NCBI GenBank assembly: GCA_902786515.1 | Contig: CADADA010000002.1 | Span: forward strand, 1-64,000 | DNA length: 64,000 nt | Direction: 5' to 3' | DNA from: an uncultured Lachnospiraceae bacterium | GTDB taxonomy: Bacteria > Bacillota > Clostridia > Lachnospirales > Lachnospiraceae | Part shown: positions 1 through 64,000 of the stretch, piece after piece | How the letters are laid out: each line of letters starts with the position of its first letter | Numbering within the stretch: the first letter of the stretch is position 1 | Made by a program: the position numbers and the translations under genes | The notes under the pieces: model-generated | Databases searched by the model: none | Seen by the model: the letters and a program-made list of their open reading frames with translations, nothing else | What the model was told of the DNA's origin: nothing

Positions 1-124
1 GTTTCAGTATTTTTAAGATACAAACCAGTGATTTGTACTGTAAAATATATGCAAAACAAGTCTTATAAAGATTTAGAGGTTTGTTGAGCAGACATTAAAT
101 AACAAAGAAAGGACAAAAACTAAC

Positions 125-2779
125 ATGAAAAAACAACTAAAAAAACTGGCATGTGGTGTGCTGTGTGCTTCGCTTCTCGCTACATGTGCATTAGAGGGTG
201 TATATCTTGAAAAAGCAGATGCCCAGGTTAATACGGAGGAACTATCAGGTGCAACTAACACTTATGACGTTTCAGCTGATACGGCACTTCCTTTTACACA
301 GGAACAATTGTACAGCCAGATTTTCGATATCAAAAATACAGTTTCGATATCAGTGGATATGACTAACTCAGAGATTAAAAAACTCCAGAGTGATTTTGAA
401 AAGAATAGTAAATCGCCGATTTACAGAATGGCAAATGTTACGATTTCTATTTCAACACCTAATGGTACTACAAATTCATATTATTATGATGAAGTTGGAA
501 TACGTTTAAAAGGAAATACGACAAGAAAAGATTTGTACAGTGAAAATGATGGAATCTTAAATCTTGACCATTTCAAACTTAAATTTAATGAGACTTTTGA
601 CAGTACAGATGACGGATATAATAACGGTGAATACTATATAGATGCCAGTGGAAATTCAACATGGGATACGACTGCGAGAAAGGCAAGAAAAAAGAGAGTA
701 TTCGGTAATATGGAAAAAATGGATGTTAAGTGGAACAGCAATATTGACACCACATATTTAAGAGAATACTATTCTTATGAGTTGTTCAGACAGGAAGGAA
801 TTGCAGCTCCTCATATAGGTCTTACGACAATGAAGATGAATATTACGGATAAGACTGCTAATTCAGCATATCTTGGCGTGTATACCATACATGAACCGGT
901 TGATTCTGAGTTTATCAAGAATAATCTGTTAAGCAGTGAAAATAATTATATTTTAAATGCTTCAGGTGATTATACTGACGGAGATTTATACAAAGCCGGA
1001 TGGGATAATGAGTATGGAAACTGGATTGGCGCAAATATGACAACAGGCTGTTCTTACGGTGTTACAGACGACTTAAAAGGAAAAGATTACAACTATGATT
1101 TGAAGACAAATAAAAAGAAATCTACATTGGCACCGATTTCAAATCTGTTACAGGGATTAAAAAGTGTTTCATCAAAGGCTGATCTTGCAAAATATGTTGA
1201 TATGGATTATTTTGTAAAATTTGCAGCCGTAGCCTATGTGACAGGCAACGGGGATGACATGAGAAATAACTATAATAATTATTATTTATATTTTTACACA
1301 GATAATACTGATGCATCAAATCCTGTTCAAAAAGCAATAGTTATCCCTTATGATTATGACAGATGTTTTGGTATAACTAATGGTATGAATTCAGACGGTA
1401 CAGGAATGACAGCCGTTGATCCGTTTAGTACAAAAGCAACGGCACAGGGAAATCAGGATAATCCTTTGTATAAGTATTCTGTGTGCAGGGGCGGATATTA
1501 TGTTGATGAATATACGGCAGCATTAAAGAAGGTTATGGAAAATGAACTTCTTACAATGGATAAATTTAAAGAATACTATGAGATTGCAAAAAAGAATTAC
1601 AGTGACAAAGTTACTCCTTCAAAGAATTTTAATAACACACTGAATTCTGACAGCAATACAAAGATTACAAAAGAGAATTTTTATTTTACACTGGATACGA
1701 CAAATGATGCTAAAAACATAAATACAACGAGCACAAACCAGAAACATCAGAACCTTATTATTTCAGAATATTTATCAAAGATGCTGGCTACACTTTCAAA
1801 TGCAATAGGAGCACCTATAAATTCTGAACAGGAGTGTTATATAAGAGGTGAGTTTAGCAGCTGGAATGTTGACGGTAACTATCGTATGACTTATTCAAAA
1901 GCCAGCGGATTGTACAGCTATAAGCTCACGATTGACGGAACGAAGAACTTTAAAATTTATAATAATACGACAGATAAATGGTATGGTTATGCAGATATTT
2001 CGGGAAATATTCCGAATGGAATATCTGAAGGAAGTGATAGCGGAAATATTCAGGCTTCATCAGGAACTTATTACATTATTTATGATGCGTCAAATAACAA
2101 GATGCAGATTTCATTAAATGAAATTGAAACAGAAACTACAACAGAAAAAGAGACGACAACGGAGACTGAACAGACAACAACACAAAATGAGGCAACCTCT
2201 AAAGAAGAGACGACAACTCCACAAGAGACTACAGAGATTGAATCTGATTCAACAAACAGTCAGGTAATTAATTTTGTTTTCAATGCTAATGGTGGAAAAA
2301 TCGGTTCATCAAAGATTGCAGAAAAAACAGTAAATGCTGATGAAAAAATAGGGAAATTACCTTCACCTGTAAGAAAAAAATACACATTTGCAGGATGGTA
2401 TACAAAGAAGACCGGTGGAAATAAGGTTACGGCATCGACTGTAGCTGACAGTGAAATATCAACTACATTGTATGCACACTGGACAAAGGTATCAGTTGGA
2501 AAAGCAACTCTTTCATCAGTTAAAAATGTAAAATCGTTAAAAGCTGCAGTTGTCATTAAGAAGGTAAGCGGTGCAAAGGGATATGAAGTTTCTTATGCAT
2601 TGAAAAAAACATTTAAATCTTCAAAGACTGTTACTGCAAAGTCTTTAAAAGCAACGATAAGTAAACTGAAAAAAGGAAAGACATATTATGTAAGGGTAAG
2701 AGCTTACAAGCTTGATTCTGCAAACGCAAAAGTGTATGGCTCATATTCGGCTGTTAAAAAGTTAAAAATAAGTAAATAG
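125..2779 (+). CDS. Secreted CotH-family surface protein with C-terminal repeat and Fn3-like domains
   Basis: This is a large exported protein of 884 residues. Residues 1-33 form a signal peptide (Lys-rich start, hydrophobic core, then an Ala-rich region). Residues about 60-560 match the CotH kinase-like fold, including the IPYDYDRCFG segment that resembles the family's Asp-rich motif. Residues about 569-667 (starting YIRGEFSSW) look like a small beta-sandwich carbohydrate-binding-like module. Residues 668-713 are a Thr/Glu-rich linker. Residues 714-788 are a Listeria-Bacteroides (InlB B-type) repeat with the usual NANGG and FAGWYT landmarks. Residues 789-884 are a Lys-rich fibronectin-III-like domain. 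CotH proteins phosphorylate spore-coat proteins in Bacillus, but the exported multidomain form here suggests a cell-surface role. The substrate is unknown. A ribosome site (AAAGGA) lies 5' of the ATG. No sorting signal (LPxTG) is visible. Confidence 0.82.
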   Translation: MKKQLKKLACGVLCASLLATCALEGVYLEKADAQVNTEELSGATNTYDVSADTALPFTQEQLYSQIFDIKNTVSISVDMTNSEIKKLQSDFEKNSKSPIYRMANVTISISTPNGTTNSYYYDEVGIRLKGNTTRKDLYSENDGILNLDHFKLKFNETFDSTDDGYNNGEYYIDASGNSTWDTTARKARKKRVFGNMEKMDVKWNSNIDTTYLREYYSYELFRQEGIAAPHIGLTTMKMNITDKTANSAYLGVYTIHEPVDSEFIKNNLLSSENNYILNASGDYTDGDLYKAGWDNEYGNWIGANMTTGCSYGVTDDLKGKDYNYDLKTNKKKSTLAPISNLLQGLKSVSSKADLAKYVDMDYFVKFAAVAYVTGNGDDMRNNYNNYYLYFYTDNTDASNPVQKAIVIPYDYDRCFGITNGMNSDGTGMTAVDPFSTKATAQGNQDNPLYKYSVCRGGYYVDEYTAALKKVMENELLTMDKFKEYYEIAKKNYSDKVTPSKNFNNTLNSDSNTKITKENFYFTLDTTNDAKNINTTSTNQKHQNLIISEYLSKMLATLSNAIGAPINSEQECYIRGEFSSWNVDGNYRMTYSKASGLYSYKLTIDGTKNFKIYNNTTDKWYGYADISGNIPNGISEGSDSGNIQASSGTYYIIYDASNNKMQISLNEIETETTTEKETTTETEQTTTQNEATSKEETTTPQETTEIESDSTNSQVINFVFNANGGKIGSSKIAEKTVNADEKIGKLPSPVRKKYTFAGWYTKKTGGNKVTASTVADSEISTTLYAHWTKVSVGKATLSSVKNVKSLKAAVVIKKVSGAKGYEVSYALKKTFKSSKTVTAKSLKATISKLKKGKTYYVRVRAYKLDSANAKVYGSYSAVKKLKISK

Positions 2780-2798
2780 AATCCGGGGAATAATTAAA

Positions 2799-3302
2799 AT
2801 GAGAGAAAAACTTACTAAAAAAGACGTGGAAAAAATCGAGGCGGAAATAGAGCACAGAAAACTCGTTGTGCGAAAAGAGGCGATTGAGGCAGTAAAGGAA
2901 GCCAGAGCACAGGGAGATTTGAGTGAAAATTTTGAATACTATGCTGCGAAAAGAGATAAGAACAAAAATGAGAGCAGAATACGGTATTTGGAAAGAATGA
3001 TAAAGACTGCCGAGATTATCAGTGAAGACTCTGTTGAAGATGAGGTTGGCCTTAATAACACTGTAGAGTTGTACTTTGAAGAAGATGACGAAACGGAAGA
3101 GTACAGGGTTGTAACTTCTATAAGGGGTGATTCACTTAAGAACCTTATTAGTATTGAATCTCCACTCGGAAAGGCGATTATGGGACATAAGGCAGGAGAC
3201 CGCGTGGAAGTAATTGTGAACGATAAAGTCAGTTATCCGGTTGTGATAAAATCTATCACAAATACCATAGATGATGGAACGGATGCTATAAAAAGTTTTT
3301 AA
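2799..3302 (+). CDS. greA: Transcription elongation factor GreA
   Basis: GreA rescues backtracked RNA polymerase by stimulating cleavage of the nascent transcript. At 167 residues it is a normal family length. Residues 1-75 form the antiparallel coiled coil that enters the polymerase secondary channel, with the acidic tip motif QGDLSEN near residues 38-44. The remainder is the FKBP-like C-terminal domain that binds polymerase. It starts 19 bases after the CotH gene with only a weak ribosome site (CGGGGAA), so it may be translated from a read-through transcript. The next gene is rplS, which has its own promoter. The assignment is firm from the tip motif and domain order. Confidence 0.93.
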   Translation: MREKLTKKDVEKIEAEIEHRKLVVRKEAIEAVKEARAQGDLSENFEYYAAKRDKNKNESRIRYLERMIKTAEIISEDSVEDEVGLNNTVELYFEEDDETEEYRVVTSIRGDSLKNLISIESPLGKAIMGHKAGDRVEVIVNDKVSYPVVIKSITNTIDDGTDAIKSF

Positions 3303-3317
3303 TCTTAAAAAAATAGC

Positions 3318-3346
3318 TTGCCAAAGCTTAAGAAATATGATAAAGT
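3318..3346 (+). promoter_or_regulatory. Sigma-A type promoter for rplS
   Basis: TTGCCA at 3318-3323 and TAAAGT at 3341-3346 are separated by exactly 17 bases. The site lies just after greA and about 85 bases upstream of rplS, which fits transcription of a structured ribosomal-protein leader. Confidence 0.65.
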
Positions 3347-3352
3347 AGCAAT

Positions 3353-3430
3353 GTTGTGAGAAATGGATGGTCCTCTGTTACGGACAGGTGAAGTAATAAT
3401 GAACATCTAAATATTAAGGAGGTCACACAA
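3353..3430 (+). ncRNA. Probable L19 ribosomal-protein leader
   Basis: About 78 untranslated bases separate the promoter from the rplS start. They contain a GTCCTCTGTTACGGAC hairpin (GTCC...GGAC, 3370-3385) and end in a strong AGGAGGT ribosome site (3418-3424). Firmicutes rplS is known to carry an autoregulatory 5' leader (the L19 leader family), and position and size agree. A covariance-model search would be needed to confirm family membership. Confidence 0.5.
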
Positions 3431-3778
3431 ATGAATGATATTATTAAGAACATTGAAGCAGAGCAGATGAAAGCAGAGATACCTGAGTTTCACGTAGGTG
3501 ATACTGTTAAGGTTCATGCAAAGATTAAGGAAGGAAACCGTGAGAGAATACAGGTTTTCGAAGGAACAGTTTTAAAGAGACAGGGTGGAAGCAACAGAGA
3601 GACATTCACAGTTAGAAAGTTCTCTAATGGTATTGGTGTTGAGAAGACATGGCCATTACATTCACCATCTGTAGATAAGATTGAAGTTGTTCGTTTAGGT
3701 AAAGTTAGAAGAGCTAAACTTAACTACTTAAGAGATAGAGTTGGTAAGGCTGCAAAGGTAAAAGAATTAGTAAAATAG
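3431..3778 (+). CDS. rplS: 50S ribosomal protein L19
   Basis: This is a large-subunit ribosomal protein at the 30S/50S interface (bridge B6/B8 region). The length of 115 residues is standard. The sequence carries the family's [10 protein letters not shown] and [11 protein letters not shown] segments, which form the SH3-like barrel. It is preceded by a strong AGGAGGT site and by what is probably an autoregulatory leader, and followed by an intrinsic terminator. In Bacillus, rplS sits immediately before rbgA and rnhB. Here a signal peptidase gene (lepB) is inserted between rplS and rbgA. Confidence 0.97.
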
Positions 3779-3788
3779 CTTTAAGATT

Positions 3789-3821
3789 AAAAGGACAGGT
3801 ACTTATGTATTTGTCCTTTTT
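3789..3821 (+). terminator. Rho-independent terminator after rplS
   Basis: A 9-bp stem AAAAGGACA (3789-3797) pairs with TGTCCTTTT (3812-3820), with a 14-base loop and a T-run at the 3' arm. It separates rplS from the lepB gene. Confidence 0.75.
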
Positions 3822-3847
3822 GCTTATTAATGAAAGGCGGAGGTTAG

Positions 3848-4408
3848 ATGGAATTCTATAAGAGAATGCCGGATGAGAATATTTTTATTGATATAATCGG
3901 TAAATGGATTGTTGATATTCTGCTTGTGATAGTTATTGGAATTTTCATTGCCGTATATATCTGCAGTGAGTATAAGATTGTTGGAAATTCAATGTCAGGT
4001 ATACTTAACAGTGGAGAAAAAGTGTTTGTAAATACGACGGTTTATAATATAAAAAAACCATCAAGATATGATGTCGTAAAATTTTCTGCGGTTTCAGAAG
4101 ATGGAATTAATGAGGACTATGTAAAAAGGATAATCGGCCTTCCGGGAGAGACTGTGCAGATTAAAGATGGCTACATTTATATCAATGACAAAAAATTATC
4201 ATACAGTTTAGCAAAAGATAAGATTGTTAATGCCGGTCTGGCGGGAGAAAAGATTACATTGGCAGAAGATGAGTATTTCGTTCTAGGTGATAATTGCAAT
4301 AGCAGTGAGGACAGCAGATTCAAAAGTGTTGGAAATGTAAAACTGTCAGACATACAGGGGAAAGTATGGATGAGAATCTCTCCGTTTGTCAGAATAGGTT
4401 TTGTTTGA
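3848..4408 (+). CDS. lepB: Signal peptidase I
   Basis: This membrane serine protease removes signal peptides from secreted proteins. It has one N-terminal membrane anchor (about residues 20-38). The catalytic Ser48 lies in GNSMSG and the general-base Lys93 in DYVKRIIGLPGE, and the late box-E segment LGDNCNSSEDSRFKSVG is present. At 186 residues it has the usual size for single-TM Gram-positive enzymes. The start is supported by an AAAGGCGGAGG ribosome site. It lies between rplS and rbgA, where other Firmicutes sometimes also place a lepB/sip gene. Confidence 0.95.
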   Translation: MEFYKRMPDENIFIDIIGKWIVDILLVIVIGIFIAVYICSEYKIVGNSMSGILNSGEKVFVNTTVYNIKKPSRYDVVKFSAVSEDGINEDYVKRIIGLPGETVQIKDGYIYINDKKLSYSLAKDKIVNAGLAGEKITLAEDEYFVLGDNCNSSEDSRFKSVGNVKLSDIQGKVWMRISPFVRIGFV

Positions 4409-4435
4409 TTCAGATATACGAAAGGTGGACTTATA

Positions 4436-5275
4436 ATGAATTATCAATGGTATCCGGGGCATATGACTAAAGCAAAGCGAATGATGCAGGAGGATATAAA
4501 ACTAATCGATCTTGTTATAGAATTATTAGATGCCAGACTGCCTATGAGTAGCAGAAATCCAGATATTGACAGTCTTGCAAATGGAAAATCAAGACTTATA
4601 CTTCTTAATAAAGCAGATTTGGCTGATAATGATTTGAATGACAGATGGGAAGAGTATTTTAATCAGAAAGGGTTTTATGTAGTTCAGATTAATTCAAGAA
4701 ACGGAAATGGGATAAAAGCCATTAATTCAATTATACGTCAGGCATGCAGTGAGAAAATAGAACGTGACAGAAGAAGAGGAATAATAAATCGTCCGGTCAG
4801 GGCAATGGTTGTGGGAATCCCGAATGTAGGAAAATCTACTTTTATAAATTCATATGCCGGAAAGGCATGTGCTAAAACAGGTAATAAACCCGGAGTTACA
4901 AAGGGAAAACAGTGGATAAGACTTAATAAAAATGTGGAGCTTTTAGATACGCCGGGAATACTATGGCCGAAATTTGAAGATCAGTCAGTGGGTATGAGAC
5001 TTGCCATGGCGGGCTCTATAAGAGATGATATATTAAATGTTGATGAACTTGCGTATGAATTGATAAAGTATTTATACAAAAATTATAACGGAATGGTATC
5101 AGGACGTTTTCAGATTGAAGAATCTGAAGATGCATTGGAGACACTTAACAGGATTGCTGTCGCAAGAGGATGTATCTCAAAAGGAGCTGATGTAGATTTA
5201 ACTAAGGCTGCGGCTGTAGTGCTGGAAGAATTCAGAAATGGTAAAATAGGAAAAATTACTTTAGAAAAACCATAG
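4436..5275 (+). CDS. rbgA: Ribosome biogenesis GTPase RbgA (YlqF)
   Basis: RbgA is a circularly permuted GTPase needed for late assembly of the 50S subunit. The permuted motif order is visible. G4 (NKAD) is at residues 58-61, the P-loop GIPNVGKS at about 127-134, and G3 (DTPG) at about 171. The N-terminal YPGHMTKA signature is also present. At 279 residues it is a standard length. It sits 27 bases after lepB and immediately before rnhB, the conserved Bacillus order. An AAAGGTGG ribosome site precedes the ATG. Confidence 0.96.
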   Translation: MNYQWYPGHMTKAKRMMQEDIKLIDLVIELLDARLPMSSRNPDIDSLANGKSRLILLNKADLADNDLNDRWEEYFNQKGFYVVQINSRNGNGIKAINSIIRQACSEKIERDRRRGIINRPVRAMVVGIPNVGKSTFINSYAGKACAKTGNKPGVTKGKQWIRLNKNVELLDTPGILWPKFEDQSVGMRLAMAGSIRDDILNVDELAYELIKYLYKNYNGMVSGRFQIEESEDALETLNRIAVARGCISKGADVDLTKAAAVVLEEFRNGKIGKITLEKP

Positions 5276-5293
5276 GTTTGAATGGAGATTATT

Positions 5294-6049
5294 ATGGATA
5301 CTATAAGTGAGATAAGGTTACGGGCAGGTCATCTGGATGTATCTGAGATGCAGGATTTTATAAATCAATACCAGTCAGATGAAAGAGCAGGGGTAAAAAA
5401 AATAGTAGAATCTGTAAGAAAAAAAATCAGTCAGTATGAAGCAGAAGTTCTCCGGGTTAAAAAGATGAGGGAATATGAGAACAGGTTCCCGGAATGCAGG
5501 TATATCTGCGGAATTGATGAGGTTGGAAGAGGTCCGTTTGCCGGACCTGTAGTAGCCGGTGCCGTAATTCTGCCTAAGGACTGTGATATATTATATATCA
5601 ATGATTCTAAAAAGTTATCAGCCTCAAAGAGAGAGGAATTATATAATGTCATAATGGAAAGAGCAATTGCTGTGGGACTGGGGGTTGTATCACCGCAGGT
5701 GATAGATGAGATTAATATATTGCAGGCTACTTATAAGGCGATGCGGGCAGCCATTAATAATCTGTCGATTAAACCCGATATATTATTAAATGACGCCGTG
5801 ACTATTCCTGATGTTGACATAAGACAGATTCCGATTATAAAAGGTGATGCGAAAAGCTGTTCTATTGCGGCAGCAAGTATCATTGCAAAGGTGACGAGGG
5901 ATAGGATGATGGTAGATTACGATACTGTTTATCCGGGATATGGATTTGCTGAGAATAAAGGCTATGGTTCGGAAAAACACAGAATTGCCTTAAAAGAGCT
6001 GGGTCCGACACCGATACACAGGATGACATTTATAAAAAATCATATATAA
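5294..6049 (+). CDS. rnhB: Ribonuclease HII
   Basis: RNase HII cleaves RNA in RNA:DNA hybrids and removes misincorporated ribonucleotides. The catalytic first Asp and Glu are in CGIDEVGRGPFAGP, and the further acidic residues in NDSKKLS and LLNDAV match the family, as does the substrate-sensing AAASIIAKVTRD segment. The N-terminal 70 residues form an extra helical domain typical of Firmicutes RnhB. I prefer the ATG at 5294 because GGAG lies 6 bases upstream; an in-frame ATG at 5282 has no good ribosome site. It follows rbgA by about 18 bases. Confidence 0.95.
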   Translation: MDTISEIRLRAGHLDVSEMQDFINQYQSDERAGVKKIVESVRKKISQYEAEVLRVKKMREYENRFPECRYICGIDEVGRGPFAGPVVAGAVILPKDCDILYINDSKKLSASKREELYNVIMERAIAVGLGVVSPQVIDEINILQATYKAMRAAINNLSIKPDILLNDAVTIPDVDIRQIPIIKGDAKSCSIAAASIIAKVTRDRMMVDYDTVYPGYGFAENKGYGSEKHRIALKELGPTPIHRMTFIKNHI

Positions 6050-6080
6050 AGAATTGCGCTGATTCGGATGGGAGAAAGAT

Positions 6081-8651
6081 ATGAATATTAATCTTAGTTC
6101 AGGTGAAAATATAATACAGCAATATACGCAGATGAATACATCTGAAACTGCAGAGTTTGGTAAAGTTACCAAACCTTCATATCTTAATGATTTGGTTCCG
6201 GGACAATTATTTGAAGGAAAAGTTAAAGACATTACCAACGATATGGTAAAAATCCTTCTTTCAGATGATACGACTTTAAACGCAACGATGCAGGAGTCAG
6301 TCAACTTAAACATTGGAGACAGTGTTGTTTTTCGTGTAAAAGAAAATTCGGGGTCTAAGGTTGTTATCACTCCATACAAGGCTGACAGTGAGTCACCTGT
6401 GGTTATGAAAGCATTAGAAGGCTCAGGTTTAAAGGTAAATGAAAAGAATATTTCTGTAGTAAAGGGTTTGATGGAGCAGGGGCAGCCATTGGATAAGAAG
6501 ACGATTCTTGATACTGTCAGAATGGTGAATCGCTATCCGGAGACAAATATATCTGATATTGTGACACTTAATAAGCATGGAATTCCTGTCAATCAGGATA
6601 ATATAAATATGTTCCAGACGTATTCAAAAGGAAACGGAATGATAATGGATATGATGGAAAATATATCAGATGATTTGCCTGAACTCCTTGAAAGTATTGT
6701 ATCCGAAAGCAGTGAGTCAGAGTCTGTTGATTTTTTTTCAAAAATAATAGATTCCATTATTCCGGAAGAAAACAGTATGGGCAGAGAAAATGTATCAATA
6801 GAAAAAGATAGTATAGCTGAAGGAAGGATATTGCCTGAAAAAAACAGTATGGTAAGTGAAAATGTAACATCTGAAAAAGGCAGTGTATCCGGAGAAAAGC
6901 AGGTGTCTGAAAGAGTCAATATAGTCAGAGAAAACGTAACATCTGAAAAAGGTAGTGTATTCGGAGAAAAGCAGGTAACTGAAAGGGGCAATATAGTCAG
7001 AGAAAACCTAGTAACTGAAAGAGATAATATAGTCAGAGAAAATGTAGCAACGGGGAAAAATAGTATAGCCGGGGAAAAGCAGGTGCCTGACAGAGGTAAT
7101 ACTTCGGAAGAAAGAGGCAACATAACAAAAGAAAACATAACAAAAGAAAACATAACATCGGAAAAGAGGGACGTAGTTTCAGAAAAGACAGTACCTGAAA
7201 AGGAAAACGTAGTCTCGGAAAAGACAGTACCTGAGAAGGGAAACGCAGTTTCAGAAAAGACAGTACCTGAAAAGAAAAACGCAGTCTCAGAAAGGCCAGT
7301 ACCTGAAAAGGAAAACGCAGTCTCAGAAAAGGCAGTACCTGAAAAGGAAAACGCAGTCTCAGAAAAGACAGTACCTGAAAAGGAAAACGCAGTCTTAGAA
7401 AAGGCAGTACCTGGGAAGGATGACACGGTCTCAGAAAAGACAGTACCCGGAAAGGGGAACGTATTCTCAGAAAAGGCAGTATATGAAGAAAAGGGGAACG
7501 TATTCTCAGAAAAGCCGGTATCTGAAAAGGGTGGCGTAATCCCGGAAAAGGTAGTGACTGAAAAGGGTTACGCAGTAACAGCAAAGCCATTATATGAAAA
7601 AATCAGCTCAGACTCTGAGAAGGCAGTATCTGAAAAAGGCAGCCTGGCCTCAGAAAAAGCAGTACCTGAAAAGGGCGATGCTGTCTTAAGAAAGGCAGTG
7701 CCTGAAAAAAATGGTGCAGCTTCAGAAAAAATGATAGCTGATTCGCCACAGGATATGGCACGGAGATTAAAAGAGCTGTTAAATAAAAACAATACAAAAA
7801 CAGAGCAAAGGGATACGGTACAGCAAAACGTAAAATCCGAAAGTAATGGTAATGAGCTTGAAAATGCAAAGAAACAGTTAAACCGTATATCTCACGAATT
7901 AACAAAAAAAGATGATATAAACCTTAAAAATGTAAAAGAAGAAATTGTAAAAATATTTGAGAAACTGGATAAAGAAGAAAAAAAGGAATTTGTATCAGGT
8001 GAAGAATTAAAAACCGTTATAAAAAATATAGTAAAAAAAGGTTCATACATTGTACCTGAAAAATTGATTTTATCAGAAAATCCTAAAGAAGAGATACTAA
8101 AAACATATGATAAAATCAATGAAAAACTGGAAAAACTAAACTCTATCATAAAAAATGCGGTGGAAAACGGAAATGCGGACAGCAAAGACATACCAAATGT
8201 GCTGACCAGTGTAAAAAATGCAGGACAAAATCTGAATTTTATGAATGATTTAAATCAGCTTGCATCATATGTACAGATACCGGTGAAATTTTCAAATCAG
8301 GAAACAGAAGGTGAGTTGTACGTTTTAAATAAAAATAAGCAAAAGACTGCAGCAGACGGATTAAAAGCTTACCTGCATTTTGATTTAGAGAACTTAGGAG
8401 CTACAAATATCCGTTTATCACTAAAAAATAAAAGCTTGAAAATGAGTTTTGAACTGGACACAAAAGAATCGGCAGAACTTGTGGAGCAGCATATAGGTGA
8501 ACTTGTCGAAAAACTTGAAAATAAAGGATTTATTGTCAATTCATCCGTAGAAGAAGTAAGCAGGGAAGAATTCAATGCAATGGATGACATTTTCAGTAAT
8601 GATACAAGGAGTGTTTCGATAAAGAGATATGCATTTGACATGAGAACATAG
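6081..8651 (+). CDS. FliK-like hook-length-control family protein with long 12-residue repeat region
   Basis: This 856-residue protein occupies the position of Bacillus ylqG, between rnhB and the FlhB-like gene. The C-terminal ~130 residues (about 725-845: TEGELYVLNKNK, then alternating strands and a helix) resemble the FliK C-terminal domain. The N-terminal ~120 residues contain a beta-rich segment with FEGKVKDITND. The middle (about residues 225-555) is built from degenerate 12-residue units of the form SEKTVPEKENAV, highly charged and probably extended. Residues about 590-700 are Lys-rich and helical or coiled coil. FliK proteins act as molecular rulers for flagellar or type-III export. 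No flagellar genes are present in the window, so a role in flagellar assembly is not shown. The repeat makes long ORFs in other frames, which are not genes. Confidence 0.7.
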   Translation: MNINLSSGENIIQQYTQMNTSETAEFGKVTKPSYLNDLVPGQLFEGKVKDITNDMVKILLSDDTTLNATMQESVNLNIGDSVVFRVKENSGSKVVITPYKADSESPVVMKALEGSGLKVNEKNISVVKGLMEQGQPLDKKTILDTVRMVNRYPETNISDIVTLNKHGIPVNQDNINMFQTYSKGNGMIMDMMENISDDLPELLESIVSESSESESVDFFSKIIDSIIPEENSMGRENVSIEKDSIAEGRILPEKNSMVSENVTSEKGSVSGEKQVSERVNIVRENVTSEKGSVFGEKQVTERGNIVRENLVTERDNIVRENVATGKNSIAGEKQVPDRGNTSEERGNITKENITKENITSEKRDVVSEKTVPEKENVVSEKTVPEKGNAVSEKTVPEKKNAVSERPVPEKENAVSEKAVPEKENAVSEKTVPEKENAVLEKAVPGKDDTVSEKTVPGKGNVFSEKAVYEEKGNVFSEKPVSEKGGVIPEKVVTEKGYAVTAKPLYEKISSDSEKAVSEKGSLASEKAVPEKGDAVLRKAVPEKNGAASEKMIADSPQDMARRLKELLNKNNTKTEQRDTVQQNVKSESNGNELENAKKQLNRISHELTKKDDINLKNVKEEIVKIFEKLDKEEKKEFVSGEELKTVIKNIVKKGSYIVPEKLILSENPKEEILKTYDKINEKLEKLNSIIKNAVENGNADSKDIPNVLTSVKNAGQNLNFMNDLNQLASYVQIPVKFSNQETEGELYVLNKNKQKTAADGLKAYLHFDLENLGATNIRLSLKNKSLKMSFELDTKESAELVEQHIGELVEKLENKGFIVNSSVEEVSREEFNAMDDIFSNDTRSVSIKRYAFDMRT
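7160..7740 (+). repeat. Degenerate 36-bp (12-residue) in-frame tandem repeat
   Basis: Within the FliK-like gene a 36-bp unit encoding S-E-K-T/A-V-P-E-K-E/G-N-A-V is repeated about a dozen times, with near-identical copies between 7180 and 7420 and increasingly degenerate ones toward 7740. Related, looser units extend upstream to about 6770. Spacing stays a multiple of three, so the reading frame is preserved. Confidence 0.85.
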
Positions 8652-8676
8652 ATTTATATAGAATTGAGGTATGCTT

Positions 8677-8949
8677 ATGTCTGAAAAGAAAAAGATGGCG
8701 GTAGCCTTACAGTACGAGCGCGGTGACGATGCTCCTAAGGTTGTGGCAACAGGAAGGGGTCTGATTGCTGAAAAAATCATCAGCAAGGCAGATGAGTCAC
8801 AGGTACCGGTTTATAAAGATGAAAAACTTGTAAAATCATTAAGCTCATTGGAAATCGGTGAGTCAATTCCGCCGGAGCTATATGAGGTAGTTGCGGAGAT
8901 ACTTGTATTTGTAGACAGGATGGACCGGTTAAAGAGCAAGATTTTGTAA
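8677..8949 (+). CDS. FlhB C-terminal-domain-like protein (YlqH type)
   Basis: This 90-residue soluble protein resembles the cytoplasmic C-terminal domain of the type-III export switch protein FlhB/YscU. It has the family core (AVALQYERGDDAPKVVATGRG, then IPVYKDEKLVKSL-like and IPPELYEVVAEIL segments). The autocleavage NPTH motif of full FlhB is replaced by GDDAPK, and no membrane domain is present. In Bacillus ylqH occupies the same place after ylqG. I choose ATG 8677 because GAGGT ends 6 bases upstream; ATG 8671 is too close to it. Its pairing with the FliK-like gene suggests the two proteins interact, as FliK and FlhB do in flagella. Confidence 0.85.
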   Translation: MSEKKKMAVALQYERGDDAPKVVATGRGLIAEKIISKADESQVPVYKDEKLVKSLSSLEIGESIPPELYEVVAEILVFVDRMDRLKSKIL

Positions 8950-8966
8950 AAAATGAATCAGGAAGG

Positions 8967-9338
8967 GTGAGTAATATCAATAAGCGGAAAATAGGAAAAA
9001 AATACGAAGAAATTGCAGAGAAGTATTTGATAGAAAAGGGATATCACATAAAAGAGTGCAATTATTACACTCCATATGGAGAAATTGATATTATTGCTGA
9101 GAAATCCGGAATTATAGTATTTGTGGAAATAAAATACCGTTCACAGGTTAAATTTGGAGACGCACTGGAAGCGGTTGATATAAGAAAACAGATAAAAATC
9201 AGTAAATCAGCTATGTATTACAGTATAAAAAAGGGATATGGCAGCAATAAAAGCTATCGCTTTGACGTGATAGCGATATATAAAGATAAGAGTATTACAC
9301 ATATAGAAAATGCTTTTGAGTATCAGGGCAATACATAG
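8967..9338 (+). CDS. YraN family (UPF0102) endonuclease-fold protein
   Basis: This is a small protein of 123 residues with the restriction-endonuclease-like core: YGEIDIIAEKSG followed by FVEIKYRS gives the E-D...E-x-K arrangement. Family members are often next to rnhB, as here, and are thought to act on nucleic acids; the substrate is not established. It starts at GTG 8967, 17 bases after the previous gene, with GGAAG upstream. It is probably co-transcribed with pgeF, whose start is 12 bases downstream. Confidence 0.88.
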   Translation: MSNINKRKIGKKYEEIAEKYLIEKGYHIKECNYYTPYGEIDIIAEKSGIIVFVEIKYRSQVKFGDALEAVDIRKQIKISKSAMYYSIKKGYGSNKSYRFDVIAIYKDKSITHIENAFEYQGNT

Positions 9339-9350
9339 AAAGGGAAAAAA

Positions 9351-10166
9351 TTGAGTTATATAGAAGAAATAATGAAACAGGATGTTCCGGTAATAAGGTT
9401 TGACAGCCTTGAGAAAACGGGACTTGTGAAGCATGGATTTTCTACGAAAAAAGGCGGAGTAAGTGAAGGTATTTATTCCACGATGAATCTGGGCTTGAAA
9501 CGCGGTGATGATATAGGCAGGGTAAAAACTAATTTTCAGATAATGGCACGTACACTCGGTGTGCCATATGAAAAAATGGTGCTATCAGACCAGACACATA
9601 CCGTAAATGTAAGAAAAATAACAGGTTTAGATGCGGGAAAAGGTCTTATCAGGGAAAAAGATTATACAGATGTAGATGGTATAATGACGAATGAACCGGG
9701 GATAGTGCTGGTCACATTTTACGCTGATTGCGTTCCATTATTTTTTTTGGATCCGGTAAAAAAGGTAATAGCATTATCTCATTCCGGATGGCGCGGAACA
9801 GTGAATAAAATGGGACTTGTTACGGTAAATAAGATGCATCAGGAATACCAGAGTAATCCTGAAGATATCATTGCCTGTATAGGACCGTCTATTTGTCAGA
9901 AATGTTATGAGGTAAGTGAAGAGGTAGCAGAGGAATTTGAAAAAAATTTTGGTACTACGGAAATGTTTTATAAAAAAGATAATGGAAAATATCAGCTGGA
10001 TTTATGGAAAGCAAATGAAATCGTATTAAAAGAGGCCGGTATTCAGGAAAATAATATTGAAAACAGGCGGATATGTACATGTTGTAACAGTGAGTATTTA
10101 TTCTCACACAGAAAAACAAATGGGAAACGAGGAAATCTTGCAGCATTTATGATGCTGTGTGAGTAG
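9351..10166 (+). CDS. pgeF: Purine nucleoside phosphorylase-like / peptidoglycan editing factor PgeF
   Basis: This is a YfiH/laccase-domain protein of 271 residues. Family landmarks are FSTKKGGVSEG with MNLG, DQTHT, ADCVPL and HSGWRGT, which supply the His and Cys metal ligands, and CTCCNSEYLFSHR near the end. Members have been described as multicopper-type oxidases, as purine nucleoside phosphorylase/deaminases and as a factor correcting wrong peptidoglycan stem peptides, so the true substrate is uncertain. The start codon is TTG 9351 with AAAGGG just upstream. It overlaps the stop-start region of the DUF512 gene. Confidence 0.88.
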   Translation: MSYIEEIMKQDVPVIRFDSLEKTGLVKHGFSTKKGGVSEGIYSTMNLGLKRGDDIGRVKTNFQIMARTLGVPYEKMVLSDQTHTVNVRKITGLDAGKGLIREKDYTDVDGIMTNEPGIVLVTFYADCVPLFFLDPVKKVIALSHSGWRGTVNKMGLVTVNKMHQEYQSNPEDIIACIGPSICQKCYEVSEEVAEEFEKNFGTTEMFYKKDNGKYQLDLWKANEIVLKEAGIQENNIENRRICTCCNSEYLFSHRKTNGKRGNLAAFMMLCE

Positions 10167-10198
10167 GATTGTCAGATGTACCGGATTTGGAGGTAGTT

Positions 10199-11587
10199 GT
10201 GAAGGCAAAAGGTCATGTTGTAAAAAGTGTTAAGCCGGATTCAATCGCAGAAGAACTTGAGATAGAAGCCGGTGATATACTTTTGAAAATAAACGGGCAG
10301 GATATTGAAGATATATTTGATTATCAATTCTATGAAGAGGACGAATATCTGGAAATTCTTATAAGAAAGAAAAACGGTGAAGAATGGGAACTGGAAGTAG
10401 AAAAGGATTATGATGAGGTTCTTGGAATCAAGTTTGAAAACGGATTAATGGATGATTACCGTTCGTGTCATAATAAGTGTATATTTTGCTTTATTGACCA
10501 GATGCCGCCTGGAATGAGAGAAACCTTATACTTCAAAGATGATGATTCAAGACTTTCATTTTTACAGGGAAATTATGTAACTCTTACAAACATGAAGGAA
10601 AAAGATATAGACAGAATTATCAGATATCATTTAGGACCGATTAATATATCTGTACAGACAATGAATCCTGAACTCAGATGCAAGATGCTTAATAATCGTT
10701 TTGCCGGAGAGGCATTAAAGAATATCAAAACGCTTTATGATGGCGGTATAGAGATGAACGGACAGGTGGTTCTGTGTAAAGGAATCAATGATGGAGAAGA
10801 ACTGGAAAGAACGATAAGAGAATTGCTTCAATACTATCCGTATATGAAGAGTCTGTCAGTTGTTCCTTCAGGACTTACAAAATTCAGAGAAAAGCTGTTC
10901 CCGCTTAAACCGTTTGAAAAAGAGGATGCGTGTATTGTAATCGACCAGATTGAGAGATGGCAGAAAGAGATTTACGAAAAGTATGGTAAACATTTTGTTC
11001 AGGCGAGTGACGAATGGTATATTATGGCCGGAAGAGATTTTCCGGAAGAAGAAAGATATGACGGATACATACAGCTTGAAAACGGTGTCGGAATGATGAG
11101 ACTCCTTGAAAATGAATTCGAGGAAGCTTTAAATGAGGCAGAAGGTGACGACAGGAAGGTGGAGGCATCTCTTGCGACAGGCGTGCTTGCATATCCTATG
11201 ATAAAAAAATTGTGCGAGCGCACAAAGAGTAAATATCCAAATGTAGATATAGAATGTTATTGCATAAAAAATGAATTTTTTGGTGAATCCATAACAGTTT
11301 CGGGACTTATTACGGGTGGGGACCTGATAAAACAGCTTAAAGGAAAAAAATTAGGAAAATATCTCCTGCTGCCGTGTAATATATTAAGAAGCGGAGAAGA
11401 TGTGTTTTTAGACGATGTAAGGCTTTGTGAACTTGAAAACACTTTACAAGTCCCTGTAAATATTGTAGAATCAAGCGGTAAAGCGTTTTTGGATTCTGTG
11501 ATAGGAAACGGTAAAATGCGTATAAATGATAATGGTAATTTTGTATACATAGATGTTTATAACAGACATAAAGATGGAGGTAGATGA
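10199..11587 (+). CDS. DUF512 protein with PDZ and radical-SAM-like cysteine motif
   Basis: The N-terminal ~75 residues form a PDZ-like domain ([16 protein letters not shown]). This is followed by [11 protein letters not shown], a C-x3-C-x2-C iron-sulfur signature of radical-SAM type, and then the DUF512 C-terminal domain. Its biochemical role is unknown. The gene is widely found next to der in Clostridia, as here. I choose GTG 10199 because GGAGG at 10189-10193 lies 5 bases upstream. The upstream in-frame TTG 10169 has no good ribosome site, though it cannot be excluded. The stop overlaps the der start by 4 bases, so translation is probably coupled. Confidence 0.88.
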
Positions 11588-12909
11588 TGAGCAAACCGAT
11601 AGTAGCCATAGTTGGAAGACCTAATGTTGGAAAGTCAACACTTTTTAATGCTATGGCGGGAGAGATGATTTCCATAGTGAAAGATACACCGGGAGTTACA
11701 AGGGACAGAATTTATGCAGACGTTACGTGGTTGAATTATGCGTTTACAATGATAGATACAGGAGGAATTGAACCTGACACCAGCGACATTATTCTTGCAC
11801 AGATGAGGGAGCAGGCTGAGATTGCCATGGAGACGGCAGATGTTATTATATTTATGACAGACGTAAAGCAGGGACTTGTTGATGCTGATGCTAAAGTTGC
11901 AGATATGTTAAGGAGAAGCCGTAAGCCGGTTGTACTTGCAGTGAATAAAGTGGACAGTTTTGAGAAAATGATGCCGGATGTGTATGAATTTTACAATCTT
12001 GGTATTGGTGATCCTATTCCGGTTTCTGCCGGTTCAAGACTTGGTATCGGTGATTTGCTGGAAAAAGTGGTAGAGAATTTTAAGGAACCGGACGAGGAAG
12101 AAGAAGAGGATGAGAGACCGAGAGTAGCTATAGTTGGAAAACCAAATGTTGGAAAATCCTCAATTATCAATAAATTAGTTGGAGAAAACAGAGTTATCGT
12201 ATCAGACATTGCAGGCACTACAAGAGATGCAGTGGATACTGAGATAATACGAAACGAAAAGGAGTATGTTTTTATTGATACCGCGGGCTTAAGGAGAAAA
12301 GCAAAGGTAAAAGAAGAACTTGAAAGATACAGTATTATAAGAACGGTATCAGCTGTGGAAAGAGCGGATATTGTGATTATAGTAATCGATGCGAAGGAAG
12401 GCGTTACCGAGCAGGATGCAAAGATTGCAGGAATTGCACATGACAGAGGCAAAGGTATATTGATTGCCGTTAATAAATGGGACGCAATTGAAAAAAATGA
12501 TAAGACAATATACGAGTATACAAACAAGGTAAGAGAGATACTTTCATTCATGCCATATGCAGAGATTATGTTCATATCAGCACTTACGGGACAGAGACTG
12601 AATAAAATGTTCGATATGATAGATGTAATTATACAGAATCAGAATCTGAGAGTGGCTACCGGGGTACTCAACGAGATTCTTGCAGAAGCGGTTGCACTTC
12701 AGCAGCCACCTTCAGATAAGGGTAAGAGACTTAAAATATACTATATGACGCAGGTGGCTGTAAAACCACCTACCTTTGTGGTATTTGTTAATTCAAAAGA
12801 GCTTATGCATTTTTCTTATACAAGATATATTGAGAATAAGGTCAGGGAAGCTTTTGGATTTAAAGGAACCTCTCTTAAATTTATTATCAGGGAAAGAAAG
12901 GACAAATAA
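11584..12909 (+). CDS. der: Ribosome assembly GTPase Der (EngA)
   Basis: Der has two tandem GTPase domains and acts in 50S subunit maturation. The first P-loop is GRPNVGKST (residues about 8-16) with DTGGIEP as G3. The second is GKPNVGKSS (about residue 184) with DTAGLRRK as G3 and NKWD as G4. An acidic linker (EEEEEDERP) joins the domains, and a KH-like domain ends the protein. At 441 residues it is a normal length. ATG 11584 and ATG 11587 are adjacent; an AGATGGAGGT ribosome site lies just upstream inside the DUF512 gene. The stop overlaps plsY. Confidence 0.97.
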
Positions 12910-13568
12910 TGATGGAACGTTTCATATGTGTATTGATTGGTTATGTATTTGGTCTTTTTCAGACGGGATATCTGTATGGAAAAATAAAACATCTCGACAT
13001 AAGAGACTATGGAAGCGGTAATGCCGGAACAACTAACACTATGAGAGTTCTGGGGAAAAAAGCAGGTATTATAACATATCTGGGAGATTGTCTGAAAGCG
13101 GTTTTTGCGATTCTGGTAATTTATTTAATTTACAAAGACAAATGCGCTGATATGATATTTGTTTTGAAAATGTATGCAGGACTTGGTGTTATACTTGGTC
13201 ATAATTTTCCTTTTTATATGAAGTTTAAGGGAGGAAAAGGAATAGCCGCGACATCCGGTGTTTTAATTGGACTTGGTGATTGGAAATTAATGCTTCTTGC
13301 GTTGATTACATTTGTTATAGTTACGTCATTATCGAAATATGTATCACTGGGCTCATTGTGTATGATGGCAGGATTTTTTATAGAATTTACTGTATTTGCT
13401 TTTGTTAATATGTTAAAATTAAATGAAGCAAATCGAATTGAGGCAGTAGTGCTGGCATTTGTTATAACGGCGCTGGCATTTATAAAACACAGGGCAAATA
13501 TTGACAGGCTGATTCATGGAAATGAGCATAAGATAGGTCAGTCTGTATCAGTAGATTCGAAGAAATAA
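12909..13568 (+). CDS. plsY: Acyl-phosphate:glycerol-3-phosphate acyltransferase PlsY
   Basis: This integral membrane enzyme acylates glycerol-3-phosphate in the first step of phospholipid synthesis. The three conserved cytoplasmic motifs are visible: YGSGNAGTTN, then HNFPFYMKFKGGKGIAAT, and a later basic segment KHRANIDRL. Five or more hydrophobic helices span the 219 residues, slightly longer than usual because of the C-terminal tail. It overlaps der by one base and is followed by gpsA, which makes the glycerol-3-phosphate substrate, so the pair form a lipid-precursor unit. Confidence 0.95.
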   Translation: MMERFICVLIGYVFGLFQTGYLYGKIKHLDIRDYGSGNAGTTNTMRVLGKKAGIITYLGDCLKAVFAILVIYLIYKDKCADMIFVLKMYAGLGVILGHNFPFYMKFKGGKGIAATSGVLIGLGDWKLMLLALITFVIVTSLSKYVSLGSLCMMAGFFIEFTVFAFVNMLKLNEANRIEAVVLAFVITALAFIKHRANIDRLIHGNEHKIGQSVSVDSKK

Positions 13569-13583
13569 AAGGAGGAATTGTAT

Positions 13584-14594
13584 ATGGCAGCTATTTCAAT
13601 ATTAGGAGCAGGAGGCTGGGGAATTGCGATAGCGGTGCTCCTGAATAATAATGGACATGACGTTACTTTATGGTCTGCTTTGGAACGTGAAACAGACATG
13701 TTAAGAAATGACAGAGAGAATAAAGTAAGTCTTCCGGGAATCAGAATTTCAGAAAATATAAAAATAGAATCTGATTTGGAAAATGCAGTTAAAGATAAGG
13801 ATATACTTGTAATGGCGGTAGCTTCGTCTTATACAAGACAGACTGCTGCAAGATTAAAGGGTATCGTTAAGAAAGGACAGATTATCGTTAATGTTGCAAA
13901 GGGTGTAGAAGAGAGTACATTGTATACTCTTACTGAGGTAATTAAGGATGAGCTTCCTGAGACAAATGTTGCTGTTTTATCAGGACCAAGTCATGCTGAA
14001 GAAGTGGGAAGGGGACTTCCTACGACGTGTGTTACAGGGGCAGAAGACAGAAAGACGGCTGAGTATATTCAGAATATATTTATGAGTGACTGTTTCAGGG
14101 TGTATATCAGTTCGGATGTATTGGGAATAGAGCTTGGAGGATCTTTGAAAAATGTCATAGCGCTGGCAGCGGGTATTGCTGATGGTCTGGGATATGGTGA
14201 TAATACGAAGGCAGCATTGATTACAAGGGGTATTTATGAGATAACGAATCTCGGTGTTAAAATGGGTGGCAAATTCGAGACATTTTGTGGATTAACAGGT
14301 ATCGGGGATTTGATTGTAACCTGTGCAAGTATGCACAGTCGTAACAGAAGAGCCGGAATATTGCTTGGAAAAGGGTATTCGATGGAAGAAGCCATGAAAG
14401 AAGTCAACATGGTTGTCGAAGGAGTTTACTCTGCAAAAGCAGCTTTGGCTCTTAGTAAAAAATACGGTGTTGAGATGCCGATTATTCAGAAGGTAAATGA
14501 GATTTTGTTTGACGGGCTTGATGCAAAGACAGCTGTTAACGAGCTGATGTTAAGAGACAGAACCATAGAGAGTCCGGCGGTATTATGGGATTAG
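13584..14594 (+). CDS. gpsA: Glycerol-3-phosphate dehydrogenase [NAD(P)+]
   Basis: GpsA reduces dihydroxyacetone phosphate to sn-glycerol-3-phosphate for phospholipid synthesis. The Rossmann motif GAGGWGIA begins at residue 7, and the substrate-binding features SGPSHAEEV, GGSLKNVIALAAGI with its catalytic Lys, and GLTGIGDLIVTC are present. ATG 13584 is chosen because GGAGG lies 8 bases upstream; an in-frame TTG at 13578 sits too close to it. At 336 residues it is the usual length. It follows plsY by 15 bases. Confidence 0.97.
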   Translation: MAAISILGAGGWGIAIAVLLNNNGHDVTLWSALERETDMLRNDRENKVSLPGIRISENIKIESDLENAVKDKDILVMAVASSYTRQTAARLKGIVKKGQIIVNVAKGVEESTLYTLTEVIKDELPETNVAVLSGPSHAEEVGRGLPTTCVTGAEDRKTAEYIQNIFMSDCFRVYISSDVLGIELGGSLKNVIALAAGIADGLGYGDNTKAALITRGIYEITNLGVKMGGKFETFCGLTGIGDLIVTCASMHSRNRRAGILLGKGYSMEEAMKEVNMVVEGVYSAKAALALSKKYGVEMPIIQKVNEILFDGLDAKTAVNELMLRDRTIESPAVLWD

Positions 14595-14605
14595 GGGGCA
14601 TTTAA

Positions 14606-17059
14606 ATGTCAGTAGTGAGCAGGTATAATTCTAAGCAGTTGTATTTTTCAGAGCAACTGCTTAGAAAACTATATGAAATTCGCACAAATACTCTAACAAT
14701 TGTGGAAGCACCTCTAGGGTATGGTAAGACCACGGCAATTCATCATTTTATGGAAGAATCAGATGATACATATATCTGGCTGGACGTCACATCAAAGGAT
14801 AATTACAGAACATTTGATGAACTGTGTATAGCGTTAAAAAAGTATGATGAGCACGTTGCAGCAGAACTTAAAAGTGTGGGTTATCCGGTTGACGACGAAT
14901 TGTGCGATAAATGTATTGAAGTATTAAAGAAAATTCAGATTAATGAGGTTTGTTATCTGATTATCGATAACTACCAGAATGTTTCAAGTGAAGTTATTAA
15001 CAGATTACTTGTGGATACGGCCTGTCTTTATAATCAGAAGCTTCACATTGTACTAATAACGCAGGCGTTAAACGGACAGATAATACGCGATAAGGTATTT
15101 GCAAATGAAGCAAATTATATTGCGAAAACTGATTTTGAATTCACGACAGAAGAGATAATAATATACTATAGAAAATGCGGAATTAAACTTACTGAAGATG
15201 AAGCAGAATATCTGAGAAAGTATACAGACGGATGGATTAGCGCAATTTATTTGCAATTATTGCGATATATAGAAACCAAGTCTTTCGAGTCGAATATTGG
15301 AATAAATCATCTGATTAATGAGATGTTTTGGGAGAAGCTGAATATTGATCATCAGGATTTACTTATAAAACTGGGGCTTTTTGAAAATTTCACATTAAGG
15401 CAGGCTGTGATGCTTGCGGATCACAAAATGGAAGAGAGTGATATTAAAAAGCTTCTTTCATCAAATCTTTTAATCAATTATGATAACCTCAGCCGGAAAT
15501 ATACTCTTCACGGATTATTGAAATATTTTCTTAAAGCAGAACTGGATAAATTAGAGCCTATTTTTAAAAAGGATATTTATTTGAAAGCCGGAAACTGGTA
15601 TGAAGGAAATAAAGAATATTTTTATGCTATACAGATATATAACAGCATTGAACATTATGAAGAAATATATGGTATGCAGTTCAGCATAGGTGATATCGAA
15701 AAAAGACTTACCTCTGATAATAAGGAGATGTTTTTGAGGGTAATCAAAAATACCCCGACTGACATCAAGTGTAACAATTTAAAGACGGCGATCGTTCTTT
15801 GCTTTGTGTTGTTTATCTATCATGAAAAGGATTTTTTCAGTGAAGAGTGTCGTGAGCTGTCATCCTATATAGATGAGATGGAAGAAGGAAGAGAACGTAA
15901 CATATACAAGGGAAATATTGAAATACTGCTGGCATTTGACAGCTATAATCATCTTGAAGATATGGAAGAGCATTTCATTAAGGCATATGATTATATGAAG
16001 TTTCCGGCAGAACTTATTTCTTCTGGAATTTCATGGACATTTAAGACACCTACAGTTCTTGATAACCTTTATCGGACCGGTAAGCCGGTATTTGATCAGT
16101 TAGAGACGTTCGAAAGCATTGTACCATATTATTATAAGATTACGGGAGGCAGAGGCAAGGGTGCAGAGGCGATAATGAGAGCCGAGATTTTGCTGAATCA
16201 GATGGATTTTGAAAGTGCGGAGATTTTATGTCATAAAGCATTATACATGGCTGAAACGAGACATCAGTTTAATATTTATATTGCAGCGATGTTCTGTCTT
16301 GCGAGAATATCTGTTTACAAGGGTGAATATGAAAATGTAAAACTTAATATACGTTCTATTTATCAGAAAATGGAAGAAACTGAAGATTACAGTGAATCAA
16401 ATGTAATAGATATGGCAGAAAGCTATATCAAACTTTTGATGGGAAAAGTTGATGAAATTGCCGGCTGGCTGAAAGACAGCACACAAATCGAAAAGAGATG
16501 CGTTGTATTTAATATGGGATATGCCAATATAATTTATGGAAGATATCTTATAGAAAAGGGAGAATACGTAAAACTTCTGGGTATTAGCGGACAAATGCTT
16601 GGAATTGCAGGGATATATGATAATACGATGTATAAAATTTATACATACATATATATTGCATCGGCAGATTTTCAGCTGGGACACATAAATAAAGCAGAAA
16701 AATTCCTGAGTGAGGCGGTAATGCTTGCAGAAAAAGATGATATGATAGTACCATTTATTGATAATATTAGTATTATCCGCGATATTATAGAGGATATTAG
16801 TGTTAATTATAAAAGATTTACTGATAAAATCTTTCAATATTCAGAGGTGTATGCTGCGAGATTTAAGGTTGTCAAAGGCAATGATTATGGTCTTACGAAG
16901 AGAGAATATGAAATTGCAAAATTAGCCTCAGAACGCTTTACAAATAAGGAAATCGCGCTAAAGTTACATATATCAGAAAACACTGTTAAGAGTAATCTTA
17001 AGATTGTGTTTAGTAAACTGGATATTAAATCAAGGGCGCAGTTGAGTAAATTAATTTGA
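14606..17059 (+). CDS. Large ATP-binding LuxR-family (MalT/LAL-type) transcriptional regulator
   Basis: This 817-residue signal-dependent regulator has an N-terminal STAND-type ATPase: Walker A GYGKTT at residues 38-43 and a Walker-B-like LIIDNYQ near 117-123. A winged-helix and long helical repeat region (about 300-730) follows, and a C-terminal LuxR helix-turn-helix (LTKREYEIAKLASERFTNKE and on) ends the protein. MalT-type proteins use ATP and an inducer to assemble and activate target promoters. No MalT-like sugar operon is adjacent, so the inducer and targets are unknown. It starts 11 bases after gpsA with an AGGGGG ribosome site. Confidence 0.88.
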   Translation: MSVVSRYNSKQLYFSEQLLRKLYEIRTNTLTIVEAPLGYGKTTAIHHFMEESDDTYIWLDVTSKDNYRTFDELCIALKKYDEHVAAELKSVGYPVDDELCDKCIEVLKKIQINEVCYLIIDNYQNVSSEVINRLLVDTACLYNQKLHIVLITQALNGQIIRDKVFANEANYIAKTDFEFTTEEIIIYYRKCGIKLTEDEAEYLRKYTDGWISAIYLQLLRYIETKSFESNIGINHLINEMFWEKLNIDHQDLLIKLGLFENFTLRQAVMLADHKMEESDIKKLLSSNLLINYDNLSRKYTLHGLLKYFLKAELDKLEPIFKKDIYLKAGNWYEGNKEYFYAIQIYNSIEHYEEIYGMQFSIGDIEKRLTSDNKEMFLRVIKNTPTDIKCNNLKTAIVLCFVLFIYHEKDFFSEECRELSSYIDEMEEGRERNIYKGNIEILLAFDSYNHLEDMEEHFIKAYDYMKFPAELISSGISWTFKTPTVLDNLYRTGKPVFDQLETFESIVPYYYKITGGRGKGAEAIMRAEILLNQMDFESAEILCHKALYMAETRHQFNIYIAAMFCLARISVYKGEYENVKLNIRSIYQKMEETEDYSESNVIDMAESYIKLLMGKVDEIAGWLKDSTQIEKRCVVFNMGYANIIYGRYLIEKGEYVKLLGISGQMLGIAGIYDNTMYKIYTYIYIASADFQLGHINKAEKFLSEAVMLAEKDDMIVPFIDNISIIRDIIEDISVNYKRFTDKIFQYSEVYAARFKVVKGNDYGLTKREYEIAKLASERFTNKEIALKLHISENTVKSNLKIVFSKLDIKSRAQLSKLI

Positions 17060-17075
17060 AAAATCACTCTTTTAG

Positions 17076-17108
17076 GGTGTGGTAATATTTACACCAAAAA
17101 TATATAAT
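17076..17108 (+). promoter_or_regulatory. Candidate regulated promoter upstream of the DUF2442 gene
   Basis: A perfect -10 box (TATAAT, 17103-17108) has no recognisable -35. Instead an inverted repeat, GGTGT at 17076-17080 and ACACC at 17091-17095, covers the -35 region. Such a layout is common at activator-dependent promoters. The neighbouring MalT-type regulator is a possible but unproven partner. Confidence 0.35.
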
Positions 17109-17159
17109 AATGACAACAGATAAATATTATGAAGATATAGAAAGGGAAGGGTGAATAAT

Positions 17160-17432
17160 ATGGCAAGAATAGCATATGTAGAACCAAAGTATGCAAACAG
17201 ATTACTCGTAGAATTAGACGGAGGAAGATCATTTCTTCTTAATATGACTGATAAGATTGAGACAATCAGATTCAATGACCTTAAAGATGAATTTATATTC
17301 ATGGGAGCTACTACAGATGGTAATTCAGTATTGTGGGACAACGGAAGAATATCTTTGAGCATTTCAGAGATTTTCGACATGACAAGAGTTGACAGACCGC
17401 AGATGCAGTTTCAGCAGAGACGAATTATATAG
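17160..17432 (+). CDS. DUF2442-like small protein
   Basis: This is a 90-residue protein with the DUF2442 pattern: an early VEPKYANRLLVELDGGRSFLL strand region and a C-terminal segment (LWDNGRISLSISEIFD) typical of this small family, which often accompanies toxin-like or regulatory genes. The function is unknown. ATG 17160 is chosen because GGGTGA lies just upstream; an in-frame GTG at 17151 falls inside that ribosome site. No toxin partner (DUF4160) is next to it. Confidence 0.72.
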   Translation: MARIAYVEPKYANRLLVELDGGRSFLLNMTDKIETIRFNDLKDEFIFMGATTDGNSVLWDNGRISLSISEIFDMTRVDRPQMQFQQRRII

Positions 17433-17489
17433 CTCAGAGGTTTTGTTAGTTTTAGTATAATAAAATTTAATGATAGTAAAAATACAGAG

Positions 17490-17543
17490 GCAATCGGTTT
17501 TGAATTTGCGTAACCTTAATGGTGTTCACATCCGGTTGCTTTT
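17490..17543 (+). terminator. Possible terminator after the DUF2442 gene
   Basis: GCAATCGG (17490-17497) pairs with CCGGTTGC (17532-17539) with one G-T wobble and is followed by TTTTG. The loop is long (about 34 bases), so confidence is moderate. Confidence 0.4.
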
Positions 17544-17574
17544 GTCTAATGACATTGGTTCATTATACGTAAAG

Positions 17575-17621
17575 AAAAATCTCTGGTTTCAGTAGTGTTG
17601 ATACTGATATCAGAGATTTTT
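17575..17621. terminator. Bidirectional terminator between convergent genes
   Basis: An 11-bp stem AAAAATCTCTG (17575-17585) pairs with CAGAGATTTTT (17611-17621), with an additional TCAGTA/TACTGA pairing inside. A-rich and T-rich flanks on both sides allow it to stop transcripts from either direction. It serves the DUF2442 gene and the minus-strand SH3 gene. Confidence 0.75.
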
Positions 17622-17651
17622 AATATTTAACTCAATTGATGTGCATAGATA

Positions 17652-18503
17652 TTATCGATTGCCGGTTTTAACAATATCGGCATAACCCGTTGAAATGTAC
17701 TTAATACTTCCGTCCTCTGTTATTATAGCAAACCAAAGTGAATCGCTGGATTCGGGAATATATTGATACTTTTTCCCTGCAGGTGCTGTTCCGGTAACGG
17801 GAGATTCGGTATCAGGGTTATCACGCATATAGCATGAACTGTTGATTATGACTGAGGCAGTGTTCGTTGCAGTTATAAAATCAGATGCAGCGCTGCCATC
17901 TACGATGTATTCATTAAATACATATCCTGTTTTATCTTCAAATGATACTTTTGACCATTCATCTTTTTTTGAGATAATAGTGCCGGTAGCTCCGGAAGGC
18001 AATTCGCAAATGATTTCTCCGGATACAGATGCATCTTTCCGCAGGTAAACGGTGGATGTATTATTAATAACAACAAAAGTGTTCTTGTCAAATTCAGTAG
18101 TCGTCTCTTCTGAAACGGTAGAAGTATCTTCTGCCTCGCTGTCAGAAACCTTTTCTGTATTATCATTTATATTATTACCAGACAATTGCTCTGTATTATC
18201 ATCTGTGATATTATCAGACAATTGCTCTGTATTATCATCTGTGATATTATCAGACAATTGCTCTGTATTATCATCTGTGACATTATCAGAAAATTGTTCT
18301 GCATTATCATCTGTATCATTATCAGAAATCATTTCTGTAATATCATTCGTTTCAGCATCTGAAACAAAATCTGATTCGTTATCTGACTTGTGTTGCGAAG
18401 AATTGACATTTAATACTCCGGTAAGTGAAAGTAAGAGTGCCATTGTAATTATTATAATGTCTGCGGATATGAGACATAAAATAAATTTAAAGCTGCTTCT
18501 CAT
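17652..18503 (-). CDS. Membrane-anchored protein with SH3-type domains and Asp/Asn/Thr-rich repeats
   Basis: The protein has 283 residues. A short basic N-terminus and a hydrophobic segment (about 5-30) act as signal anchor. Residues about 45-125 are an acidic repeat region built of 12-residue units like DNITDDNTEQLS. A bacterial SH3 domain follows at about 145-205 (VYLRKDASVSGEIICELPSG, a typical SH3b core). A second SH3-like segment follows at about 210-280 (SSCYMRDNPDTESPV). SH3b domains usually bind the cell wall, so this probably lies outside the membrane, tethered or secreted. An AAAGGATGG ribosome site precedes the ATG. It lies 3 bases downstream of the small membrane-protein gene and is co-transcribed with it. 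Confidence 0.78.
   Translation of the reverse strand: MRSSFKFILCLISADIIIITMALLLSLTGVLNVNSSQHKSDNESDFVSDAETNDITEMISDNDTDDNAEQFSDNVTDDNTEQLSDNITDDNTEQLSDNITDDNTEQLSGNNINDNTEKVSDSEAEDTSTVSEETTTEFDKNTFVVINNTSTVYLRKDASVSGEIICELPSGATGTIISKKDEWSKVSFEDKTGYVFNEYIVDGSAASDFITATNTASVIINSSCYMRDNPDTESPVTGTAPAGKKYQYIPESSDSLWFAIITEDGSIKYISTGYADIVKTGNR
18160..18345 (-). repeat. 36-bp in-frame tandem repeat in the SH3 gene
   Basis: On the minus strand a 36-bp unit encoding the 12-residue D-N-I-T-D-D-N-T-E-Q-L-S is repeated about five times. The central three copies are nearly identical at the DNA level and the outer ones diverged. The unit length is a multiple of three and so tolerates copy-number change without frameshift. 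Confidence 0.85.
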
Positions 18504-18506
18504 GAT

Positions 18507-18815
18507 TTACCCATCCTTTCTTTCTTTGCCTTTTTTGATAATGACCGGTTCTGAAACGGATTCAATATCATCATAATCGTAGTTAGCAGGCATCGAATAA
18601 GCATCCGGTTTCATATGTGCAGTTGCAGATGAAACTCTTCCGTCTCCGTCAATCCTCAAAAAAAGAGAATAAAACTCTAACAGGATAAATACAGAAGAAA
18701 TTAAAAGCAATAGTAAAGCAATATTCTTATGTTCTGTGATGATAGCTGCAGAACAACCCACGATTCCGGCAGAAAGACCACAGGCATAAAGAATTTCATT
18801 CCTGTATGAATTCAT
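18507..18815 (-). CDS. Small two-helix membrane protein of unknown function
   Basis: This is a 102-residue protein with two hydrophobic helices in its first 55 residues (about 11-30 and 33-52) and a charged, soluble tail. I do not recognise a family. It is the first gene of a two-gene minus-strand unit with the SH3 protein and starts with a strong GGAGGAG ribosome site. Its product may act with the SH3 protein at the membrane, which is inference from the operon only. Confidence 0.6.
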   Translation of the reverse strand: MNSYRNEILYACGLSAGIVGCSAAIITEHKNIALLLLLISSVFILLEFYSLFLRIDGDGRVSSATAHMKPDAYSMPANYDYDDIESVSEPVIIKKGKERKDG

Positions 18816-18846
18816 AAAACTCCTCCAATCAAATTATTATGTATAA

Positions 18847-18874
18847 ATAATAACACATTAATTTTGTAATTCAA
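18847..18874 (-). promoter_or_regulatory. Promoter for the SH3/membrane-protein pair
   Basis: On the minus strand TTGAAT (18869-18874) and TATTAT (18847-18852) are 16 bases apart, about 35 bases upstream of the small membrane-protein start. Confidence 0.45.
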
Positions 18875-18949
18875 GTAGAAGATTAAAAATAAAGGATTTA
18901 TGATATACTCCATAATTGTTTGAGAGGAGGTAACTTATTACGATTGCTA

Positions 18950-18979
18950 TTGAAAATTCTAAGATTTTTATGGTAAAAT
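18950..18979 (+). promoter_or_regulatory. Promoter for the lipoprotein gene
   Basis: TTGAAA (18950-18955) and an extended -10, TGGTAAAAT (18971-18979), lie 18 bases apart, about 64 bases upstream of the lipoprotein start. Confidence 0.55.
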
Positions 18980-19042
18980 GGTGTGACTGATTAAATAATG
19001 CAGTTGTTTAATAGTTAATACGTCTGCAGAATGGAGATTTGA

Positions 19043-19423
19043 ATGAATAAGAAAAGTTTAATTATTATTTTGTGTGTATGTTCAGTAATGTTTTCAGGGT
19101 GCTTTGGTTTAGGAAAAAGTGATGTTAAGACTGCGATTATTCCTGATGATGCAAAGCAAAATTTATTATCCGGAAGTTATGAGAACTCAAAAGACGGAAA
19201 TATATGGAAGTTTAATGCGGATGGAACACTTGTTATTTCTTCAGAAGATGGAAAAACAAGTGGTGAATATGATTTACACTATGCTGGTTCTTCCATGTAT
19301 TTAACAAATATGGATGGTGTTACTATTGAGTTTTTCTATCATGAAAACAGTGATGGAGAATTGGAAATTACTATAAATGGAAAAAATGCCGATACGTCAA
19401 TTTTAAGTAAAGTTGAGGAGTAA
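19043..19423 (+). CDS. Small lipoprotein with a lipocalin-like beta-rich body
   Basis: This is a 126-residue exported protein. The N-terminus has two Lys, a hydrophobic core and a lipobox-like VMFSGC, so Cys20 is the likely lipid-modified residue. The rest shows the pattern of small beta-sandwich lipoproteins in which FNADGTLVISSEDGKTSGEYD describes residual-activity-type folds (NIWKF...GTL...GEY). No precise function is recognisable. It has its own promoter and ribosome site (TGGAGA) and stands alone before the rplU promoter. Confidence 0.65.
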   Translation: MNKKSLIIILCVCSVMFSGCFGLGKSDVKTAIIPDDAKQNLLSGSYENSKDGNIWKFNADGTLVISSEDGKTSGEYDLHYAGSSMYLTNMDGVTIEFFYHENSDGELEITINGKNADTSILSKVEE

Positions 19424-19439
19424 AAAATATAAATTAATG

Positions 19440-19468
19440 TTGACATTTTTCAGATTTAATGGTAAAGT
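19440..19468 (+). promoter_or_regulatory. Sigma-A promoter for the rplU operon
   Basis: TTGACA (19440-19445) and TAAAGT (19463-19468) are separated by 17 bases, with a TGG extension (TGnTAAAGT) before the -10 box. This is one of the best promoter matches in the window and drives the L21 leader and rplU operon. Confidence 0.8.
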
Positions 19469-19475
19469 ATTTGAG

Positions 19476-19552
19476 TATGCCGCACAGTGAGGTTTAAAAG
19501 ATCTGATTATCGGACACCGAAGCTGGCGAGTAATTGAATTAGGAGGTGCCAT
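19476..19552 (+). ncRNA. Probable L21 ribosomal-protein leader
   Basis: About 77 structured bases lie between the promoter and rplU, including GCCGCACAGTGAGG and a CGGACACCGAAGCTGGCG segment, ending in TAGGAGGTG before the start. Firmicutes rplU is known to have an autoregulatory leader (the L21 leader family) in this position. A covariance-model search would settle membership. Confidence 0.5.
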
Positions 19553-19861
19553 ATGTACGCGATTATAGCAACAGGTGGTAAGCAGTACAAAGTATCAGAA
19601 GGCGACGTTATCAGAGTTGAGAAGCTTGGTAAAGAAGCTGGAGAGACAGTAACATTTGATAAGGTTCTTCTTGTTAACAACGGTGAGGTTGTAGTTGGTA
19701 ATCCAACAGTAGCTAATGCTAACGTTTCAGGAACAGTTGTTACAGAAGGAAGAGCAAAAAAAGTTATTGTTTATAAGTATAAGAGAAAAACCGGTTATCA
19801 CAAGAAGAACGGTCACAGACAGTCTTATACTGAAGTTAAGATTGAAAAAATCAATGCTTAG
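19553..19861 (+). CDS. rplU: 50S ribosomal protein L21
   Basis: This large-subunit protein binds 23S rRNA. The 102-residue length is standard. [17 protein letters not shown] at the N-terminus and the C-terminal [15 protein letters not shown] basic RNA-binding segment are diagnostic. The gene opens the conserved rplU-prp-rpmA operon, with a strong TAGGAGGT ribosome site. Confidence 0.98.
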
Positions 19862-19869
19862 TCATATAT

Positions 19870-20199
19870 ATGATTCAAGTATGTATTTATGTGGATAAAG
19901 ATAAAAGATGCAAGGGCTTTACTATGTCCGGTCATGCTGAATATGATGCTCCCGGAAAGGATATCGTGTGTTCAGCAGTGTCTATTTTAGCTTTTAATAC
20001 GGTTAATTCTGTGGAAGCGTTTACAAAGGACACTTTTAAGTATGATTCCGATGAAGAAGAAGGATACCTTAAGGTTGAATTTATTGGAGAAGTCAGTCAT
20101 GATACGGAACTTTTAATGAGTTCTTTTGCGTTGGGAATCAAATCCATAATTAATGATGGTAATTATGATTATATTAAGATGACATACAAGGAGGTGTAG
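19870..20199 (+). CDS. prp: Ribosomal-processing cysteine protease Prp
   Basis: Prp cleaves the N-terminal leader of ribosomal protein L27 in Firmicutes. The 109-residue length and conserved GHAEYDAPGKDIVCSAVS segment, which contains the catalytic His and Cys, identify it. It lies between rplU and rpmA, its substrate. The rpmA product here begins [10 protein letters not shown], the known Prp recognition site, so enzyme and substrate are matched in this operon. Confidence 0.95.
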   Translation: MIQVCIYVDKDKRCKGFTMSGHAEYDAPGKDIVCSAVSILAFNTVNSVEAFTKDTFKYDSDEEEGYLKVEFIGEVSHDTELLMSSFALGIKSIINDGNYDYIKMTYKEV

Positions 20200-20202
20200 G
20201 TT

Positions 20203-20487
20203 ATGTTAAAGTTAAACCTTCAGTTTTTCGCTCATAAAAAAGGTGTTGGTTCTACAAAGAACGGTAGAGACTCAGAGTCAAAGAGATTAGGTGCAAAGAG
20301 AGCTGACGGACAGTTTGTAAAAGCAGGTAACATTCTTTACAGACAGCGTGGAACACATATTCATCCTGGTGTAAATGTAGGTAAGGGTGGAGATGACACA
20401 TTATTTGCATTAACAGATGGTGTTGTTAGATTTGAGAGAAAAGGCAGAGACAAAAAGCAGGTTTCTGTAGTACCTGTATCAGAATAA
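20203..20487 (+). CDS. rpmA: 50S ribosomal protein L27 with cleavable N-terminal leader
   Basis: The 94-residue precursor begins [17 protein letters not shown]. In Firmicutes Prp is known to remove the first nine residues, leaving the conserved AHKKG start needed for peptidyl-transferase-centre contact. The rest ([28 protein letters not shown]) is typical L27. It follows prp by 3 bases and is followed by a strong terminator. Confidence 0.98.
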
Positions 20488-20496
20488 TGAATGAAG

Positions 20497-20530
20497 GCTC
20501 CAAACAGATTGAAAGTTTGGAGCTTTTTTT
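20497..20530 (+). terminator. Rho-independent terminator after rpmA
   Basis: GCTCCAAAC (20497-20505) pairs with GTTTGGAGC (20515-20523) around a 9-base loop, followed by TTTTTTT. It separates the ribosomal operon from obgE. Confidence 0.9.
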
Positions 20531-20617
20531 ACACTGGTATGTCGAATAATAAGTATCAAATGAAAGTGTCAGTTATTTATTATTCTATGTACTAGTACAA
20601 TAAGAAAGTAGGGATTA

Positions 20618-21907
20618 TTGATGTTTGCAGACAGAGCAAGAATATTTATTAAATCCGGCAAAGGCGGAGACGGACATGTCAGCTTTAGAAGAGAATTATA
20701 CGTGCCAAATGGTGGTCCGGACGGTGGAGATGGCGGACGTGGCGGGGATATTATTTTTGCCGTTGATGAAGGTCTCAATACACTGACGGAATTCAGACAT
20801 AATAGAAAATACTGCGCCCAGCCGGGAGAAGAAGGCAGTAAAAAAAATCAGCATGGCAAAGACGGACAAAGTCTTGTTATCAAGGTTCCGTTGGGAACTG
20901 TTATTATAGAAGATGAATCAAATAAGGTAATAGCCGATATGTCTGAACCGGGAATGAAAAAAGTTATATTAAAAGGTGGACGTGGCGGAAAGGGAAACCA
21001 GCATTATGCTACAGCTACGATGCAGGCTCCAAAATACGCTCAGCCGGGGCAGAAAAGTATGGAACTCTGGGTGCGCCTTGAGTTAAAAGTGATAGCTGAT
21101 GTTGGACTTGTTGGTTATCCTAATGTAGGAAAATCGACACTGTTATCAAGAGTTACAAATGCCAAGCCGAAGATAGCAAACTATCATTTCACTACATTGA
21201 ATCCGAATCTTGGAGTTGTTGATCTGGATGGAAACAAAGGATTTGTTATTGCGGATATTCCGGGATTAATTGAAGGTGCGTCAGACGGAGTGGGACTTGG
21301 TCATGAATTTTTAAGACATATTGAGAGGACGAAGGTTATTATCCACATGGTAGATGCAGCGTCTACAGAAGGAAGAGATCCGATTGAAGATATAAAAAAA
21401 ATCAATGCAGAATTAGAGGCATATAATCCTGAACTTATGAAGCGGCCACAGATTATTGCTGCAAATAAAATAGATGTTTTGTATGAAGGTGACGAGTCAC
21501 CTGTTGATGATTTGAAAAAAGAATTTGAGCCGAAGGGAATAAAGGTATATCCTATTTCAGCAGTCAGCGGAAAGGGATTAAAGGAATTACTATATGCGGT
21601 TAATCAATTGCTGGAAAAAATGGATTCTAAACCAGTAGTATTTGAACAGGAATACTTCCCGGGTGAATTTAATGATAATGTGGAAGAACCATACTATGTA
21701 GAAAAACTCGAGGATGGTCTGTATTCGATAGAAGGCCCGAGGGTAGAGAGAATGCTTGGATATACGAATCTGGAATCAGAAAAGGGATTTATGTTTTTCC
21801 AGAATTTCATGAAGACAAACGGCATATTGGATGAACTGGAAGAACTTGGAATACAAGATGGAGATACTGTCAAGATATACGGCCATGAGTTTGATTATTA
21901 CAAATAA
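20618..21907 (+). CDS. obgE: GTPase ObgE/CgtA
   Basis: This is an essential GTPase in ribosome assembly and stress signalling. It starts with the glycine-rich Obg fold (about residues 1-158, PNGGPDGGDGGRGGD). The G domain has GYPNVGKS, with FTTLNPNLG as switch I and DIPGLIEGA as G3, and NKID as G4. A C-terminal OCT domain ends the 429-residue protein. It starts at ATG 20618 with a weak AGGGATTATT upstream. Context (rplU-rpmA-obgE) is conserved. Confidence 0.97.
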   Translation: MMFADRARIFIKSGKGGDGHVSFRRELYVPNGGPDGGDGGRGGDIIFAVDEGLNTLTEFRHNRKYCAQPGEEGSKKNQHGKDGQSLVIKVPLGTVIIEDESNKVIADMSEPGMKKVILKGGRGGKGNQHYATATMQAPKYAQPGQKSMELWVRLELKVIADVGLVGYPNVGKSTLLSRVTNAKPKIANYHFTTLNPNLGVVDLDGNKGFVIADIPGLIEGASDGVGLGHEFLRHIERTKVIIHMVDAASTEGRDPIEDIKKINAELEAYNPELMKRPQIIAANKIDVLYEGDESPVDDLKKEFEPKGIKVYPISAVSGKGLKELLYAVNQLLEKMDSKPVVFEQEYFPGEFNDNVEEPYYVEKLEDGLYSIEGPRVERMLGYTNLESEKGFMFFQNFMKTNGILDELEELGIQDGDTVKIYGHEFDYYK

Positions 21908-21933
21908 GGTTTATGATGAAAGGATATAAAATT

Positions 21934-22218
21934 ATGACAAGTAAGCAAAGAGCATATTTAAGAAGTCTTGCAAGCACGATTAATCCCATATATCAGATTG
22001 GAAAATCCGGAGTGACACCGGAGCTGACAAAAGGTGTTGATGAAGCGCTTGAAGCAAGAGAACTTGTTAAAATAAACATTCTGAAAAATTGCATGGATGA
22101 TCCGAGACAAATGGCAGAAATGCTGGCAGAACGGACAGGCTCTCAGGTAGTTCAGATTATCGGAAGAAAAATTGTTTTGTTCAGACAGTCGGAAAAATCA
22201 CCAAAAATAAAAATTTAG
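21934..22218 (+). CDS. yhbY: YhbY-family CRM-domain RNA-binding protein
   Basis: This is a 94-residue single CRM-domain protein that associates with pre-50S particles. TSKQRAYLRSLASTINPIYQIGKSG and the GxxG-like turn, followed by ELVKINIL, match the family. ATG 21934 is preferred (GAAAGGA 9 bases upstream) over ATG 21913. It lies between obgE and nadD. Confidence 0.93.
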   Translation: MTSKQRAYLRSLASTINPIYQIGKSGVTPELTKGVDEALEARELVKINILKNCMDDPRQMAEMLAERTGSQVVQIIGRKIVLFRQSEKSPKIKI

Positions 22219-22231
22219 GACAGAAATCGGT

Positions 22232-22831
22232 ATGAATAAAATTGGAATTTTTGGAGGAACATTTAATCCGGTACACATAGGTCATATGATTATGGCAGAA
22301 AATTTTTATGAACAGTTTGAACTTGATGAAGTCTGGATGATGCCTTCGGGCAATCCACCGCATAAAATAGGAGAAAAAATACAGACTGGAACAGTAAGAT
22401 GCGAGATGCTGCGCCTTGCAATCGGTGAAAATTTGCACATAAAATGTACGGATTTTGAGCTGAAAAGAGAAGGCTTGATATATACTGCCGATACTTTAAA
22501 GCTTCTGAGAGAGAAATATAGCTCAGATAAATTTTATTTTTTGCTGGGTGAAGATTCATTAGATAGTTTTGGAAACTGGTATCATCCGGAAAGAATTGTT
22601 AAATTAGCTGATATCGTGGTGGCAGTAAGAAGTAATGGAATAAATATTGAGGAAAAACTGGACATGTTTAAAAAGACATTTAACTGTCAGGTATCCGTTT
22701 TATCTGTTCCTTTTATAGGAGTTTCATCAAGTGATATCAGAGAAAGAAGCAGAAATGGAGCTACGATAAAATACATGGTAAATGAAAGTGTTGAAAAATT
22801 CATTTATGACAATAATTTATATAATGGGTGA
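22232..22831 (+). CDS. nadD: Nicotinate-nucleotide adenylyltransferase
   Basis: NadD adenylates nicotinate mononucleotide in NAD synthesis. The nucleotidyltransferase motif GGTFNPVHIGHM is at residues 8-19, and the late ISSSDIRERSRNG-like segment (VSSSDIRERSRNG) is the second signature. The length of 199 residues is normal. It overlaps the yqeK start, so the two are probably translationally coupled, as in other Firmicutes. Confidence 0.97.
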   Translation: MNKIGIFGGTFNPVHIGHMIMAENFYEQFELDEVWMMPSGNPPHKIGEKIQTGTVRCEMLRLAIGENLHIKCTDFELKREGLIYTADTLKLLREKYSSDKFYFLLGEDSLDSFGNWYHPERIVKLADIVVAVRSNGINIEEKLDMFKKTFNCQVSVLSVPFIGVSSSDIRERSRNGATIKYMVNESVEKFIYDNNLYNG

Positions 22832-23430
22832 TTGTTTTGGAAGTGAAAGAGATAAAGGATAAGCTTAAAGAGGTGCTGACAAAAAAAAGATATGAACACA
22901 CGTTAGGGGTTGCATATACTGCTATGTGTATGGCAATGGCTCATGATGCTGACATTGATAAAGCAAACATTGCAGGGCTTTTGCATGATAATGCAAAATG
23001 TATGTCAGATGAAAAACTTTTACAAAAATGCAAAAAACACGGATTGATGATTACTGATATCGAGAAAACGCACCCATATCTTTTGCATGCAAAACTCGGA
23101 GCATTTTATGCAGAATACAAATATGGTATTGATGATGAAGAAATCAAAAATGCTATTTTATATCACACAACAGGAAAACCGGATATGACTATGCTTGAAA
23201 AAATTATTTATATAGCAGATTATATAGAACCTTCGAGAAACAAAGCCTTAAATCTTAAAGAAATCAGAAAACTGGCATTTACAGATATCGATGAGTGTGT
23301 ATATAAGATTTCAAAAGATACCATAGAGTATTTACAAAAGGATAGTGATTCGATAGACATGACGACGGTGGAAACATACAGATATTACGATGAATTGATT
23401 TGTAACAGGAGGAATTACGATGGATGTTAA
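22828..23430 (+). CDS. yqeK: HD-domain YqeK (diadenosine tetraphosphate hydrolase-type)
   Basis: This HD-domain metal-dependent phosphohydrolase is known in the family to split Ap4A. The HD motif HDNAK follows GLL at about residue 52, with further His ligands in HLLHAKLG-like and YHTTGKP. The first codon is uncertain. GTG 22828 overlaps the nadD stop, whereas TTG 22837 has GGGTGA just upstream and may be the true start. It sits between nadD and rsfS, the conserved order. Confidence 0.92.
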   Translation: MIVLEVKEIKDKLKEVLTKKRYEHTLGVAYTAMCMAMAHDADIDKANIAGLLHDNAKCMSDEKLLQKCKKHGLMITDIEKTHPYLLHAKLGAFYAEYKYGIDDEEIKNAILYHTTGKPDMTMLEKIIYIADYIEPSRNKALNLKEIRKLAFTDIDECVYKISKDTIEYLQKDSDSIDMTTVETYRYYDELICNRRNYDGC

Positions 23431-23758
23431 AGAAAAGGTAAAAATAATTGTCGATGCATTAAACGATAAAAAAGGAATCGATGTAAAAGTAATCGACATC
23501 AGCAAAATTTCGGTTGTAGCGGATTATTTTATAATAGCGAGCGGTACTAACAAAAATCAGGTGCAGGCAATGACGGATAATGTAGAGGAAGAGCTTGCAA
23601 AATTAAAGGTACATCGAAATCATGTAGAGGGATACAATTCAGGAGACTGGATTCTTATGGATTATGATGATGTGATTATCCATGTATTCAACGAAGAGCA
23701 CAGATTGTTTTATGCTTTGGAAAAAATCTGGAGAGATGGAGAAGTGATTGAGTTTTAA
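23420..23758 (+). CDS. rsfS: Ribosome silencing factor RsfS
   Basis: RsfS binds L14 and blocks subunit joining in starvation. The 112-residue length and the conserved DYFIIASGTNKNQVQAM and DWILMDYDDVIIHVF segments are diagnostic. It starts inside the end of yqeK with a GGAGGAATT ribosome site and completes the obgE-yhbY-nadD-yqeK-rsfS block. A strong shared terminator follows. Confidence 0.96.
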   Translation: MDVKEKVKIIVDALNDKKGIDVKVIDISKISVVADYFIIASGTNKNQVQAMTDNVEEELAKLKVHRNHVEGYNSGDWILMDYDDVIIHVFNEEHRLFYALEKIWRDGEVIEF

Positions 23759-23802
23759 GCATCATAATAGACAATTTATTGGTGAGAGCATTAGTTTTTT
23801 AT

Positions 23803-23844
23803 AAAATATGTTACGCATTAGATAGTAAATGCGTAACATATTTT
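23803..23844. terminator. Bidirectional terminator between rsfS and lexA
   Basis: A perfect 17-bp stem AAAATATGTTACGCATT (23803-23819) and its complement (23828-23844) enclose an 8-base loop, with T-runs on both outer sides. It ends the plus-strand rsfS and minus-strand lexA transcripts. Confidence 0.85.
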
Positions 23845-23858
23845 TTTATAACAGTATT

Positions 23859-24473
23859 CTACATCAACCTGAACAGGCCAATTACTTTACCGAGAATCTG
23901 GCAGTCAGGAACTATAATAGGTTCCATGGATTCGTTTTCAGGCTGTAGCCTTATATGACCGTCTTCTTTGTAAAATGTTTTAACAGTTGCTGAATCTTCT
24001 ATAAGAGCAACCACAACATCCCCGTTACGGGCGGTGTTCTGCTTTTCTACCAGTATTGTATCACCATTAAAAATACCTGCATCTATCATGCTGTCCCCTT
24101 TTACTTTTAACATGAAAGTAGTTTTATTAGATAAATATTCTGTAGGGACAGGAAAGTATCCGGTTATATTTTCAGTGGCAAGAAGTGGTTGTCCGGCGGC
24201 AACTGTTCCAACAATAGGAATACTTGCAATTTCATTTCTTGCTATATTAAAATTGTCATCAATAATCTCGATTGCTCTTGGTTTTGTAGGATCTCTGTGT
24301 ATATAGCCGTTTGCTTCTAATGAAGAAAGATGGGCATGGACTGTAGAAGTAGATCTTAAATCAACAGCCTTGCAAATCTCTCTGACAGATGGCGGATATC
24401 CCTTTTGAAGCAGTTCTGATTTTAAAAATTCTAATATCTCCTGCTGTTTTGCTGATATTTTTCCGTATGCCAT
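23859..24473 (-). CDS. lexA: SOS repressor LexA
   Basis: LexA represses DNA-damage genes until RecA triggers its self-cleavage. Residues 1-65 are the winged helix-turn-helix ([26 protein letters not shown]). The cleavage site AAGQP is at about residue 91. The catalytic Ser is in GDSMIDAG and the catalytic Lys in ATVKTFYKE. At 204 residues it is a normal length. It is divergent from the LysM gene, with three LexA-type operators between, so it is probably autoregulated and controls its neighbour. Confidence 0.97.
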
Positions 24474-24505
24474 AAAAAGCCTCCTTATTAGTATTTGTTT
24501 TTATA

Positions 24506-24534
24506 AGTATAACATGTAATCATAAAAAAAACAA
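24506..24534 (-). promoter_or_regulatory. lexA promoter (minus strand)
   Basis: On the minus strand TTGTTT (24529-24534) and TATACT (24506-24511) are 17 bases apart. The -35 box overlaps the first LexA-type operator, as expected for autoregulation. Confidence 0.6.
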
Positions 24535-24544
24535 ACAAATGTTC
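24533..24544. promoter_or_regulatory. LexA-type operator 1
   Basis: AAACAAATGTTC matches the Gram-positive LexA box (GAAC-N4-GTTC) in its right arm, with AAAC in the left arm. It overlaps the lexA -35 box. Confidence 0.6.
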
Positions 24545-24553
24545 AGAAAATGA

Positions 24554-24582
24554 TTGACAAACTTATGTTCGTATATTAAAAT
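24554..24582 (+). promoter_or_regulatory. Promoter of the LysM (YneA-like) gene
   Basis: A perfect TTGACA (24554-24559) and TAAAAT (24577-24582) are spaced 17 bases apart. LexA-type operator 2 covers the -35 end and spacer, and operator 3 begins just after the -10 box, so repressor binding would block initiation. Confidence 0.75.
24558..24571. promoter_or_regulatory. LexA-type operator 2
   Basis: CAAACTTATGTTCG, read on the minus strand as CGAACATAAGTTTG, is the best of the three matches to the Bacillus-type LexA box (CGAAC-N4-GTTCG). It lies inside the -35/-10 region of the LysM gene. Confidence 0.72.
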
Positions 24583-24583
24583 A

Positions 24584-24596
24584 CAAACATAAGTTC
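24584..24596. promoter_or_regulatory. LexA-type operator 3
   Basis: CAAACATAAGTTC lies immediately downstream of the -10 box of the LysM gene. It shares the AAC-N4-GTT core with the other two sites. Confidence 0.62.
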
Positions 24597-24628
24597 AGAA
24601 CAGATATTCGATTGAGGAGGTATTTTAT

Positions 24629-24946
24629 ATGAAGATAATACAGAGAGTGAATTTTAAATACTTAACAGTTGTACTTGTGATGGTTGCAGTTATAGTTGTG
24701 TCGATGGCACTGAATGCCGGTGCATCTGAGAAAAAGATTCCTTCGGATTTGTACAAGTATTATACAACCATATCTGTCAGTGAAGGAGATACACTGTGGA
24801 AGATAGCCGGAGAGTATTGTGATACGAATTATACATCATACGCTGATTACATAAGCGAGATAAAGGCGATTAATGATATGAAAAGTGATAAATTATATGC
24901 TGGTGGAAGTATCACCGTATATTACTATTCGAGAGAATATAAGTAA
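24629..24946 (+). CDS. LysM-domain membrane protein, YneA-like SOS cell-division inhibitor
   Basis: This 105-residue protein has one N-terminal membrane helix (about 9-30) and a LysM domain (about 48-100, with ISVSEGDTLWKIAGEYC and a C-terminal GGSITVYYY). In Bacillus, yneA is divergent from lexA, has the same anchor-plus-LysM layout, and blocks division during SOS. Position, size, topology and LexA-type operators all match. A GAGGAGGTATTTT ribosome site lies upstream. A terminator follows. Identity as a division inhibitor is inference from synteny and architecture. Confidence 0.82.
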   Translation: MKIIQRVNFKYLTVVLVMVAVIVVSMALNAGASEKKIPSDLYKYYTTISVSEGDTLWKIAGEYCDTNYTSYADYISEIKAINDMKSDKLYAGGSITVYYYSREYK

Positions 24947-24969
24947 TTATTGTTAAGAAAGTACTAATG

Positions 24970-25018
24970 AAAAGCTATTGGTCGGAGAGACTGAAAACTC
25001 TCTGATTAGTAGCTTTTT
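24970..25018 (+). terminator. Terminator after the LysM gene
   Basis: AAAAGCTA...GAGAG (24970-24989) pairs with CTCTC...TAGCTTTT (24998-25017), a long stem with minor mismatches, followed by a T-run. It makes the LysM gene a single-gene unit. Confidence 0.75.
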
Positions 25019-25114
25019 CAACTAAAACAGCTTTTTACGGAGTGAAGTTTAAAAATGGAAAAAGTTATTTAAGTATTATTTTTAAAAATAAATAACATAA
25101 TTGTAAAAAAACAC

Positions 25115-25143
25115 TTGACGTTTTCGACATAGTTATATAAAAT
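25115..25143 (+). promoter_or_regulatory. Promoter of the DUF5662 gene
   Basis: TTGACG (25115-25120) and TAAAAT (25138-25143) are spaced 17 bases apart. About 165 untranslated bases follow before the coding start, which is long for this window. Confidence 0.7.
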
Positions 25144-25202
25144 ACTATTGTGAAGATTTTGTGAAAATCGGGTGAATTTTTATAAACAAATGTTTTTCCA
25201 GA

Positions 25203-25229
25203 ATTAATTTCAGGTGATTAGAAATTAAT
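25203..25229 (+). other. Hairpin in the DUF5662 5' leader
   Basis: A perfect 9-bp stem, ATTAATTTC (25203-25211) with GAAATTAAT (25221-25229), encloses the loop AGGTGATTA. It sits in an otherwise gene-free stretch (24947-25314) that holds only this hairpin, the DUF5662 promoter and the preceding terminator. No known riboswitch is recognisable. Confidence 0.45.
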
Positions 25230-25314
25230 ATGAAGATGGAGAAACAGTTGATATAAACGTTGGTTTGGTTGTTCATGATTTCTTACACCGGGGTGTGAAA
25301 GGTATGTGGATATA

Positions 25315-25857
25315 ATGCATATTGTTGGGCATTTTAGGACGATAACAAGACATAGACATGAAGTGATTAAGAACTGTTACAGAGCAGGAATACTGTTTCA
25401 GGGACTTGTGCACGACTTGTCTAAGTACATGCCGGCTGAGTTTATCGTTGGGGCGATATATTATCAGGGAAACAGAAGTCCGAACGAGGGGGAGAGGGAA
25501 GCGTACGGATATTCTAAAGCATGGATGCACCATAAAGGCAGGAACAAGCATCATTTTGAGTATTGGACGGATTATGATTCCGTGACGAGAAAGATGAGTC
25601 CTGTCAGGATGCCTTACAGGTATATCGTTGAGATGTTTTGCGACAGAGTTGCGGCAAGCAAGATATACATGGGATCGGATTATCATAACGGAGCACCGCT
25701 TGCGTATTTTCGCAATGGGAAGAAAAATAGGCTTATACATCCGGAGACGGCTGCGATTTTGGAGAAATTGCTTGTTATGTTGAGCGAAAAAGGAGAAGAG
25801 TATACTTTTGGGTATATAAGATACACTTTAAACAAGGAAAAAGATAAAAGAGTTTAG
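25315..25857 (+). CDS. DUF5662 family protein
   Basis: This 180-residue soluble protein is rich in His and Tyr. Conserved DUF5662 features are visible: HFRTITRHRHEV with several His, GLVHDLSKY (an HD-like His-Asp pair) and WMHHKGRNKHHFEYW. The clustered His/Asp residues suggest a metal-dependent phosphohydrolase-like site, but the family has no assigned function. ATG 25315 is preferred over GTG 25306 because AAAGG at 25298-25302 is then at a usable distance. It stands 25 bases ahead of the HPr-like gene. Confidence 0.75.
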   Translation: MHIVGHFRTITRHRHEVIKNCYRAGILFQGLVHDLSKYMPAEFIVGAIYYQGNRSPNEGEREAYGYSKAWMHHKGRNKHHFEYWTDYDSVTRKMSPVRMPYRYIVEMFCDRVAASKIYMGSDYHNGAPLAYFRNGKKNRLIHPETAAILEKLLVMLSEKGEEYTFGYIRYTLNKEKDKRV

Positions 25858-25882
25858 TGCAAATTCTAAATGGAGGAAAGAT

Positions 25883-26113
25883 ATGAAATCATATAAGTTA
25901 AATTTGAACTCAGTAGAAAAAGTTAAAACATTCTTTAACAGTATTGCAAAAATGAAAGGAAACTTTGATATTGAGCAGGGACACAAGTATATTGACGCAA
26001 AATCACTTATGGGATTATTCACACTTGACTTAAAAAAACCTGTAGTACTGCAGATTCATGATGATGAACAGTACAGCACAGTTGTTAAGTCGTTTAAGGA
26101 TTTTGCAGCCTGA
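25883..26113 (+). CDS. HPr-like protein lacking the active-site histidine
   Basis: This is a 76-residue HPr-fold protein. The C-terminal half keeps AKSLMGLFTLDL, equivalent to the regulatory Ser46 region (KSIMG) of HPr. The usual phosphorylated His15 site (GIHARPA) is replaced by the NSVEKVKTFFNSI stretch with no His. This is like Bacillus Crh, which lacks His15 but keeps Ser46 for HPr-kinase signalling. It probably cannot pass phosphate in the sugar PTS and may act in regulation. A GGAGG site precedes the ATG. Confidence 0.78.
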   Translation: MKSYKLNLNSVEKVKTFFNSIAKMKGNFDIEQGHKYIDAKSLMGLFTLDLKKPVVLQIHDDEQYSTVVKSFKDFAA

Positions 26114-26148
26114 TTTCAAATTACAGTTTTGTATAGAATGAGGATTAT

Positions 26149-26703
26149 ATGATTAACAGAATTGGAGATAATTCATCATACATAGTACGGGATATTAGCA
26201 GGGAACAGCATAATGTAAGGAAAAGCTCAGAGTTTTCTATAGACTATGGAAGACACGATGATAGTTTTGCTGAGGATATTGTTGAACCGGAATCTGATGA
26301 CAGTGGTGTAGAATTACATCTGTCAGGGGCAAAACCGGTGAATGTGACAGATGCAGCTGAGCCGGAAAAGGAGATTGTAGTTGATTATTCTTTGATATCT
26401 GCCATTCGTGATAGAATCAATGAGTGGAAAGATGTTGTTCTGAAATTTTTATATAGAGTATGGAATGGAACTTCAATAGAGGATGTTGAAGATGTACAAG
26501 AGGATGAAAGAGTTGTAAAAAAGGCTGTTAAAGATATGACCCTCGAGGAAGTGACAGAGTATGTGTCGGACGGTGGCAATAAGACATTGGCGAAGAATAC
26601 GGATGTTTTGACAACGTATAACCAATATGGAAAGATAGTAGATGTGAATCCGTCTGATAGAAATCTCATTTTTCATGGTAATAAAGCGTATAAAGATTTA
26701 TAA
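26149..26703 (+). CDS. Unrecognised acidic protein
   Basis: This is a 184-residue acidic protein. I recognise no family. Residues 1-85 are polar and acidic and probably disordered. Residues 85-184 include a helical segment (SLISAIRDRINEWKDVVLKFLYRVW), an acidic stretch (IEDVEDVQEDER) and a C-terminal YNQYGKIVDVNPSDRN segment. There is no signal peptide or membrane helix. It starts with GAGGATT upstream and ends at the large inverted repeat. Confidence 0.55.
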   Translation: MINRIGDNSSYIVRDISREQHNVRKSSEFSIDYGRHDDSFAEDIVEPESDDSGVELHLSGAKPVNVTDAAEPEKEIVVDYSLISAIRDRINEWKDVVLKFLYRVWNGTSIEDVEDVQEDERVVKKAVKDMTLEEVTEYVSDGGNKTLAKNTDVLTTYNQYGKIVDVNPSDRNLIFHGNKAYKDL

Positions 26704-26764
26704 AAATGAAACAGTGGCTGTGACAAGCGATTATTAATTGCTTGTCACAGCCACTGTTTCATTT
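26704..26764. terminator. 25-bp perfect inverted repeat, bidirectional terminator-like
   Basis: Bases 26704-26728 and 26740-26764 are perfect complements over 25 bp around an 11-base loop. It begins right after the preceding stop codon. T-rich flanks (ATTTGTTTT on the right, TTTAT on the left of the complement) let it work as a terminator. The stem is longer than needed for that. Confidence 0.7.
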
Positions 26765-26773
26765 GTTTTAAAA

Positions 26774-26803
26774 CAAAAAAAGAACCATGTATCACATGGT
26801 TCT
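26774..26803 (-). terminator. Terminator of tRNA-Leu (minus strand)
   Basis: On the minus strand AGAACCATGT and ACATGGTTCT form a 10-bp stem with a 3-base loop, followed by TTTTTTT (complement of 26774-26780). It lies about 70 bases downstream of the tRNA. Confidence 0.85.
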
Positions 26804-26872
26804 TTCCACTTTGGTTTGAAAAAACATAAAAAACAAAAAACAATTAAAAAAGATAACGTGTAATGCGAAGAA

Positions 26873-26955
26873 TGCGGATGGCGGGACTTGAACCCGCACG
26901 ATGTCACCACCGGCAGATTTTGAGTCTGCTGCGTCTGCCATTCCGCCACATCCGC
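26873..26955 (-). tRNA. tRNA-Leu (anticodon CAA)
   Basis: On the minus strand the 7-bp acceptor stem GCGGATG/CATCCGC is complete. The anticodon arm GCAGA-CTCAAAA-TCTGC gives anticodon CAA (reads UUG). A long variable arm (GGTGGTGACATCG region) identifies a class-II tRNA of Leu type, and the T-arm GCGGG-TTCAAGT-CCCGC is canonical. The length is 83 bases. CCA is not encoded. It is flanked by its own promoter and terminator. Confidence 0.96.
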
Positions 26956-26965
26956 ATACCTCTGC

Positions 26966-26994
26966 ATTTTAGCATCATTTAAAAGGCTTGTCAA
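26966..26994 (-). promoter_or_regulatory. Promoter of tRNA-Leu
   Basis: On the minus strand TTGACA (26989-26994) and TAAAAT (26966-26971) are 17 bases apart, 10 bases from the tRNA 5' end. The stretch 26704-27124 has no protein gene and contains only the inverted repeat, the tRNA with its signals, and an AT-rich segment to 27100. Confidence 0.85.
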
Positions 26995-27124
26995 CAAAAA
27001 AATAAAAAAATTGCAAAAAAATTATGACATGATTTTTTTGATGTACTCATTCATAAGACTTTAAAAAAGTTGAGATTTGTTGTATAGTAGTATGTGCAGG
27101 TAATAGAAAAGGATGGGGATTAAT

Positions 27125-27469
27125 ATGTCATGTAGAAGATTTCAACAACAATTGAATAAATTTATAAAAGATGAAATTGATCCGGAGGAATTAGATTTTT
27201 TTATTTCACATGCTAAAAACTGTAAAGATTGTTATGAAGAATTAGAGATAAACTATATGGTGAACGTTGGTCTTGAGATGATTGAGAATGATGATAAAGC
27301 GTCGTTTGATCTGGCGGGCCAATTGAAGAAAAAGCTAAGTCAGTTAGAAAGAAAAGCAGATATCAGATACAAGTTTAATACGTGTAACAAAATCATTGTG
27401 TGTACGGCATATGTATGCATTGGAGTTTCGTTTGTTGCTGGGATGCTTGTGTATTTACAGATATTATAA
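27125..27469 (+). CDS. Zinc-finger (anti-sigma-like) membrane protein
   Basis: This 114-residue protein begins with a ZAS/zf-HC2-type motif: HAKNCKDC supplies the H-x3-C-x2-C ligands at about residue 27. A single C-terminal membrane helix (about 88-112) anchors it. Such proteins usually bind and restrain ECF sigma factors. No sigma-factor gene is next to it, so its partner is unknown. ATG 27125 is preferred; ATG 27113 lies within the ribosome site (AAAAGG). polA starts about 50 bases downstream. Confidence 0.75.
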   Translation: MSCRRFQQQLNKFIKDEIDPEELDFFISHAKNCKDCYEELEINYMVNVGLEMIENDDKASFDLAGQLKKKLSQLERKADIRYKFNTCNKIIVCTAYVCIGVSFVAGMLVYLQIL

Positions 27470-27517
27470 AAGAAGTACATGCAAAAATATCAAAGACAGT
27501 CAAAGAAAGGAAATATA

Positions 27518-30133
27518 ATGTCAGAAAAATTAGTATTAATAGATGGTCATAGTATTTTGAACAGGACTTTTTACGGAATACCGGAGCTTACAAATTCAGA
27601 AGGATTGCATACGAATGCGATTTATGGATTCTTAAACATAATGCTGAAATTGCTGGAAGACGAAAAAGCAGATTATTGCGTGGTGGCATTTGATGTAAAA
27701 CAGCCGACCTTCAGGCATAAAATGTACGCAGAATACAAGGGTACAAGAAAAGCTATGCCTGATGAATTAAGGGAACAGGTTCCGGTTATGAAAGAAGTAT
27801 TAAAGAGCATGAATATCACCGTGGCGGAACTGCCGGGATACGAAGCGGACGATATATTGGGAACGCTATCTAAAACAGGCGAAGCGATGAATATGGATGT
27901 AGCAGTCCTTTCAGGAGACAGAGACCTGTTGCAGCTTGCAACAAAAAAAGTTCAGATAAAGATACCAAAGACAAAAAAAGGAAACACAGAGATAGAGGAC
28001 TATTATGAGAATGATGTAAAAGAAACATATGGAGTAACACCGGTAGAGTTTATAGATGTTAAGGCACTTATGGGTGACACAGCCGATAACATTCCGGGCG
28101 TTGCAGGTGTTGGTGAAAAAACAGCCACAAAATTGATTTGCGAGTATGGAAGCATTGAAAATATGTATGAACATATTTCAGAAATGAAAAAGAGTAAAAT
28201 GAAAGAATCGCTTGAAAACAACATAGAATCAGCAAAAATGAGTAAACTCCTTGCAACAATTGATACAGCTGTGCCGTTAGATATAGATTTGAAAAACGCA
28301 AAAATAGACAACATATATAACGAAGAAGCGTTTAAGATATTAAAACGTCTTGAATTAAGGACGATAATGAACAGATTCAATATAAATGATTTAAACAAAG
28401 ATATTGATAAAACATTTACACAGACTGACGATTGCGATGAAATCATAGATGCCATAAAAAGAAGCAGTTCACCGGTTGGAATACATGTGGAGCAGGTGAT
28501 TGGGAAAACTGCGATATCCGTAACATGTTCAGAAGAATGTACTAAAGTATTAATTGCTGATGAAGTACAACTGAAAAGCATAATCTCCGTTATACTTGAA
28601 CAAATAATAGAATTCAGTGTATCGGATTTAAAGAAAATGCTGAAAATACTTGAATTACCTGATATAAGCCATGTTAATGACATCGGTATACTTGCATATC
28701 TTGTAAATCCATTAAAAGACAGATATCAGTATGATGATATTGCAAGAGATTACCTCGATATTACGATCGAGTCAGAAAAAGAAATATTTGGCAAAAACAC
28801 GTATGATGAAGCATTTTTTTCTGAACCTGAAAAATTCATAAAAATGATGGGATATTCATCATATGTTGCCTATAAAGCTACAGAAATCCTGAAGAATAAA
28901 ATAAAACAGATGAATATGGAAAAAATATATTCAGATATAGAGCTGCCATTGGTGTTTTCACTTAACAGAATGGAAAACAAGGGAATAAAAGTTGAGAGAA
29001 ATTCATTAAATGCTTATGGAAATGAACTGGAAGCACAGATATCAGAACTTGAAAAAAAGATATACAGTGATGTGGGAGAACAGTTTAACATCAATTCGCC
29101 AAAACAGCTTGGTGAGATTTTGTTTGAAAAAATGGGAATAAAGGGCGGTAAAAAAACAAAAACCGGATACTCAACTGCAGCGGGAGTACTGGAAAAACTG
29201 GCACCGGAATATCCGGTGGTATCGGACATACTAAAATACAGACAGCTTACAAAACTAAACTCAACCTATGCACAGGGACTTGCAGGATTTATACAGCCGG
29301 ATGAACGAATCCACGGAACATTTAACCAGACTATTACGGCAACAGGAAGGATAAGCAGCACCGAACCAAATTTGCAGAATATACCGATAAGAATGGAAAT
29401 TGGAAAGGCCATAAGAAAAGTATTTGTTCCGGAAGACGGATGTGTTTTTATCGATGCGGATTACTCACAGATAGAATTAAGGATTCTTGCACATATGTCC
29501 GGTGATGAAAAACTCATAGAAGCATACAAAGAAGAAAAAGACATACACAGGGCGACAGCGTCGCAGGTATTTCATGTAGCATTGGATGAAGTGACTGATG
29601 AACAGAGAAGAAACGCCAAAGCTGTCAATTTTGGAATTATATACGGAATCAGTTCATTTGGACTGAGTCAGGATTTAAGTATAAGCAGAAAAGAAGCAGA
29701 GCAATATATCGAGGATTATTTTAAAACATATCCAAAGATAAAGGGATGCATAGATGATTTCGTAAGTCAGGCAAAGGAAAAAGGATATTCAGAGACAATG
29801 TTTGGAAGACGAAGACCGGTTCCGGAACTGAAATCGTCAAATTATATGCAGCGCTCATTTGGAGAACGAATTGCGATGAATTCACCTATACAGGGAAGTG
29901 CGGCAGATATTATAAAAATAGCGATGATTAATGTAGACAGAAGACTTAGAGAAGAAAAACTAAAATCTGCAATCGTTGTTCAGGTACATGATGAATTGAT
30001 GCTTGAAGTACCTGAAAATGAAATAGAGCAGGCACAGAAAATACTGACAGAGGAAATGAGTAATGCCGTACTTCTTAAGGTTCCGTTAGAGGTCAGTGCA
30101 CAGGTAGGACACAACTGGCTGGAAGCACATTAA
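27518..30133 (+). CDS. polA: DNA polymerase I
   Basis: PolA fills gaps and processes Okazaki fragments. Residues 1-290 are the 5' nuclease domain (LPGYEADDILG, SGDRDLLQL, PGVAGVGEKTA). Residues about 300-460 correspond to the 3'-5' proofreading domain, where the first metal-binding D-x-E is changed to HVE (in GIHVEQ), so proofreading is probably absent. The polymerase domain has motif A DADYSQIELR, motif B RRNAKAVNFGIIYG and motif C VQVHDELM. ATG 27518 is preferred (AAAGGAAATATA upstream); an upstream ATG at 27479 lacks a site. The length is 871 residues. Confidence 0.96.
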   Translation: MSEKLVLIDGHSILNRTFYGIPELTNSEGLHTNAIYGFLNIMLKLLEDEKADYCVVAFDVKQPTFRHKMYAEYKGTRKAMPDELREQVPVMKEVLKSMNITVAELPGYEADDILGTLSKTGEAMNMDVAVLSGDRDLLQLATKKVQIKIPKTKKGNTEIEDYYENDVKETYGVTPVEFIDVKALMGDTADNIPGVAGVGEKTATKLICEYGSIENMYEHISEMKKSKMKESLENNIESAKMSKLLATIDTAVPLDIDLKNAKIDNIYNEEAFKILKRLELRTIMNRFNINDLNKDIDKTFTQTDDCDEIIDAIKRSSSPVGIHVEQVIGKTAISVTCSEECTKVLIADEVQLKSIISVILEQIIEFSVSDLKKMLKILELPDISHVNDIGILAYLVNPLKDRYQYDDIARDYLDITIESEKEIFGKNTYDEAFFSEPEKFIKMMGYSSYVAYKATEILKNKIKQMNMEKIYSDIELPLVFSLNRMENKGIKVERNSLNAYGNELEAQISELEKKIYSDVGEQFNINSPKQLGEILFEKMGIKGGKKTKTGYSTAAGVLEKLAPEYPVVSDILKYRQLTKLNSTYAQGLAGFIQPDERIHGTFNQTITATGRISSTEPNLQNIPIRMEIGKAIRKVFVPEDGCVFIDADYSQIELRILAHMSGDEKLIEAYKEEKDIHRATASQVFHVALDEVTDEQRRNAKAVNFGIIYGISSFGLSQDLSISRKEAEQYIEDYFKTYPKIKGCIDDFVSQAKEKGYSETMFGRRRPVPELKSSNYMQRSFGERIAMNSPIQGSAADIIKIAMINVDRRLREEKLKSAIVVQVHDELMLEVPENEIEQAQKILTEEMSNAVLLKVPLEVSAQVGHNWLEAH

Positions 30134-30175
30134 AAGTAACTGACAGTTACCATCAAATCAGAAATGGAGAAAAGA

Positions 30176-30763
30176 ATGATATTAGGAATAACGGGAGGAA
30201 TTGGAACGGGTAAATCAACTATATTAAATATTCTTGAAGAATATGGATTTATAGTTATTGAGGCAGATAAGCTGGGACATGAAACTATGGGGAAAGGACA
30301 GGAAGCATATTTAGAGATAATAAAGAAATTCGGAAGAGATGTGCTTGATGGCGAAGAACAAATAGACAGAGTAAAACTTGGAGAAATGGCATTTCACGAA
30401 CCGGAAGTACTAGAAAAACTAAATGAAATAGTACATCCTGCGGTAATAAGACAGATAAAAAAAATAATAAACAGCAATCAGGAAAAAAATATAGTCATAG
30501 AATCTGCAATACTTTTTGAAGCGGGGGTAAATAAACTCTGTGACGAAGTGTGGTATATATATTCAGACAGAGATGCCAGAATAAAAAGATTAAAGGAATC
30601 AAGGGGGTTAACAGAAGAAAAAATAGAAAACATAATGAAAAAACAATTGAAGGAAAAAGAGTTTGAACAAAAATCAGACGTAGTAATCGATAACACCACA
30701 ACAATTGAAAACACAAAATCGCAAATAGAAAAATTGCTAGTGTTTCACAAGGTTTTATGTTAA
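30176..30763 (+). CDS. coaE: Dephospho-CoA kinase
   Basis: CoaE performs the last step of coenzyme A synthesis. The P-loop GITGGIGTGKST begins at residue 4, and the family segments EADKLGHE and HPAVIRQI are present. At 195 residues it is normal. ATG 30176 is preferred (TGGAGA at 30165-30170 lies just upstream); ATG 30164 has no good site. polA-coaE order is common in Clostridia. Confidence 0.95.
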   Translation: MILGITGGIGTGKSTILNILEEYGFIVIEADKLGHETMGKGQEAYLEIIKKFGRDVLDGEEQIDRVKLGEMAFHEPEVLEKLNEIVHPAVIRQIKKIINSNQEKNIVIESAILFEAGVNKLCDEVWYIYSDRDARIKRLKESRGLTEEKIENIMKKQLKEKEFEQKSDVVIDNTTTIENTKSQIEKLLVFHKVLC

Positions 30764-30797
30764 AATTGGAATAGAATTTTATCTTCGGAGGCGTGTT

Positions 30798-32831
30798 ATG
30801 ACACTTAATAAATATATGGATCAGATGGTTTTCGGACTGGATATAGGAACCAGAAGTATAGTAGGTTCAGTAGGATATTTAGAAAAAAACAAATTCAAAG
30901 TAATTGCGCACTATGTAAAAGAGCATGAAAGCAGGGACATGCTTGACGGACAGATACATGATATAGGCAGAGTGTCAGATTCCATTGCAAAAGTGAAAGA
31001 AGAATTGGAACAACAACTGGGAGTGGAATTAAAAGATGTCTGTATCGCTGCGGCAGGAAGAGTTCTTAAGACTGTTACGGTACATAAAGATTATGAACTT
31101 CCGGAGGAGACAGCCATCACAGGAGAGCACATATATTCGTTAGAACTTATGGGCGTAGAAGAAGCGTATGAAAATATCAATGCCTCGCAGGATAATATTC
31201 GGTTTTATTCAGTTGGATATACGGTTGTAAAGTATTATCTGAATGACTATGTGATAGCAAACCTTGAAGGACACAAGGCAAAAAAGATAGGAGCGGACAT
31301 CATAGTTACATTCTTGCCGGAAGATGTAGTAGACGGATTATACTCGGCAGTTGAAGGAGCCGGACTTCAGGTAGCTAACCTTACACTGGAGCCTATTGCA
31401 GCCATAAACGTAGCTATACCTAAAAAATACAGACTTCTTAATATAGCACTTGTGGACGTAGGAGCTGGAACATCCGATATTTCCATTACAAAAGATGGAA
31501 GTATAGTTGCATATGGAATGATACCTATGGCCGGTGACGAATTTACAGAGACGCTGGTAAGCAAATATCTGGTGGATTTTAATACGGCAGAAGATATAAA
31601 AAAGGCATCTGTGTCAAACAGACAAATCACATTTAAAGACATTATGGGGCTGAAGAAAAAGATATCACCAAAAGAAGTCAGAGAGGTGTATGCCGAAGCA
31701 GTTAATAAGACGGCAAAAGAAGTGGCGGCTAAGATAATAGAATTAAATGGCGGCAAGAGTGTCAGTGCCGTATTTGTAGTTGGCGGAGGTGGAAAAATCT
31801 ACGGATTTACAAATGCTATTGCAAAAGAACTCGGATTAGAAGAAGAGAGGGTTGCTTTAAGAGGCGAAGAAGTACTCGGAAGTGTTGAATTTATCGATGA
31901 AAACGTAAAGAAAGACCCGCTTTTAGTCACACCGATTGGAATCTGCATCAACTATTACAATCAAAACAATAACTTTATATTTGTCCATGTAAATGGTGAG
32001 AGGATAAAACTTTATGATAATGACAGACTGACTGTTGTAGATGCTGTTTTGCAGATCGGATTTGATAATAAGGCTCTCTTCGCAAAAAGAGGAAAAGAAT
32101 TAAATTACAAGGTGAACGGTGAACACAGAATGGTCAGGGGTGAAATGGGAGAACCTGCAATTATAACGGTCAACGATAAGGAAGCAAACATAAATACACC
32201 GATAAAAAAGAACGACAGGGTAAAAATAATAGAATCAACTGCAGGAAAAGATGCAGAATTTTACATTGAACAGATACCTGAGTATAAAAGTGAGATAAAA
32301 GTCTACGTAAATGATAAGATGGTCATATGTCCGAAATTAGTACGTGTAGGTGATGAGATTAAGACAGGAGATTACAAGATTTGTGATGGTGACGAGATAG
32401 AGATACTTGATTATTACACAGTCGACAGGCTGGTAGAATATATGGACCTCGATGTTAAAAATCGTACAATTCTCGTAAATAACATAGAAGCATACGGAGA
32501 TGAGCCGGTGTATGAAAACTTCAGCATCACCATAGAAGAAAAAGATGAAGATGAAGAAGAGATTGTAGAGAAAAAAGAATACAAACCTAAAGAGCCTAAG
32601 AAACCTAAAAAACCGAAGAAACTTAAAAAAATCACGGTAGAGGTTAATGGCAAAAACGTTGTATTATCGGGGAAGGAAAAATACATTTTCGTAGACATAT
32701 TGGATTTCTATCCGTTTGATACAAGAACACCACAGGGAAAAGACCTGATAACAAAAGTTAACGATGAGAAGTGTGATTTTTATGCTCCTGTTGAAGAGGG
32801 AGATAAGATAGACCTTTATTGGGAGAATTAA
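30798..32831 (+). CDS. FtsA/PilM-like actin-fold ATPase with long C-terminal beta-rich extension
   Basis: This is a 677-residue protein. Residues about 10-360 form an actin-type ATPase: FGLDIGTRSIVG (phosphate 1), DVGAGTSDIS (phosphate 2) and VFVVGGGGKI (adenosine). It is similar to FtsA and PilM, including an SHS2-like inserted region. Unlike FtsA (about 420 residues), it continues with about 300 residues of repeated beta-rich segments each centred on a turn like VNDKEAN or VNGERIK, and a Lys/Pro-rich linker (PKKPKKPKK) near residue 605. It lacks the C-terminal membrane-targeting helix of FtsA. A CGGAGG site precedes the ATG. Its neighbours are an M23 peptidase and an alarmone synthetase, so a cell-envelope role is likely. 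Confidence 0.72.
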   Translation: MTLNKYMDQMVFGLDIGTRSIVGSVGYLEKNKFKVIAHYVKEHESRDMLDGQIHDIGRVSDSIAKVKEELEQQLGVELKDVCIAAAGRVLKTVTVHKDYELPEETAITGEHIYSLELMGVEEAYENINASQDNIRFYSVGYTVVKYYLNDYVIANLEGHKAKKIGADIIVTFLPEDVVDGLYSAVEGAGLQVANLTLEPIAAINVAIPKKYRLLNIALVDVGAGTSDISITKDGSIVAYGMIPMAGDEFTETLVSKYLVDFNTAEDIKKASVSNRQITFKDIMGLKKKISPKEVREVYAEAVNKTAKEVAAKIIELNGGKSVSAVFVVGGGGKIYGFTNAIAKELGLEEERVALRGEEVLGSVEFIDENVKKDPLLVTPIGICINYYNQNNNFIFVHVNGERIKLYDNDRLTVVDAVLQIGFDNKALFAKRGKELNYKVNGEHRMVRGEMGEPAIITVNDKEANINTPIKKNDRVKIIESTAGKDAEFYIEQIPEYKSEIKVYVNDKMVICPKLVRVGDEIKTGDYKICDGDEIEILDYYTVDRLVEYMDLDVKNRTILVNNIEAYGDEPVYENFSITIEEKDEDEEEIVEKKEYKPKEPKKPKKPKKLKKITVEVNGKNVVLSGKEKYIFVDILDFYPFDTRTPQGKDLITKVNDEKCDFYAPVEEGDKIDLYWEN

Positions 32832-32879
32832 AAAAGATTTCAGACATAAATATATAATAAAAACATGTTTGAGGTATAA

Positions 32880-33509
32880 ATGTTAAAAAGGGAAAATATA
32901 GTAGTATGTATACTGCTAATGGTGGCATGCCTGTGGATAATATTCGCAATTATCCTTCTTGAAGCGAAAGTATTAAACTTAAAAGACAGATTTAGGGATG
33001 AATATGGTCTGATGGAGGATATAAGGTATTTTCCGGTTGCACGTTCAACTGATGAATCCACACCATATGTGTATTATGAAAACTCATGGGGTGACGCAAG
33101 AACGTATGGTGGAGAGAGAAAGCATGAAGGCATAGATATAATGGCGGGGGAAAACGTTCCGGGAAAATACCCCGTAGTAAGCATGACTGACGGAGTAGTT
33201 GAAAATATAGGGTGGCTTGAGCTTGGAGGCTACAGAGTTGGGATAAGAAGTAAAAATGGAGGATATTTTTACTATGCACACCTGAATTCCTACGCAGACG
33301 GAATAAGTGAAGGTAAGAAAGTAAAAGCAGGGCAGATGATAGGATACATGGGAAACAGTGGCTATGGTCCGGAAGGCACGACAGGGATGTTTGCCGTTCA
33401 TTTGCATATAGGAATGTATATAAGGGAAAAGGATGGCAGCGAAAAAAGTATTAATCCGTTTCCTTATCTGAATCAGATAAACAAAAAAACAATAAAGTAT
33501 AAATATTAA
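32880..33509 (+). CDS. Membrane-anchored M23 (lysostaphin-type) metallopeptidase
   Basis: This is a peptidoglycan endopeptidase candidate of 209 residues. A single N-terminal membrane helix (about 8-30) is followed by the M23 domain. KHEGIDIMAG supplies the H-x3-D zinc ligands, YYAHLNSY matches the middle motif, and AVHLHIGMY supplies the H-x-H ligands. It therefore looks catalytically intact. It lies 48 bases downstream of the FtsA-like gene with a GAGG site. Together they suggest a wall-remodelling pair. Confidence 0.92.
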   Translation: MLKRENIVVCILLMVACLWIIFAIILLEAKVLNLKDRFRDEYGLMEDIRYFPVARSTDESTPYVYYENSWGDARTYGGERKHEGIDIMAGENVPGKYPVVSMTDGVVENIGWLELGGYRVGIRSKNGGYFYYAHLNSYADGISEGKKVKAGQMIGYMGNSGYGPEGTTGMFAVHLHIGMYIREKDGSEKSINPFPYLNQINKKTIKYKY

Positions 33510-33534
33510 TAAGGCGATGAAAGGCGTGAGTAAG

Positions 33535-34335
33535 ATGGAAATGCAGCTATGGAAAGAATTACTATCACCATACAAGCTTGCTGTAAATGAGATAGTGGTT
33601 AAATTCAAATATTTGATGAGTGAGTATAAACTGGCAGGAAGATATTGTCCGATAGAACAGGTTGAAGGCAGAGTGAAGAAGGTATCAAGTATTCTTGAAA
33701 AAATACATAAAAAGAATATAGATATAGAAGAACTGGAAGAAAAAATCGAAGACATTGCAGGTATACGAATAATATGCAAGTTTGTAGAAGACATAAGTCT
33801 TGTAGTCGATATCATTTCTTCGAGAGGCGACATGGAAGTAAAAGAGGTAAAAGATTATATAAAAAACAGCAAACCAAGCGGTTACAGAAGCTACCATATG
33901 ATTGTGAAATATAAAGTAGAGACAATCAATGGAACAAAGGTAATACCGGTAGAGATACAGATAAGGACACTTGCGATGGACTTCTGGGCGGTTATAGAAC
34001 ATTCACTCCAGTACAAATACAAGCACAATATGCCGAGTGATATAAGAAACAGACTGAGTAAAGCTGCAGATGCTGTAATAGTTATGGATACGGAAATGTC
34101 ATCAATAAGAAATGAAATCATGGATGCACAGAATTCATTTGATGTTAAAGCAAAACTTGTAACAGAGATATTAAACTTAATGCAGAGTCTTTGTAAGGTG
34201 GCTAACAGAAGGGAAATAGTCAATATACAGAATGAATTTTACCGTATATACATGACGGGTGACATGGCGGCACTCAAGAGATTCTACAGAGAACTGGATA
34301 TCATTGCAGAAGGATACAGATCGCAGTATGATTAG
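33535..34335 (+). CDS. Small alarmone synthetase (RelA/SpoT domain, YjbM/RelQ type)
   Basis: This is a synthetase-only (p)ppGpp enzyme of 266 residues. It has the RelA/SpoT core: DIAGIRIICKFVEDI with the catalytic Asp, and PSGYRSYHMIVKYKV with the substrate-binding Tyr. VEIQIRTLAMDFWAVIEHSLQYK follows, where the Glu and Gln of EIQIRT are typical. No hydrolase (HD) domain is present. ATG 33535 is preferred over ATG 33517 because AAAGG then lies at a usable distance. It makes stringent-response signals under stress. Confidence 0.92.
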   Translation: MEMQLWKELLSPYKLAVNEIVVKFKYLMSEYKLAGRYCPIEQVEGRVKKVSSILEKIHKKNIDIEELEEKIEDIAGIRIICKFVEDISLVVDIISSRGDMEVKEVKDYIKNSKPSGYRSYHMIVKYKVETINGTKVIPVEIQIRTLAMDFWAVIEHSLQYKYKHNMPSDIRNRLSKAADAVIVMDTEMSSIRNEIMDAQNSFDVKAKLVTEILNLMQSLCKVANRREIVNIQNEFYRIYMTGDMAALKRFYRELDIIAEGYRSQYD

Positions 34336-35047
34336 ATTAGATAAATATTTAGCACAAACAGGTAACGGAACAAGAAGTCAGGTAAAAGAACTGATAAAAA
34401 AGGGACTTGTTTCAGTGAATGGAGAAATCATAAAAAATTCTGAATATAAATTAAACGAGCAAAGCGATGAAGTGTTCATATCGGGTAGTAAGGTTAATTA
34501 TATCCGGTATGAATATTTTATGTTGAACAAGCCGGCAGGATATGTTTCTGCAACCGAAGATAAGAAAGAAAAAACAGTTCTCGAACTGATTAAAGATAAA
34601 AAACGTCATGATTTATTTCCGGTGGGCAGACTCGATAAAGATACTGAAGGACTGCTGATAATATCAAATGACGGGGCGATGGCTCACGATATCCTGTCAC
34701 CTAAAAAGCATGTTGATAAAGTATATTATGCCAAAATAGAAGGAAAAGTGCAAAAGCAGCATATTGAAGTTTTCAAAGAAGGAATAGACATAGGAGAAAA
34801 GCGAAAAACATTGCCGGCAGAATTATGTATTATATCTTCAGGGGATATATCAGAGATAGAGATAACCATCCGCGAAGGAAAGTACCACCAGATAAAAAGA
34901 ATGTTTCTGGCAATAGGAATGAAGGTGCTGTATTTAAAAAGAATAAAAATGGGAAACATCTTATTGGATGAATCATTAAAAAAGGGAGAGTATAGAAGAC
35001 TTCGGGATGAAGAAATACGTGCATTAACAGAAATGAGGAATAATTGA
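34328..35047 (+). CDS. Pseudouridine synthase RsuA/RluB family
   Basis: This is an S4-domain plus catalytic-domain rRNA pseudouridine synthase of 239 residues. The S4 N-terminus (MIRLDKYLAQ) and the catalytic GRLDKDTEGLL with its Asp are clear. The exact rRNA site (16S Psi516 for RsuA or a 23S site) cannot be told from sequence alone. ATG 34328 overlaps the end of the alarmone gene, so it is co-translated. An upstream in-frame ATG at 34259 lies inside the preceding gene and is not used. Confidence 0.92.
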   Translation: MIRLDKYLAQTGNGTRSQVKELIKKGLVSVNGEIIKNSEYKLNEQSDEVFISGSKVNYIRYEYFMLNKPAGYVSATEDKKEKTVLELIKDKKRHDLFPVGRLDKDTEGLLIISNDGAMAHDILSPKKHVDKVYYAKIEGKVQKQHIEVFKEGIDIGEKRKTLPAELCIISSGDISEIEITIREGKYHQIKRMFLAIGMKVLYLKRIKMGNILLDESLKKGEYRRLRDEEIRALTEMRNN

Positions 35048-36912
35048 TGATTAATGACTTTTTACCCATTAACAAAGAAGATATGGAAAAAAGGGGATGG
35101 GATTATGTGGATTTTACATATGTTATCGGAGATGCATATGTTGACCATCCGTCTTTTGGACATGCCATAATAAGCCGTGTGCTCGAGGCAAACGGTTACA
35201 AAGTAGGTATTATCAGCCAGCCGGATTGGAACGACCGCACAAGCATTGACGTGTTCGGAAAACCAAGACTGGGATTTTTAGTTATGGCCGGAAATATGGA
35301 TTCTATGGTAAATCATTATTCTGTATCAAAAAAAAGGAGACAGGCGGATGCATTTACTCCCGGCGGAGTTATGGGAAAAAGACCGGATTACGCCACTGTA
35401 GTATACTGTAATCTGATAAGACAGACATACAAAGACGTACCAATCATTATAGGGGGAATTGAAGCAAGCTTAAGAAGACTGGCACATTATGATTACTGGT
35501 CAGATAAAATAAAAAATTCAATACTCCTTGACTCAGGGGCAGATCTGCTGATATATGGAATGGGAGAAAGAACAGTTGTAGAAATCGCAGATGCACTTGA
35601 TTCCGGAATAGATGTAAAAGATATCACATTTATTGACGGAACAGTATTTAAAACAAAGACATTAGATATACTATATGATTATATAGAACTGCCTGATATT
35701 AAAAAAATAAAATCTGACAAGAGAGAATATGCCAGAAGTTTTTATGTTCAATATTGCAATACAGATCCATTTGTTGCAAAGATTCTTGTGGAAAAATATA
35801 AAGACACGATGTACATTGTACAAAACACACCGGCAAAGCCGTTATCCCAGATGGAAATGGATGATGTGTATTCATATGGATATATGAGAAACTATCATCC
35901 AAGCTATGAAAAAGACGGAGGTGTTCCGGCAATCAGGGAAGTAAAGTTCAGTCTGGTAAGTAACAGGGGATGTTTTGGCGGATGCAATTTTTGTGCGCTC
36001 ACATTCCATCAGGGCAGAATCATTCAGACAAGAAGCCATGAATCTATTATAGAAGAGGCAAAAAAGATAATACAGGACAAAGACTTTAAAGGATATATAC
36101 ATGATGTAGGAGGTCCGACTGCGAATTTCAGACACACGTCATGCGAAAAACAAAAAACAAAGGGAGTGTGTCCTAATAAACAATGCCTTTTCCCTACAAA
36201 ATGTGGAAATATGAAGGTTGACCACAAAGATTATCTTGAACTCTTAAGAAAGCTTAGAAAACTACCTGGAGTAAAAAAGGTATTTATACGTTCAGGAATC
36301 AGGTTTGATTACTTGATTTATGATAAAGACGATACGTTTATGAGAGAAATGATAAAATACCACATAAGCGGACAGCTTAAGGTAGCGCCTGAGCATATAT
36401 CAGATAATGTGCTAATGTATCTTGGAAAACCAAAGAATGAAGTATATGAGACATTTAAAAAGAAATACGAACGGTTGAACAAAGAAATGGGAATGAATCA
36501 GTTTCTCGTTCCATATCTGATGTCGTCCCATCCGGGGTCAACACTTGAAGATGCCATAAAGCTTGCAGAATACCTGAGAGATTTGGGATACATGCCTGAG
36601 CAGGTTCAGGATTTCTATCCGACACCGTCAACCATATCAACCTGCATGTATTATACGGGACTTGATCCGAGAACAATGAAACCGGTAGATGTGACAAGAA
36701 ATCCTCATACAAAAGCAATGCAGAGGGCATTGATGCAATACAGGAATCCTAAAAATTATGATTTGGTAAAAGAAGCATTATTAAAAGCAGGCAGAAGAGA
36801 TTTAATAGGTTTCGATAAAAACTGCCTTATAAAACCAAGAAATATGACAGTGAAAACAGATAATAAGAAAAAGAATGCAGGAAAAAAGCATTCGGATAGG
36901 AGAAGAAGATGA
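35047..36912 (+). CDS. YgiQ-family radical SAM protein
   Basis: This is a 621-residue radical-SAM protein. The iron-sulfur motif GCFGGCNFCAL (C-x3-C-x2-C) lies near residue 310, after an N-terminal YgiQ-type domain (GDAYVDHPSFGHAII) and before a TIM-barrel half and a Lys-rich C-terminus. The YgiQ N-domain is related to methylcobalamin-dependent proteins; its reaction is unknown. ATG 35047 is preferred over TTG 35044 (GAGGA at a suitable distance). Its start overlaps the previous gene. Confidence 0.92.
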   Translation: MINDFLPINKEDMEKRGWDYVDFTYVIGDAYVDHPSFGHAIISRVLEANGYKVGIISQPDWNDRTSIDVFGKPRLGFLVMAGNMDSMVNHYSVSKKRRQADAFTPGGVMGKRPDYATVVYCNLIRQTYKDVPIIIGGIEASLRRLAHYDYWSDKIKNSILLDSGADLLIYGMGERTVVEIADALDSGIDVKDITFIDGTVFKTKTLDILYDYIELPDIKKIKSDKREYARSFYVQYCNTDPFVAKILVEKYKDTMYIVQNTPAKPLSQMEMDDVYSYGYMRNYHPSYEKDGGVPAIREVKFSLVSNRGCFGGCNFCALTFHQGRIIQTRSHESIIEEAKKIIQDKDFKGYIHDVGGPTANFRHTSCEKQKTKGVCPNKQCLFPTKCGNMKVDHKDYLELLRKLRKLPGVKKVFIRSGIRFDYLIYDKDDTFMREMIKYHISGQLKVAPEHISDNVLMYLGKPKNEVYETFKKKYERLNKEMGMNQFLVPYLMSSHPGSTLEDAIKLAEYLRDLGYMPEQVQDFYPTPSTISTCMYYTGLDPRTMKPVDVTRNPHTKAMQRALMQYRNPKNYDLVKEALLKAGRRDLIGFDKNCLIKPRNMTVKTDNKKKNAGKKHSDRRRR

Positions 36913-37688
36913 ATAAAAAAATAGCGGTTATAACAGGTGCCTCTTCGGGAATGGGAAGAGAATTTGCATTGTATATTGACAGACATATGCACAATATCGA
37001 TGAAATATGGCTGATAGCACGTCGCAATGAAAGACTTGTGGAATTGCAGCAGATGATTAATCTGCCATGTGTACTAATAAATGATGATATCAATAAAGAA
37101 TCATTTATAGAAAAATATAAAATAATGCTGAAACAGGAAAATCCGGATGTAAGACTTTTGACAAACTGTGCCGGTTATGGTGTTTTAGGAAAGTTTGATG
37201 AGCAGGTAAGAGAAATAGAAACAGGAATGATAGAGACAAATTGCATAGCTCTTACAAACATCACATCGCTCACAATTCCTTATATGAAAAAAAATGCGAG
37301 AATAATTAATATTGCGTCTGCGGCAGCATTTCTGCCACAGGTGGATTTTGCAGTATATGCTGCGACTAAATCATATGTATTAAGCTTTTCAAGGGCACTT
37401 AACCATGAATTAAAAAGTAAAAAAATATATGTGACGGCAGTGTGTCCGGGACCGGTTAATACCGAATTTTTCCATATTGCGGAAAATGGAGTAAAGCGCG
37501 CATGGTATAAAAACTATTTCATGAGTAAAGTTGAAGATGTGGTAGAAAATGCCATGAAGGATTCGGTTGCCAAAAAAGAAATATCCGTTTATAGCAAATC
37601 AATGAGATTTTTGTGCATAGCATCAAAGATAATGCCACATGGATTTTTACTAAAAGTAATGGATATTTTCAGTAAAAAGAATCAATAA
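36909..37688 (+). CDS. Short-chain dehydrogenase/reductase
   Basis: This is a 259-residue classical SDR. The cofactor motif TGASSGMGRE lies at residues 9-18, the structural NCAGYG motif near 84, and the catalytic YAATK (Tyr-x3-Lys) near 155 with a Ser in NIASAA before it. PGPVNTEF follows, typical of the family. The substrate cannot be predicted. It overlaps the end of the YgiQ gene by 4 bases. Confidence 0.92.
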   Translation: MNKKIAVITGASSGMGREFALYIDRHMHNIDEIWLIARRNERLVELQQMINLPCVLINDDINKESFIEKYKIMLKQENPDVRLLTNCAGYGVLGKFDEQVREIETGMIETNCIALTNITSLTIPYMKKNARIINIASAAAFLPQVDFAVYAATKSYVLSFSRALNHELKSKKIYVTAVCPGPVNTEFFHIAENGVKRAWYKNYFMSKVEDVVENAMKDSVAKKEISVYSKSMRFLCIASKIMPHGFLLKVMDIFSKKNQ

Positions 37689-37710
37689 CGATAAGGATGA
37701 GAACAGACAC

Positions 37711-38259
37711 ATGAGGAAAGAAAAAGGAGAATTTGGCTATCTACATTACCTGAAAGTATACCATTTGCTAATGACATTAGTCTGCCTTACAGTTGTAATG
37801 ATATTGGTTATGATTGGATTTTTCAGATATCATTCGATGAATCACATATATACGGTTATCGCAGCCGTAATGGCGATTCCGGCAGCAAAATTTTTTGTAG
37901 AATATCTGGTTCTGATACCATATGAAGGCCATAGCAGAGAAGTATACGAAAAACTTGATGATGACAATTACAGGCTTCTTACAGAACTCGTGATTACATC
38001 AGAACAAAAGATTATGTATGTAGATTTTGCCATAGTCAAAGGGAAAAAAGTATATTGCTGTGCAACAGGAAAAAAAATGGATTCAAAAGAACTGGAAAAA
38101 TACCTGCATAAAATACTTAACTCTGAATTTGACGGTGTTACCGTTAAGGTAATTAATGACTTAAAAAAATTCAAAAAAGAAGCAGAACACATAAAAAATA
38201 CGCAGAGCAATCTCAGGGATAAAAGAATAGCTGAATTGTTGTGTATATATTCAATGTAA
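37711..38259 (+). CDS. Two-helix membrane protein of unknown function
   Basis: This is a 182-residue protein. Two hydrophobic helices (about 17-38 and 45-68) lie at the N-terminus, followed by a basic, mixed alpha/beta soluble domain of about 110 residues (FAIVKGKKVYCCATGKKMDSKELEKYL). I recognise no family. A GGATGAG site precedes the ATG. It sits between an SDR and an RluA-type gene, apparently within one transcript. Confidence 0.6.
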   Translation: MRKEKGEFGYLHYLKVYHLLMTLVCLTVVMILVMIGFFRYHSMNHIYTVIAAVMAIPAAKFFVEYLVLIPYEGHSREVYEKLDDDNYRLLTELVITSEQKIMYVDFAIVKGKKVYCCATGKKMDSKELEKYLHKILNSEFDGVTVKVINDLKKFKKEAEHIKNTQSNLRDKRIAELLCIYSM

Positions 38260-38278
38260 AAGACGAAAGGTTATATTC

Positions 38279-39265
38279 ATGAAAGAATTGATAATAGGAG
38301 CAAATGAAGAGGGACAAAGAATTGATAAATATCTTGAAAAATATTTTAAAGCAGCCCCGAAAAGTTTTATTTACAAAATGCTCAGAAAAAAGAATATTAC
38401 GCACAATGGGAAAAAATCCGCTGGGAATGAAAAACTTGCAGCAGGAGATTCTGTTAAACTATTTTTGTCGGATGAGACAATTGAAAAATTCAGGGGAAAC
38501 GACGTAGATTTTTCAGTTAAGAAAAAAGTAGACTTATCCATTGTGTACGAGGATGAGAATATCATAATAGTGAATAAACCACAGGGAATGTTATCACAAA
38601 AAGCGGATAATACAACAGACTCATTAAATGAGTATATTATCGATTATCTGCTTGATAAGAAAGCGGTGACAAAAGAGAGTCTTAAAACCTTCAGACCGTC
38701 CGTATGTAACAGGCTTGACAGGAATACCAGTGGCATGGTGCTTGCCGGAAAATCCTTAAAAGGCAGCAGATATCTTTCAGAAATATTGAGAGAACGCACA
38801 ATGGATAAATACTATTATTGCATTTCTAAAGGTGTGATGACAGAAAGCAAAAAGGTTGAGGGCTACCTGTATAAAGATGAAAAAAAGAATAAAGTTATGA
38901 TAAGCAAAAAGAACATGGAAAACTCATCACATATCATAACAGCATATGAACCAATAAAAAACAACGGAAAAATAACTGTTTTAAAGGTAAAACTTATTAC
39001 AGGTAAAACACATCAGATAAGAGCACATCTTGCTTCGTGTGGACATGCAATCATTGGTGATTACAAGTACGGAGATTCAGAATTAAATTCTTATTATGAA
39101 AAAAAATACAGGTGTAAATCCCAGCTGCTGCATGCGGGAATAGTCCGCTTTCCACATACTGAGGGAGAAATGTCTTATTTATCCGGAAAAGAATTCAGAT
39201 GTGAGCCGGGAAATGTATTTAAAAAAGTATTAGAAGGTGAATTTGATGGCAACATGGAACAGTAG
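38279..39265 (+). CDS. RluA-family pseudouridine synthase
   Basis: This is an rRNA/tRNA pseudouridine synthase of 328 residues. The N-terminal S4 domain (DKYLEKYFKAAP) precedes the catalytic domain with RLDRNTSGMVL, whose Asp is the nucleophile. GKTHQIRAHLA is a further family landmark. The RNA target cannot be fixed. An AAAGG site lies upstream. The last 20 bases overlap the recU start. Confidence 0.94.
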   Translation: MKELIIGANEEGQRIDKYLEKYFKAAPKSFIYKMLRKKNITHNGKKSAGNEKLAAGDSVKLFLSDETIEKFRGNDVDFSVKKKVDLSIVYEDENIIIVNKPQGMLSQKADNTTDSLNEYIIDYLLDKKAVTKESLKTFRPSVCNRLDRNTSGMVLAGKSLKGSRYLSEILRERTMDKYYYCISKGVMTESKKVEGYLYKDEKKNKVMISKKNMENSSHIITAYEPIKNNGKITVLKVKLITGKTHQIRAHLASCGHAIIGDYKYGDSELNSYYEKKYRCKSQLLHAGIVRFPHTEGEMSYLSGKEFRCEPGNVFKKVLEGEFDGNMEQ

Positions 39266-39779
39266 GGGACTAAGAGGGTCCAATCTTGAGGAAATGATAA
39301 ATTTCACGAATGAAACATATAGAAAAAAAGGAATTGCCCTGATTCAGAAAGTACCTACTCCCATAAAACCTATTACGATAGACAAGACCACAAGACATAT
39401 TACGCTTGGATATTTTGACAAGAAAAGTTCTGTGGATTACATAGGTGTTGTGCAGGGAATCCCCATATGTTTTGATGCAAAAGAGTGCCATTCTGAGACA
39501 TTTTCACTTCAAAACATTCATGAGCATCAATACGAATTTATGAGAGAATATGAACAGCAGAAGGCTATATCATTTATAATACTTTCGTTTACCGAAAAAA
39601 ATGAGACATACTATGTTCCGTTCAGGGATATAGACAGCTTTTATAAAAGAGGAATTAATGGCGGCAGAAAAAGTGTCAGATACGAAGAAATTGATAAAAC
39701 GTTTCTAATAAAAGGAAGTATGGGAGTGCCACTGCATTATTTGCAGCAGCTTCAGATGGATTTACAATTTAGAGATTGA
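39246..39779 (+). CDS. recU: Holliday junction resolvase RecU
   Basis: RecU resolves recombination intermediates in Firmicutes. At 177 residues it is slightly short of Bacillus RecU. The fold features are WNSRGLRGSNLEEMI at the start, YIGVVQGIPICFDAKEC with the metal-binding Asp and Lys, and HEHQYEFM. ATG 39246 is preferred because AAGGTGA lies just upstream, within the end of the rluA-like gene. Bacillus recU is next to ponA; no penicillin-binding gene is present here. Confidence 0.93.
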   Translation: MATWNSRGLRGSNLEEMINFTNETYRKKGIALIQKVPTPIKPITIDKTTRHITLGYFDKKSSVDYIGVVQGIPICFDAKECHSETFSLQNIHEHQYEFMREYEQQKAISFIILSFTEKNETYYVPFRDIDSFYKRGINGGRKSVRYEEIDKTFLIKGSMGVPLHYLQQLQMDLQFRD

Positions 39780-39804
39780 CTTAAATCAAGATATCAAGTA
39801 TAAT
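39776..39804 (+). promoter_or_regulatory. Sigma-A promoter of the histidine operon
   Basis: TTGACT (39776-39781) and a perfect TATAAT (39799-39804) are separated by 17 bases. The -35 box overlaps the recU stop codon. It is the only obvious promoter before the hisZGDB-hisIE run. Confidence 0.82.
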
Positions 39805-39806
39805 TT

Positions 39807-39860
39807 CTAATTAGTTCATGCTATATATTAGCGAATTAGCACTTTAATTTGATAAAGTGC
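39807..39860 (+). promoter_or_regulatory. Two-hairpin 5' leader of the histidine operon
   Basis: The short leader can form two hairpins. One is nested: outer CTAATT with AATTAG and inner GCTA with TAGC. The second is a perfect 8-bp stem, GCACTTTA (39839-39846) with TAAAGTGC (39853-39860), which ends four bases before the AGGAGGG ribosome site of hisZ. There is no T-box consensus and no run of His codons. Confidence 0.5.
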
Positions 39861-39878
39861 AACAGGAGGGATAAAAGA

Positions 39879-41099
39879 ATGATGGAGAACAGGCTGTTAC
39901 ACACACCGGTTGGTGTCAGGGATATTTACAATGTAGAATGTGCGAAGAAGTTGAACGTACAGCAGAAGATACATGATATTTTTCATAAGTACGGTTACAG
40001 GGATGTGCAGACCCCTACATTTGAATTTTTTGATATATTTAGTGAGGAACGCGGAAGCGTAGCTTCAAAGAACATGTACAAATTTTTTGACAGAGAAGGA
40101 AACACACTCGTATTGAGACCGGATATGACTCCGCCTGTTGCCAGAGTTGCGTCTAAGTACTTCTTTGAGGAGGATATGCCGATAAGACTTTGTTATCAGG
40201 CAAACTCATTTATTAACAATTCAGAATATCAGGGAAAACTAAAAGAATTTACACAATTAGGAGCAGAGCTTATTGGAGACAACACATCTGATGCGGACGC
40301 AGAAGTTGTGGCTATGGTGATAGATTCAATGATTGCTTCAGGATTAACTGATTTTCAGGTAGAAGTGGGTCAGGTTGACTTCTTTAAGGGATTGATAGAA
40401 GAAAACGGAATTGATGAAGAATCGGAGAATATCATCAGAACATTGATAGAGAATAAGAACTACTTTGGCATGGAAGAAGCTGTAGAAGGCATGACTACCA
40501 TGTCTGATGAAAAAAAGGAAATATTCCTGAAGTTTGCAGATTTATGCGGAAATGATGAAATATTTGAGGAAGCAAGAGCACTCACAAAGAATAAAAAATC
40601 CTTAAAAGCAGTGGAAAGACTGGAAAAATTATATAACATTATAAAATCATACGGATATGAGCAATATGTATCATTTGATTTTGGAATGTTAAGTGAGTAC
40701 CATTATTATACAGGAATTATTTTCAGAGTTTATACATACGGAACGGGTGAAGCCATTGTTACCGGCGGAAGATATGATGCGCTTTTAAAACAGTTTGGAA
40801 AGAACTCTGCTGCAGTAGGTTTTGCTATTAATCAGGACCAGCTTATGGCAGCATTAAGCAGACAGAGGATGGAAATCAGAGTTGATTATTACTACGACAT
40901 GATACTGTATAAAAACGGCCTTCATGACGAAGCGATTAAATTAGCTTCTGAACTCAGAAAAAAAGGCGAAAAGATAATATTAATGCGAAAACGCAGCAGT
41001 ATAACAGAAGAAGATTACATAAATTATTCAATACGAATGGGGATAAAGAAAATACATTATATGATTACGAAAGAAAAATTGAAGGAGATTGAAGTTTAG
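39879..41099 (+). CDS. hisZ: ATP phosphoribosyltransferase regulatory subunit HisZ
   Basis: HisZ is a histidyl-tRNA-synthetase-like protein that activates short-form HisG. At 406 residues it keeps the synthetase fold (GVRDIYN, LRPDMTPPVAR, EFTQLGAELIG, GGRYDAL) but not a tRNA-binding C-terminus. hisG follows immediately and is a short form, so the pair works together. ATG 39879 is chosen: AGGAGGG lies 8 bases upstream. Confidence 0.95.
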   Translation: MMENRLLHTPVGVRDIYNVECAKKLNVQQKIHDIFHKYGYRDVQTPTFEFFDIFSEERGSVASKNMYKFFDREGNTLVLRPDMTPPVARVASKYFFEEDMPIRLCYQANSFINNSEYQGKLKEFTQLGAELIGDNTSDADAEVVAMVIDSMIASGLTDFQVEVGQVDFFKGLIEENGIDEESENIIRTLIENKNYFGMEEAVEGMTTMSDEKKEIFLKFADLCGNDEIFEEARALTKNKKSLKAVERLEKLYNIIKSYGYEQYVSFDFGMLSEYHYYTGIIFRVYTYGTGEAIVTGGRYDALLKQFGKNSAAVGFAINQDQLMAALSRQRMEIRVDYYYDMILYKNGLHDEAIKLASELRKKGEKIILMRKRSSITEEDYINYSIRMGIKKIHYMITKEKLKEIEV

Positions 41100-41137
41100 A
41101 AAATTACCTTATCGGATGAAAGGAATGTGTGATTATT

Positions 41138-41782
41138 ATGAGATATTTGACATTTGCGCTTGCGAAAGGAAGACTGGCAAAAAAGTCATTGGAAGTGTTT
41201 GAAAAATTTGGCATTACGTGTGAAGAGATGAAAGACGAAAAGACGAGAAAACTTATATTCGTCAATGAAGAGTTAAAGTTGAAATTTTTCCTTGCAAAAG
41301 CAGGAGATGTGCCGACATACGTGGAATACGGTGCTGCAGATATAGGAATCGTAGGAAAAGATACGATTTTAGAAGAAGGAAGAAAGCTTTTTGAAGTAGC
41401 TGATTTAGGATTTGGAAAATGCAGAATGTGCGTATGTGGTCCGGAATCGGCAAAGGAATTATTACAGCACCACGAAATGATTAGAGTAGCAAGCAAATAT
41501 CCTCATATTGCCAAAGATTATTTTTATAATAAAAAGCATCAGACGGTAGAGATAATAAAACTTAACGGTTCCGTTGAACTCGCACCCATAGTAGGCCTTT
41601 CAGAAGTAATTGTAGATATAGTGGAGACCGGCTCAACATTAAAAGAAAACGGATTACAGGTGTTAGAAGAAATCTGTCCGTTGTCGGCAAGAATGGTCGT
41701 GAATCAGGTAAGCATGAAGATGGAAAATGAACGTATAATGCAGATTATCAGAGATTTAAAAAAGACATTAAATGAAGTATAA
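41138..41782 (+). CDS. hisG: ATP phosphoribosyltransferase, short form
   Basis: HisG catalyses the first step of histidine synthesis, from ATP and PRPP. At 214 residues it is the short form lacking the C-terminal regulatory domain, so HisZ supplies regulation. [11 protein letters not shown] and the PRPP-binding [14 protein letters not shown] are diagnostic. ATG 41138 is chosen, with AAAGG upstream; an in-frame GTG at 41129 is too close to that site. Confidence 0.96.
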
Positions 41783-41794
41783 GGAGGAATCACC

Positions 41795-43087
41795 GTGAAG
41801 ATAACAAAATTGGATGAAACATCAAAAAAGAATATATTAAATGACCTTCTAAAAAGAAGTCCGAACAACTATGGTGAATTCAGTAAAACGGTAGATGAGA
41901 TTGTAGCGAATGTGCGCGAAAACGGTGACAGTGCAGTATTTGAGTATACAGAAAAATTCGATAAAGCAGCATTATCAAAAGAAAACATAGTAGTTACGCG
42001 TGAAGAAATAGATGAGGCATATTCCGTTGTCGAAAAGACAGGTCTTGTGGATGTCATAAGACGTGCAAAAAAGAATATTGTGGAATACCATGAAAAACAA
42101 AGACAGTACAGTTGGTTTGACAGCAAGCCTGATGGAAGTATCCTCGGACAGAAAGTAACTGCACTTTCAAGAGTAGGTGTGTATGTTCCAGGTGGAAAAG
42201 CTGCATATCCGTCTTCGGTTCTTATGAATATTATCCCTGCGAAAGTAGCCGGAGTTGAAAAAATCATAATGACAACGCCACCGGGAAAAGATGGTAAGGT
42301 AAATCCCGGTACTCTGGTAGCGGCAAATGAAGCAGGAGTAGACATTATCTACAAAGTCGGAGGAGCACAGGCCATTGCGGCACTTGCTTTCGGTACGGAG
42401 ACAATTCCAAAAGTAGACAAGATTGTCGGACCGGGTAACATATTTGTAGCACTGGCAAAAAAAGCAGTATATGGTTTTGTAAGCATAGATTCAATTGCCG
42501 GACCGAGTGAGATACTTGTACTTGCTGATGAAACTGCTAATCCAAGATATATAGCGGCTGATATGCTGTCACAGGCAGAACATGACGAGATGGCATCAGC
42601 AATTCTGGTTACTACAGACGAAGTACTGGCGCAGAAAGTTGATGAAGAAATCAAAGGATTTGTAGAAATACTTTCCAGAAAAGAAATCATCACAAAGTCT
42701 CTGGAAAATTACGGACACATCTTAATTGCCGAAAACATGGAAGATGCCATAGATGCCGTTAATGAAATAGCATCAGAACACTTGGAAATTGTGACAAAAG
42801 ATCCGTTTAATACAATGACAAAGGTTAAAAATGCCGGAGCAATATTCCTTGGAGAATATAGTTCAGAGCCTTTGGGAGATTATTTTGCAGGACCAAACCA
42901 CGTACTTCCTACAAATGGAACAGCAAAGTTTTTCTCAGCGTTAAGCGTGGATGATTTTATAAAGAAATCAAGTATAATCTCTTATTCAAAAGAGGCATTG
43001 GAACCGATACATGAAGATATTGAAAAATTTGCAGAAGCGGAACTGTTGACGGCACACGCTAATTCAATAAAAGTTCGATTTGAATAG
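41795..43087 (+). CDS. hisD: Histidinol dehydrogenase
   Basis: HisD carries out the last two oxidations of histidine synthesis using zinc. Characteristic segments are GVYVPGGKAAYPSSVLM, GGAQAIAALAFGT, VGPGNIFV and DMLSQAEHDE with its metal ligands, then SSEPLGDYFAGPNHVLPT. The 430-residue length is normal. It starts at GTG 41795 with AAGGAGG upstream, 12 bases after hisG. Confidence 0.97.
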   Translation: MKITKLDETSKKNILNDLLKRSPNNYGEFSKTVDEIVANVRENGDSAVFEYTEKFDKAALSKENIVVTREEIDEAYSVVEKTGLVDVIRRAKKNIVEYHEKQRQYSWFDSKPDGSILGQKVTALSRVGVYVPGGKAAYPSSVLMNIIPAKVAGVEKIIMTTPPGKDGKVNPGTLVAANEAGVDIIYKVGGAQAIAALAFGTETIPKVDKIVGPGNIFVALAKKAVYGFVSIDSIAGPSEILVLADETANPRYIAADMLSQAEHDEMASAILVTTDEVLAQKVDEEIKGFVEILSRKEIITKSLENYGHILIAENMEDAIDAVNEIASEHLEIVTKDPFNTMTKVKNAGAIFLGEYSSEPLGDYFAGPNHVLPTNGTAKFFSALSVDDFIKKSSIISYSKEALEPIHEDIEKFAEAELLTAHANSIKVRFE

Positions 43088-43103
43088 AGAAGGAAGACAG
43101 ACT

Positions 43104-43724
43104 ATGGAAAAGAGAAAGAATAATGCCGTAGTATCTGACAGAACAGCTTCTGTCGTCAGAAAAACCGGCGAAACAGATATAAAGATAAAAATAAATCTTG
43201 ATGGTTCCGGATTTGCAAATGTGGATACAGGCATAGGCTTTTTTGACCATATGCTGATAAGTTTTGCAAAGCATGGCTTATTTGATCTGGATGTTAAAGT
43301 GGATGGAGATTTGGAAGTGGACTGTCATCACACGATAGAAGATACTGGTATCGTACTTGGAACAGCCATAAAAGAAGCACTTGGAGATAAGAAGCAGATA
43401 AAAAGATATGGTTCCGTAATTCTTCCTATGGATGAGACATTGATTATGTGTGCACTGGATTTATCCGGCAGACCGTATCTCATATTTGATGCGGAATTTA
43501 CAACGGACAGAGTGGGATATTTTGACACAGAGATGGTAAAGGAATTCTTCTATGCCATTTCATATACTTCAGGGATGAATCTTCATATAAAACAGCTTGC
43601 AGGAAGCAATAATCACCACATAATAGAGGGCATGTTTAAAGCATTTGCAAAGGCATTAGACAGTGCAACTGTAAAAGATGTGCGAATCAAAGATTTACTT
43701 TCTACAAAAGGTTCGCTGGCATAA
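43104..43724 (+). CDS. hisB: Imidazoleglycerol-phosphate dehydratase
   Basis: HisB dehydrates imidazoleglycerol phosphate, step six of the pathway. The two metal-binding HH motifs are in CHHTIEDTG and NHHIIEG. At 206 residues it is the monofunctional form. ATG 43104 has AAGGAAG upstream; an upstream in-frame TTG at 43080 overlaps hisD and is not preferred. Confidence 0.96.
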   Translation: MEKRKNNAVVSDRTASVVRKTGETDIKIKINLDGSGFANVDTGIGFFDHMLISFAKHGLFDLDVKVDGDLEVDCHHTIEDTGIVLGTAIKEALGDKKQIKRYGSVILPMDETLIMCALDLSGRPYLIFDAEFTTDRVGYFDTEMVKEFFYAISYTSGMNLHIKQLAGSNNHHIIEGMFKAFAKALDSATVKDVRIKDLLSTKGSLA

Positions 43725-43763
43725 CATACACGAAAACATATTGAGAAAGGCATGGTTAAGAAA

Positions 43764-45005
43764 ATGGAATATTTTAAGTTAATACCTGCAATCCATATTA
43801 AAAATGGAGAAGCTGTAAATGAAAATTCAAAGGATGCAGTAGCGTTATGTGAAATGTTTTGCGATAACGGAGCAGATGAGATTATATTGATAGATGATTC
43901 TGAAAATGACAGGGAACATGATTTAAATATCGGTGTGATAAAAAAGATTGCTTCTGCGATAGATATACCAATGCTTATTGGTGGAAATATAAAGAGAGTT
44001 GAAGACGTAAAAAAATATCTGTATGCAGGTGGAGCCATGGCAATTCTTGATATGTCAAAAAGCTCGAATGTAAAGATGATAAAAGAAGCATCTGACAGAT
44101 TCGGACAGGATAAGATAGCCGTATATGCAGAAAATGCAGATATAGCCGATTATGCATGGAAAGAAAATGGAGCAGGACTTTTGATAACAAAGAAATATGC
44201 TGATAAGACCATCATGCCGGTACTTACCATGAATGGATTTGACATAGATAACGAGATGACCGAATTTGCATCAGAGCCGGGAGCATATGGAACGGCAAAA
44301 GTACTTGACGGTGAAGCTGATATTGACTTTATAAGCATAAAGAAAGAATTAAAAGACAAAAATATAAACGTAAATTTATTTGAAAGCAGCATGCAGTTTT
44401 CTGAATTTAAGCTAAACAGTGACGGACACATTCCTGTAGTTGTGCAGGATTATAAGACAAATGAAGTGCTTATGGTAGCCTACATGAATGAAGAAGCCTT
44501 TAACATGACTATATCAACGGGAAGAATGACATACTACAGCAGAAGCAGGAATGAGTTGTGGATTAAAGGACTTACGTCAGGACATTTTCAGTATGTAAAA
44601 TCTTTAAGCATAGATTGCGACAACGACACACTGCTTGCAAAAGTAAAACAGATTGGTGCAGCGTGTCATACAGGTAACAGAAGCTGTTTCTTCAATACAC
44701 TTGTAGAAAAAGAATATGACAACACAAATCCTTTAGAAGTGTTTAATGATGTGTTTAACGTAATTCTTGACAGAAAAGAACATCCTAAGGAAGGTTCATA
44801 TACCAATTATCTTTTTGACAAGGGAATCGACAAGATATTGAAAAAAGTCGGAGAGGAAGCCACAGAGATAGTGATTGCCGCAAAAAATCCTGACCCGGAA
44901 GAAGTTATTTATGAAATTTCTGATTTCATTTACCACGCAATGGTGTTAATGGCTGAAAAGGGAATTTCGTGGGAGGATATTACAAGAGAGCTTGTAAGAA
45001 GATAA
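43764..45005 (+). CDS. hisIE: HisI-HisE bifunctional enzyme with N-terminal HisA/HisF-like domain
   Basis: The last ~205 residues are HisIE, which performs phosphoribosyl-ATP pyrophosphatase and AMP-cyclohydrolase steps. HisI has [18 protein letters not shown] and [10 protein letters not shown]. HisE has [15 protein letters not shown]. Before this lies an extra ~210-residue domain with HisA/HisF barrel features: [32 protein letters not shown], and [12 protein letters not shown]. The catalytic Asp of both HisA and HisF (IPAID/IPCLD) is His here, so this part is probably not active. The start may be ATG 43764 (chosen, with GAGAAAGG upstream) or 43752. The hisA, hisF, hisH and hisC genes are not in the window. 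Confidence 0.9.
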
Positions 45006-45041
45006 GGTGTTTTGTGACAATTGTATGGAGGAAAATGAATA

Positions 45042-46928
45042 TTGAGAAAATTGGCATTGCCGGATGAGATACTGCTAAGTATAGATAAGCCGGAAAGATA
45101 TATTGGAAATGAAGTTAATATGGTATGGAAAAATCCTCGGGATGTGGATATCAGATTTGCAATGTGCTTTCCGGACGTGTATGAAATCGGCATGTCACAT
45201 CTCGGAATACAGATTCTTTACGATATGTTCAACAGACGTGATGATGTATATTGTGAAAGAGTATATTCGCCGTGGATGGATTTGGATAAAGTAATGAGGG
45301 AGAAAAATATCCCTCTTTTTTCCATAGAATCACAGGAGCCGATTAAGGAATTTGATTTTCTGGGTATTACCCTGCAATATGAGATGTGCTATGCGAATGT
45401 TTTGCAGGTGCTTGATTTAAGCGGAATACCATTGCTTGCAAATGAACGTACGGAGGAAGATCCTATTGTAATAGGAGGAGGCCCGTGTGCTTATAATCCG
45501 GAACCGCTGGCAGATTTTTTTGATATGTTCTATATGGGCGAAGGGGAAAAACAGTACTACAGGCTTCTTGATTTGTATAAAGAAAATAAAAAAGCAGGTG
45601 GAACAAGGCTTGACTATCTTAAGAAAGCAGCAACAGTGCCCGGAGTATATATTCCGGCGTTTTATGATGTCACATATCATGAGGACGGAACCATAGAAAG
45701 CTTTGAACCGAACACAAAGGAAGCTCCCAAAAAAATAGTAAAACAGCTTATAACAGATATGAGCAGCACAGATCCGGAGGCTGAATATAACTATTATCCA
45801 AGAAAACCTCTGGTTCCATTTATTAAGGCTACACAGGACAGAGTAGTATTGGAAATCCAGAGAGGATGTATACGCGGATGCCGTTTCTGTCAGGCAGGAA
45901 TGGTATACAGGCCTGTAAGAGAGAGAAATGTTGAATATCTGAAAGAACTGGCTTATGAAATGCTTAACAGTACGGGACACGAGGAAATATCTTTAAGTTC
46001 CTTAAGTTCAAGTGATTATTCACAGTTAGAGGAGCTTGTAAATTATCTGATTGATGAGTTTCATGGAAAAGGAATCAATATTTCACTTCCGTCATTGAGA
46101 ATAGATTCATTTTCATTAGATGTTATGAGCAAGGTACAGGACATCAAAAAGAGCAGCCTTACATTTGCACCGGAAGCAGGTTCACAGAGACTTAGAAATG
46201 TTATAAACAAAGGACTTACTGAAGAAGTGATTTTAAAAGGTGCATCTTTGGCATTTAAGGGCGGATGGAACAGGGTGAAATTATATTTCATGCTTGGAAT
46301 CCCGACTGAAAATGAAGAAGATATGAAAGGCATTGCTGAACTCTGCGAAAAGGTTGCCGAGGTATACTATGAGATTCCAAAACAGGAACGAAACGGAAAA
46401 GTGCAGATTACAGCCAGTTCGTCATTTTTCATTCCAAAGCCGTTTACACCGTTCCAGTGGGCGTCAATGTGTACAAAAGAACAATTTTTAGACAGGGCAA
46501 AGGTTGTTAATACCCGTATGAAAGAAATGCTTAACAAAAAAAGCATAAAATACAACTGGCATGAGGCGGATGTATCATTGATTGAAGGACTTTTAGCAAG
46601 AGGAGACAGAAAAGTTGCAAAGACAGTATTAAGAGCCTATGAGCTCGGATGTCTGTATGATGCGTGGAGTGATTCTTTTGACTTTTCAAAATGGCAGCAG
46701 GCTATAGATGATACTGATATAGATATGGATTTCTATATTACAAGAGAAAGAGATGTAGATGAGCTTCTGCCTTGGGATTTTATCGACGTGGGAGTCAGCA
46801 GGGAGTTTTTAAAACGTGAATGGGAAAATGCAAAAAACGAGAGGGTAACACCAAATTGTCGTATGAAATGCAGTGGATGTGGTGCGGCACGATTTGGAGG
46901 AGGAGTCTGCTTTGAGAATAAGAATTAA
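45042..46928 (+). CDS. TIGR03960-family radical SAM protein
   Basis: This is a 628-residue B12-binding-type radical-SAM protein. The cluster motif GCIRGCRFCQAG (C-x3-C-x2-C) lies near residue 280, and the C-terminal cysteines in CRMKCSGCGA fit the family. The N-terminal cobalamin-domain-like half contains FPDVYEIGMSHLG. It starts at TTG 45042 with GGAGGA upstream. Its partner TIGR03936 gene overlaps its end. The reaction is unknown. Confidence 0.9.
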   Translation: MRKLALPDEILLSIDKPERYIGNEVNMVWKNPRDVDIRFAMCFPDVYEIGMSHLGIQILYDMFNRRDDVYCERVYSPWMDLDKVMREKNIPLFSIESQEPIKEFDFLGITLQYEMCYANVLQVLDLSGIPLLANERTEEDPIVIGGGPCAYNPEPLADFFDMFYMGEGEKQYYRLLDLYKENKKAGGTRLDYLKKAATVPGVYIPAFYDVTYHEDGTIESFEPNTKEAPKKIVKQLITDMSSTDPEAEYNYYPRKPLVPFIKATQDRVVLEIQRGCIRGCRFCQAGMVYRPVRERNVEYLKELAYEMLNSTGHEEISLSSLSSSDYSQLEELVNYLIDEFHGKGINISLPSLRIDSFSLDVMSKVQDIKKSSLTFAPEAGSQRLRNVINKGLTEEVILKGASLAFKGGWNRVKLYFMLGIPTENEEDMKGIAELCEKVAEVYYEIPKQERNGKVQITASSSFFIPKPFTPFQWASMCTKEQFLDRAKVVNTRMKEMLNKKSIKYNWHEADVSLIEGLLARGDRKVAKTVLRAYELGCLYDAWSDSFDFSKWQQAIDDTDIDMDFYITRERDVDELLPWDFIDVGVSREFLKREWENAKNERVTPNCRMKCSGCGAARFGGGVCFENKN

Positions 46929-47616
46929 ATTTGCAAAACTCGGATATATGAAATTTATCGGTCATCTGGACACTATGAGATATTTCCAGAAAGCAATAAG
47001 GAGAGCCGGAATTGACATAATGTACTCAGAAGGATTCAATCCTCATCAGAAAATGTCATTTGCAGCACCGTTAGGCGTCGGACTGACAAGCATAGGTGAG
47101 TATATGGATATTGAAGTAAATTCGACAAAAAGCTCAAAGGAAATGGTAGACAGACTAAATGAACAGATGGTAGAAGGAATGAAAGTTTTAAGCTGCAAAA
47201 AGATTCCTGATGACGGAAAAAAAGCAATGTCAATTGTAGCAGCCGCTGATTACATGATATCATTCAGAGAAGGCAAAGAACCTGAGGGAGCAGACATTCC
47301 GGCAAGGTTTGAAGAGTATTTGTCAAGTGATTCCATAATAGTCACAAAGAAAACAAAAAAAAGCGAAAAAGAAGTTGATATTAAGGGTGGAATATACGAA
47401 GGAAAAGTACTTGAAGGAAAAATATTTTTAAAATTAGCTTCTTCGAGTGCCGAGTATCTGAAACCTGAACTTGTTATGAGCGGATTTTATAACTATCTGG
47501 GTGAAAAAATGCCGGAGTTTGCATTGGAGATAGAACGTACGGAAGTATATGCAGAGAATGAAGGCGGATTTATCACGCTTGAGGACTTAGGTGAGGAAAT
47601 ACCTGAAAACATGTGA
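46912..47616 (+). CDS. TIGR03936-family radical-SAM-associated protein (DUF2344)
   Basis: This 234-residue protein is nearly always encoded beside TIGR03960. Family landmarks are FAKLGYMKFIGHLDTMRYFQKAIRRAGID (cited only by its first 20 residues: FAKLGYMKFIGHLDTMRYFQ) and SEGFNPHQKMSFAAPLGVG. TTG 46912 is the best start, with GGAGGAGG ending 7 bases upstream within the previous gene. The overlap with that gene suggests coupling. The reaction is unknown. Confidence 0.88.
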   Translation: MRIRIKFAKLGYMKFIGHLDTMRYFQKAIRRAGIDIMYSEGFNPHQKMSFAAPLGVGLTSIGEYMDIEVNSTKSSKEMVDRLNEQMVEGMKVLSCKKIPDDGKKAMSIVAAADYMISFREGKEPEGADIPARFEEYLSSDSIIVTKKTKKSEKEVDIKGGIYEGKVLEGKIFLKLASSSAEYLKPELVMSGFYNYLGEKMPEFALEIERTEVYAENEGGFITLEDLGEEIPENM

Positions 47617-47624
47617 GGAACAAA

Positions 47625-48785
47625 ATGAGTGGCAGAATAATCATAACAAACTACAAAGAATACCATGTAGCAGTGAAACATGATGGAAAAAGAATAACAG
47701 AATTAGATGTGTCACGTGCAGATGAGAAAAGTGAACTTGGAAACATATATATAGGCAGGGTTACGGATGTTGTAAAAAACCTTAACGCTGCTTTTATAGA
47801 GTATTCAAAAGGAAAAAAGGGATACTTTTCACTGGATGACAATAAAGAAGCAATCTTTTTAAATCACAAAAACACTGACAAAGTCTGTCAGGGAGACACA
47901 TTATTAGTGAGAGTTTCAAAAGCTGCAGTAAAAACAAAGGATCCCGTATTATCATCAAAACTCGAGCTTGCGGGAGAGTATGTTGTACTGACTTCGGGCG
48001 ATACAAGAATATCTTTTTCATCAAAAATAAAAGATGATTCCATAAAAAAAGAAATTGAAGAATGTTTAAGAAATGGTTATAATGGTAAAGTCGGCTTTAT
48101 CGTAAGGACAAAGGCCTGCCTGTGCAGTACGGATATATTGATGGCTGAGGCAGAAAAACTATTCAGCCGCTACAGTGAGATAATAGAGAAAGCAAAGTAT
48201 CTGACACCTTATACAAAAATGTACGAAACACCTAAAAGCTACCAGATATTTGCAAGAGATTTATTTAAAGATGATGTTGAAGAAATAGTCACGGATGATG
48301 AGGAAATCTTTGAAGAATTAAAGCAGGTTATAGGAAAAAATATACGACTTTACGATGACCGGATGATTACTTTAACCAAGTTATATGGCATAGAGAGTTT
48401 TCTTGATAAATGCTTAACGCAGCGTGTATGGCTTGATTCGGGTGCGTATCTGGTAATAGAACATACAGAAGCACTGTGGGTGATAGATGTTAATACAGGA
48501 AAATGTGTAAAGGGAAAGAATAATGATAAGGTATTCTACAAAGTCAACAAAGAAGCGGCATATGAAGCGGCGAGACAGATAAGGCTAAGAAATATGTCGG
48601 GAATGATTATTATTGATTTCATCAATATGAAGGACAAGGAATTAACGGATTTATTACTTGAAGATGTAAAGCAGGCGGTGATGAATGACCCTGTAAAGAC
48701 AACCTTTGTGGATATTACAAAACTTGGTCTGGTAGAATTAACAAGAAAAAAAGAAAGACCACCGTTACACGAAATATTGAAATGA
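47625..48785 (+). CDS. Short ribonuclease E/G family protein
   Basis: This is a 386-residue RNase E/G-type protein. An S1-like domain is at about residues 35-110 (GNIYIGRVTDVVKNLNAAFI). The catalytic region has VIDVNTGKC and IIIDFINMKD, containing the metal-binding Asp residues. It stops just after GLVELTRKK, where E. coli RNase G continues into the zinc-link cysteines and small domain. Those are absent, so it is shorter than RNase G (about 490). ATG 47625 is preferred over GTG 47613. In many Clostridia it precedes rplU; here it does not. Confidence 0.88.
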   Translation: MSGRIIITNYKEYHVAVKHDGKRITELDVSRADEKSELGNIYIGRVTDVVKNLNAAFIEYSKGKKGYFSLDDNKEAIFLNHKNTDKVCQGDTLLVRVSKAAVKTKDPVLSSKLELAGEYVVLTSGDTRISFSSKIKDDSIKKEIEECLRNGYNGKVGFIVRTKACLCSTDILMAEAEKLFSRYSEIIEKAKYLTPYTKMYETPKSYQIFARDLFKDDVEEIVTDDEEIFEELKQVIGKNIRLYDDRMITLTKLYGIESFLDKCLTQRVWLDSGAYLVIEHTEALWVIDVNTGKCVKGKNNDKVFYKVNKEAAYEAARQIRLRNMSGMIIIDFINMKDKELTDLLLEDVKQAVMNDPVKTTFVDITKLGLVELTRKKERPPLHEILK

Positions 48786-48796
48786 GGCTGACTACA

Positions 48797-49918
48797 ATGA
48801 AAGAAATATTGTTTTGCAAAAAAAATCTTATATTTACTATTGTATACGTGCTTATGGCAGCCGGTATACTTATATTCATTTCAAACGATGCATTTTTATA
48901 CAAGGATGAGATTGGAATTGTGACACATCGGGAGATAACTGACCGGATAAAACAAAAAAGTCCGAATATGAAAACAGAGAAATACTATGTGCAGACGTTA
49001 AATGTTACTATATTGAACGGAAAATACAAGGGAAAAGAAGTTATGGTTGAAAACTGTTATTCAAAATCTGAGGTAAAGACCGTTAAATATACTTTAGGAG
49101 ATGAAGTATTCTTAAAAGTATCGGATAAAGAAAACATGCTCTCAGGTTCAATCACAGGATTTAAGAGAGATACCGTTGTGGCGGCGATAGCATTGATTTT
49201 TGTGTACTGTGTAGTGCTTGTGGCAGGTATGCGTGGAGCACTGTTTGTAGCCGCATCGATAATAAACGTTGCAATTCTGTATCTGGGACTTGATTTTTAT
49301 GCAAGAGGAACAGATATTTTACCAATATGCTATGTGTCAGTTATATTATTTACTATCATATCACTTGTATGCATAAGTGGATTTAACAAATCAACAATTA
49401 TTTCAATAGCATCTGTATGGCTGGTTATAATACTTGTGGCAGTAATATATAAAATAGTATTGAGTATGAGCGAGCAGCCTGATTATATAATGCTTGAGTA
49501 TGTGTCCGGACCAAATGACTTAAACAAACTGTTTTTTACCGAAGTTATAATGGGGTGTCTGGGAGCTGTAATGGATGTGGCAGTTTCAGTATCAGAAACT
49601 TCATGTGAACTTTTAAGAGAAAACAAAGAGCTTAAGACATCGGATTATATAAAATCAATGCGTGAGCTTGGAGCTGATGTAATGGGAACAATGGTTAATA
49701 TATTGTTCTACTCATATTTTTGCGCGACAGTGCCAATGATTCTGGTACAGATGAAGAATAAATACAAATTAAACTTTATCTTCAGGTTTGACCTGCCGTT
49801 TGAAGTTACAAGATTTTTAACAGGCTCTATAGGAATCGTTTTAACCATACCGGTAACAGCGTTTGTGTCATGGCTTGTGCTGTATAAGATTTTAGGAAAA
49901 AGGAAGTGCACAGAATGA
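48797..49918 (+). CDS. YibE/F family membrane protein 1
   Basis: This is a 373-residue integral membrane protein. An N-terminal helix (about 12-30) is followed by an extracytoplasmic domain of about 90 residues, then seven or so hydrophobic helices carrying the YibE/F signature (GALMD-like GCLGAVMDVAVSVS and SMRELGADVMGTM). The family has no established biochemical role. ATG 48797 is preferred (GAGG upstream) over ATG 48782. It is the first of two adjacent YibE/F genes. Confidence 0.85.
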   Translation: MKEILFCKKNLIFTIVYVLMAAGILIFISNDAFLYKDEIGIVTHREITDRIKQKSPNMKTEKYYVQTLNVTILNGKYKGKEVMVENCYSKSEVKTVKYTLGDEVFLKVSDKENMLSGSITGFKRDTVVAAIALIFVYCVVLVAGMRGALFVAASIINVAILYLGLDFYARGTDILPICYVSVILFTIISLVCISGFNKSTIISIASVWLVIILVAVIYKIVLSMSEQPDYIMLEYVSGPNDLNKLFFTEVIMGCLGAVMDVAVSVSETSCELLRENKELKTSDYIKSMRELGADVMGTMVNILFYSYFCATVPMILVQMKNKYKLNFIFRFDLPFEVTRFLTGSIGIVLTIPVTAFVSWLVLYKILGKRKCTE

Positions 49919-50676
49919 ATGTAGCATTATTACTAATATTAATAGTTCTTATGATTTGCATAGGAGGTTCGAGAGGCGTTATATCCATAATGGCACTGCT
50001 TGGTAACGTGATTGTATTTTTCATCAGCGTTTATTTGATGAAATACTGTAACCTGTATGTTATAGCATTTTTTGACATTGTATTTATGTGCCTTTTGACA
50101 TTGATTTATCAAAATGGTGTAAATATTAAGACTATCTCGTCTTTAATAGCAGTTATATCTGTATCATTATTACTAATGGTTCTGTCTTCTGTAATGGGAC
50201 GACTTGGAAATATGGGAGGATATAACGAGTTTGAACTTTATGAAGACACATTGATGAATTTATCAGTAAATATAAAGCTTAATCTGCCGGATGTTTCAAT
50301 ATGCATGCTTGTGCTGGGAGTAGTTGGAGCCTTGATAGATATCGCAGTTGCGGTTACAAGTTCCATTCATGAAGTCAGGATGAATAATGAAAAACAGGAA
50401 GAAAGTGAGTTTATAAAGACATCTTTAAGACTTGGAAAAAGTATTTTTGGTTCGACTATAAACACGTTGTGGTTCGCGTGTATCGGGGAATCTTTATTGA
50501 TGTTTTTACTTTTCAGAAAATACAATTATTCATTTGTAACACTGATTAATTCAAAAGCATTTTTTGATATGGCTGCAACCATTCTGTTAAGTGCATCAGG
50601 ATGCGCACTAGTAGTTCCTGCTGCCATCTGTTCATATGTTTATGTAAGCCGTTATATGAAAAAAAACGCTGAATAA
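49915..50676 (+). CDS. YibE/F family membrane protein 2
   Basis: This is a 253-residue membrane protein lacking the extracytoplasmic domain of its neighbour but carrying the same core (GVVGALIDIAVAVTSS and SLRLGKSIFGSTINTLW). It overlaps the first gene by 4 bases, so the two products are probably made together and may form a complex. ATG 49915 is preferred, with AGGAAG upstream. A hairpin follows that also forms the spoIVA ribosome site. Confidence 0.83.
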   Translation: MNVALLLILIVLMICIGGSRGVISIMALLGNVIVFFISVYLMKYCNLYVIAFFDIVFMCLLTLIYQNGVNIKTISSLIAVISVSLLLMVLSSVMGRLGNMGGYNEFELYEDTLMNLSVNIKLNLPDVSICMLVLGVVGALIDIAVAVTSSIHEVRMNNEKQEESEFIKTSLRLGKSIFGSTINTLWFACIGESLLMFLLFRKYNYSFVTLINSKAFFDMAATILLSASGCALVVPAAICSYVYVSRYMKKNAE

Positions 50677-50699
50677 AAGTACAGCCTCCGTCATATATT
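50671..50699 (+). promoter_or_regulatory. Candidate sigma-E-type promoter of spoIVA
   Basis: GAATAAAA (50671-50678) and CATATATT (50692-50699) are 13 bases apart and resemble the mother-cell sigma-E consensus (about GAATA... and CATACA-T). A transcript would start near 50706, inside the following hairpin loop. Known biology: spoIVA is transcribed by sigma-E in Bacillus. The match is imperfect. Confidence 0.45.
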
Positions 50700-50726
50700 T
50701 AAATAGTATATGCAGGAGGCTTTTTT
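50683..50726 (+). terminator. Hairpin terminator whose 3' arm is the spoIVA ribosome site
   Basis: AGCCTCC (50683-50689) pairs with GGAGGCT (50715-50721), with an inner CATATA/TATATG stem and a T-run to 50726. It ends the yibE/F transcript. The right arm GGAGG is also the spoIVA Shine-Dalgarno. Confidence 0.75.
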
Positions 50727-52202
50727 ATGGAAAAATATAATTTGTACAGTGATATAGCTAAAAGAACAAACGGAGAAATCTACATAGGTGTGGTTGGTCC
50801 CGTAAGAACAGGAAAATCAACATTTATAAAGAATTTTATGGATACACTTGTAATACCTGAGATAAAGGATGAAGAAGTAAAAAAACGTACAATAGATGAA
50901 TTGCCCCAAAGTGCAGCAGGAAAAACCATAATGACTACAGAACCTAAATTTGTACCACAGGAAGCTGCGGTAATTCCGGTAGATGAGAACAGCGAGATAA
51001 AAATACGTCTGATTGATTGTGTGGGATATATGACTAAAGGGGCAGCAGGCCATCTTGAAAATGATAATGAAAGAATGGTCAAGACTCCGTGGTTTGACAG
51101 TGACATACCGTTTACAAAAGCGGCTCAGATTGGTACATATAAAGTTATTCATGAACATTCAAATATCGGAATAGTCATAACAACAGACGGTTCATTCGGG
51201 GAAATAGAAAGAGAAAACTATATTCCACCTGAAGAAGAGACCATTTTGCAGTTGAAAAAATTAAACAAACCGTTTGTAGTACTGCTAAATACATCAAAAC
51301 CATATTCTGAAGAATCAAAAAAACTTGCAGAAGAAATCAGCAAAAAAAATATGGTATCAGTATATCCTGTGAATTGCAAACAGATGAAAAAATCAGAGAT
51401 GATGGAGATTCTGAACGGAATTTTGTTAGAATTTCCAATCAGGGAATTAGAGTTTTATATACCCAAATGGGTGGAAATGCTGTCAAATGACCATTATGTC
51501 AAACAGGAATTATTGCAATGCATAAAAAAGATAATGCCGGACATTAAGATTATGAAAGACATAAAAGAAAAGCAGTTTGACGACAACTGCCGTTACATAA
51601 AGCAATTCGTTGTGTATGAGAAAAATCCTTCCACAGGTGAAGTAAAAATCCAGGTTGATTTTTATGATGATTATTATTACAGGGTAATAAGCGAGATTAC
51701 AGGCATGGATATACAGGACGAATATAAGCTGATAAAAAATCTGAAGGAATTTGCCATGTTAAAAGACAGCTATACCAAATTAAGCTATGCACTTGAACAG
51801 GTAAAAGCAGGGGGATACGGCATGGTGACTCCGGATAAAAGCGAAATAATATTAGAAGAGCCCGAAATAATTAAAAACGGAAATAAATACGGTGTAAAGA
51901 TAAAGGCTGAGGCTCCGGCAATCCATATGATAAAAACAAGTGTGCTTACGGAAATAGCACCTATTGTCGGAAATGAAGCACAGGCAAATGACCTGATAGA
52001 TTTTATAAAAGAAAGCGAAAACAGAAGTGATGACGGAATATGGAATACCAACATATTTGGAAAATCTGTTGAACAGATAGTTGAAGACGGAATACAATCA
52101 AAATTAAACAACTTATCAGAGGAAACAAAGGATAAAATGCAAACAACACTTCAAAAAATAACAAATGAAAGTACCGGCGGGGTAATTTGCATAATATTAT
52201 AA
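50727..52202 (+). CDS. spoIVA: Stage IV sporulation protein A
   Basis: SpoIVA is an ATPase that polymerises on the outer forespore surface to form the base of the spore coat. The P-loop GPVRTGKSTF starts near residue 24, and the DCVGYM segment resembles the Walker-B/switch region. The 491-residue length and C-terminal tail (STGGVICIIL) are normal. It shows that the lineage has the sporulation programme. The ATG follows a hairpin that holds its GGAGG. Confidence 0.97.
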   Translation: MEKYNLYSDIAKRTNGEIYIGVVGPVRTGKSTFIKNFMDTLVIPEIKDEEVKKRTIDELPQSAAGKTIMTTEPKFVPQEAAVIPVDENSEIKIRLIDCVGYMTKGAAGHLENDNERMVKTPWFDSDIPFTKAAQIGTYKVIHEHSNIGIVITTDGSFGEIERENYIPPEEETILQLKKLNKPFVVLLNTSKPYSEESKKLAEEISKKNMVSVYPVNCKQMKKSEMMEILNGILLEFPIRELEFYIPKWVEMLSNDHYVKQELLQCIKKIMPDIKIMKDIKEKQFDDNCRYIKQFVVYEKNPSTGEVKIQVDFYDDYYYRVISEITGMDIQDEYKLIKNLKEFAMLKDSYTKLSYALEQVKAGGYGMVTPDKSEIILEEPEIIKNGNKYGVKIKAEAPAIHMIKTSVLTEIAPIVGNEAQANDLIDFIKESENRSDDGIWNTNIFGKSVEQIVEDGIQSKLNNLSEETKDKMQTTLQKITNESTGGVICIIL

Positions 52203-52243
52203 CAATAATTAAGTTCACAATAAAATTATTTTGTGTTATTATA

Positions 52244-52271
52244 GTGTGAAAAGCGATTTTCACACTTTTTT
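52244..52271 (+). terminator. Terminator after spoIVA
   Basis: GTGTGAAAA (52244-52252) pairs with TTTTCACAC (52257-52265) around a GCGA tetraloop, followed by TTTTTT. Confidence 0.9.
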
Positions 52272-52298
52272 AATAACAATTACGTTTTGGAGGACTTA

Positions 52299-53978
52299 AT
52301 GGAACTTGAATCATATGTAATTATTGTTGCTGTACTTTTTGTTGTTTTTATGTACACGGCAATACAGGCAAAAAAGAATTACGAGAAATCAATGAAAAAA
52401 ACAATTAAAAATAACTGGGGAAAGCTTTCAGACAGAATATATGAAGAACAAGATTTAAAAAAAATATCTGAATATTATAGGCAATATGCAGAGAACGAAG
52501 ATTCGTTAAGTAGTGTGATTGATGATATTACATGGAACGACCTTGACTTAGACAGGCTGTTTCAGAAAATCAATATGACATACTCGTCATCAGGAGAAGA
52601 ATATCTGTATAAAATGCTTCGTGTTCCCGCAAAAGATGAAGATACCCTAAAACATATCGATGCTATAGCAGATTATTTTAAGGAAAATGAAGAGGACAGA
52701 GAGCGGGTACAGGAGATTTTTTATAAGCTTGGCAGAACAAAAAAGGTGGCATTGACAACATTTATCAGACAGTTGTATAAGCGTAAAGAAGAAAAAAATC
52801 TGGTGCATTACATCCAGATGATATGCTTTTTTCTGGCAATCAGTGTTCTGTTTATTAATCCGGCGATAGGAATTGTAGCCCTTGTGGCTGTAATATGTAT
52901 AAATATGTATACCTATTACAGGAAAAAGCATGAACTTGACGGCAATTCGGTAAGTACAGGATACATTTTAAGAATGATTAATACGGCAGGCGAATTAAAA
53001 AAGACTGATATATCTGTGCTTGAAACGGAATTTAAAGAATTAGAAAATATAGGGAAAAACCTTGCTCCGATAAAAAAAGGGGCATTCCTTGTAACTTCTA
53101 AAAATGTTAGTGGCTCGTTGTCAGACGTTGTAATGGAATATGTGAAAATGTTTACACACATTGACATAATAAAGTTTAACAGGGTTGTAAAGACAATCCG
53201 TGAAAAAAAAGAAGACATTGACAAAATGTTTTCGATTTTAGGAAAGATTGAAAGCGGCATTGCAATCGCATCATTTAGGGAATATTGCGAATATTATGCG
53301 AAACCTGAATTTAGTGATGGAACAAAATTTAGATTTACGGATATCTATCATCCTCTGATAGAAAATCCGGTTGCAAACAGCATGGAAGAGGACGGATGTG
53401 TGCTTCTTACAGGTTCAAATGCATCAGGAAAATCCACATTTTTAAAGACAGTAGCAATCAATCAGATACTTGCACAGACCATATATACATGCACGGCATC
53501 AGAGTATTCATCCGGATTTTACGATGTATATTCATCAATGGCTCTGCGTGATAATCTTGAGACACAGGAGAGTTATTATATGGTGGAGATAAAATCCTTA
53601 AAGAGAATTTTAGACAGTATTATGTCAGGAAACAGGGTTATGTGTTTTGTGGATGAGATACTTAGAGGAACAAATACAATAGAGAGAATTGCGGCATCAT
53701 CAGAGATTCTTAAAAACATGTCAGACTTAGGGGCTTTATGCTTTGCGGCAACCCATGATATAGAATTGACACACATATTAGAAGACTGTTATGCCAATTA
53801 TCATTTTCAGGAGGAAGTAAAAAACGATGATGTACTATTTAATTTTATATTGTACAAAGGAAGAGCTACATCAAGAAATGCAATAAAACTTCTTAAGATG
53901 ATAGGATATGATGAAAACATTGTTAAAAATGCAGAAAATAAGGCTTCAGACTTTATGAAAAATGGAGCGTGGAATTAA
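52299..53978 (+). CDS. Membrane-anchored MutS-like ATPase
   Basis: This is a 559-residue MutS-family protein without the mismatch-recognition domain. The ATPase has Walker A GSNASGKSTFLKT near residue 380, followed by ESYYMVEIKSLKRIL, FVDEILRGTNTIERIAAS and ATHDIELTHIL. A hydrophobic helix at the N-terminus (about 5-20) and one or two near residue 180-205 suggest membrane attachment. It probably does not repair mismatches. ATG 52299 is chosen (GGAGG 5 bases upstream). Confidence 0.85.
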   Translation: MELESYVIIVAVLFVVFMYTAIQAKKNYEKSMKKTIKNNWGKLSDRIYEEQDLKKISEYYRQYAENEDSLSSVIDDITWNDLDLDRLFQKINMTYSSSGEEYLYKMLRVPAKDEDTLKHIDAIADYFKENEEDRERVQEIFYKLGRTKKVALTTFIRQLYKRKEEKNLVHYIQMICFFLAISVLFINPAIGIVALVAVICINMYTYYRKKHELDGNSVSTGYILRMINTAGELKKTDISVLETEFKELENIGKNLAPIKKGAFLVTSKNVSGSLSDVVMEYVKMFTHIDIIKFNRVVKTIREKKEDIDKMFSILGKIESGIAIASFREYCEYYAKPEFSDGTKFRFTDIYHPLIENPVANSMEEDGCVLLTGSNASGKSTFLKTVAINQILAQTIYTCTASEYSSGFYDVYSSMALRDNLETQESYYMVEIKSLKRILDSIMSGNRVMCFVDEILRGTNTIERIAASSEILKNMSDLGALCFAATHDIELTHILEDCYANYHFQEEVKNDDVLFNFILYKGRATSRNAIKLLKMIGYDENIVKNAENKASDFMKNGAWN

Positions 53979-53985
53979 GTTTTAA

Positions 53986-54014
53986 TTGAATTACAAGTTT
54001 TTTTGTGATAAACT
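53986..54014 (+). promoter_or_regulatory. Promoter of tyrS
   Basis: TTGAAT (53986-53991) and TAAACT (54009-54014) lie 17 bases apart. The leader to tyrS is only about 40 bases and contains no T-box, unlike many Firmicutes synthetase genes. Confidence 0.6.
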
Positions 54015-54061
54015 AAGATGATTAGTGATAAAAAAGGTTTACAGATGGAGGTAAAGACAAA

Positions 54062-55291
54062 ATGTCTCAAAATGTATACGACACACTTGTTGAACGTGGA
54101 TATATCAAACAGTTCACGCACGAACAGGAGATAAAAGAACTATTAGGAAAAGAGAAGATTACATTTTATATAGGTTTTGACCCGACTGCGGACAGTCTGC
54201 ATGTAGGTCATTTTATAGCAATGATGTTTATGAGATATATGCAGCAGGCGGGACACAGACCGATTGCATTAATCGGTGGCGGAACAGCCATGATTGGTGA
54301 CCCGTCAGGAAAAAACGATATGCGTAAGATGATGACAAAAGAGACGATTCAGCATAACGTAGACTGCATAAAGAAGCAGATGGAAAAATTCATAGATTTC
54401 AGTGATGGAAAAGCATTGATTGTGAACAATGCTGACTGGCTTATGGATTTGAATTATATGGATTTTCTTAGAGAAGTTGGTGTGCATTTTTCAGTAAATA
54501 AGATGATTACGGCAGAATGTTTTAAGCAGCGTATGGAAAAAGGACTTACCTTCCTTGAGTTTAACTATATGCTCATGCAGGGATACGATTTCTACGAGCT
54601 TAATAAAAAATATGACTGTAAGATGGAGCTTGGCGGAGATGACCAGTGGTCAAACATGATTGCAGGAGTAAATCTTGTACGTAAGAAATCACAAAAAGAT
54701 GTATATGCCATGACTTGTACGTTGCTTACCAACAGTCAGGGACAGAAGATGGGAAAGACGGTAGGAGGAGCCCTGTGGCTTGACCCGGAAAAGACATCAC
54801 CATACGAATTCTATCAATACTGGAGAAATATTGATGATGCTGATGTAGAAAAATGTCTGTGCCTGCTTACATTTGTTCCAATGGATGAGGTAAGAAGATT
54901 AGCTGCATTAAAGGATGCTGAGATTAACAAGGCAAAAGAAGTCCTTGCGTATGAGATTACAAAGATAGTTCATGGTGAAGAAGAAGCCGCAAAAGCACAG
55001 GAAGCTGCAAGAGCGGTGTTTGCAAGCGGTGGCAAGAGCGATAATATGCCTACGACAGAGTATGATAAGGAGACATTTGAGTCTATGGATATTCTGGCAT
55101 TACTTGCAGAGACAGGCCTTGCAAAGAACCGTTCAGAGGCAAGAAGACTTGTTATTCAGGGCGGTGTTTCCGTAAATGATGTTAAGATTACGGAAATTGA
55201 CAAGAAGTTTAATGAACAGGATCTGGATGATGACGGTTCTATCGTGATAAAAAAGGGTAAAAAAGGATTTCATCAGGTTAAGGTAAAATAA
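54062..55291 (+). CDS. tyrS: Tyrosyl-tRNA synthetase
   Basis: This class-I synthetase charges tRNA-Tyr. HIGH-like HVGHF is near residue 47, the KMSKS-like KMGKT follows, and GYDFYELN and [12 protein letters not shown] bind tyrosine. A C-terminal S4 domain ([14 protein letters not shown]) is present. The 409-residue length is normal. It has a GGAGGT ribosome site and its own promoter. Confidence 0.97.
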
Positions 55292-55305
55292 AAGGAGTGA
55301 GGAAT

Positions 55306-55458
55306 ATGACATTAGGACAGGCCGCTGTTTATTATGTGGTAGATTTTATATTTATGGTGGGGATAGTTGTCGGCGGAGTAGTTATCGGTAAAAAACTTCG
55401 AGACGCGAAGGATAAAAATGCTTCAACAGATGTTGTAGAAGAGAAGAAAGGAATTTAG
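55306..55458 (+). CDS. Small single-helix membrane peptide (50 residues)
   Basis: This short gene encodes about 50 residues: one hydrophobic stretch (about 6-28, YYVVDFIFMVGIVVGGVVIG) followed by a charged tail (KKLRDAKDKNAST). It has a clear AAAGGAGTGAGG ribosome site upstream and lies between tyrS (14 bases) and alaS (4 bases), so it is very likely translated. I recognise no family. Confidence 0.65.
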   Translation: MTLGQAAVYYVVDFIFMVGIVVGGVVIGKKLRDAKDKNASTDVVEEKKGI

Positions 55459-55462
55459 TAAC

Positions 55463-58102
55463 ATGCAAAAATATGGAGTAAATGAGTTACGAAAAATGTT
55501 TTTGGAATTCTTTGAAAGCAAAGAACATCTTAAAATGAACAGCTTTTCACTGGTTCCTCATAATGATAACAGTTTATTATTAATCAATTCCGGTATGGCT
55601 CCTCTTAAGCCATATTTTACGGGACAGGAGATTCCACCGAGAAGACGTGTGACTACATGTCAGAAGTGTATCAGAACAGGAGATATCGAGAATATCGGAA
55701 AGACTGCAAGACATGGAACATTTTTTGAAATGCTTGGTAATTTCTCATTTGGAGACTATTTTAAGACAGAAGCCATCCACTGGTCATGGGAATTTTTGAC
55801 AGAAGTTGTAGGACTTGATGCCGACAGACTTTATCCGTCGGTATATCTTGAAGATGATGAAGCTTTTGATATCTGGAATAAAGAGATAGGAATCGATAAG
55901 GACAGAATATACAGATTTGGCAAAGAAGACAATTTCTGGGAGCATGGTGCAGGTCCATGTGGTCCGTGTTCAGAGATATATTATGACAGAGGCGAAAAAT
56001 ACGGATGTGGCAAGCCTGACTGTAAGGTAGGCTGTGACTGTGACAGATACATGGAAATCTGGAATAATGTATTTACACAGTTTGAAAATGACGGCAAGGG
56101 AAATTACACAGAACTAGTCCAGAAGAACATAGATACGGGAATGGGACTTGAACGTCTTGCAAGTGTCGTACAGGATGTTGATTCAATCTTTGACGTAGAT
56201 ACCGTATGTGCATTACGCAATAAGGTTTGCGAATTTGGAAATACGACATATCAGACGGACGAGAAAAAAGATGTGTCTATCAGAATAGTGACGGATCACA
56301 TACGTTCAGCTACATTTATGATTTCTGACGGAATCATGCCGTCAAATGAGGGACGCGGATATGTCTTAAGAAGATTAATCAGAAGAGCTGCAAGACACGG
56401 TAAGCTTCTCGGAATAGAGGGAGCATTTCTTGCAAAACTCAGTGAAACTGTTATAGAAGGTTCAAAAGACGGTTATCCTGAACTTGATGAGAAAAAAGAT
56501 ATGATTTTCAAAGTACTTACTGAAGAAGAGAATAAATTCAGTAAGACAATTGATCAGGGATTAAGCATCCTTGCAGATATGCAGGCAGACATGGCTTCCG
56601 AGAACGAAAAAGTCCTTTCAGGTGAAAATGCATTTAAACTATATGACACTTATGGATTCCCATATGATTTAACTATGGAGATTCTTGAAGAAAAGGGTCT
56701 TGGCATTGACGAGGAAGGCTTTAAGGCTGCTATGAATAAACAGAAGGAGACTGCCAGAAAAGCACGTAAAGTTACTAACTACATGGGAGCTGATGCGACC
56801 GTTTATGAGTCAATCGATCCGGTGGTAACGTCAGAATTTATCGGCTATGATAAATTAGAAGCACAGAGTAAGATATCTGTTATCACTACAGAGACAGAGA
56901 TTACACAGGCTATTGCTGATGGAGATAACGGTACCATTATAGTAGATGAGACACCGTTTTACGCAAGCATGGGTGGACAGGAAGCTGATACAGGTATTAT
57001 ATATACTGATAGTGCAGAGTTTGAAGTTCACGATACCATTAAGCTGTTGGGTGGTAAAGTCGGACATGTGGGAAAAGTAACCAAAGGAATGTTTAAGGTA
57101 GATGATACGGTTACATTAAAAGTTGATGCTACAGTAAGAAGCAATACTGCAAAGAATCATAGTGCAACACACCTTTTACAGAAAGCATTAAGAGAAATAC
57201 TGGGAACACATGTAGAACAGGCAGGTTCTTTGGTTAATAAAGACCACTTAAGATTTGACTTTACACATTTTCAGGCTATGACAGAAGAAGAAATCGCAAA
57301 AGTCGAAGCATTAGTCAATCAAAAGATAGAGGAATCCATACCTGTAGTGACGGAAGTACTTAGTATCGAGGAAGCAAGAAAGACCGGAGCAATGGCTTTA
57401 TTTGGCGAGAAATACGGTGAAAAGGTTCGTGTAGTATCGATGGGAGATTTCTCTAAGGAATTCTGTGGCGGTACTCATGTGGCGAACACAAGTAATATTT
57501 CGCAGTTTAAGATTATTTCAGAATCAGGTGTAGCTGCCGGTGTAAGAAGAATAGAGGCTTTGACCGGAACAGGTGTAGCAAAATATTATGCAGGAATTGA
57601 AGCTGAATTAAAGAAAGCAGCAAAAAATGCAAAGACAGAACCGTTAAAGCTTGCAGAAAAAGTTGTTCAGCTTAACGAAGAGATAAAAGCATTAAAGAGT
57701 GAAAATGAGAGCCTTAAGAGTAAGCTCACTAACAATTCAGTCGGCGATGTTATGAATAATGTCAAGGATGTTAAAGGCGTAAAATTACTTGCAGCTAATG
57801 TTCCGGATACTGACATGAACAGCCTTCGTAACCTTGGAGACAGTTTGAAAGAAAAACTTGGTGAAGGTGTGGTTGTCATAGCTTCGGCAAATGACGGTAA
57901 AGTAAATCTCATAGTTATGGCAACAGATGATGCCATGGCAAAGGGAGCACATGCCGGTAACCTTATTAAAGAGGTAGCACTATTAGTAGGCGGTGGCGGT
58001 GGCGGTCGTCCGAATATGGCTCAGGCAGGTGGAAAGAATCCGGCAGGAATCGACGAGGCACTTGCTAAGGCAGAGCAGGTATTATCAGAACAGATAAAAT
58101 AA
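55463..58102 (+). CDS. alaS: Alanyl-tRNA synthetase
   Basis: This class-II synthetase charges tRNA-Ala and edits mischarged Ser. The catalytic N-terminus contains NSGMAPLKPYF and MLGNFSFGDYF. The editing domain has HSATHLLQKALR and CGGTHVANTSN with zinc ligands. A C-terminal oligomerisation/DHHA1 domain ends with the glycine-rich VGGGGGGRPNMAQAGG. At 879 residues it is full length. It has an AAAGGAATTTAG site overlapping the small gene's end. Confidence 0.98.
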   Translation: MQKYGVNELRKMFLEFFESKEHLKMNSFSLVPHNDNSLLLINSGMAPLKPYFTGQEIPPRRRVTTCQKCIRTGDIENIGKTARHGTFFEMLGNFSFGDYFKTEAIHWSWEFLTEVVGLDADRLYPSVYLEDDEAFDIWNKEIGIDKDRIYRFGKEDNFWEHGAGPCGPCSEIYYDRGEKYGCGKPDCKVGCDCDRYMEIWNNVFTQFENDGKGNYTELVQKNIDTGMGLERLASVVQDVDSIFDVDTVCALRNKVCEFGNTTYQTDEKKDVSIRIVTDHIRSATFMISDGIMPSNEGRGYVLRRLIRRAARHGKLLGIEGAFLAKLSETVIEGSKDGYPELDEKKDMIFKVLTEEENKFSKTIDQGLSILADMQADMASENEKVLSGENAFKLYDTYGFPYDLTMEILEEKGLGIDEEGFKAAMNKQKETARKARKVTNYMGADATVYESIDPVVTSEFIGYDKLEAQSKISVITTETEITQAIADGDNGTIIVDETPFYASMGGQEADTGIIYTDSAEFEVHDTIKLLGGKVGHVGKVTKGMFKVDDTVTLKVDATVRSNTAKNHSATHLLQKALREILGTHVEQAGSLVNKDHLRFDFTHFQAMTEEEIAKVEALVNQKIEESIPVVTEVLSIEEARKTGAMALFGEKYGEKVRVVSMGDFSKEFCGGTHVANTSNISQFKIISESGVAAGVRRIEALTGTGVAKYYAGIEAELKKAAKNAKTEPLKLAEKVVQLNEEIKALKSENESLKSKLTNNSVGDVMNNVKDVKGVKLLAANVPDTDMNSLRNLGDSLKEKLGEGVVVIASANDGKVNLIVMATDDAMAKGAHAGNLIKEVALLVGGGGGGRPNMAQAGGKNPAGIDEALAKAEQVLSEQIK

Positions 58103-58115
58103 AAATATAGTTAAA

Positions 58116-58159
58116 GAAACTTCGAAGTAGCAATAAGCTGCATCGGAGTTTCTTTTTTT
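58116..58159 (+). terminator. Terminator after alaS
   Basis: GAAACTTCGAAGTAGC (58116-58131) pairs with GCTGCATCGGAGTTTC (58137-58152) with one mismatch and a few wobble pairs, followed by a run of T. Confidence 0.85.
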
Positions 58160-58169
58160 CACAAATAAT

Positions 58170-58472
58170 CTCTACCTGGCTGCGCCATTGGCTAAATCGG
58201 ATGATGAAAAAGCAAATTATATAAAGAATAAGGGATTTGATAACAAATATTATCAGGATCTTATTTTGGACTTTATCCAGCAGTTCGGAAAAGCAAATAA
58301 ACAGCAGATACGAGTGTTATTGGCTGATAAGCTCCCAGGCACAATGACAGAAGAACAAAAGGAACGAAAGATTCTTTATTTGCTTACTCAGCTAAAGAAC
58401 AAAGGAGAAATTGTACGTGATGCGGATAGTAGAAAAATGACCAATTGGATAATAAGAGAAAAAAATGGTTAA
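58170..58472 (+). pseudogene. 3' remnant of an ATP-binding/DNA-binding protein gene (wHTH C-terminus)
   Basis: About 94-100 codons remain open, starting at a TTG (58188) that has no ribosome site. The product (QDLILDFIQQFGKANKQ, VLLADKLPGTMTEEQK, LTQLKNKGEIVRD) resembles the C-terminal winged-helix part of AlbA_2/RecG-like ATP-binding proteins, whose N-terminal domains are missing. The frame is open upstream, through NNLYLAAP, into the alaS terminator. The likeliest reading is a gene truncated by deletion. It could be a short active protein, but there is no start signal. Confidence 0.55.
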
Positions 58473-58506
58473 TAAAAAATTGTTTTTCGTATATGAAATT
58501 TATTCT

Positions 58507-58535
58507 AAACCTGCGATTTATCGCAGGTTTGTTTA
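58507..58535 (+). terminator. Terminator after the remnant
   Basis: AAACCTGCGA (58507-58516) pairs with TCGCAGGTTT (58521-58530) around a 4-base loop, followed by GTTTATT. It ends any transcript from the remnant. Confidence 0.7.
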
Positions 58536-58608
58536 TTAACCAAAATAAATATTGTTAATAAAATGGTTAATAAACTTTCACATCATATTCAGCTTATGAT
58601 AAGTCAGA

Positions 58609-58650
58609 ATTTGTCATAGATTTGTCATACAGGGTATGCTATCATAGTAT
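58609..58650 (+). promoter_or_regulatory. Tandem ATTTGTCATA direct repeat and promoter
   Basis: ATTTGTCATA occurs at 58609-58618 and 58620-58629, spaced 11 bases, one helical turn. The second repeat supplies a -35-like TTGTCA (58622-58627), with TAGTAT (58645-58650) 17 bases downstream. A weaker half-match (ATAAGTCAGA) lies at 58599-58608. The layout looks like a repeated operator or activator site for the DUF3089 gene. The rest of 58531-58703 shows no gene. Confidence 0.45.
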
Positions 58651-58703
58651 ACGTATGATTCTACTCAAAAATTTTAATAATAATTGATTAAATGGAGGAA
58701 ACA

Positions 58704-59729
58704 ATGAAAATAACTTATACAAAACTAATGAATATAGTTGCGATTATAATAATCGGATTATTGATTACAGCTAGTGGCTGTAATGGAATTGAACACAAGG
58801 AAGATAATAAAAAAGATACCGTTATACATAATGAATCAGAAATTGATTACTCGGATACATCAAATTGGGCTTATTATGGGGTTGGAGACAATAAAAAAGC
58901 AGATTTGTTTTTAGTATGTCCAACAGTTGATATGAACGATGAATATAACATGTCTATGACAGATACAGATACCAAAGAAAGTTTTTTGGGAGCATTAAAT
59001 ATGGAACGGGGTATTTATGAGGAAGACTGTAGAATGTATGCTCCATACTACAGACAGGCGGCTATGAAAGTGTATGGTCTTGAACGTGAGGAATGGGAGC
59101 AATATATGGAGGCAGCATATGATGACGTGTCAGAGGCTTTTTCGTGGTATTTAAAAAATGAAAACCAGGGAAGACCGATAATTCTTGCAGGTTTTTCGCA
59201 GGGAGCGGATATGTGTTACCGACTCCTTGAAGAATATTTTGGAGACGAGGAACTGTATGATAAGCTTATATCAGTTTATGCAATAGGATGGCCTTGTACG
59301 GAAGATGTGGTAAAAAAATATCCACAAATAAAACCGGCCGGGGCATCAGATGATACAGGTGTTGTAATTAGTTTTGACTGCGAGTCGGAGGATGTAGAAA
59401 GTACATTTATAAATGAGGCCGGTCAGAAGTCTTTTTCGATTAATCCTCTGAACTGGAAGACAGATGGGACAATCGCGGAAAAAACTGAAAACAAGGGGGC
59501 ATGCTTCACGGATTATAACGGTGATATAGTGTCGGAAACAAAAAATCTGTGTGGCTGTTATATTGATGAGAACAGAGGCGTTTTAAAAGTTACGGATATT
59601 GATAAGAGTGATTATAAAGCAATTGTTCCGGGATTGCCGGAAGGTTCATATCATGTTTATGATTATCAGTTCTTTTTCCGTAATTTGCAGGAAAATGTAA
59701 AAATGCGCATTGATAAATATCTGGAATAA
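58704..59729 (+). CDS. DUF3089 alpha/beta-hydrolase lipoprotein
   Basis: This is a 341-residue exported protein. The N-terminus has Lys residues, a hydrophobic core and ITASGC, so a Cys at about residue 25 is a candidate lipid attachment site. The DUF3089 domain is an alpha/beta-hydrolase fold; GFSQGADM holds the probable nucleophile Ser in GxSxG form, and SYHVYDYQFFF near the end would supply the His. The substrate is unknown. ATG 58704 has GGAGGA upstream. It may be a separate unit from the operon that follows 22 bases later. Confidence 0.8.
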   Translation: MKITYTKLMNIVAIIIIGLLITASGCNGIEHKEDNKKDTVIHNESEIDYSDTSNWAYYGVGDNKKADLFLVCPTVDMNDEYNMSMTDTDTKESFLGALNMERGIYEEDCRMYAPYYRQAAMKVYGLEREEWEQYMEAAYDDVSEAFSWYLKNENQGRPIILAGFSQGADMCYRLLEEYFGDEELYDKLISVYAIGWPCTEDVVKKYPQIKPAGASDDTGVVISFDCESEDVESTFINEAGQKSFSINPLNWKTDGTIAEKTENKGACFTDYNGDIVSETKNLCGCYIDENRGVLKVTDIDKSDYKAIVPGLPEGSYHVYDYQFFFRNLQENVKMRIDKYLE

Positions 59730-59751
59730 TGTAAAAGACATGGGAATGGAT

Positions 59752-60627
59752 ATGGAATATAAAAAAATCGAAATATCTCACAGACAACAGATTGAACAAA
59801 TTAGAAAAAAAGCCGGCAATATATTATTGTCACACTCGTTTTATACATTGTTTTTGTGGCAGGAGACAATGAAGCTGTCCATATATCTTGAAGAAGATTT
59901 TTTTGTTGTCAAATATGGACTGATGGGAGAAGGCAGCTATTTTTGCCCGTGTGGCAATAAAGAAAAGATTCTGAGCTTTATACAGACACATTGTGAAAAT
60001 GAAGAACTAAGACTGTTCTATATTGATGAAACAAGCAAAGAATTGATAGAAGAAAGGTTTCAGGACCTTTTTAAATTCGAATATGACAGAGGAAGCTGTG
60101 AATACATTTACGAAAGACAGGAACATATTTTAAAGCAGGGGAAAAATTATCAAAGGATAAGGCGGGAAATCAATCATCTTGCATCAAATTATACGCTTCG
60201 TACAGAGATTCTGACAAAGAAGAATTTATCTGTCAGCAGGATTGTAGTTGAAGGGTGGAATAAAAATCATATAGAAGAAAAAAGTAACATGACAATGGAA
60301 GATATATCAGTTGCTGAGAGTGCAATAAAGAATTTTTCAGAGTTAGGACTTTTGGGTGTATTGGTCTATGTGGACGAAAAACCTATGGCAACAGCTATTG
60401 GTTGTGAAATTACGAATGATACCTATGGGATTCAGGTTGCTAAGATGTGCGAAAAAAAAGAAGGCTTGATGTTTTACCTGTTAGAGCAGATGTTTAAGGT
60501 GATTTCAAATCAATATACGTATGTTAATGGTGATGATGATATGAATATAGAGGGAATCAGGATACATAAGCAAAAAATGAAGCCTGTACGGATGAATGAA
60601 GTCTGGAAGGTTGAATCGAGGTTATAA
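59752..60627 (+). CDS. DUF2156 (phosphatidylglycerol lysyltransferase-like) protein
   Basis: This is a 291-residue soluble acyltransferase-like protein. The pattern LLSHSFYTLFLWQETMKLSIY at the start (quoted in part: SHSFYTLFLWQ), then FCPCG, and RIRREINHLA fits DUF2156, the GNAT-type fold of the MprF catalytic domain. No membrane helices are present, so it differs from full MprF. A possible role is transfer of an amino acid or acyl group. ATG 59752 is chosen with a weak GGGA site; alternative in-frame ATGs lie upstream. Confidence 0.75.
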   Translation: MEYKKIEISHRQQIEQIRKKAGNILLSHSFYTLFLWQETMKLSIYLEEDFFVVKYGLMGEGSYFCPCGNKEKILSFIQTHCENEELRLFYIDETSKELIEERFQDLFKFEYDRGSCEYIYERQEHILKQGKNYQRIRREINHLASNYTLRTEILTKKNLSVSRIVVEGWNKNHIEEKSNMTMEDISVAESAIKNFSELGLLGVLVYVDEKPMATAIGCEITNDTYGIQVAKMCEKKEGLMFYLLEQMFKVISNQYTYVNGDDDMNIEGIRIHKQKMKPVRMNEVWKVESRL

Positions 60628-60629
60628 AA

Positions 60630-62372
60630 GTGAAGAATCAGTTTATGAAAAAAATGTTCTGGCAATTGATGGGACCGTCCATTTTGGCAGCGATTGGTTT
60701 AGCAATTGCAAATATAGCGGATTCACTTGTGGTTGGAATCAGTACGGGAAGTGTAGGTCTGGCTACAATAGCTATAACGGCTCCGATATATATGGTCAAT
60801 GCAGTGTTTTACATGGGACTTGGAGTTGGAGGTTCCGTTGAATTTGCAAGACTTACAGGTGAAGGAAAAATAAGTGAAGCAAGGAAGATTTTTAATATGA
60901 CTATGCTGGTATTATTCTGTATAGGAGTAATTTTTTCATTCACCGGCGTTTTCTTTACAAAACAGGTTTTGTGGGTACTGGGTACTACACCGGGCGATGG
61001 AAAGTTATATCAGTTGTCATATCAATACGCACGAATTTTGCTGGTTTGTGCACCGGTGTTTTTTATTAATACACCGTTTTGTATATTTATCAGAAATGAT
61101 GATAATCCAAAATTATCAGGTATAGGATTTGCGATAGGTAATGTTGTTGATGTAGTGTTGAATTTCATACTTGTTCTGGGAATTAAGACAGGTGTGGCAG
61201 GAAGTATATGGGCTACTGTTATAGGACAGATGTTGTCTATGCTGATTTTATCTGTTCACTTGATTAGCAGGGAAAAACATATAATTAAACTTGCCTTGAC
61301 AGTTCCGGATATAAAAAGAATTATCAAAATATTAAATAGTGGTCTGGCGACCTCAAGCCAGTATATTATGCAATTTGTTTTTATAATGATAGTCAATCAC
61401 ATACTGTATAACAGACAGGGAAGTACCGGAGTGGCAGTGTTTGATGTTGTTTTAAATGTGTCGTATGTGGGACTCCTGTTTTTTTATGCGGCAGGTGATT
61501 CGTTGCAGCCGCTTGCAAGTACATTCCATGGAGAAAGAAATATTGATGCACAGAAGATGAGCTTTAGAATGTCGTTGTTTTATGGGCTGATTCTTGGAAG
61601 TATTCTTTTAATGACGATTATTATCGGAGCTGAGCAGGTATGTGGAATATTCGGACTTGAAAGTAAAGAAGAGATAAGACTCGGAGCAGCAGCAGTCAGA
61701 TTGTATTGTGCGGGAGGAGTTTTTGCCGGTGCAAACATTATAGCAGCCGCATACTATCAGTCTGTTGAAGAATTAAAAAAAGCATATCTGATATCGTTTT
61801 TAAGAGGATTGGCGTTGCTATTGTATTTTACTGTTATCTGTATCAATTTATCGACAAGTGGATTTTTCATGCTGTTCCCGTTGACAGAAGCAGGATGCCT
61901 TATAATATTTTTGCTTGTTCGCAGGATGCCTTTTTTGCAGAGCTCAGAGCAACTTCCGAAAGATGACAGAATCTATAGTATGGTTCTGGAAAAAAATGAA
62001 AACAATATGGGACAGCTTATAGAAAATATCGAAGCCTTTTGCGAATCATTTAATGCGACCGCAAAACAAAATTATTACGTGACGGTTACAGCAGAGGAGA
62101 TTTGCTCTGCGATTATAGATAATGCGACGGCAAAAGAAGATGATTCAATAAGTATTTTCCTTACAATCATTGCAGAATATAATGGGGATTTCCGCTTATG
62201 TATCAGGGATAATGCCTTAGCTTTTAATCCGTTTGAATTAGAGGCGGGAAAAGTAGAAGAAGATGATGACAGTGAGCTTGGGGGACTTGGAATCTTTATC
62301 GTTAAGCAAAAGGCAAAAAAATTTTACTATCGCAGGTATTTGAATTTTAACACGTTAAATATATTGGTGTAG
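60630..62372 (+). CDS. MATE-type transporter fused to a C-terminal HATPase (anti-sigma-type) domain
   Basis: Residues 1-440 form a 12-helix MATE/MOP-type exporter (FWQLMGPSILAAIGLAIANI, and so on). Residues about 450-580 form a GHKL ATPase of the RsbW/SpoIIAB type: N-box EEICSAIIDNA, G1-like RDNALAFNPFE and G2-like GGLGIFIVKQ. The G1 box reads DNA where active proteins usually read DxG, so ATP binding may be weakened. The start is GTG 60630 with GAGG upstream. It lies 2 bases after the DUF2156 gene and 8 bases before the GNAT gene, so it sits in an operon. Confidence 0.85.
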   Translation: MKNQFMKKMFWQLMGPSILAAIGLAIANIADSLVVGISTGSVGLATIAITAPIYMVNAVFYMGLGVGGSVEFARLTGEGKISEARKIFNMTMLVLFCIGVIFSFTGVFFTKQVLWVLGTTPGDGKLYQLSYQYARILLVCAPVFFINTPFCIFIRNDDNPKLSGIGFAIGNVVDVVLNFILVLGIKTGVAGSIWATVIGQMLSMLILSVHLISREKHIIKLALTVPDIKRIIKILNSGLATSSQYIMQFVFIMIVNHILYNRQGSTGVAVFDVVLNVSYVGLLFFYAAGDSLQPLASTFHGERNIDAQKMSFRMSLFYGLILGSILLMTIIIGAEQVCGIFGLESKEEIRLGAAAVRLYCAGGVFAGANIIAAAYYQSVEELKKAYLISFLRGLALLLYFTVICINLSTSGFFMLFPLTEAGCLIIFLLVRRMPFLQSSEQLPKDDRIYSMVLEKNENNMGQLIENIEAFCESFNATAKQNYYVTVTAEEICSAIIDNATAKEDDSISIFLTIIAEYNGDFRLCIRDNALAFNPFELEAGKVEEDDDSELGGLGIFIVKQKAKKFYYRRYLNFNTLNILV

Positions 62373-62380
62373 GTGAGGAT

Positions 62381-63232
62381 ATGGAATTTAAGTGGATTAC
62401 CGATTGGAAAAGCAATGCGGTTCAGAGTGGGTTAAAGAAAGTATGGATGGAGTGTTTTAATGACACACAGACCTATATCGATTTTTTCTTTGAAAATGCA
62501 CCTGAAAATATTCAGGTGATTGCCGGTTTTGAAAATGAAATGATTATATCTGCATTTTATCTTTTTCCATGTCAGGTAAAATGGAAAGAATCGGCAGGAA
62601 CGGGAGAGCAGCATACAAAAAAAGCATATTATCTATATGCGGGAGGTGTGTTGCGTGACTATAGGGGAAATAAAGTGTTTTCCGGAATGTATCAGGAAAT
62701 ATTCAAAAAGGCGGAGTATGAGAGTGCGCATATTATATTATATGCTTTGCCGGAGATGAGACCGTTTTATGAAAAAAAAGGACTTATGTATTATTATGAT
62801 AGTAATGAGATTTCATTTGCATTAAAAAATGATGAGCAATGTCTGCCGGAAAGAGAAGAGTTGGAAGCGGAAACGTATGAGATAATGCGTAACCGGCGAT
62901 TTGATAAAGAATCTTTTGTTGTATGGGATAAAGAGATGCTTGGGTACTGTTTAAAGGAAAAACGATTCTGTGGTGGATTTTGTGATATTTTAAAAATAGA
63001 AAACCAGCAATTTGCAATAATAGGAGAAATAAAAGATGAAGTAATGCATGTTGAGGAAACGACGATTCCCTTGGAGTTACTTAAACTATATCAGAGCAGT
63101 ATTTTGAACCTGTATAAAGTATCACAGATGAAGGTAAGAATACAGACAGCGAAAAATGAAGGAAAGCGTATTAATGCCGGAATGGGGGATGTACCGGTAG
63201 CATCCCTTTGGCTGTCCTTGACTTTACAATAG
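62381..63232 (+). CDS. GNAT-family acetyltransferase-like protein
   Basis: This is a 283-residue protein. The N-terminal half fits the GNAT fold: YLYAGGVLRDYRGNKVFSGMY with the acetyl-CoA-binding turn, and ALPEMRPFYEKKGLMYYY. A second domain of about 120 residues follows, giving an Eis-like two-domain layout. The substrate cannot be told. It has a GGTGAGGAT ribosome site and lies 8 bases after the MATE fusion and 28 before the HAMP sensor. Confidence 0.75.
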   Translation: MEFKWITDWKSNAVQSGLKKVWMECFNDTQTYIDFFFENAPENIQVIAGFENEMIISAFYLFPCQVKWKESAGTGEQHTKKAYYLYAGGVLRDYRGNKVFSGMYQEIFKKAEYESAHIILYALPEMRPFYEKKGLMYYYDSNEISFALKNDEQCLPEREELEAETYEIMRNRRFDKESFVVWDKEMLGYCLKEKRFCGGFCDILKIENQQFAIIGEIKDEVMHVEETTIPLELLKLYQSSILNLYKVSQMKVRIQTAKNEGKRINAGMGDVPVASLWLSLTLQ

Positions 63233-63260
63233 AAAAAATTAGGAAGAGAGGAAAAACAAT

Positions 63261-64000
63261 ATGAAGATAAAGATGTCATTGATAACAAAAATGGTGATAA
63301 TGATTATATCAGCATCACTTTTATCAGCTGTAACTTCAGTATACATCAGTTATCGTACATATTCGAATACTATAGACAAGTACTATAAAGAAACTATTAC
63401 GAATGTAGCTGAGACTGCCGCATCCATGATGGACAGCGAGATTATCGGTGATTATGCTGATAAACGTGAAATGGATGATGAGTATGAAGGGATGTTATCC
63501 ATTCTTAAAAAAATTACAAATCAAAATGATATAGAATATCTGTATATAGAAGTAATCAGAGGAGATAAGGCGATAGCCATTATGGACGCTGATGAAGAAA
63601 ATCCGATGGATTTCAGAGAAGAGTTTGATGTGTCGGAAGGAGCGGATACAAGTAAACTTGAGGATGGAATTCCTGCATTTATCAGTAATGAAGAGGGTGT
63701 AGGATGGATGTGTTCAGTATTTCAGCCAATAAAGGATTCGGATGGAAATACAGTGGCTTTAGTCGGAGCTGACCTTTCAATGAATCAGGTTATGGGAGAA
63801 AGGCATCAATTTCTTAATATAGTTTTGATAGTAATACTTATAGCGGCATTTATATCGACAATAAGTATGGTATTATACACGAGAAATATGGTGACACGTC
63901 CTATTAAAAGATTAGCTGAAGCAACGAGAAACTTCATCTCTGATAAACAGAAAAATGAAGAAAAACAAAAAGAGTCACCGATTGAAAAATTACAGATACT
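63261..64000 (+). CDS. HAMP-domain membrane sensor, 5' part (truncated by window end)
   Basis: The open frame continues to the last base (about 246 residues seen). A first membrane helix (about 8-30), an extracytoplasmic Cache-like sensory domain (about 31-180, ending in VALVGADLSMNQVM) and a second helix (about 185-206) are followed by a HAMP start (NMVTRPIKRLAEATRNF). The output domain lies beyond the window. Given the operon, a PP2C/SpoIIE-type phosphatase is one possibility; a chemoreceptor, kinase or cyclase is equally possible. A GAGAGGAAAAACAAT site precedes the ATG. Confidence 0.75.
   Translation, partial: MKIKMSLITKMVIMIISASLLSAVTSVYISYRTYSNTIDKYYKETITNVAETAASMMDSEIIGDYADKREMDDEYEGMLSILKKITNQNDIEYLYIEVIRGDKAIAIMDADEENPMDFREEFDVSEGADTSKLEDGIPAFISNEEGVGWMCSVFQPIKDSDGNTVALVGADLSMNQVMGERHQFLNIVLIVILIAAFISTISMVLYTRNMVTRPIKRLAEATRNFISDKQKNEEKQKESPIEKLQI

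Follow-up and report, generated by a model that had tools for sequence, protein, structure and literature searches.

The release of sigma factors is the main known use of partner switching, with control of diguanylate cyclases described in a few Proteobacteria. The Bacillus subtilis sigma-B and sigma-F switches (RsbU-RsbV-RsbW and SpoIIE-SpoIIAA-SpoIIAB) are built from the same sensor PP2C phosphatase, STAS protein and HATPase_c_2 kinase as the gene cassette described here. Unlike those switches, this cassette is without a sigma factor and comes with a transporter-bound pseudokinase and biosynthetic enzymes. In SiaABCD and HptB-HsbR-HsbA-HsbD of Pseudomonas aeruginosa and in BgrSTUWV of Sinorhizobium meliloti, as in the cassette, the phosphorylation state of a STAS or STAS-like protein is under the control of a PP2C phosphatase and an RsbW-type kinase; this protein acts directly on an output other than a sigma factor, in those systems the diguanylate cyclases SiaD, HsbD and BgrR (PMC8457831). 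The proposed output of the present cassette is instead a MATE transporter with a degenerate copy of the kinase.

Two further systems resemble the locus in how their domains are joined. Anion transporters of the SLC26/SulP family likewise carry a partner-switch domain on their cytoplasmic side (PMC8256260). However, they fuse the STAS domain itself, whereas the fused domain of the cassette has an RsbW-type fold, the counterpart with which STAS is paired, and the transporter that bears it comes from an unrelated superfamily. Rv1364c of Mycobacterium tuberculosis, a fused RsbU-RsbW protein, combines sensor, phosphatase and kinase in a single chain, as do many relatives of the cassette (locus L077, for example). 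Unlike Rv1364c, the organism studied here encodes phosphatase and kinase as separate genes, and has a linked transporter in addition. Each component of the cassette is known; for the combination, a search of open-access full texts returned no published account of either the fusion or the cassette.

The window analysed here is a stretch of 64,000 nucleotides, positions 1 to 64000 of contig C2 in the 3.2 Mb genome of a Lachnospira-like bacterium. Four genes, all on the + strand, adjoin its downstream edge (Table 1). The ends and starts of these genes leave intergenic gaps of 2, 8 and 28 bases, in agreement with an earlier sequence-only reading of this DNA, which had described the four genes as a possible operon. 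The reading frame of the first gene is open from its tabulated start, and the start at 59752 given in that reading is an internal ATG. Its product resembles aminoacyltransferases and has the LPG_synthase_C domain that MprF-type lipid aminoacylation and flipping would call for; tRNA-dependent aminoacyl transfer to a lipid would be a putative activity, and the flippase would have an unrelated fold. A 99% identical protein is encoded at a second locus (L066), in a record labelled uncultured Lachnospira sp. An upstream DUF3089 gene (58692-59729) was considered as a further member of the cassette and was rejected, as it is missing from that position in the 99% identical L066 and, of the other cassette loci, L121 alone has it. 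A DUF3089 paralogue lies near a second STAS/RsbW pair, on contig C26.

Table 1. Genes and domains of the cassette in the window, with the STAS and RsbW genes located further along the same contig (C2)
Feature	Position	Strand	Evidence
LPG_synthase_C (former DUF2156) protein, 305 aa	59710..60627	+	PF09924 5e-20; nearest solved relative 2hqy, 5e-21
MATE transporter with degenerate RsbW/SpoIIAB-type HATPase tail, 580 aa	60630..62372	+	MatE 5e-28; HATPase_c_2 4e-9, residues 458-569 (Pfam)
C-terminal tail of the MATE protein, residues about 440-580	61947..62369	+	GHKL fold; without N-box Asn (EEICSAI) and without G1 Gly (RDNALA)
GNAT acetyltransferase, 283 aa	62381..63232	+	PF13527 (Acetyltransf_9) 1.6e-8
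Sensor-SpoIIE phosphatase, 527 aa	63261..64000 (cut by the window edge; ends at C2:64844)	+	PF07228 3e-46
STAS protein	C2:83779-84078	+	
RsbW	C2:91907-92350	+	

The MATE part of the second gene product has the same fold as the multidrug transporters PfMATE and DinF-BH (Foldseek E 7e-14; sequence relation 1e-19). Its place in the MATE family of the MOP superfamily follows from the 12-TM MATE fold, from a MatE match in 53 of 53 aligned relatives and from the acidic residue of TM1, D31, which is invariant and aligned with D41 of PfMATE. Because this aspartate is invariant, the MATE part is probably functional as a transporter. The matched solved MATE structures are without a GHKL tail, and their alignment to the query covers residues 6-441 only.

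The remainder of the protein is a kinase fold. HATPase_c_2 was matched alongside MatE in all 53 relatives, and among solved structures those of SpoIIAB matched the tail profile best, although weakly (E about 0.01). In the AlphaFold model of the whole protein (pLDDT 89.9), the MATE fold leads into a compact alpha/beta domain whose elements come in the GHKL order. These findings bear out the RsbW/SpoIIAB-type tail that had been noticed in the letters of the sequence. Comparison of the fused tails with the stand-alone RsbW proteins of the same loci revealed a loss of the motifs for Mg-ATP chemistry. The Mg-binding asparagine of the N-box was present in 0 of 69 tails, where its position is taken by A, V, T, S, L or I (69/69), and in 58 of 58 RsbW proteins. 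The G1 glycine was replaced by alanine in 66 of 69 tails and was glycine in 62 of 62 RsbW proteins; the first G2 glycine was replaced in 65 of 68 tails and retained in 61 of 62 RsbW proteins. The N-box glutamate is invariant in the tails. This residue is the catalytic base in SpoIIAB, and its retention in every tail makes a residual role of the nucleotide possible. Judged from its sequence, the tail is therefore a catalytically degenerate kinase, in which the fold has been kept and the Mg-ATP motifs have been lost across the clade. An active kinase in the tail is contradicted by this loss, with the caveat of the retained glutamate. The loss was probably one ancestral event that was afterwards maintained, so that the 69 tails do not represent independent losses. 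A second class of MATE-HATPase fusion (L038, L039, L040 and L124), found beside STAS and NRPS-like genes, retains the N-box, G1 and G2 motifs.

The sequence-only reading had proposed that the fourth gene, taken for a two-helix sensor with a HAMP domain, would supply the phosphatase. In a check set beforehand, the gene was read past position 64000 and was found to encode a C-terminal SpoIIE/PP2C domain. The PP2C motifs GGDFYD, DVSGKG, TDG and FDD are conserved in 24 homologues, with invariant metal-ligand aspartates, and the fold matches the PP2C domains of RssB, SiaA and RsbU, that of SiaA being among the nearest solved folds. In the AlphaFold model, two TM helices surround an alpha/beta sensor domain and are followed by long helices and then by the PP2C domain. 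The HAMP domain of the proposed sensor was not called by Pfam in the window protein, and the HAMP match of the relative at L077 (4e-4) fell below the cut-off. The helical linker that the model places before the PP2C domain is also a feature of RsbU-type phosphatases, and in RsbU the linker was shown to exert control (PMC12143880). In the STAS proteins of the cassette, the phospho-acceptor position (S58 of SpoIIAA) is serine in 51 of 51. With its PP2C motifs, a STAS protein that has a phosphorylatable serine and an RsbW whose N, G1 and G2 boxes are intact, the cassette belongs by sequence among the partner-switching systems, and a phosphorylation-dependent exchange of partners is predicted for it.

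For the survey of relatives, five fused proteins from different genera served as queries against named genomes. The search yielded 71 loci, in 65 of which, from Clostridia, the tail was present; clustering of the fused loci at 80% identity reduced them to 45 groups. A SpoIIE gene was found no more than 6 kb downstream of the fusion in 35 of the 36 dereplicated loci with enough sequence. Other neighbours were counted in the 28 dereplicated loci that had at least 5 kb on each side: RsbW lay beside the fusion in 23 and STAS in 15, DUF2156 lay upstream of it in 19, a formyltransferase was present in 15, and one or both of the latter two enzymes were present in 26. In about half of the loci no STAS gene was found within 10 kb of the fusion. 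The recurrent order is STAS, formyltransferase, DUF2156, MATE with tail, sensor-SpoIIE and RsbW, and it was found across Lachnospiraceae, Oscillospiraceae and Christensenellales-type genomes. SpoIIE and RsbW form a single chain in many loci. At L087 and in Hungatella hathewayi the parts of the cassette adjoin one another. By comparison of neighbourhoods, the GNAT gene of the window lineage occupies the position that the formyltransferase holds in most relatives. Among 29 control loci with an unfused MATE gene (24 from same-family genomes), SpoIIE, STAS, RsbW, DUF2156 and formyltransferase genes were each found in 0 of 29 (flanks of up to 10 kb per side). Since SpoIIE neighbours the fusion in 35/36 loci and the unfused control in none, the arrangement is far beyond chance, and the conserved neighbourhood on which the sequence-only reading had depended is real. 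By their recurrence, the biosynthetic genes, DUF2156 and the formyltransferase or GNAT, are fixed members of the cassette, a point that the sequence-only reading had missed. Fusions of formyltransferase and DUF2156 at L081, L099 and L108 indicate a common pathway.

A family-by-family search of the window organism's own genome revealed that its cassette is split. A nearby STAS gene, which had been named as likely support for a partner-switching operon, does lie beside the fusion in relatives, as does RsbW, but neither gene occurs in the module that adjoins the MATE-tail gene in this genome. On the same contig and strand, STAS lies about 19 kb and RsbW about 27-28 kb past the SpoIIE gene, within a T4SS-like locus of VirB4, VirD4 and pilin genes. 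The STAS protein on C2 is divergent, and that of the second STAS/RsbW pair, on C26, more closely resembles the STAS proteins of the cassette; the former is therefore only a candidate partner in this organism. The T4SS-like locus also flanks the cassette in Hungatella and at L072 and L089, and a pilin gene is present at L108; T4SS-like genes were absent from the available flanks in roughly 40 of the 45 cassette clusters. An integrative and conjugative element (ICE) was considered for this locus and tentatively set aside, as a Pfam scan of its genes up to 98.7 kb, apart from a 366-aa gene, found no relaxase or integrase, and the locus is flanked on either side by core genes. Seven sigma-70 region 2 genes of the genome scored above the cut-off. 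No sigma factor is encoded in the cassette, and among the RsbW-like genes of the genome only SpoIIAB adjoins a sigma gene.

We propose, with a probability of roughly 0.55, that the cassette is a self-contained partner-switching module with a membrane transporter as its output, in which transport is gated by the docking of STAS on the tail, the dead copy of the kinase. The sensor-SpoIIE protein would detect an extracytoplasmic signal by its two-TM sensor domain and, through the helical linker, dephosphorylate the small STAS protein, which the separate and catalytically intact RsbW would rephosphorylate. The MATE tail, a fold predicted to be without Mg/ATP chemistry, would be the docking site for unphosphorylated STAS, and docking would alter transport by the MATE part. 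We infer this receptor role because the other parts already have theirs: the phosphatase senses, RsbW phosphorylates and STAS carries the phosphate, so that the transporter with its dead kinase is the one left. There is precedent for such direct action: SiaC in its unphosphorylated form, like the STAS proteins HsbA and BgrV, modulates an enzyme directly (PMC8457831). The MATE part would then export or flip the product of the DUF2156 and formyl- or acetyltransferase enzymes; at a guess from the gene content, these enzymes may modify a lipid or small molecule that serves as the substrate. The chances appear about even that the whole of this scheme holds, with a complete STAS/RsbW/SpoIIE module directly targeting a MATE exporter or flippase through a dead RsbW copy as STAS receptor, and an extracytoplasmic signal switching transport of a cassette-made product without transcription.

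The main rival to the docking of STAS on the tail concerns the kinase itself. RsbW-type proteins are homodimers, and the tail can be recognised as homologous to the cassette RsbW, whose gene lies close to the fusion in most of the loci counted above. The tail could accordingly heterodimerise with free RsbW and tether or tune it at the membrane, in which case the transporter would set kinase activity and the real output would lie elsewhere. However, fusion or translational adjacency often links RsbW to SpoIIE rather than to MATE, and the cassette is without a downstream target such as a sigma factor; we regard this pairing as unlikely. The direction of signalling favoured by the sequence-only reading, in which the MATE part senses a drug or the load of export and feeds a sigma-factor switch through its tail, would suit the anti-sigma family fold of the tail and a genome with seven sigma genes, some of which may have partners beyond those identified here. 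Yet the phosphatase has an extracytoplasmic sensor of its own, an active RsbW is encoded separately and the only sigma gene beside an RsbW-like gene is that next to SpoIIAB, outside the cassette, so that this direction is less likely than the reverse and is, in our estimation, improbable. The clade-wide loss of the Mg-binding asparagine and the G1 glycine makes the tail unlikely to act as an anti-sigma kinase and, with no linked sigma factor, places it outside the anti-sigma family by function. Thus, of the partner-switching operon with a membrane transporter first suggested, the SpoIIE phosphatase and, in relatives, STAS and RsbW were recovered, and the anti-sigma role of the tail was not.

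Slightly more improbable still is a switch that mainly controls the enclosing T4SS-like locus, with the MATE cassette as a passenger or second output. Partner switches that control secretion are known, BtrU/V/W of Bordetella being the precedent, and such a role would suit both the place of STAS and RsbW in this genome, among genes for VirB4, VirD4 and pilin, and the similar flanks in Hungatella and a few other loci. The great majority of cassette clusters, however, are without T4SS-like genes in their available flanks.

If the docking of STAS on the transporter tail is true, post-translational control of export would use the same partner switch, with a transporter carrying a pseudokinase receptor as its target. 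A testable regulator would be gained for a cassette of biosynthesis and export that is carried, unannotated, by common gut Clostridia, and the presence of a kinase and a pseudokinase in one operon would provide a clean handle for separating binding from catalysis. Collectively, the cassette conserved in many gut Clostridia suggests a partner switch that works an exporter directly instead of a transcription factor.

A further STAS/RsbW pair is encoded elsewhere in the genome (locus L064), with neither a phosphatase nor a sigma factor accompanying it. Near this pair lies a paralogue of the DUF3089 gene of the window. Since the window gene is missing at the same place in the near-identical relative L066, it has been gained or lost recently.

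Coordinates of the features discussed
Feature	Position	Remarks
DUF3089 (lipase-like) gene	window:58692-59729	overlaps DUF2156 ORF start
Second STAS/RsbW pair (L064)	own contig C26:26965-30145
T4SS-like locus (L061/L062)	own contig C2:64936-about 98700	VirB4, VirD4, pilin, VirB6-like genes
Second-class MATE-HATPase fusion	L124:5834-7609

In loci L069, L070 and L073, an APH-type phosphotransferase fused to a STAS domain (Pfam check in L070) is found near the cassette; this protein is a putative STAS-linked small-molecule kinase. In L092, L093, L099 and L119, a gene of ~786 aa sits between SpoIIE and the MATE fusion, and its product in L093 is a LuxR/MalT-type regulator.

A second class of MATE-HATPase fusions (L038, L039, L040 and L124) retains the N-box Asn and G1 Gly. 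These fusions are adjoined by NRPS or adenylation genes and, except in L040, by STAS. Collectively, these neighbors and the retained residues suggest that a peptide product is exported under switch control.

The T4SS-like locus of the own contig contains the STAS and RsbW genes and also encodes very long proteins, both secreted and cytoplasmic. It is flanked by core genes (alaS upstream; proB, mutS and mutL downstream), and no relaxase or integrase was detected among its scanned genes. The same module (VirB4, pilin and large lipoprotein) directly adjoins the MATE-tail cassette in Hungatella hathewayi (L078/L033/L165), L072 and L089, while in L108 only the pilin is present beside it. As these genomes are distantly related, this side-by-side arrangement indicates that the T4SS-like module and the cassette may act together.
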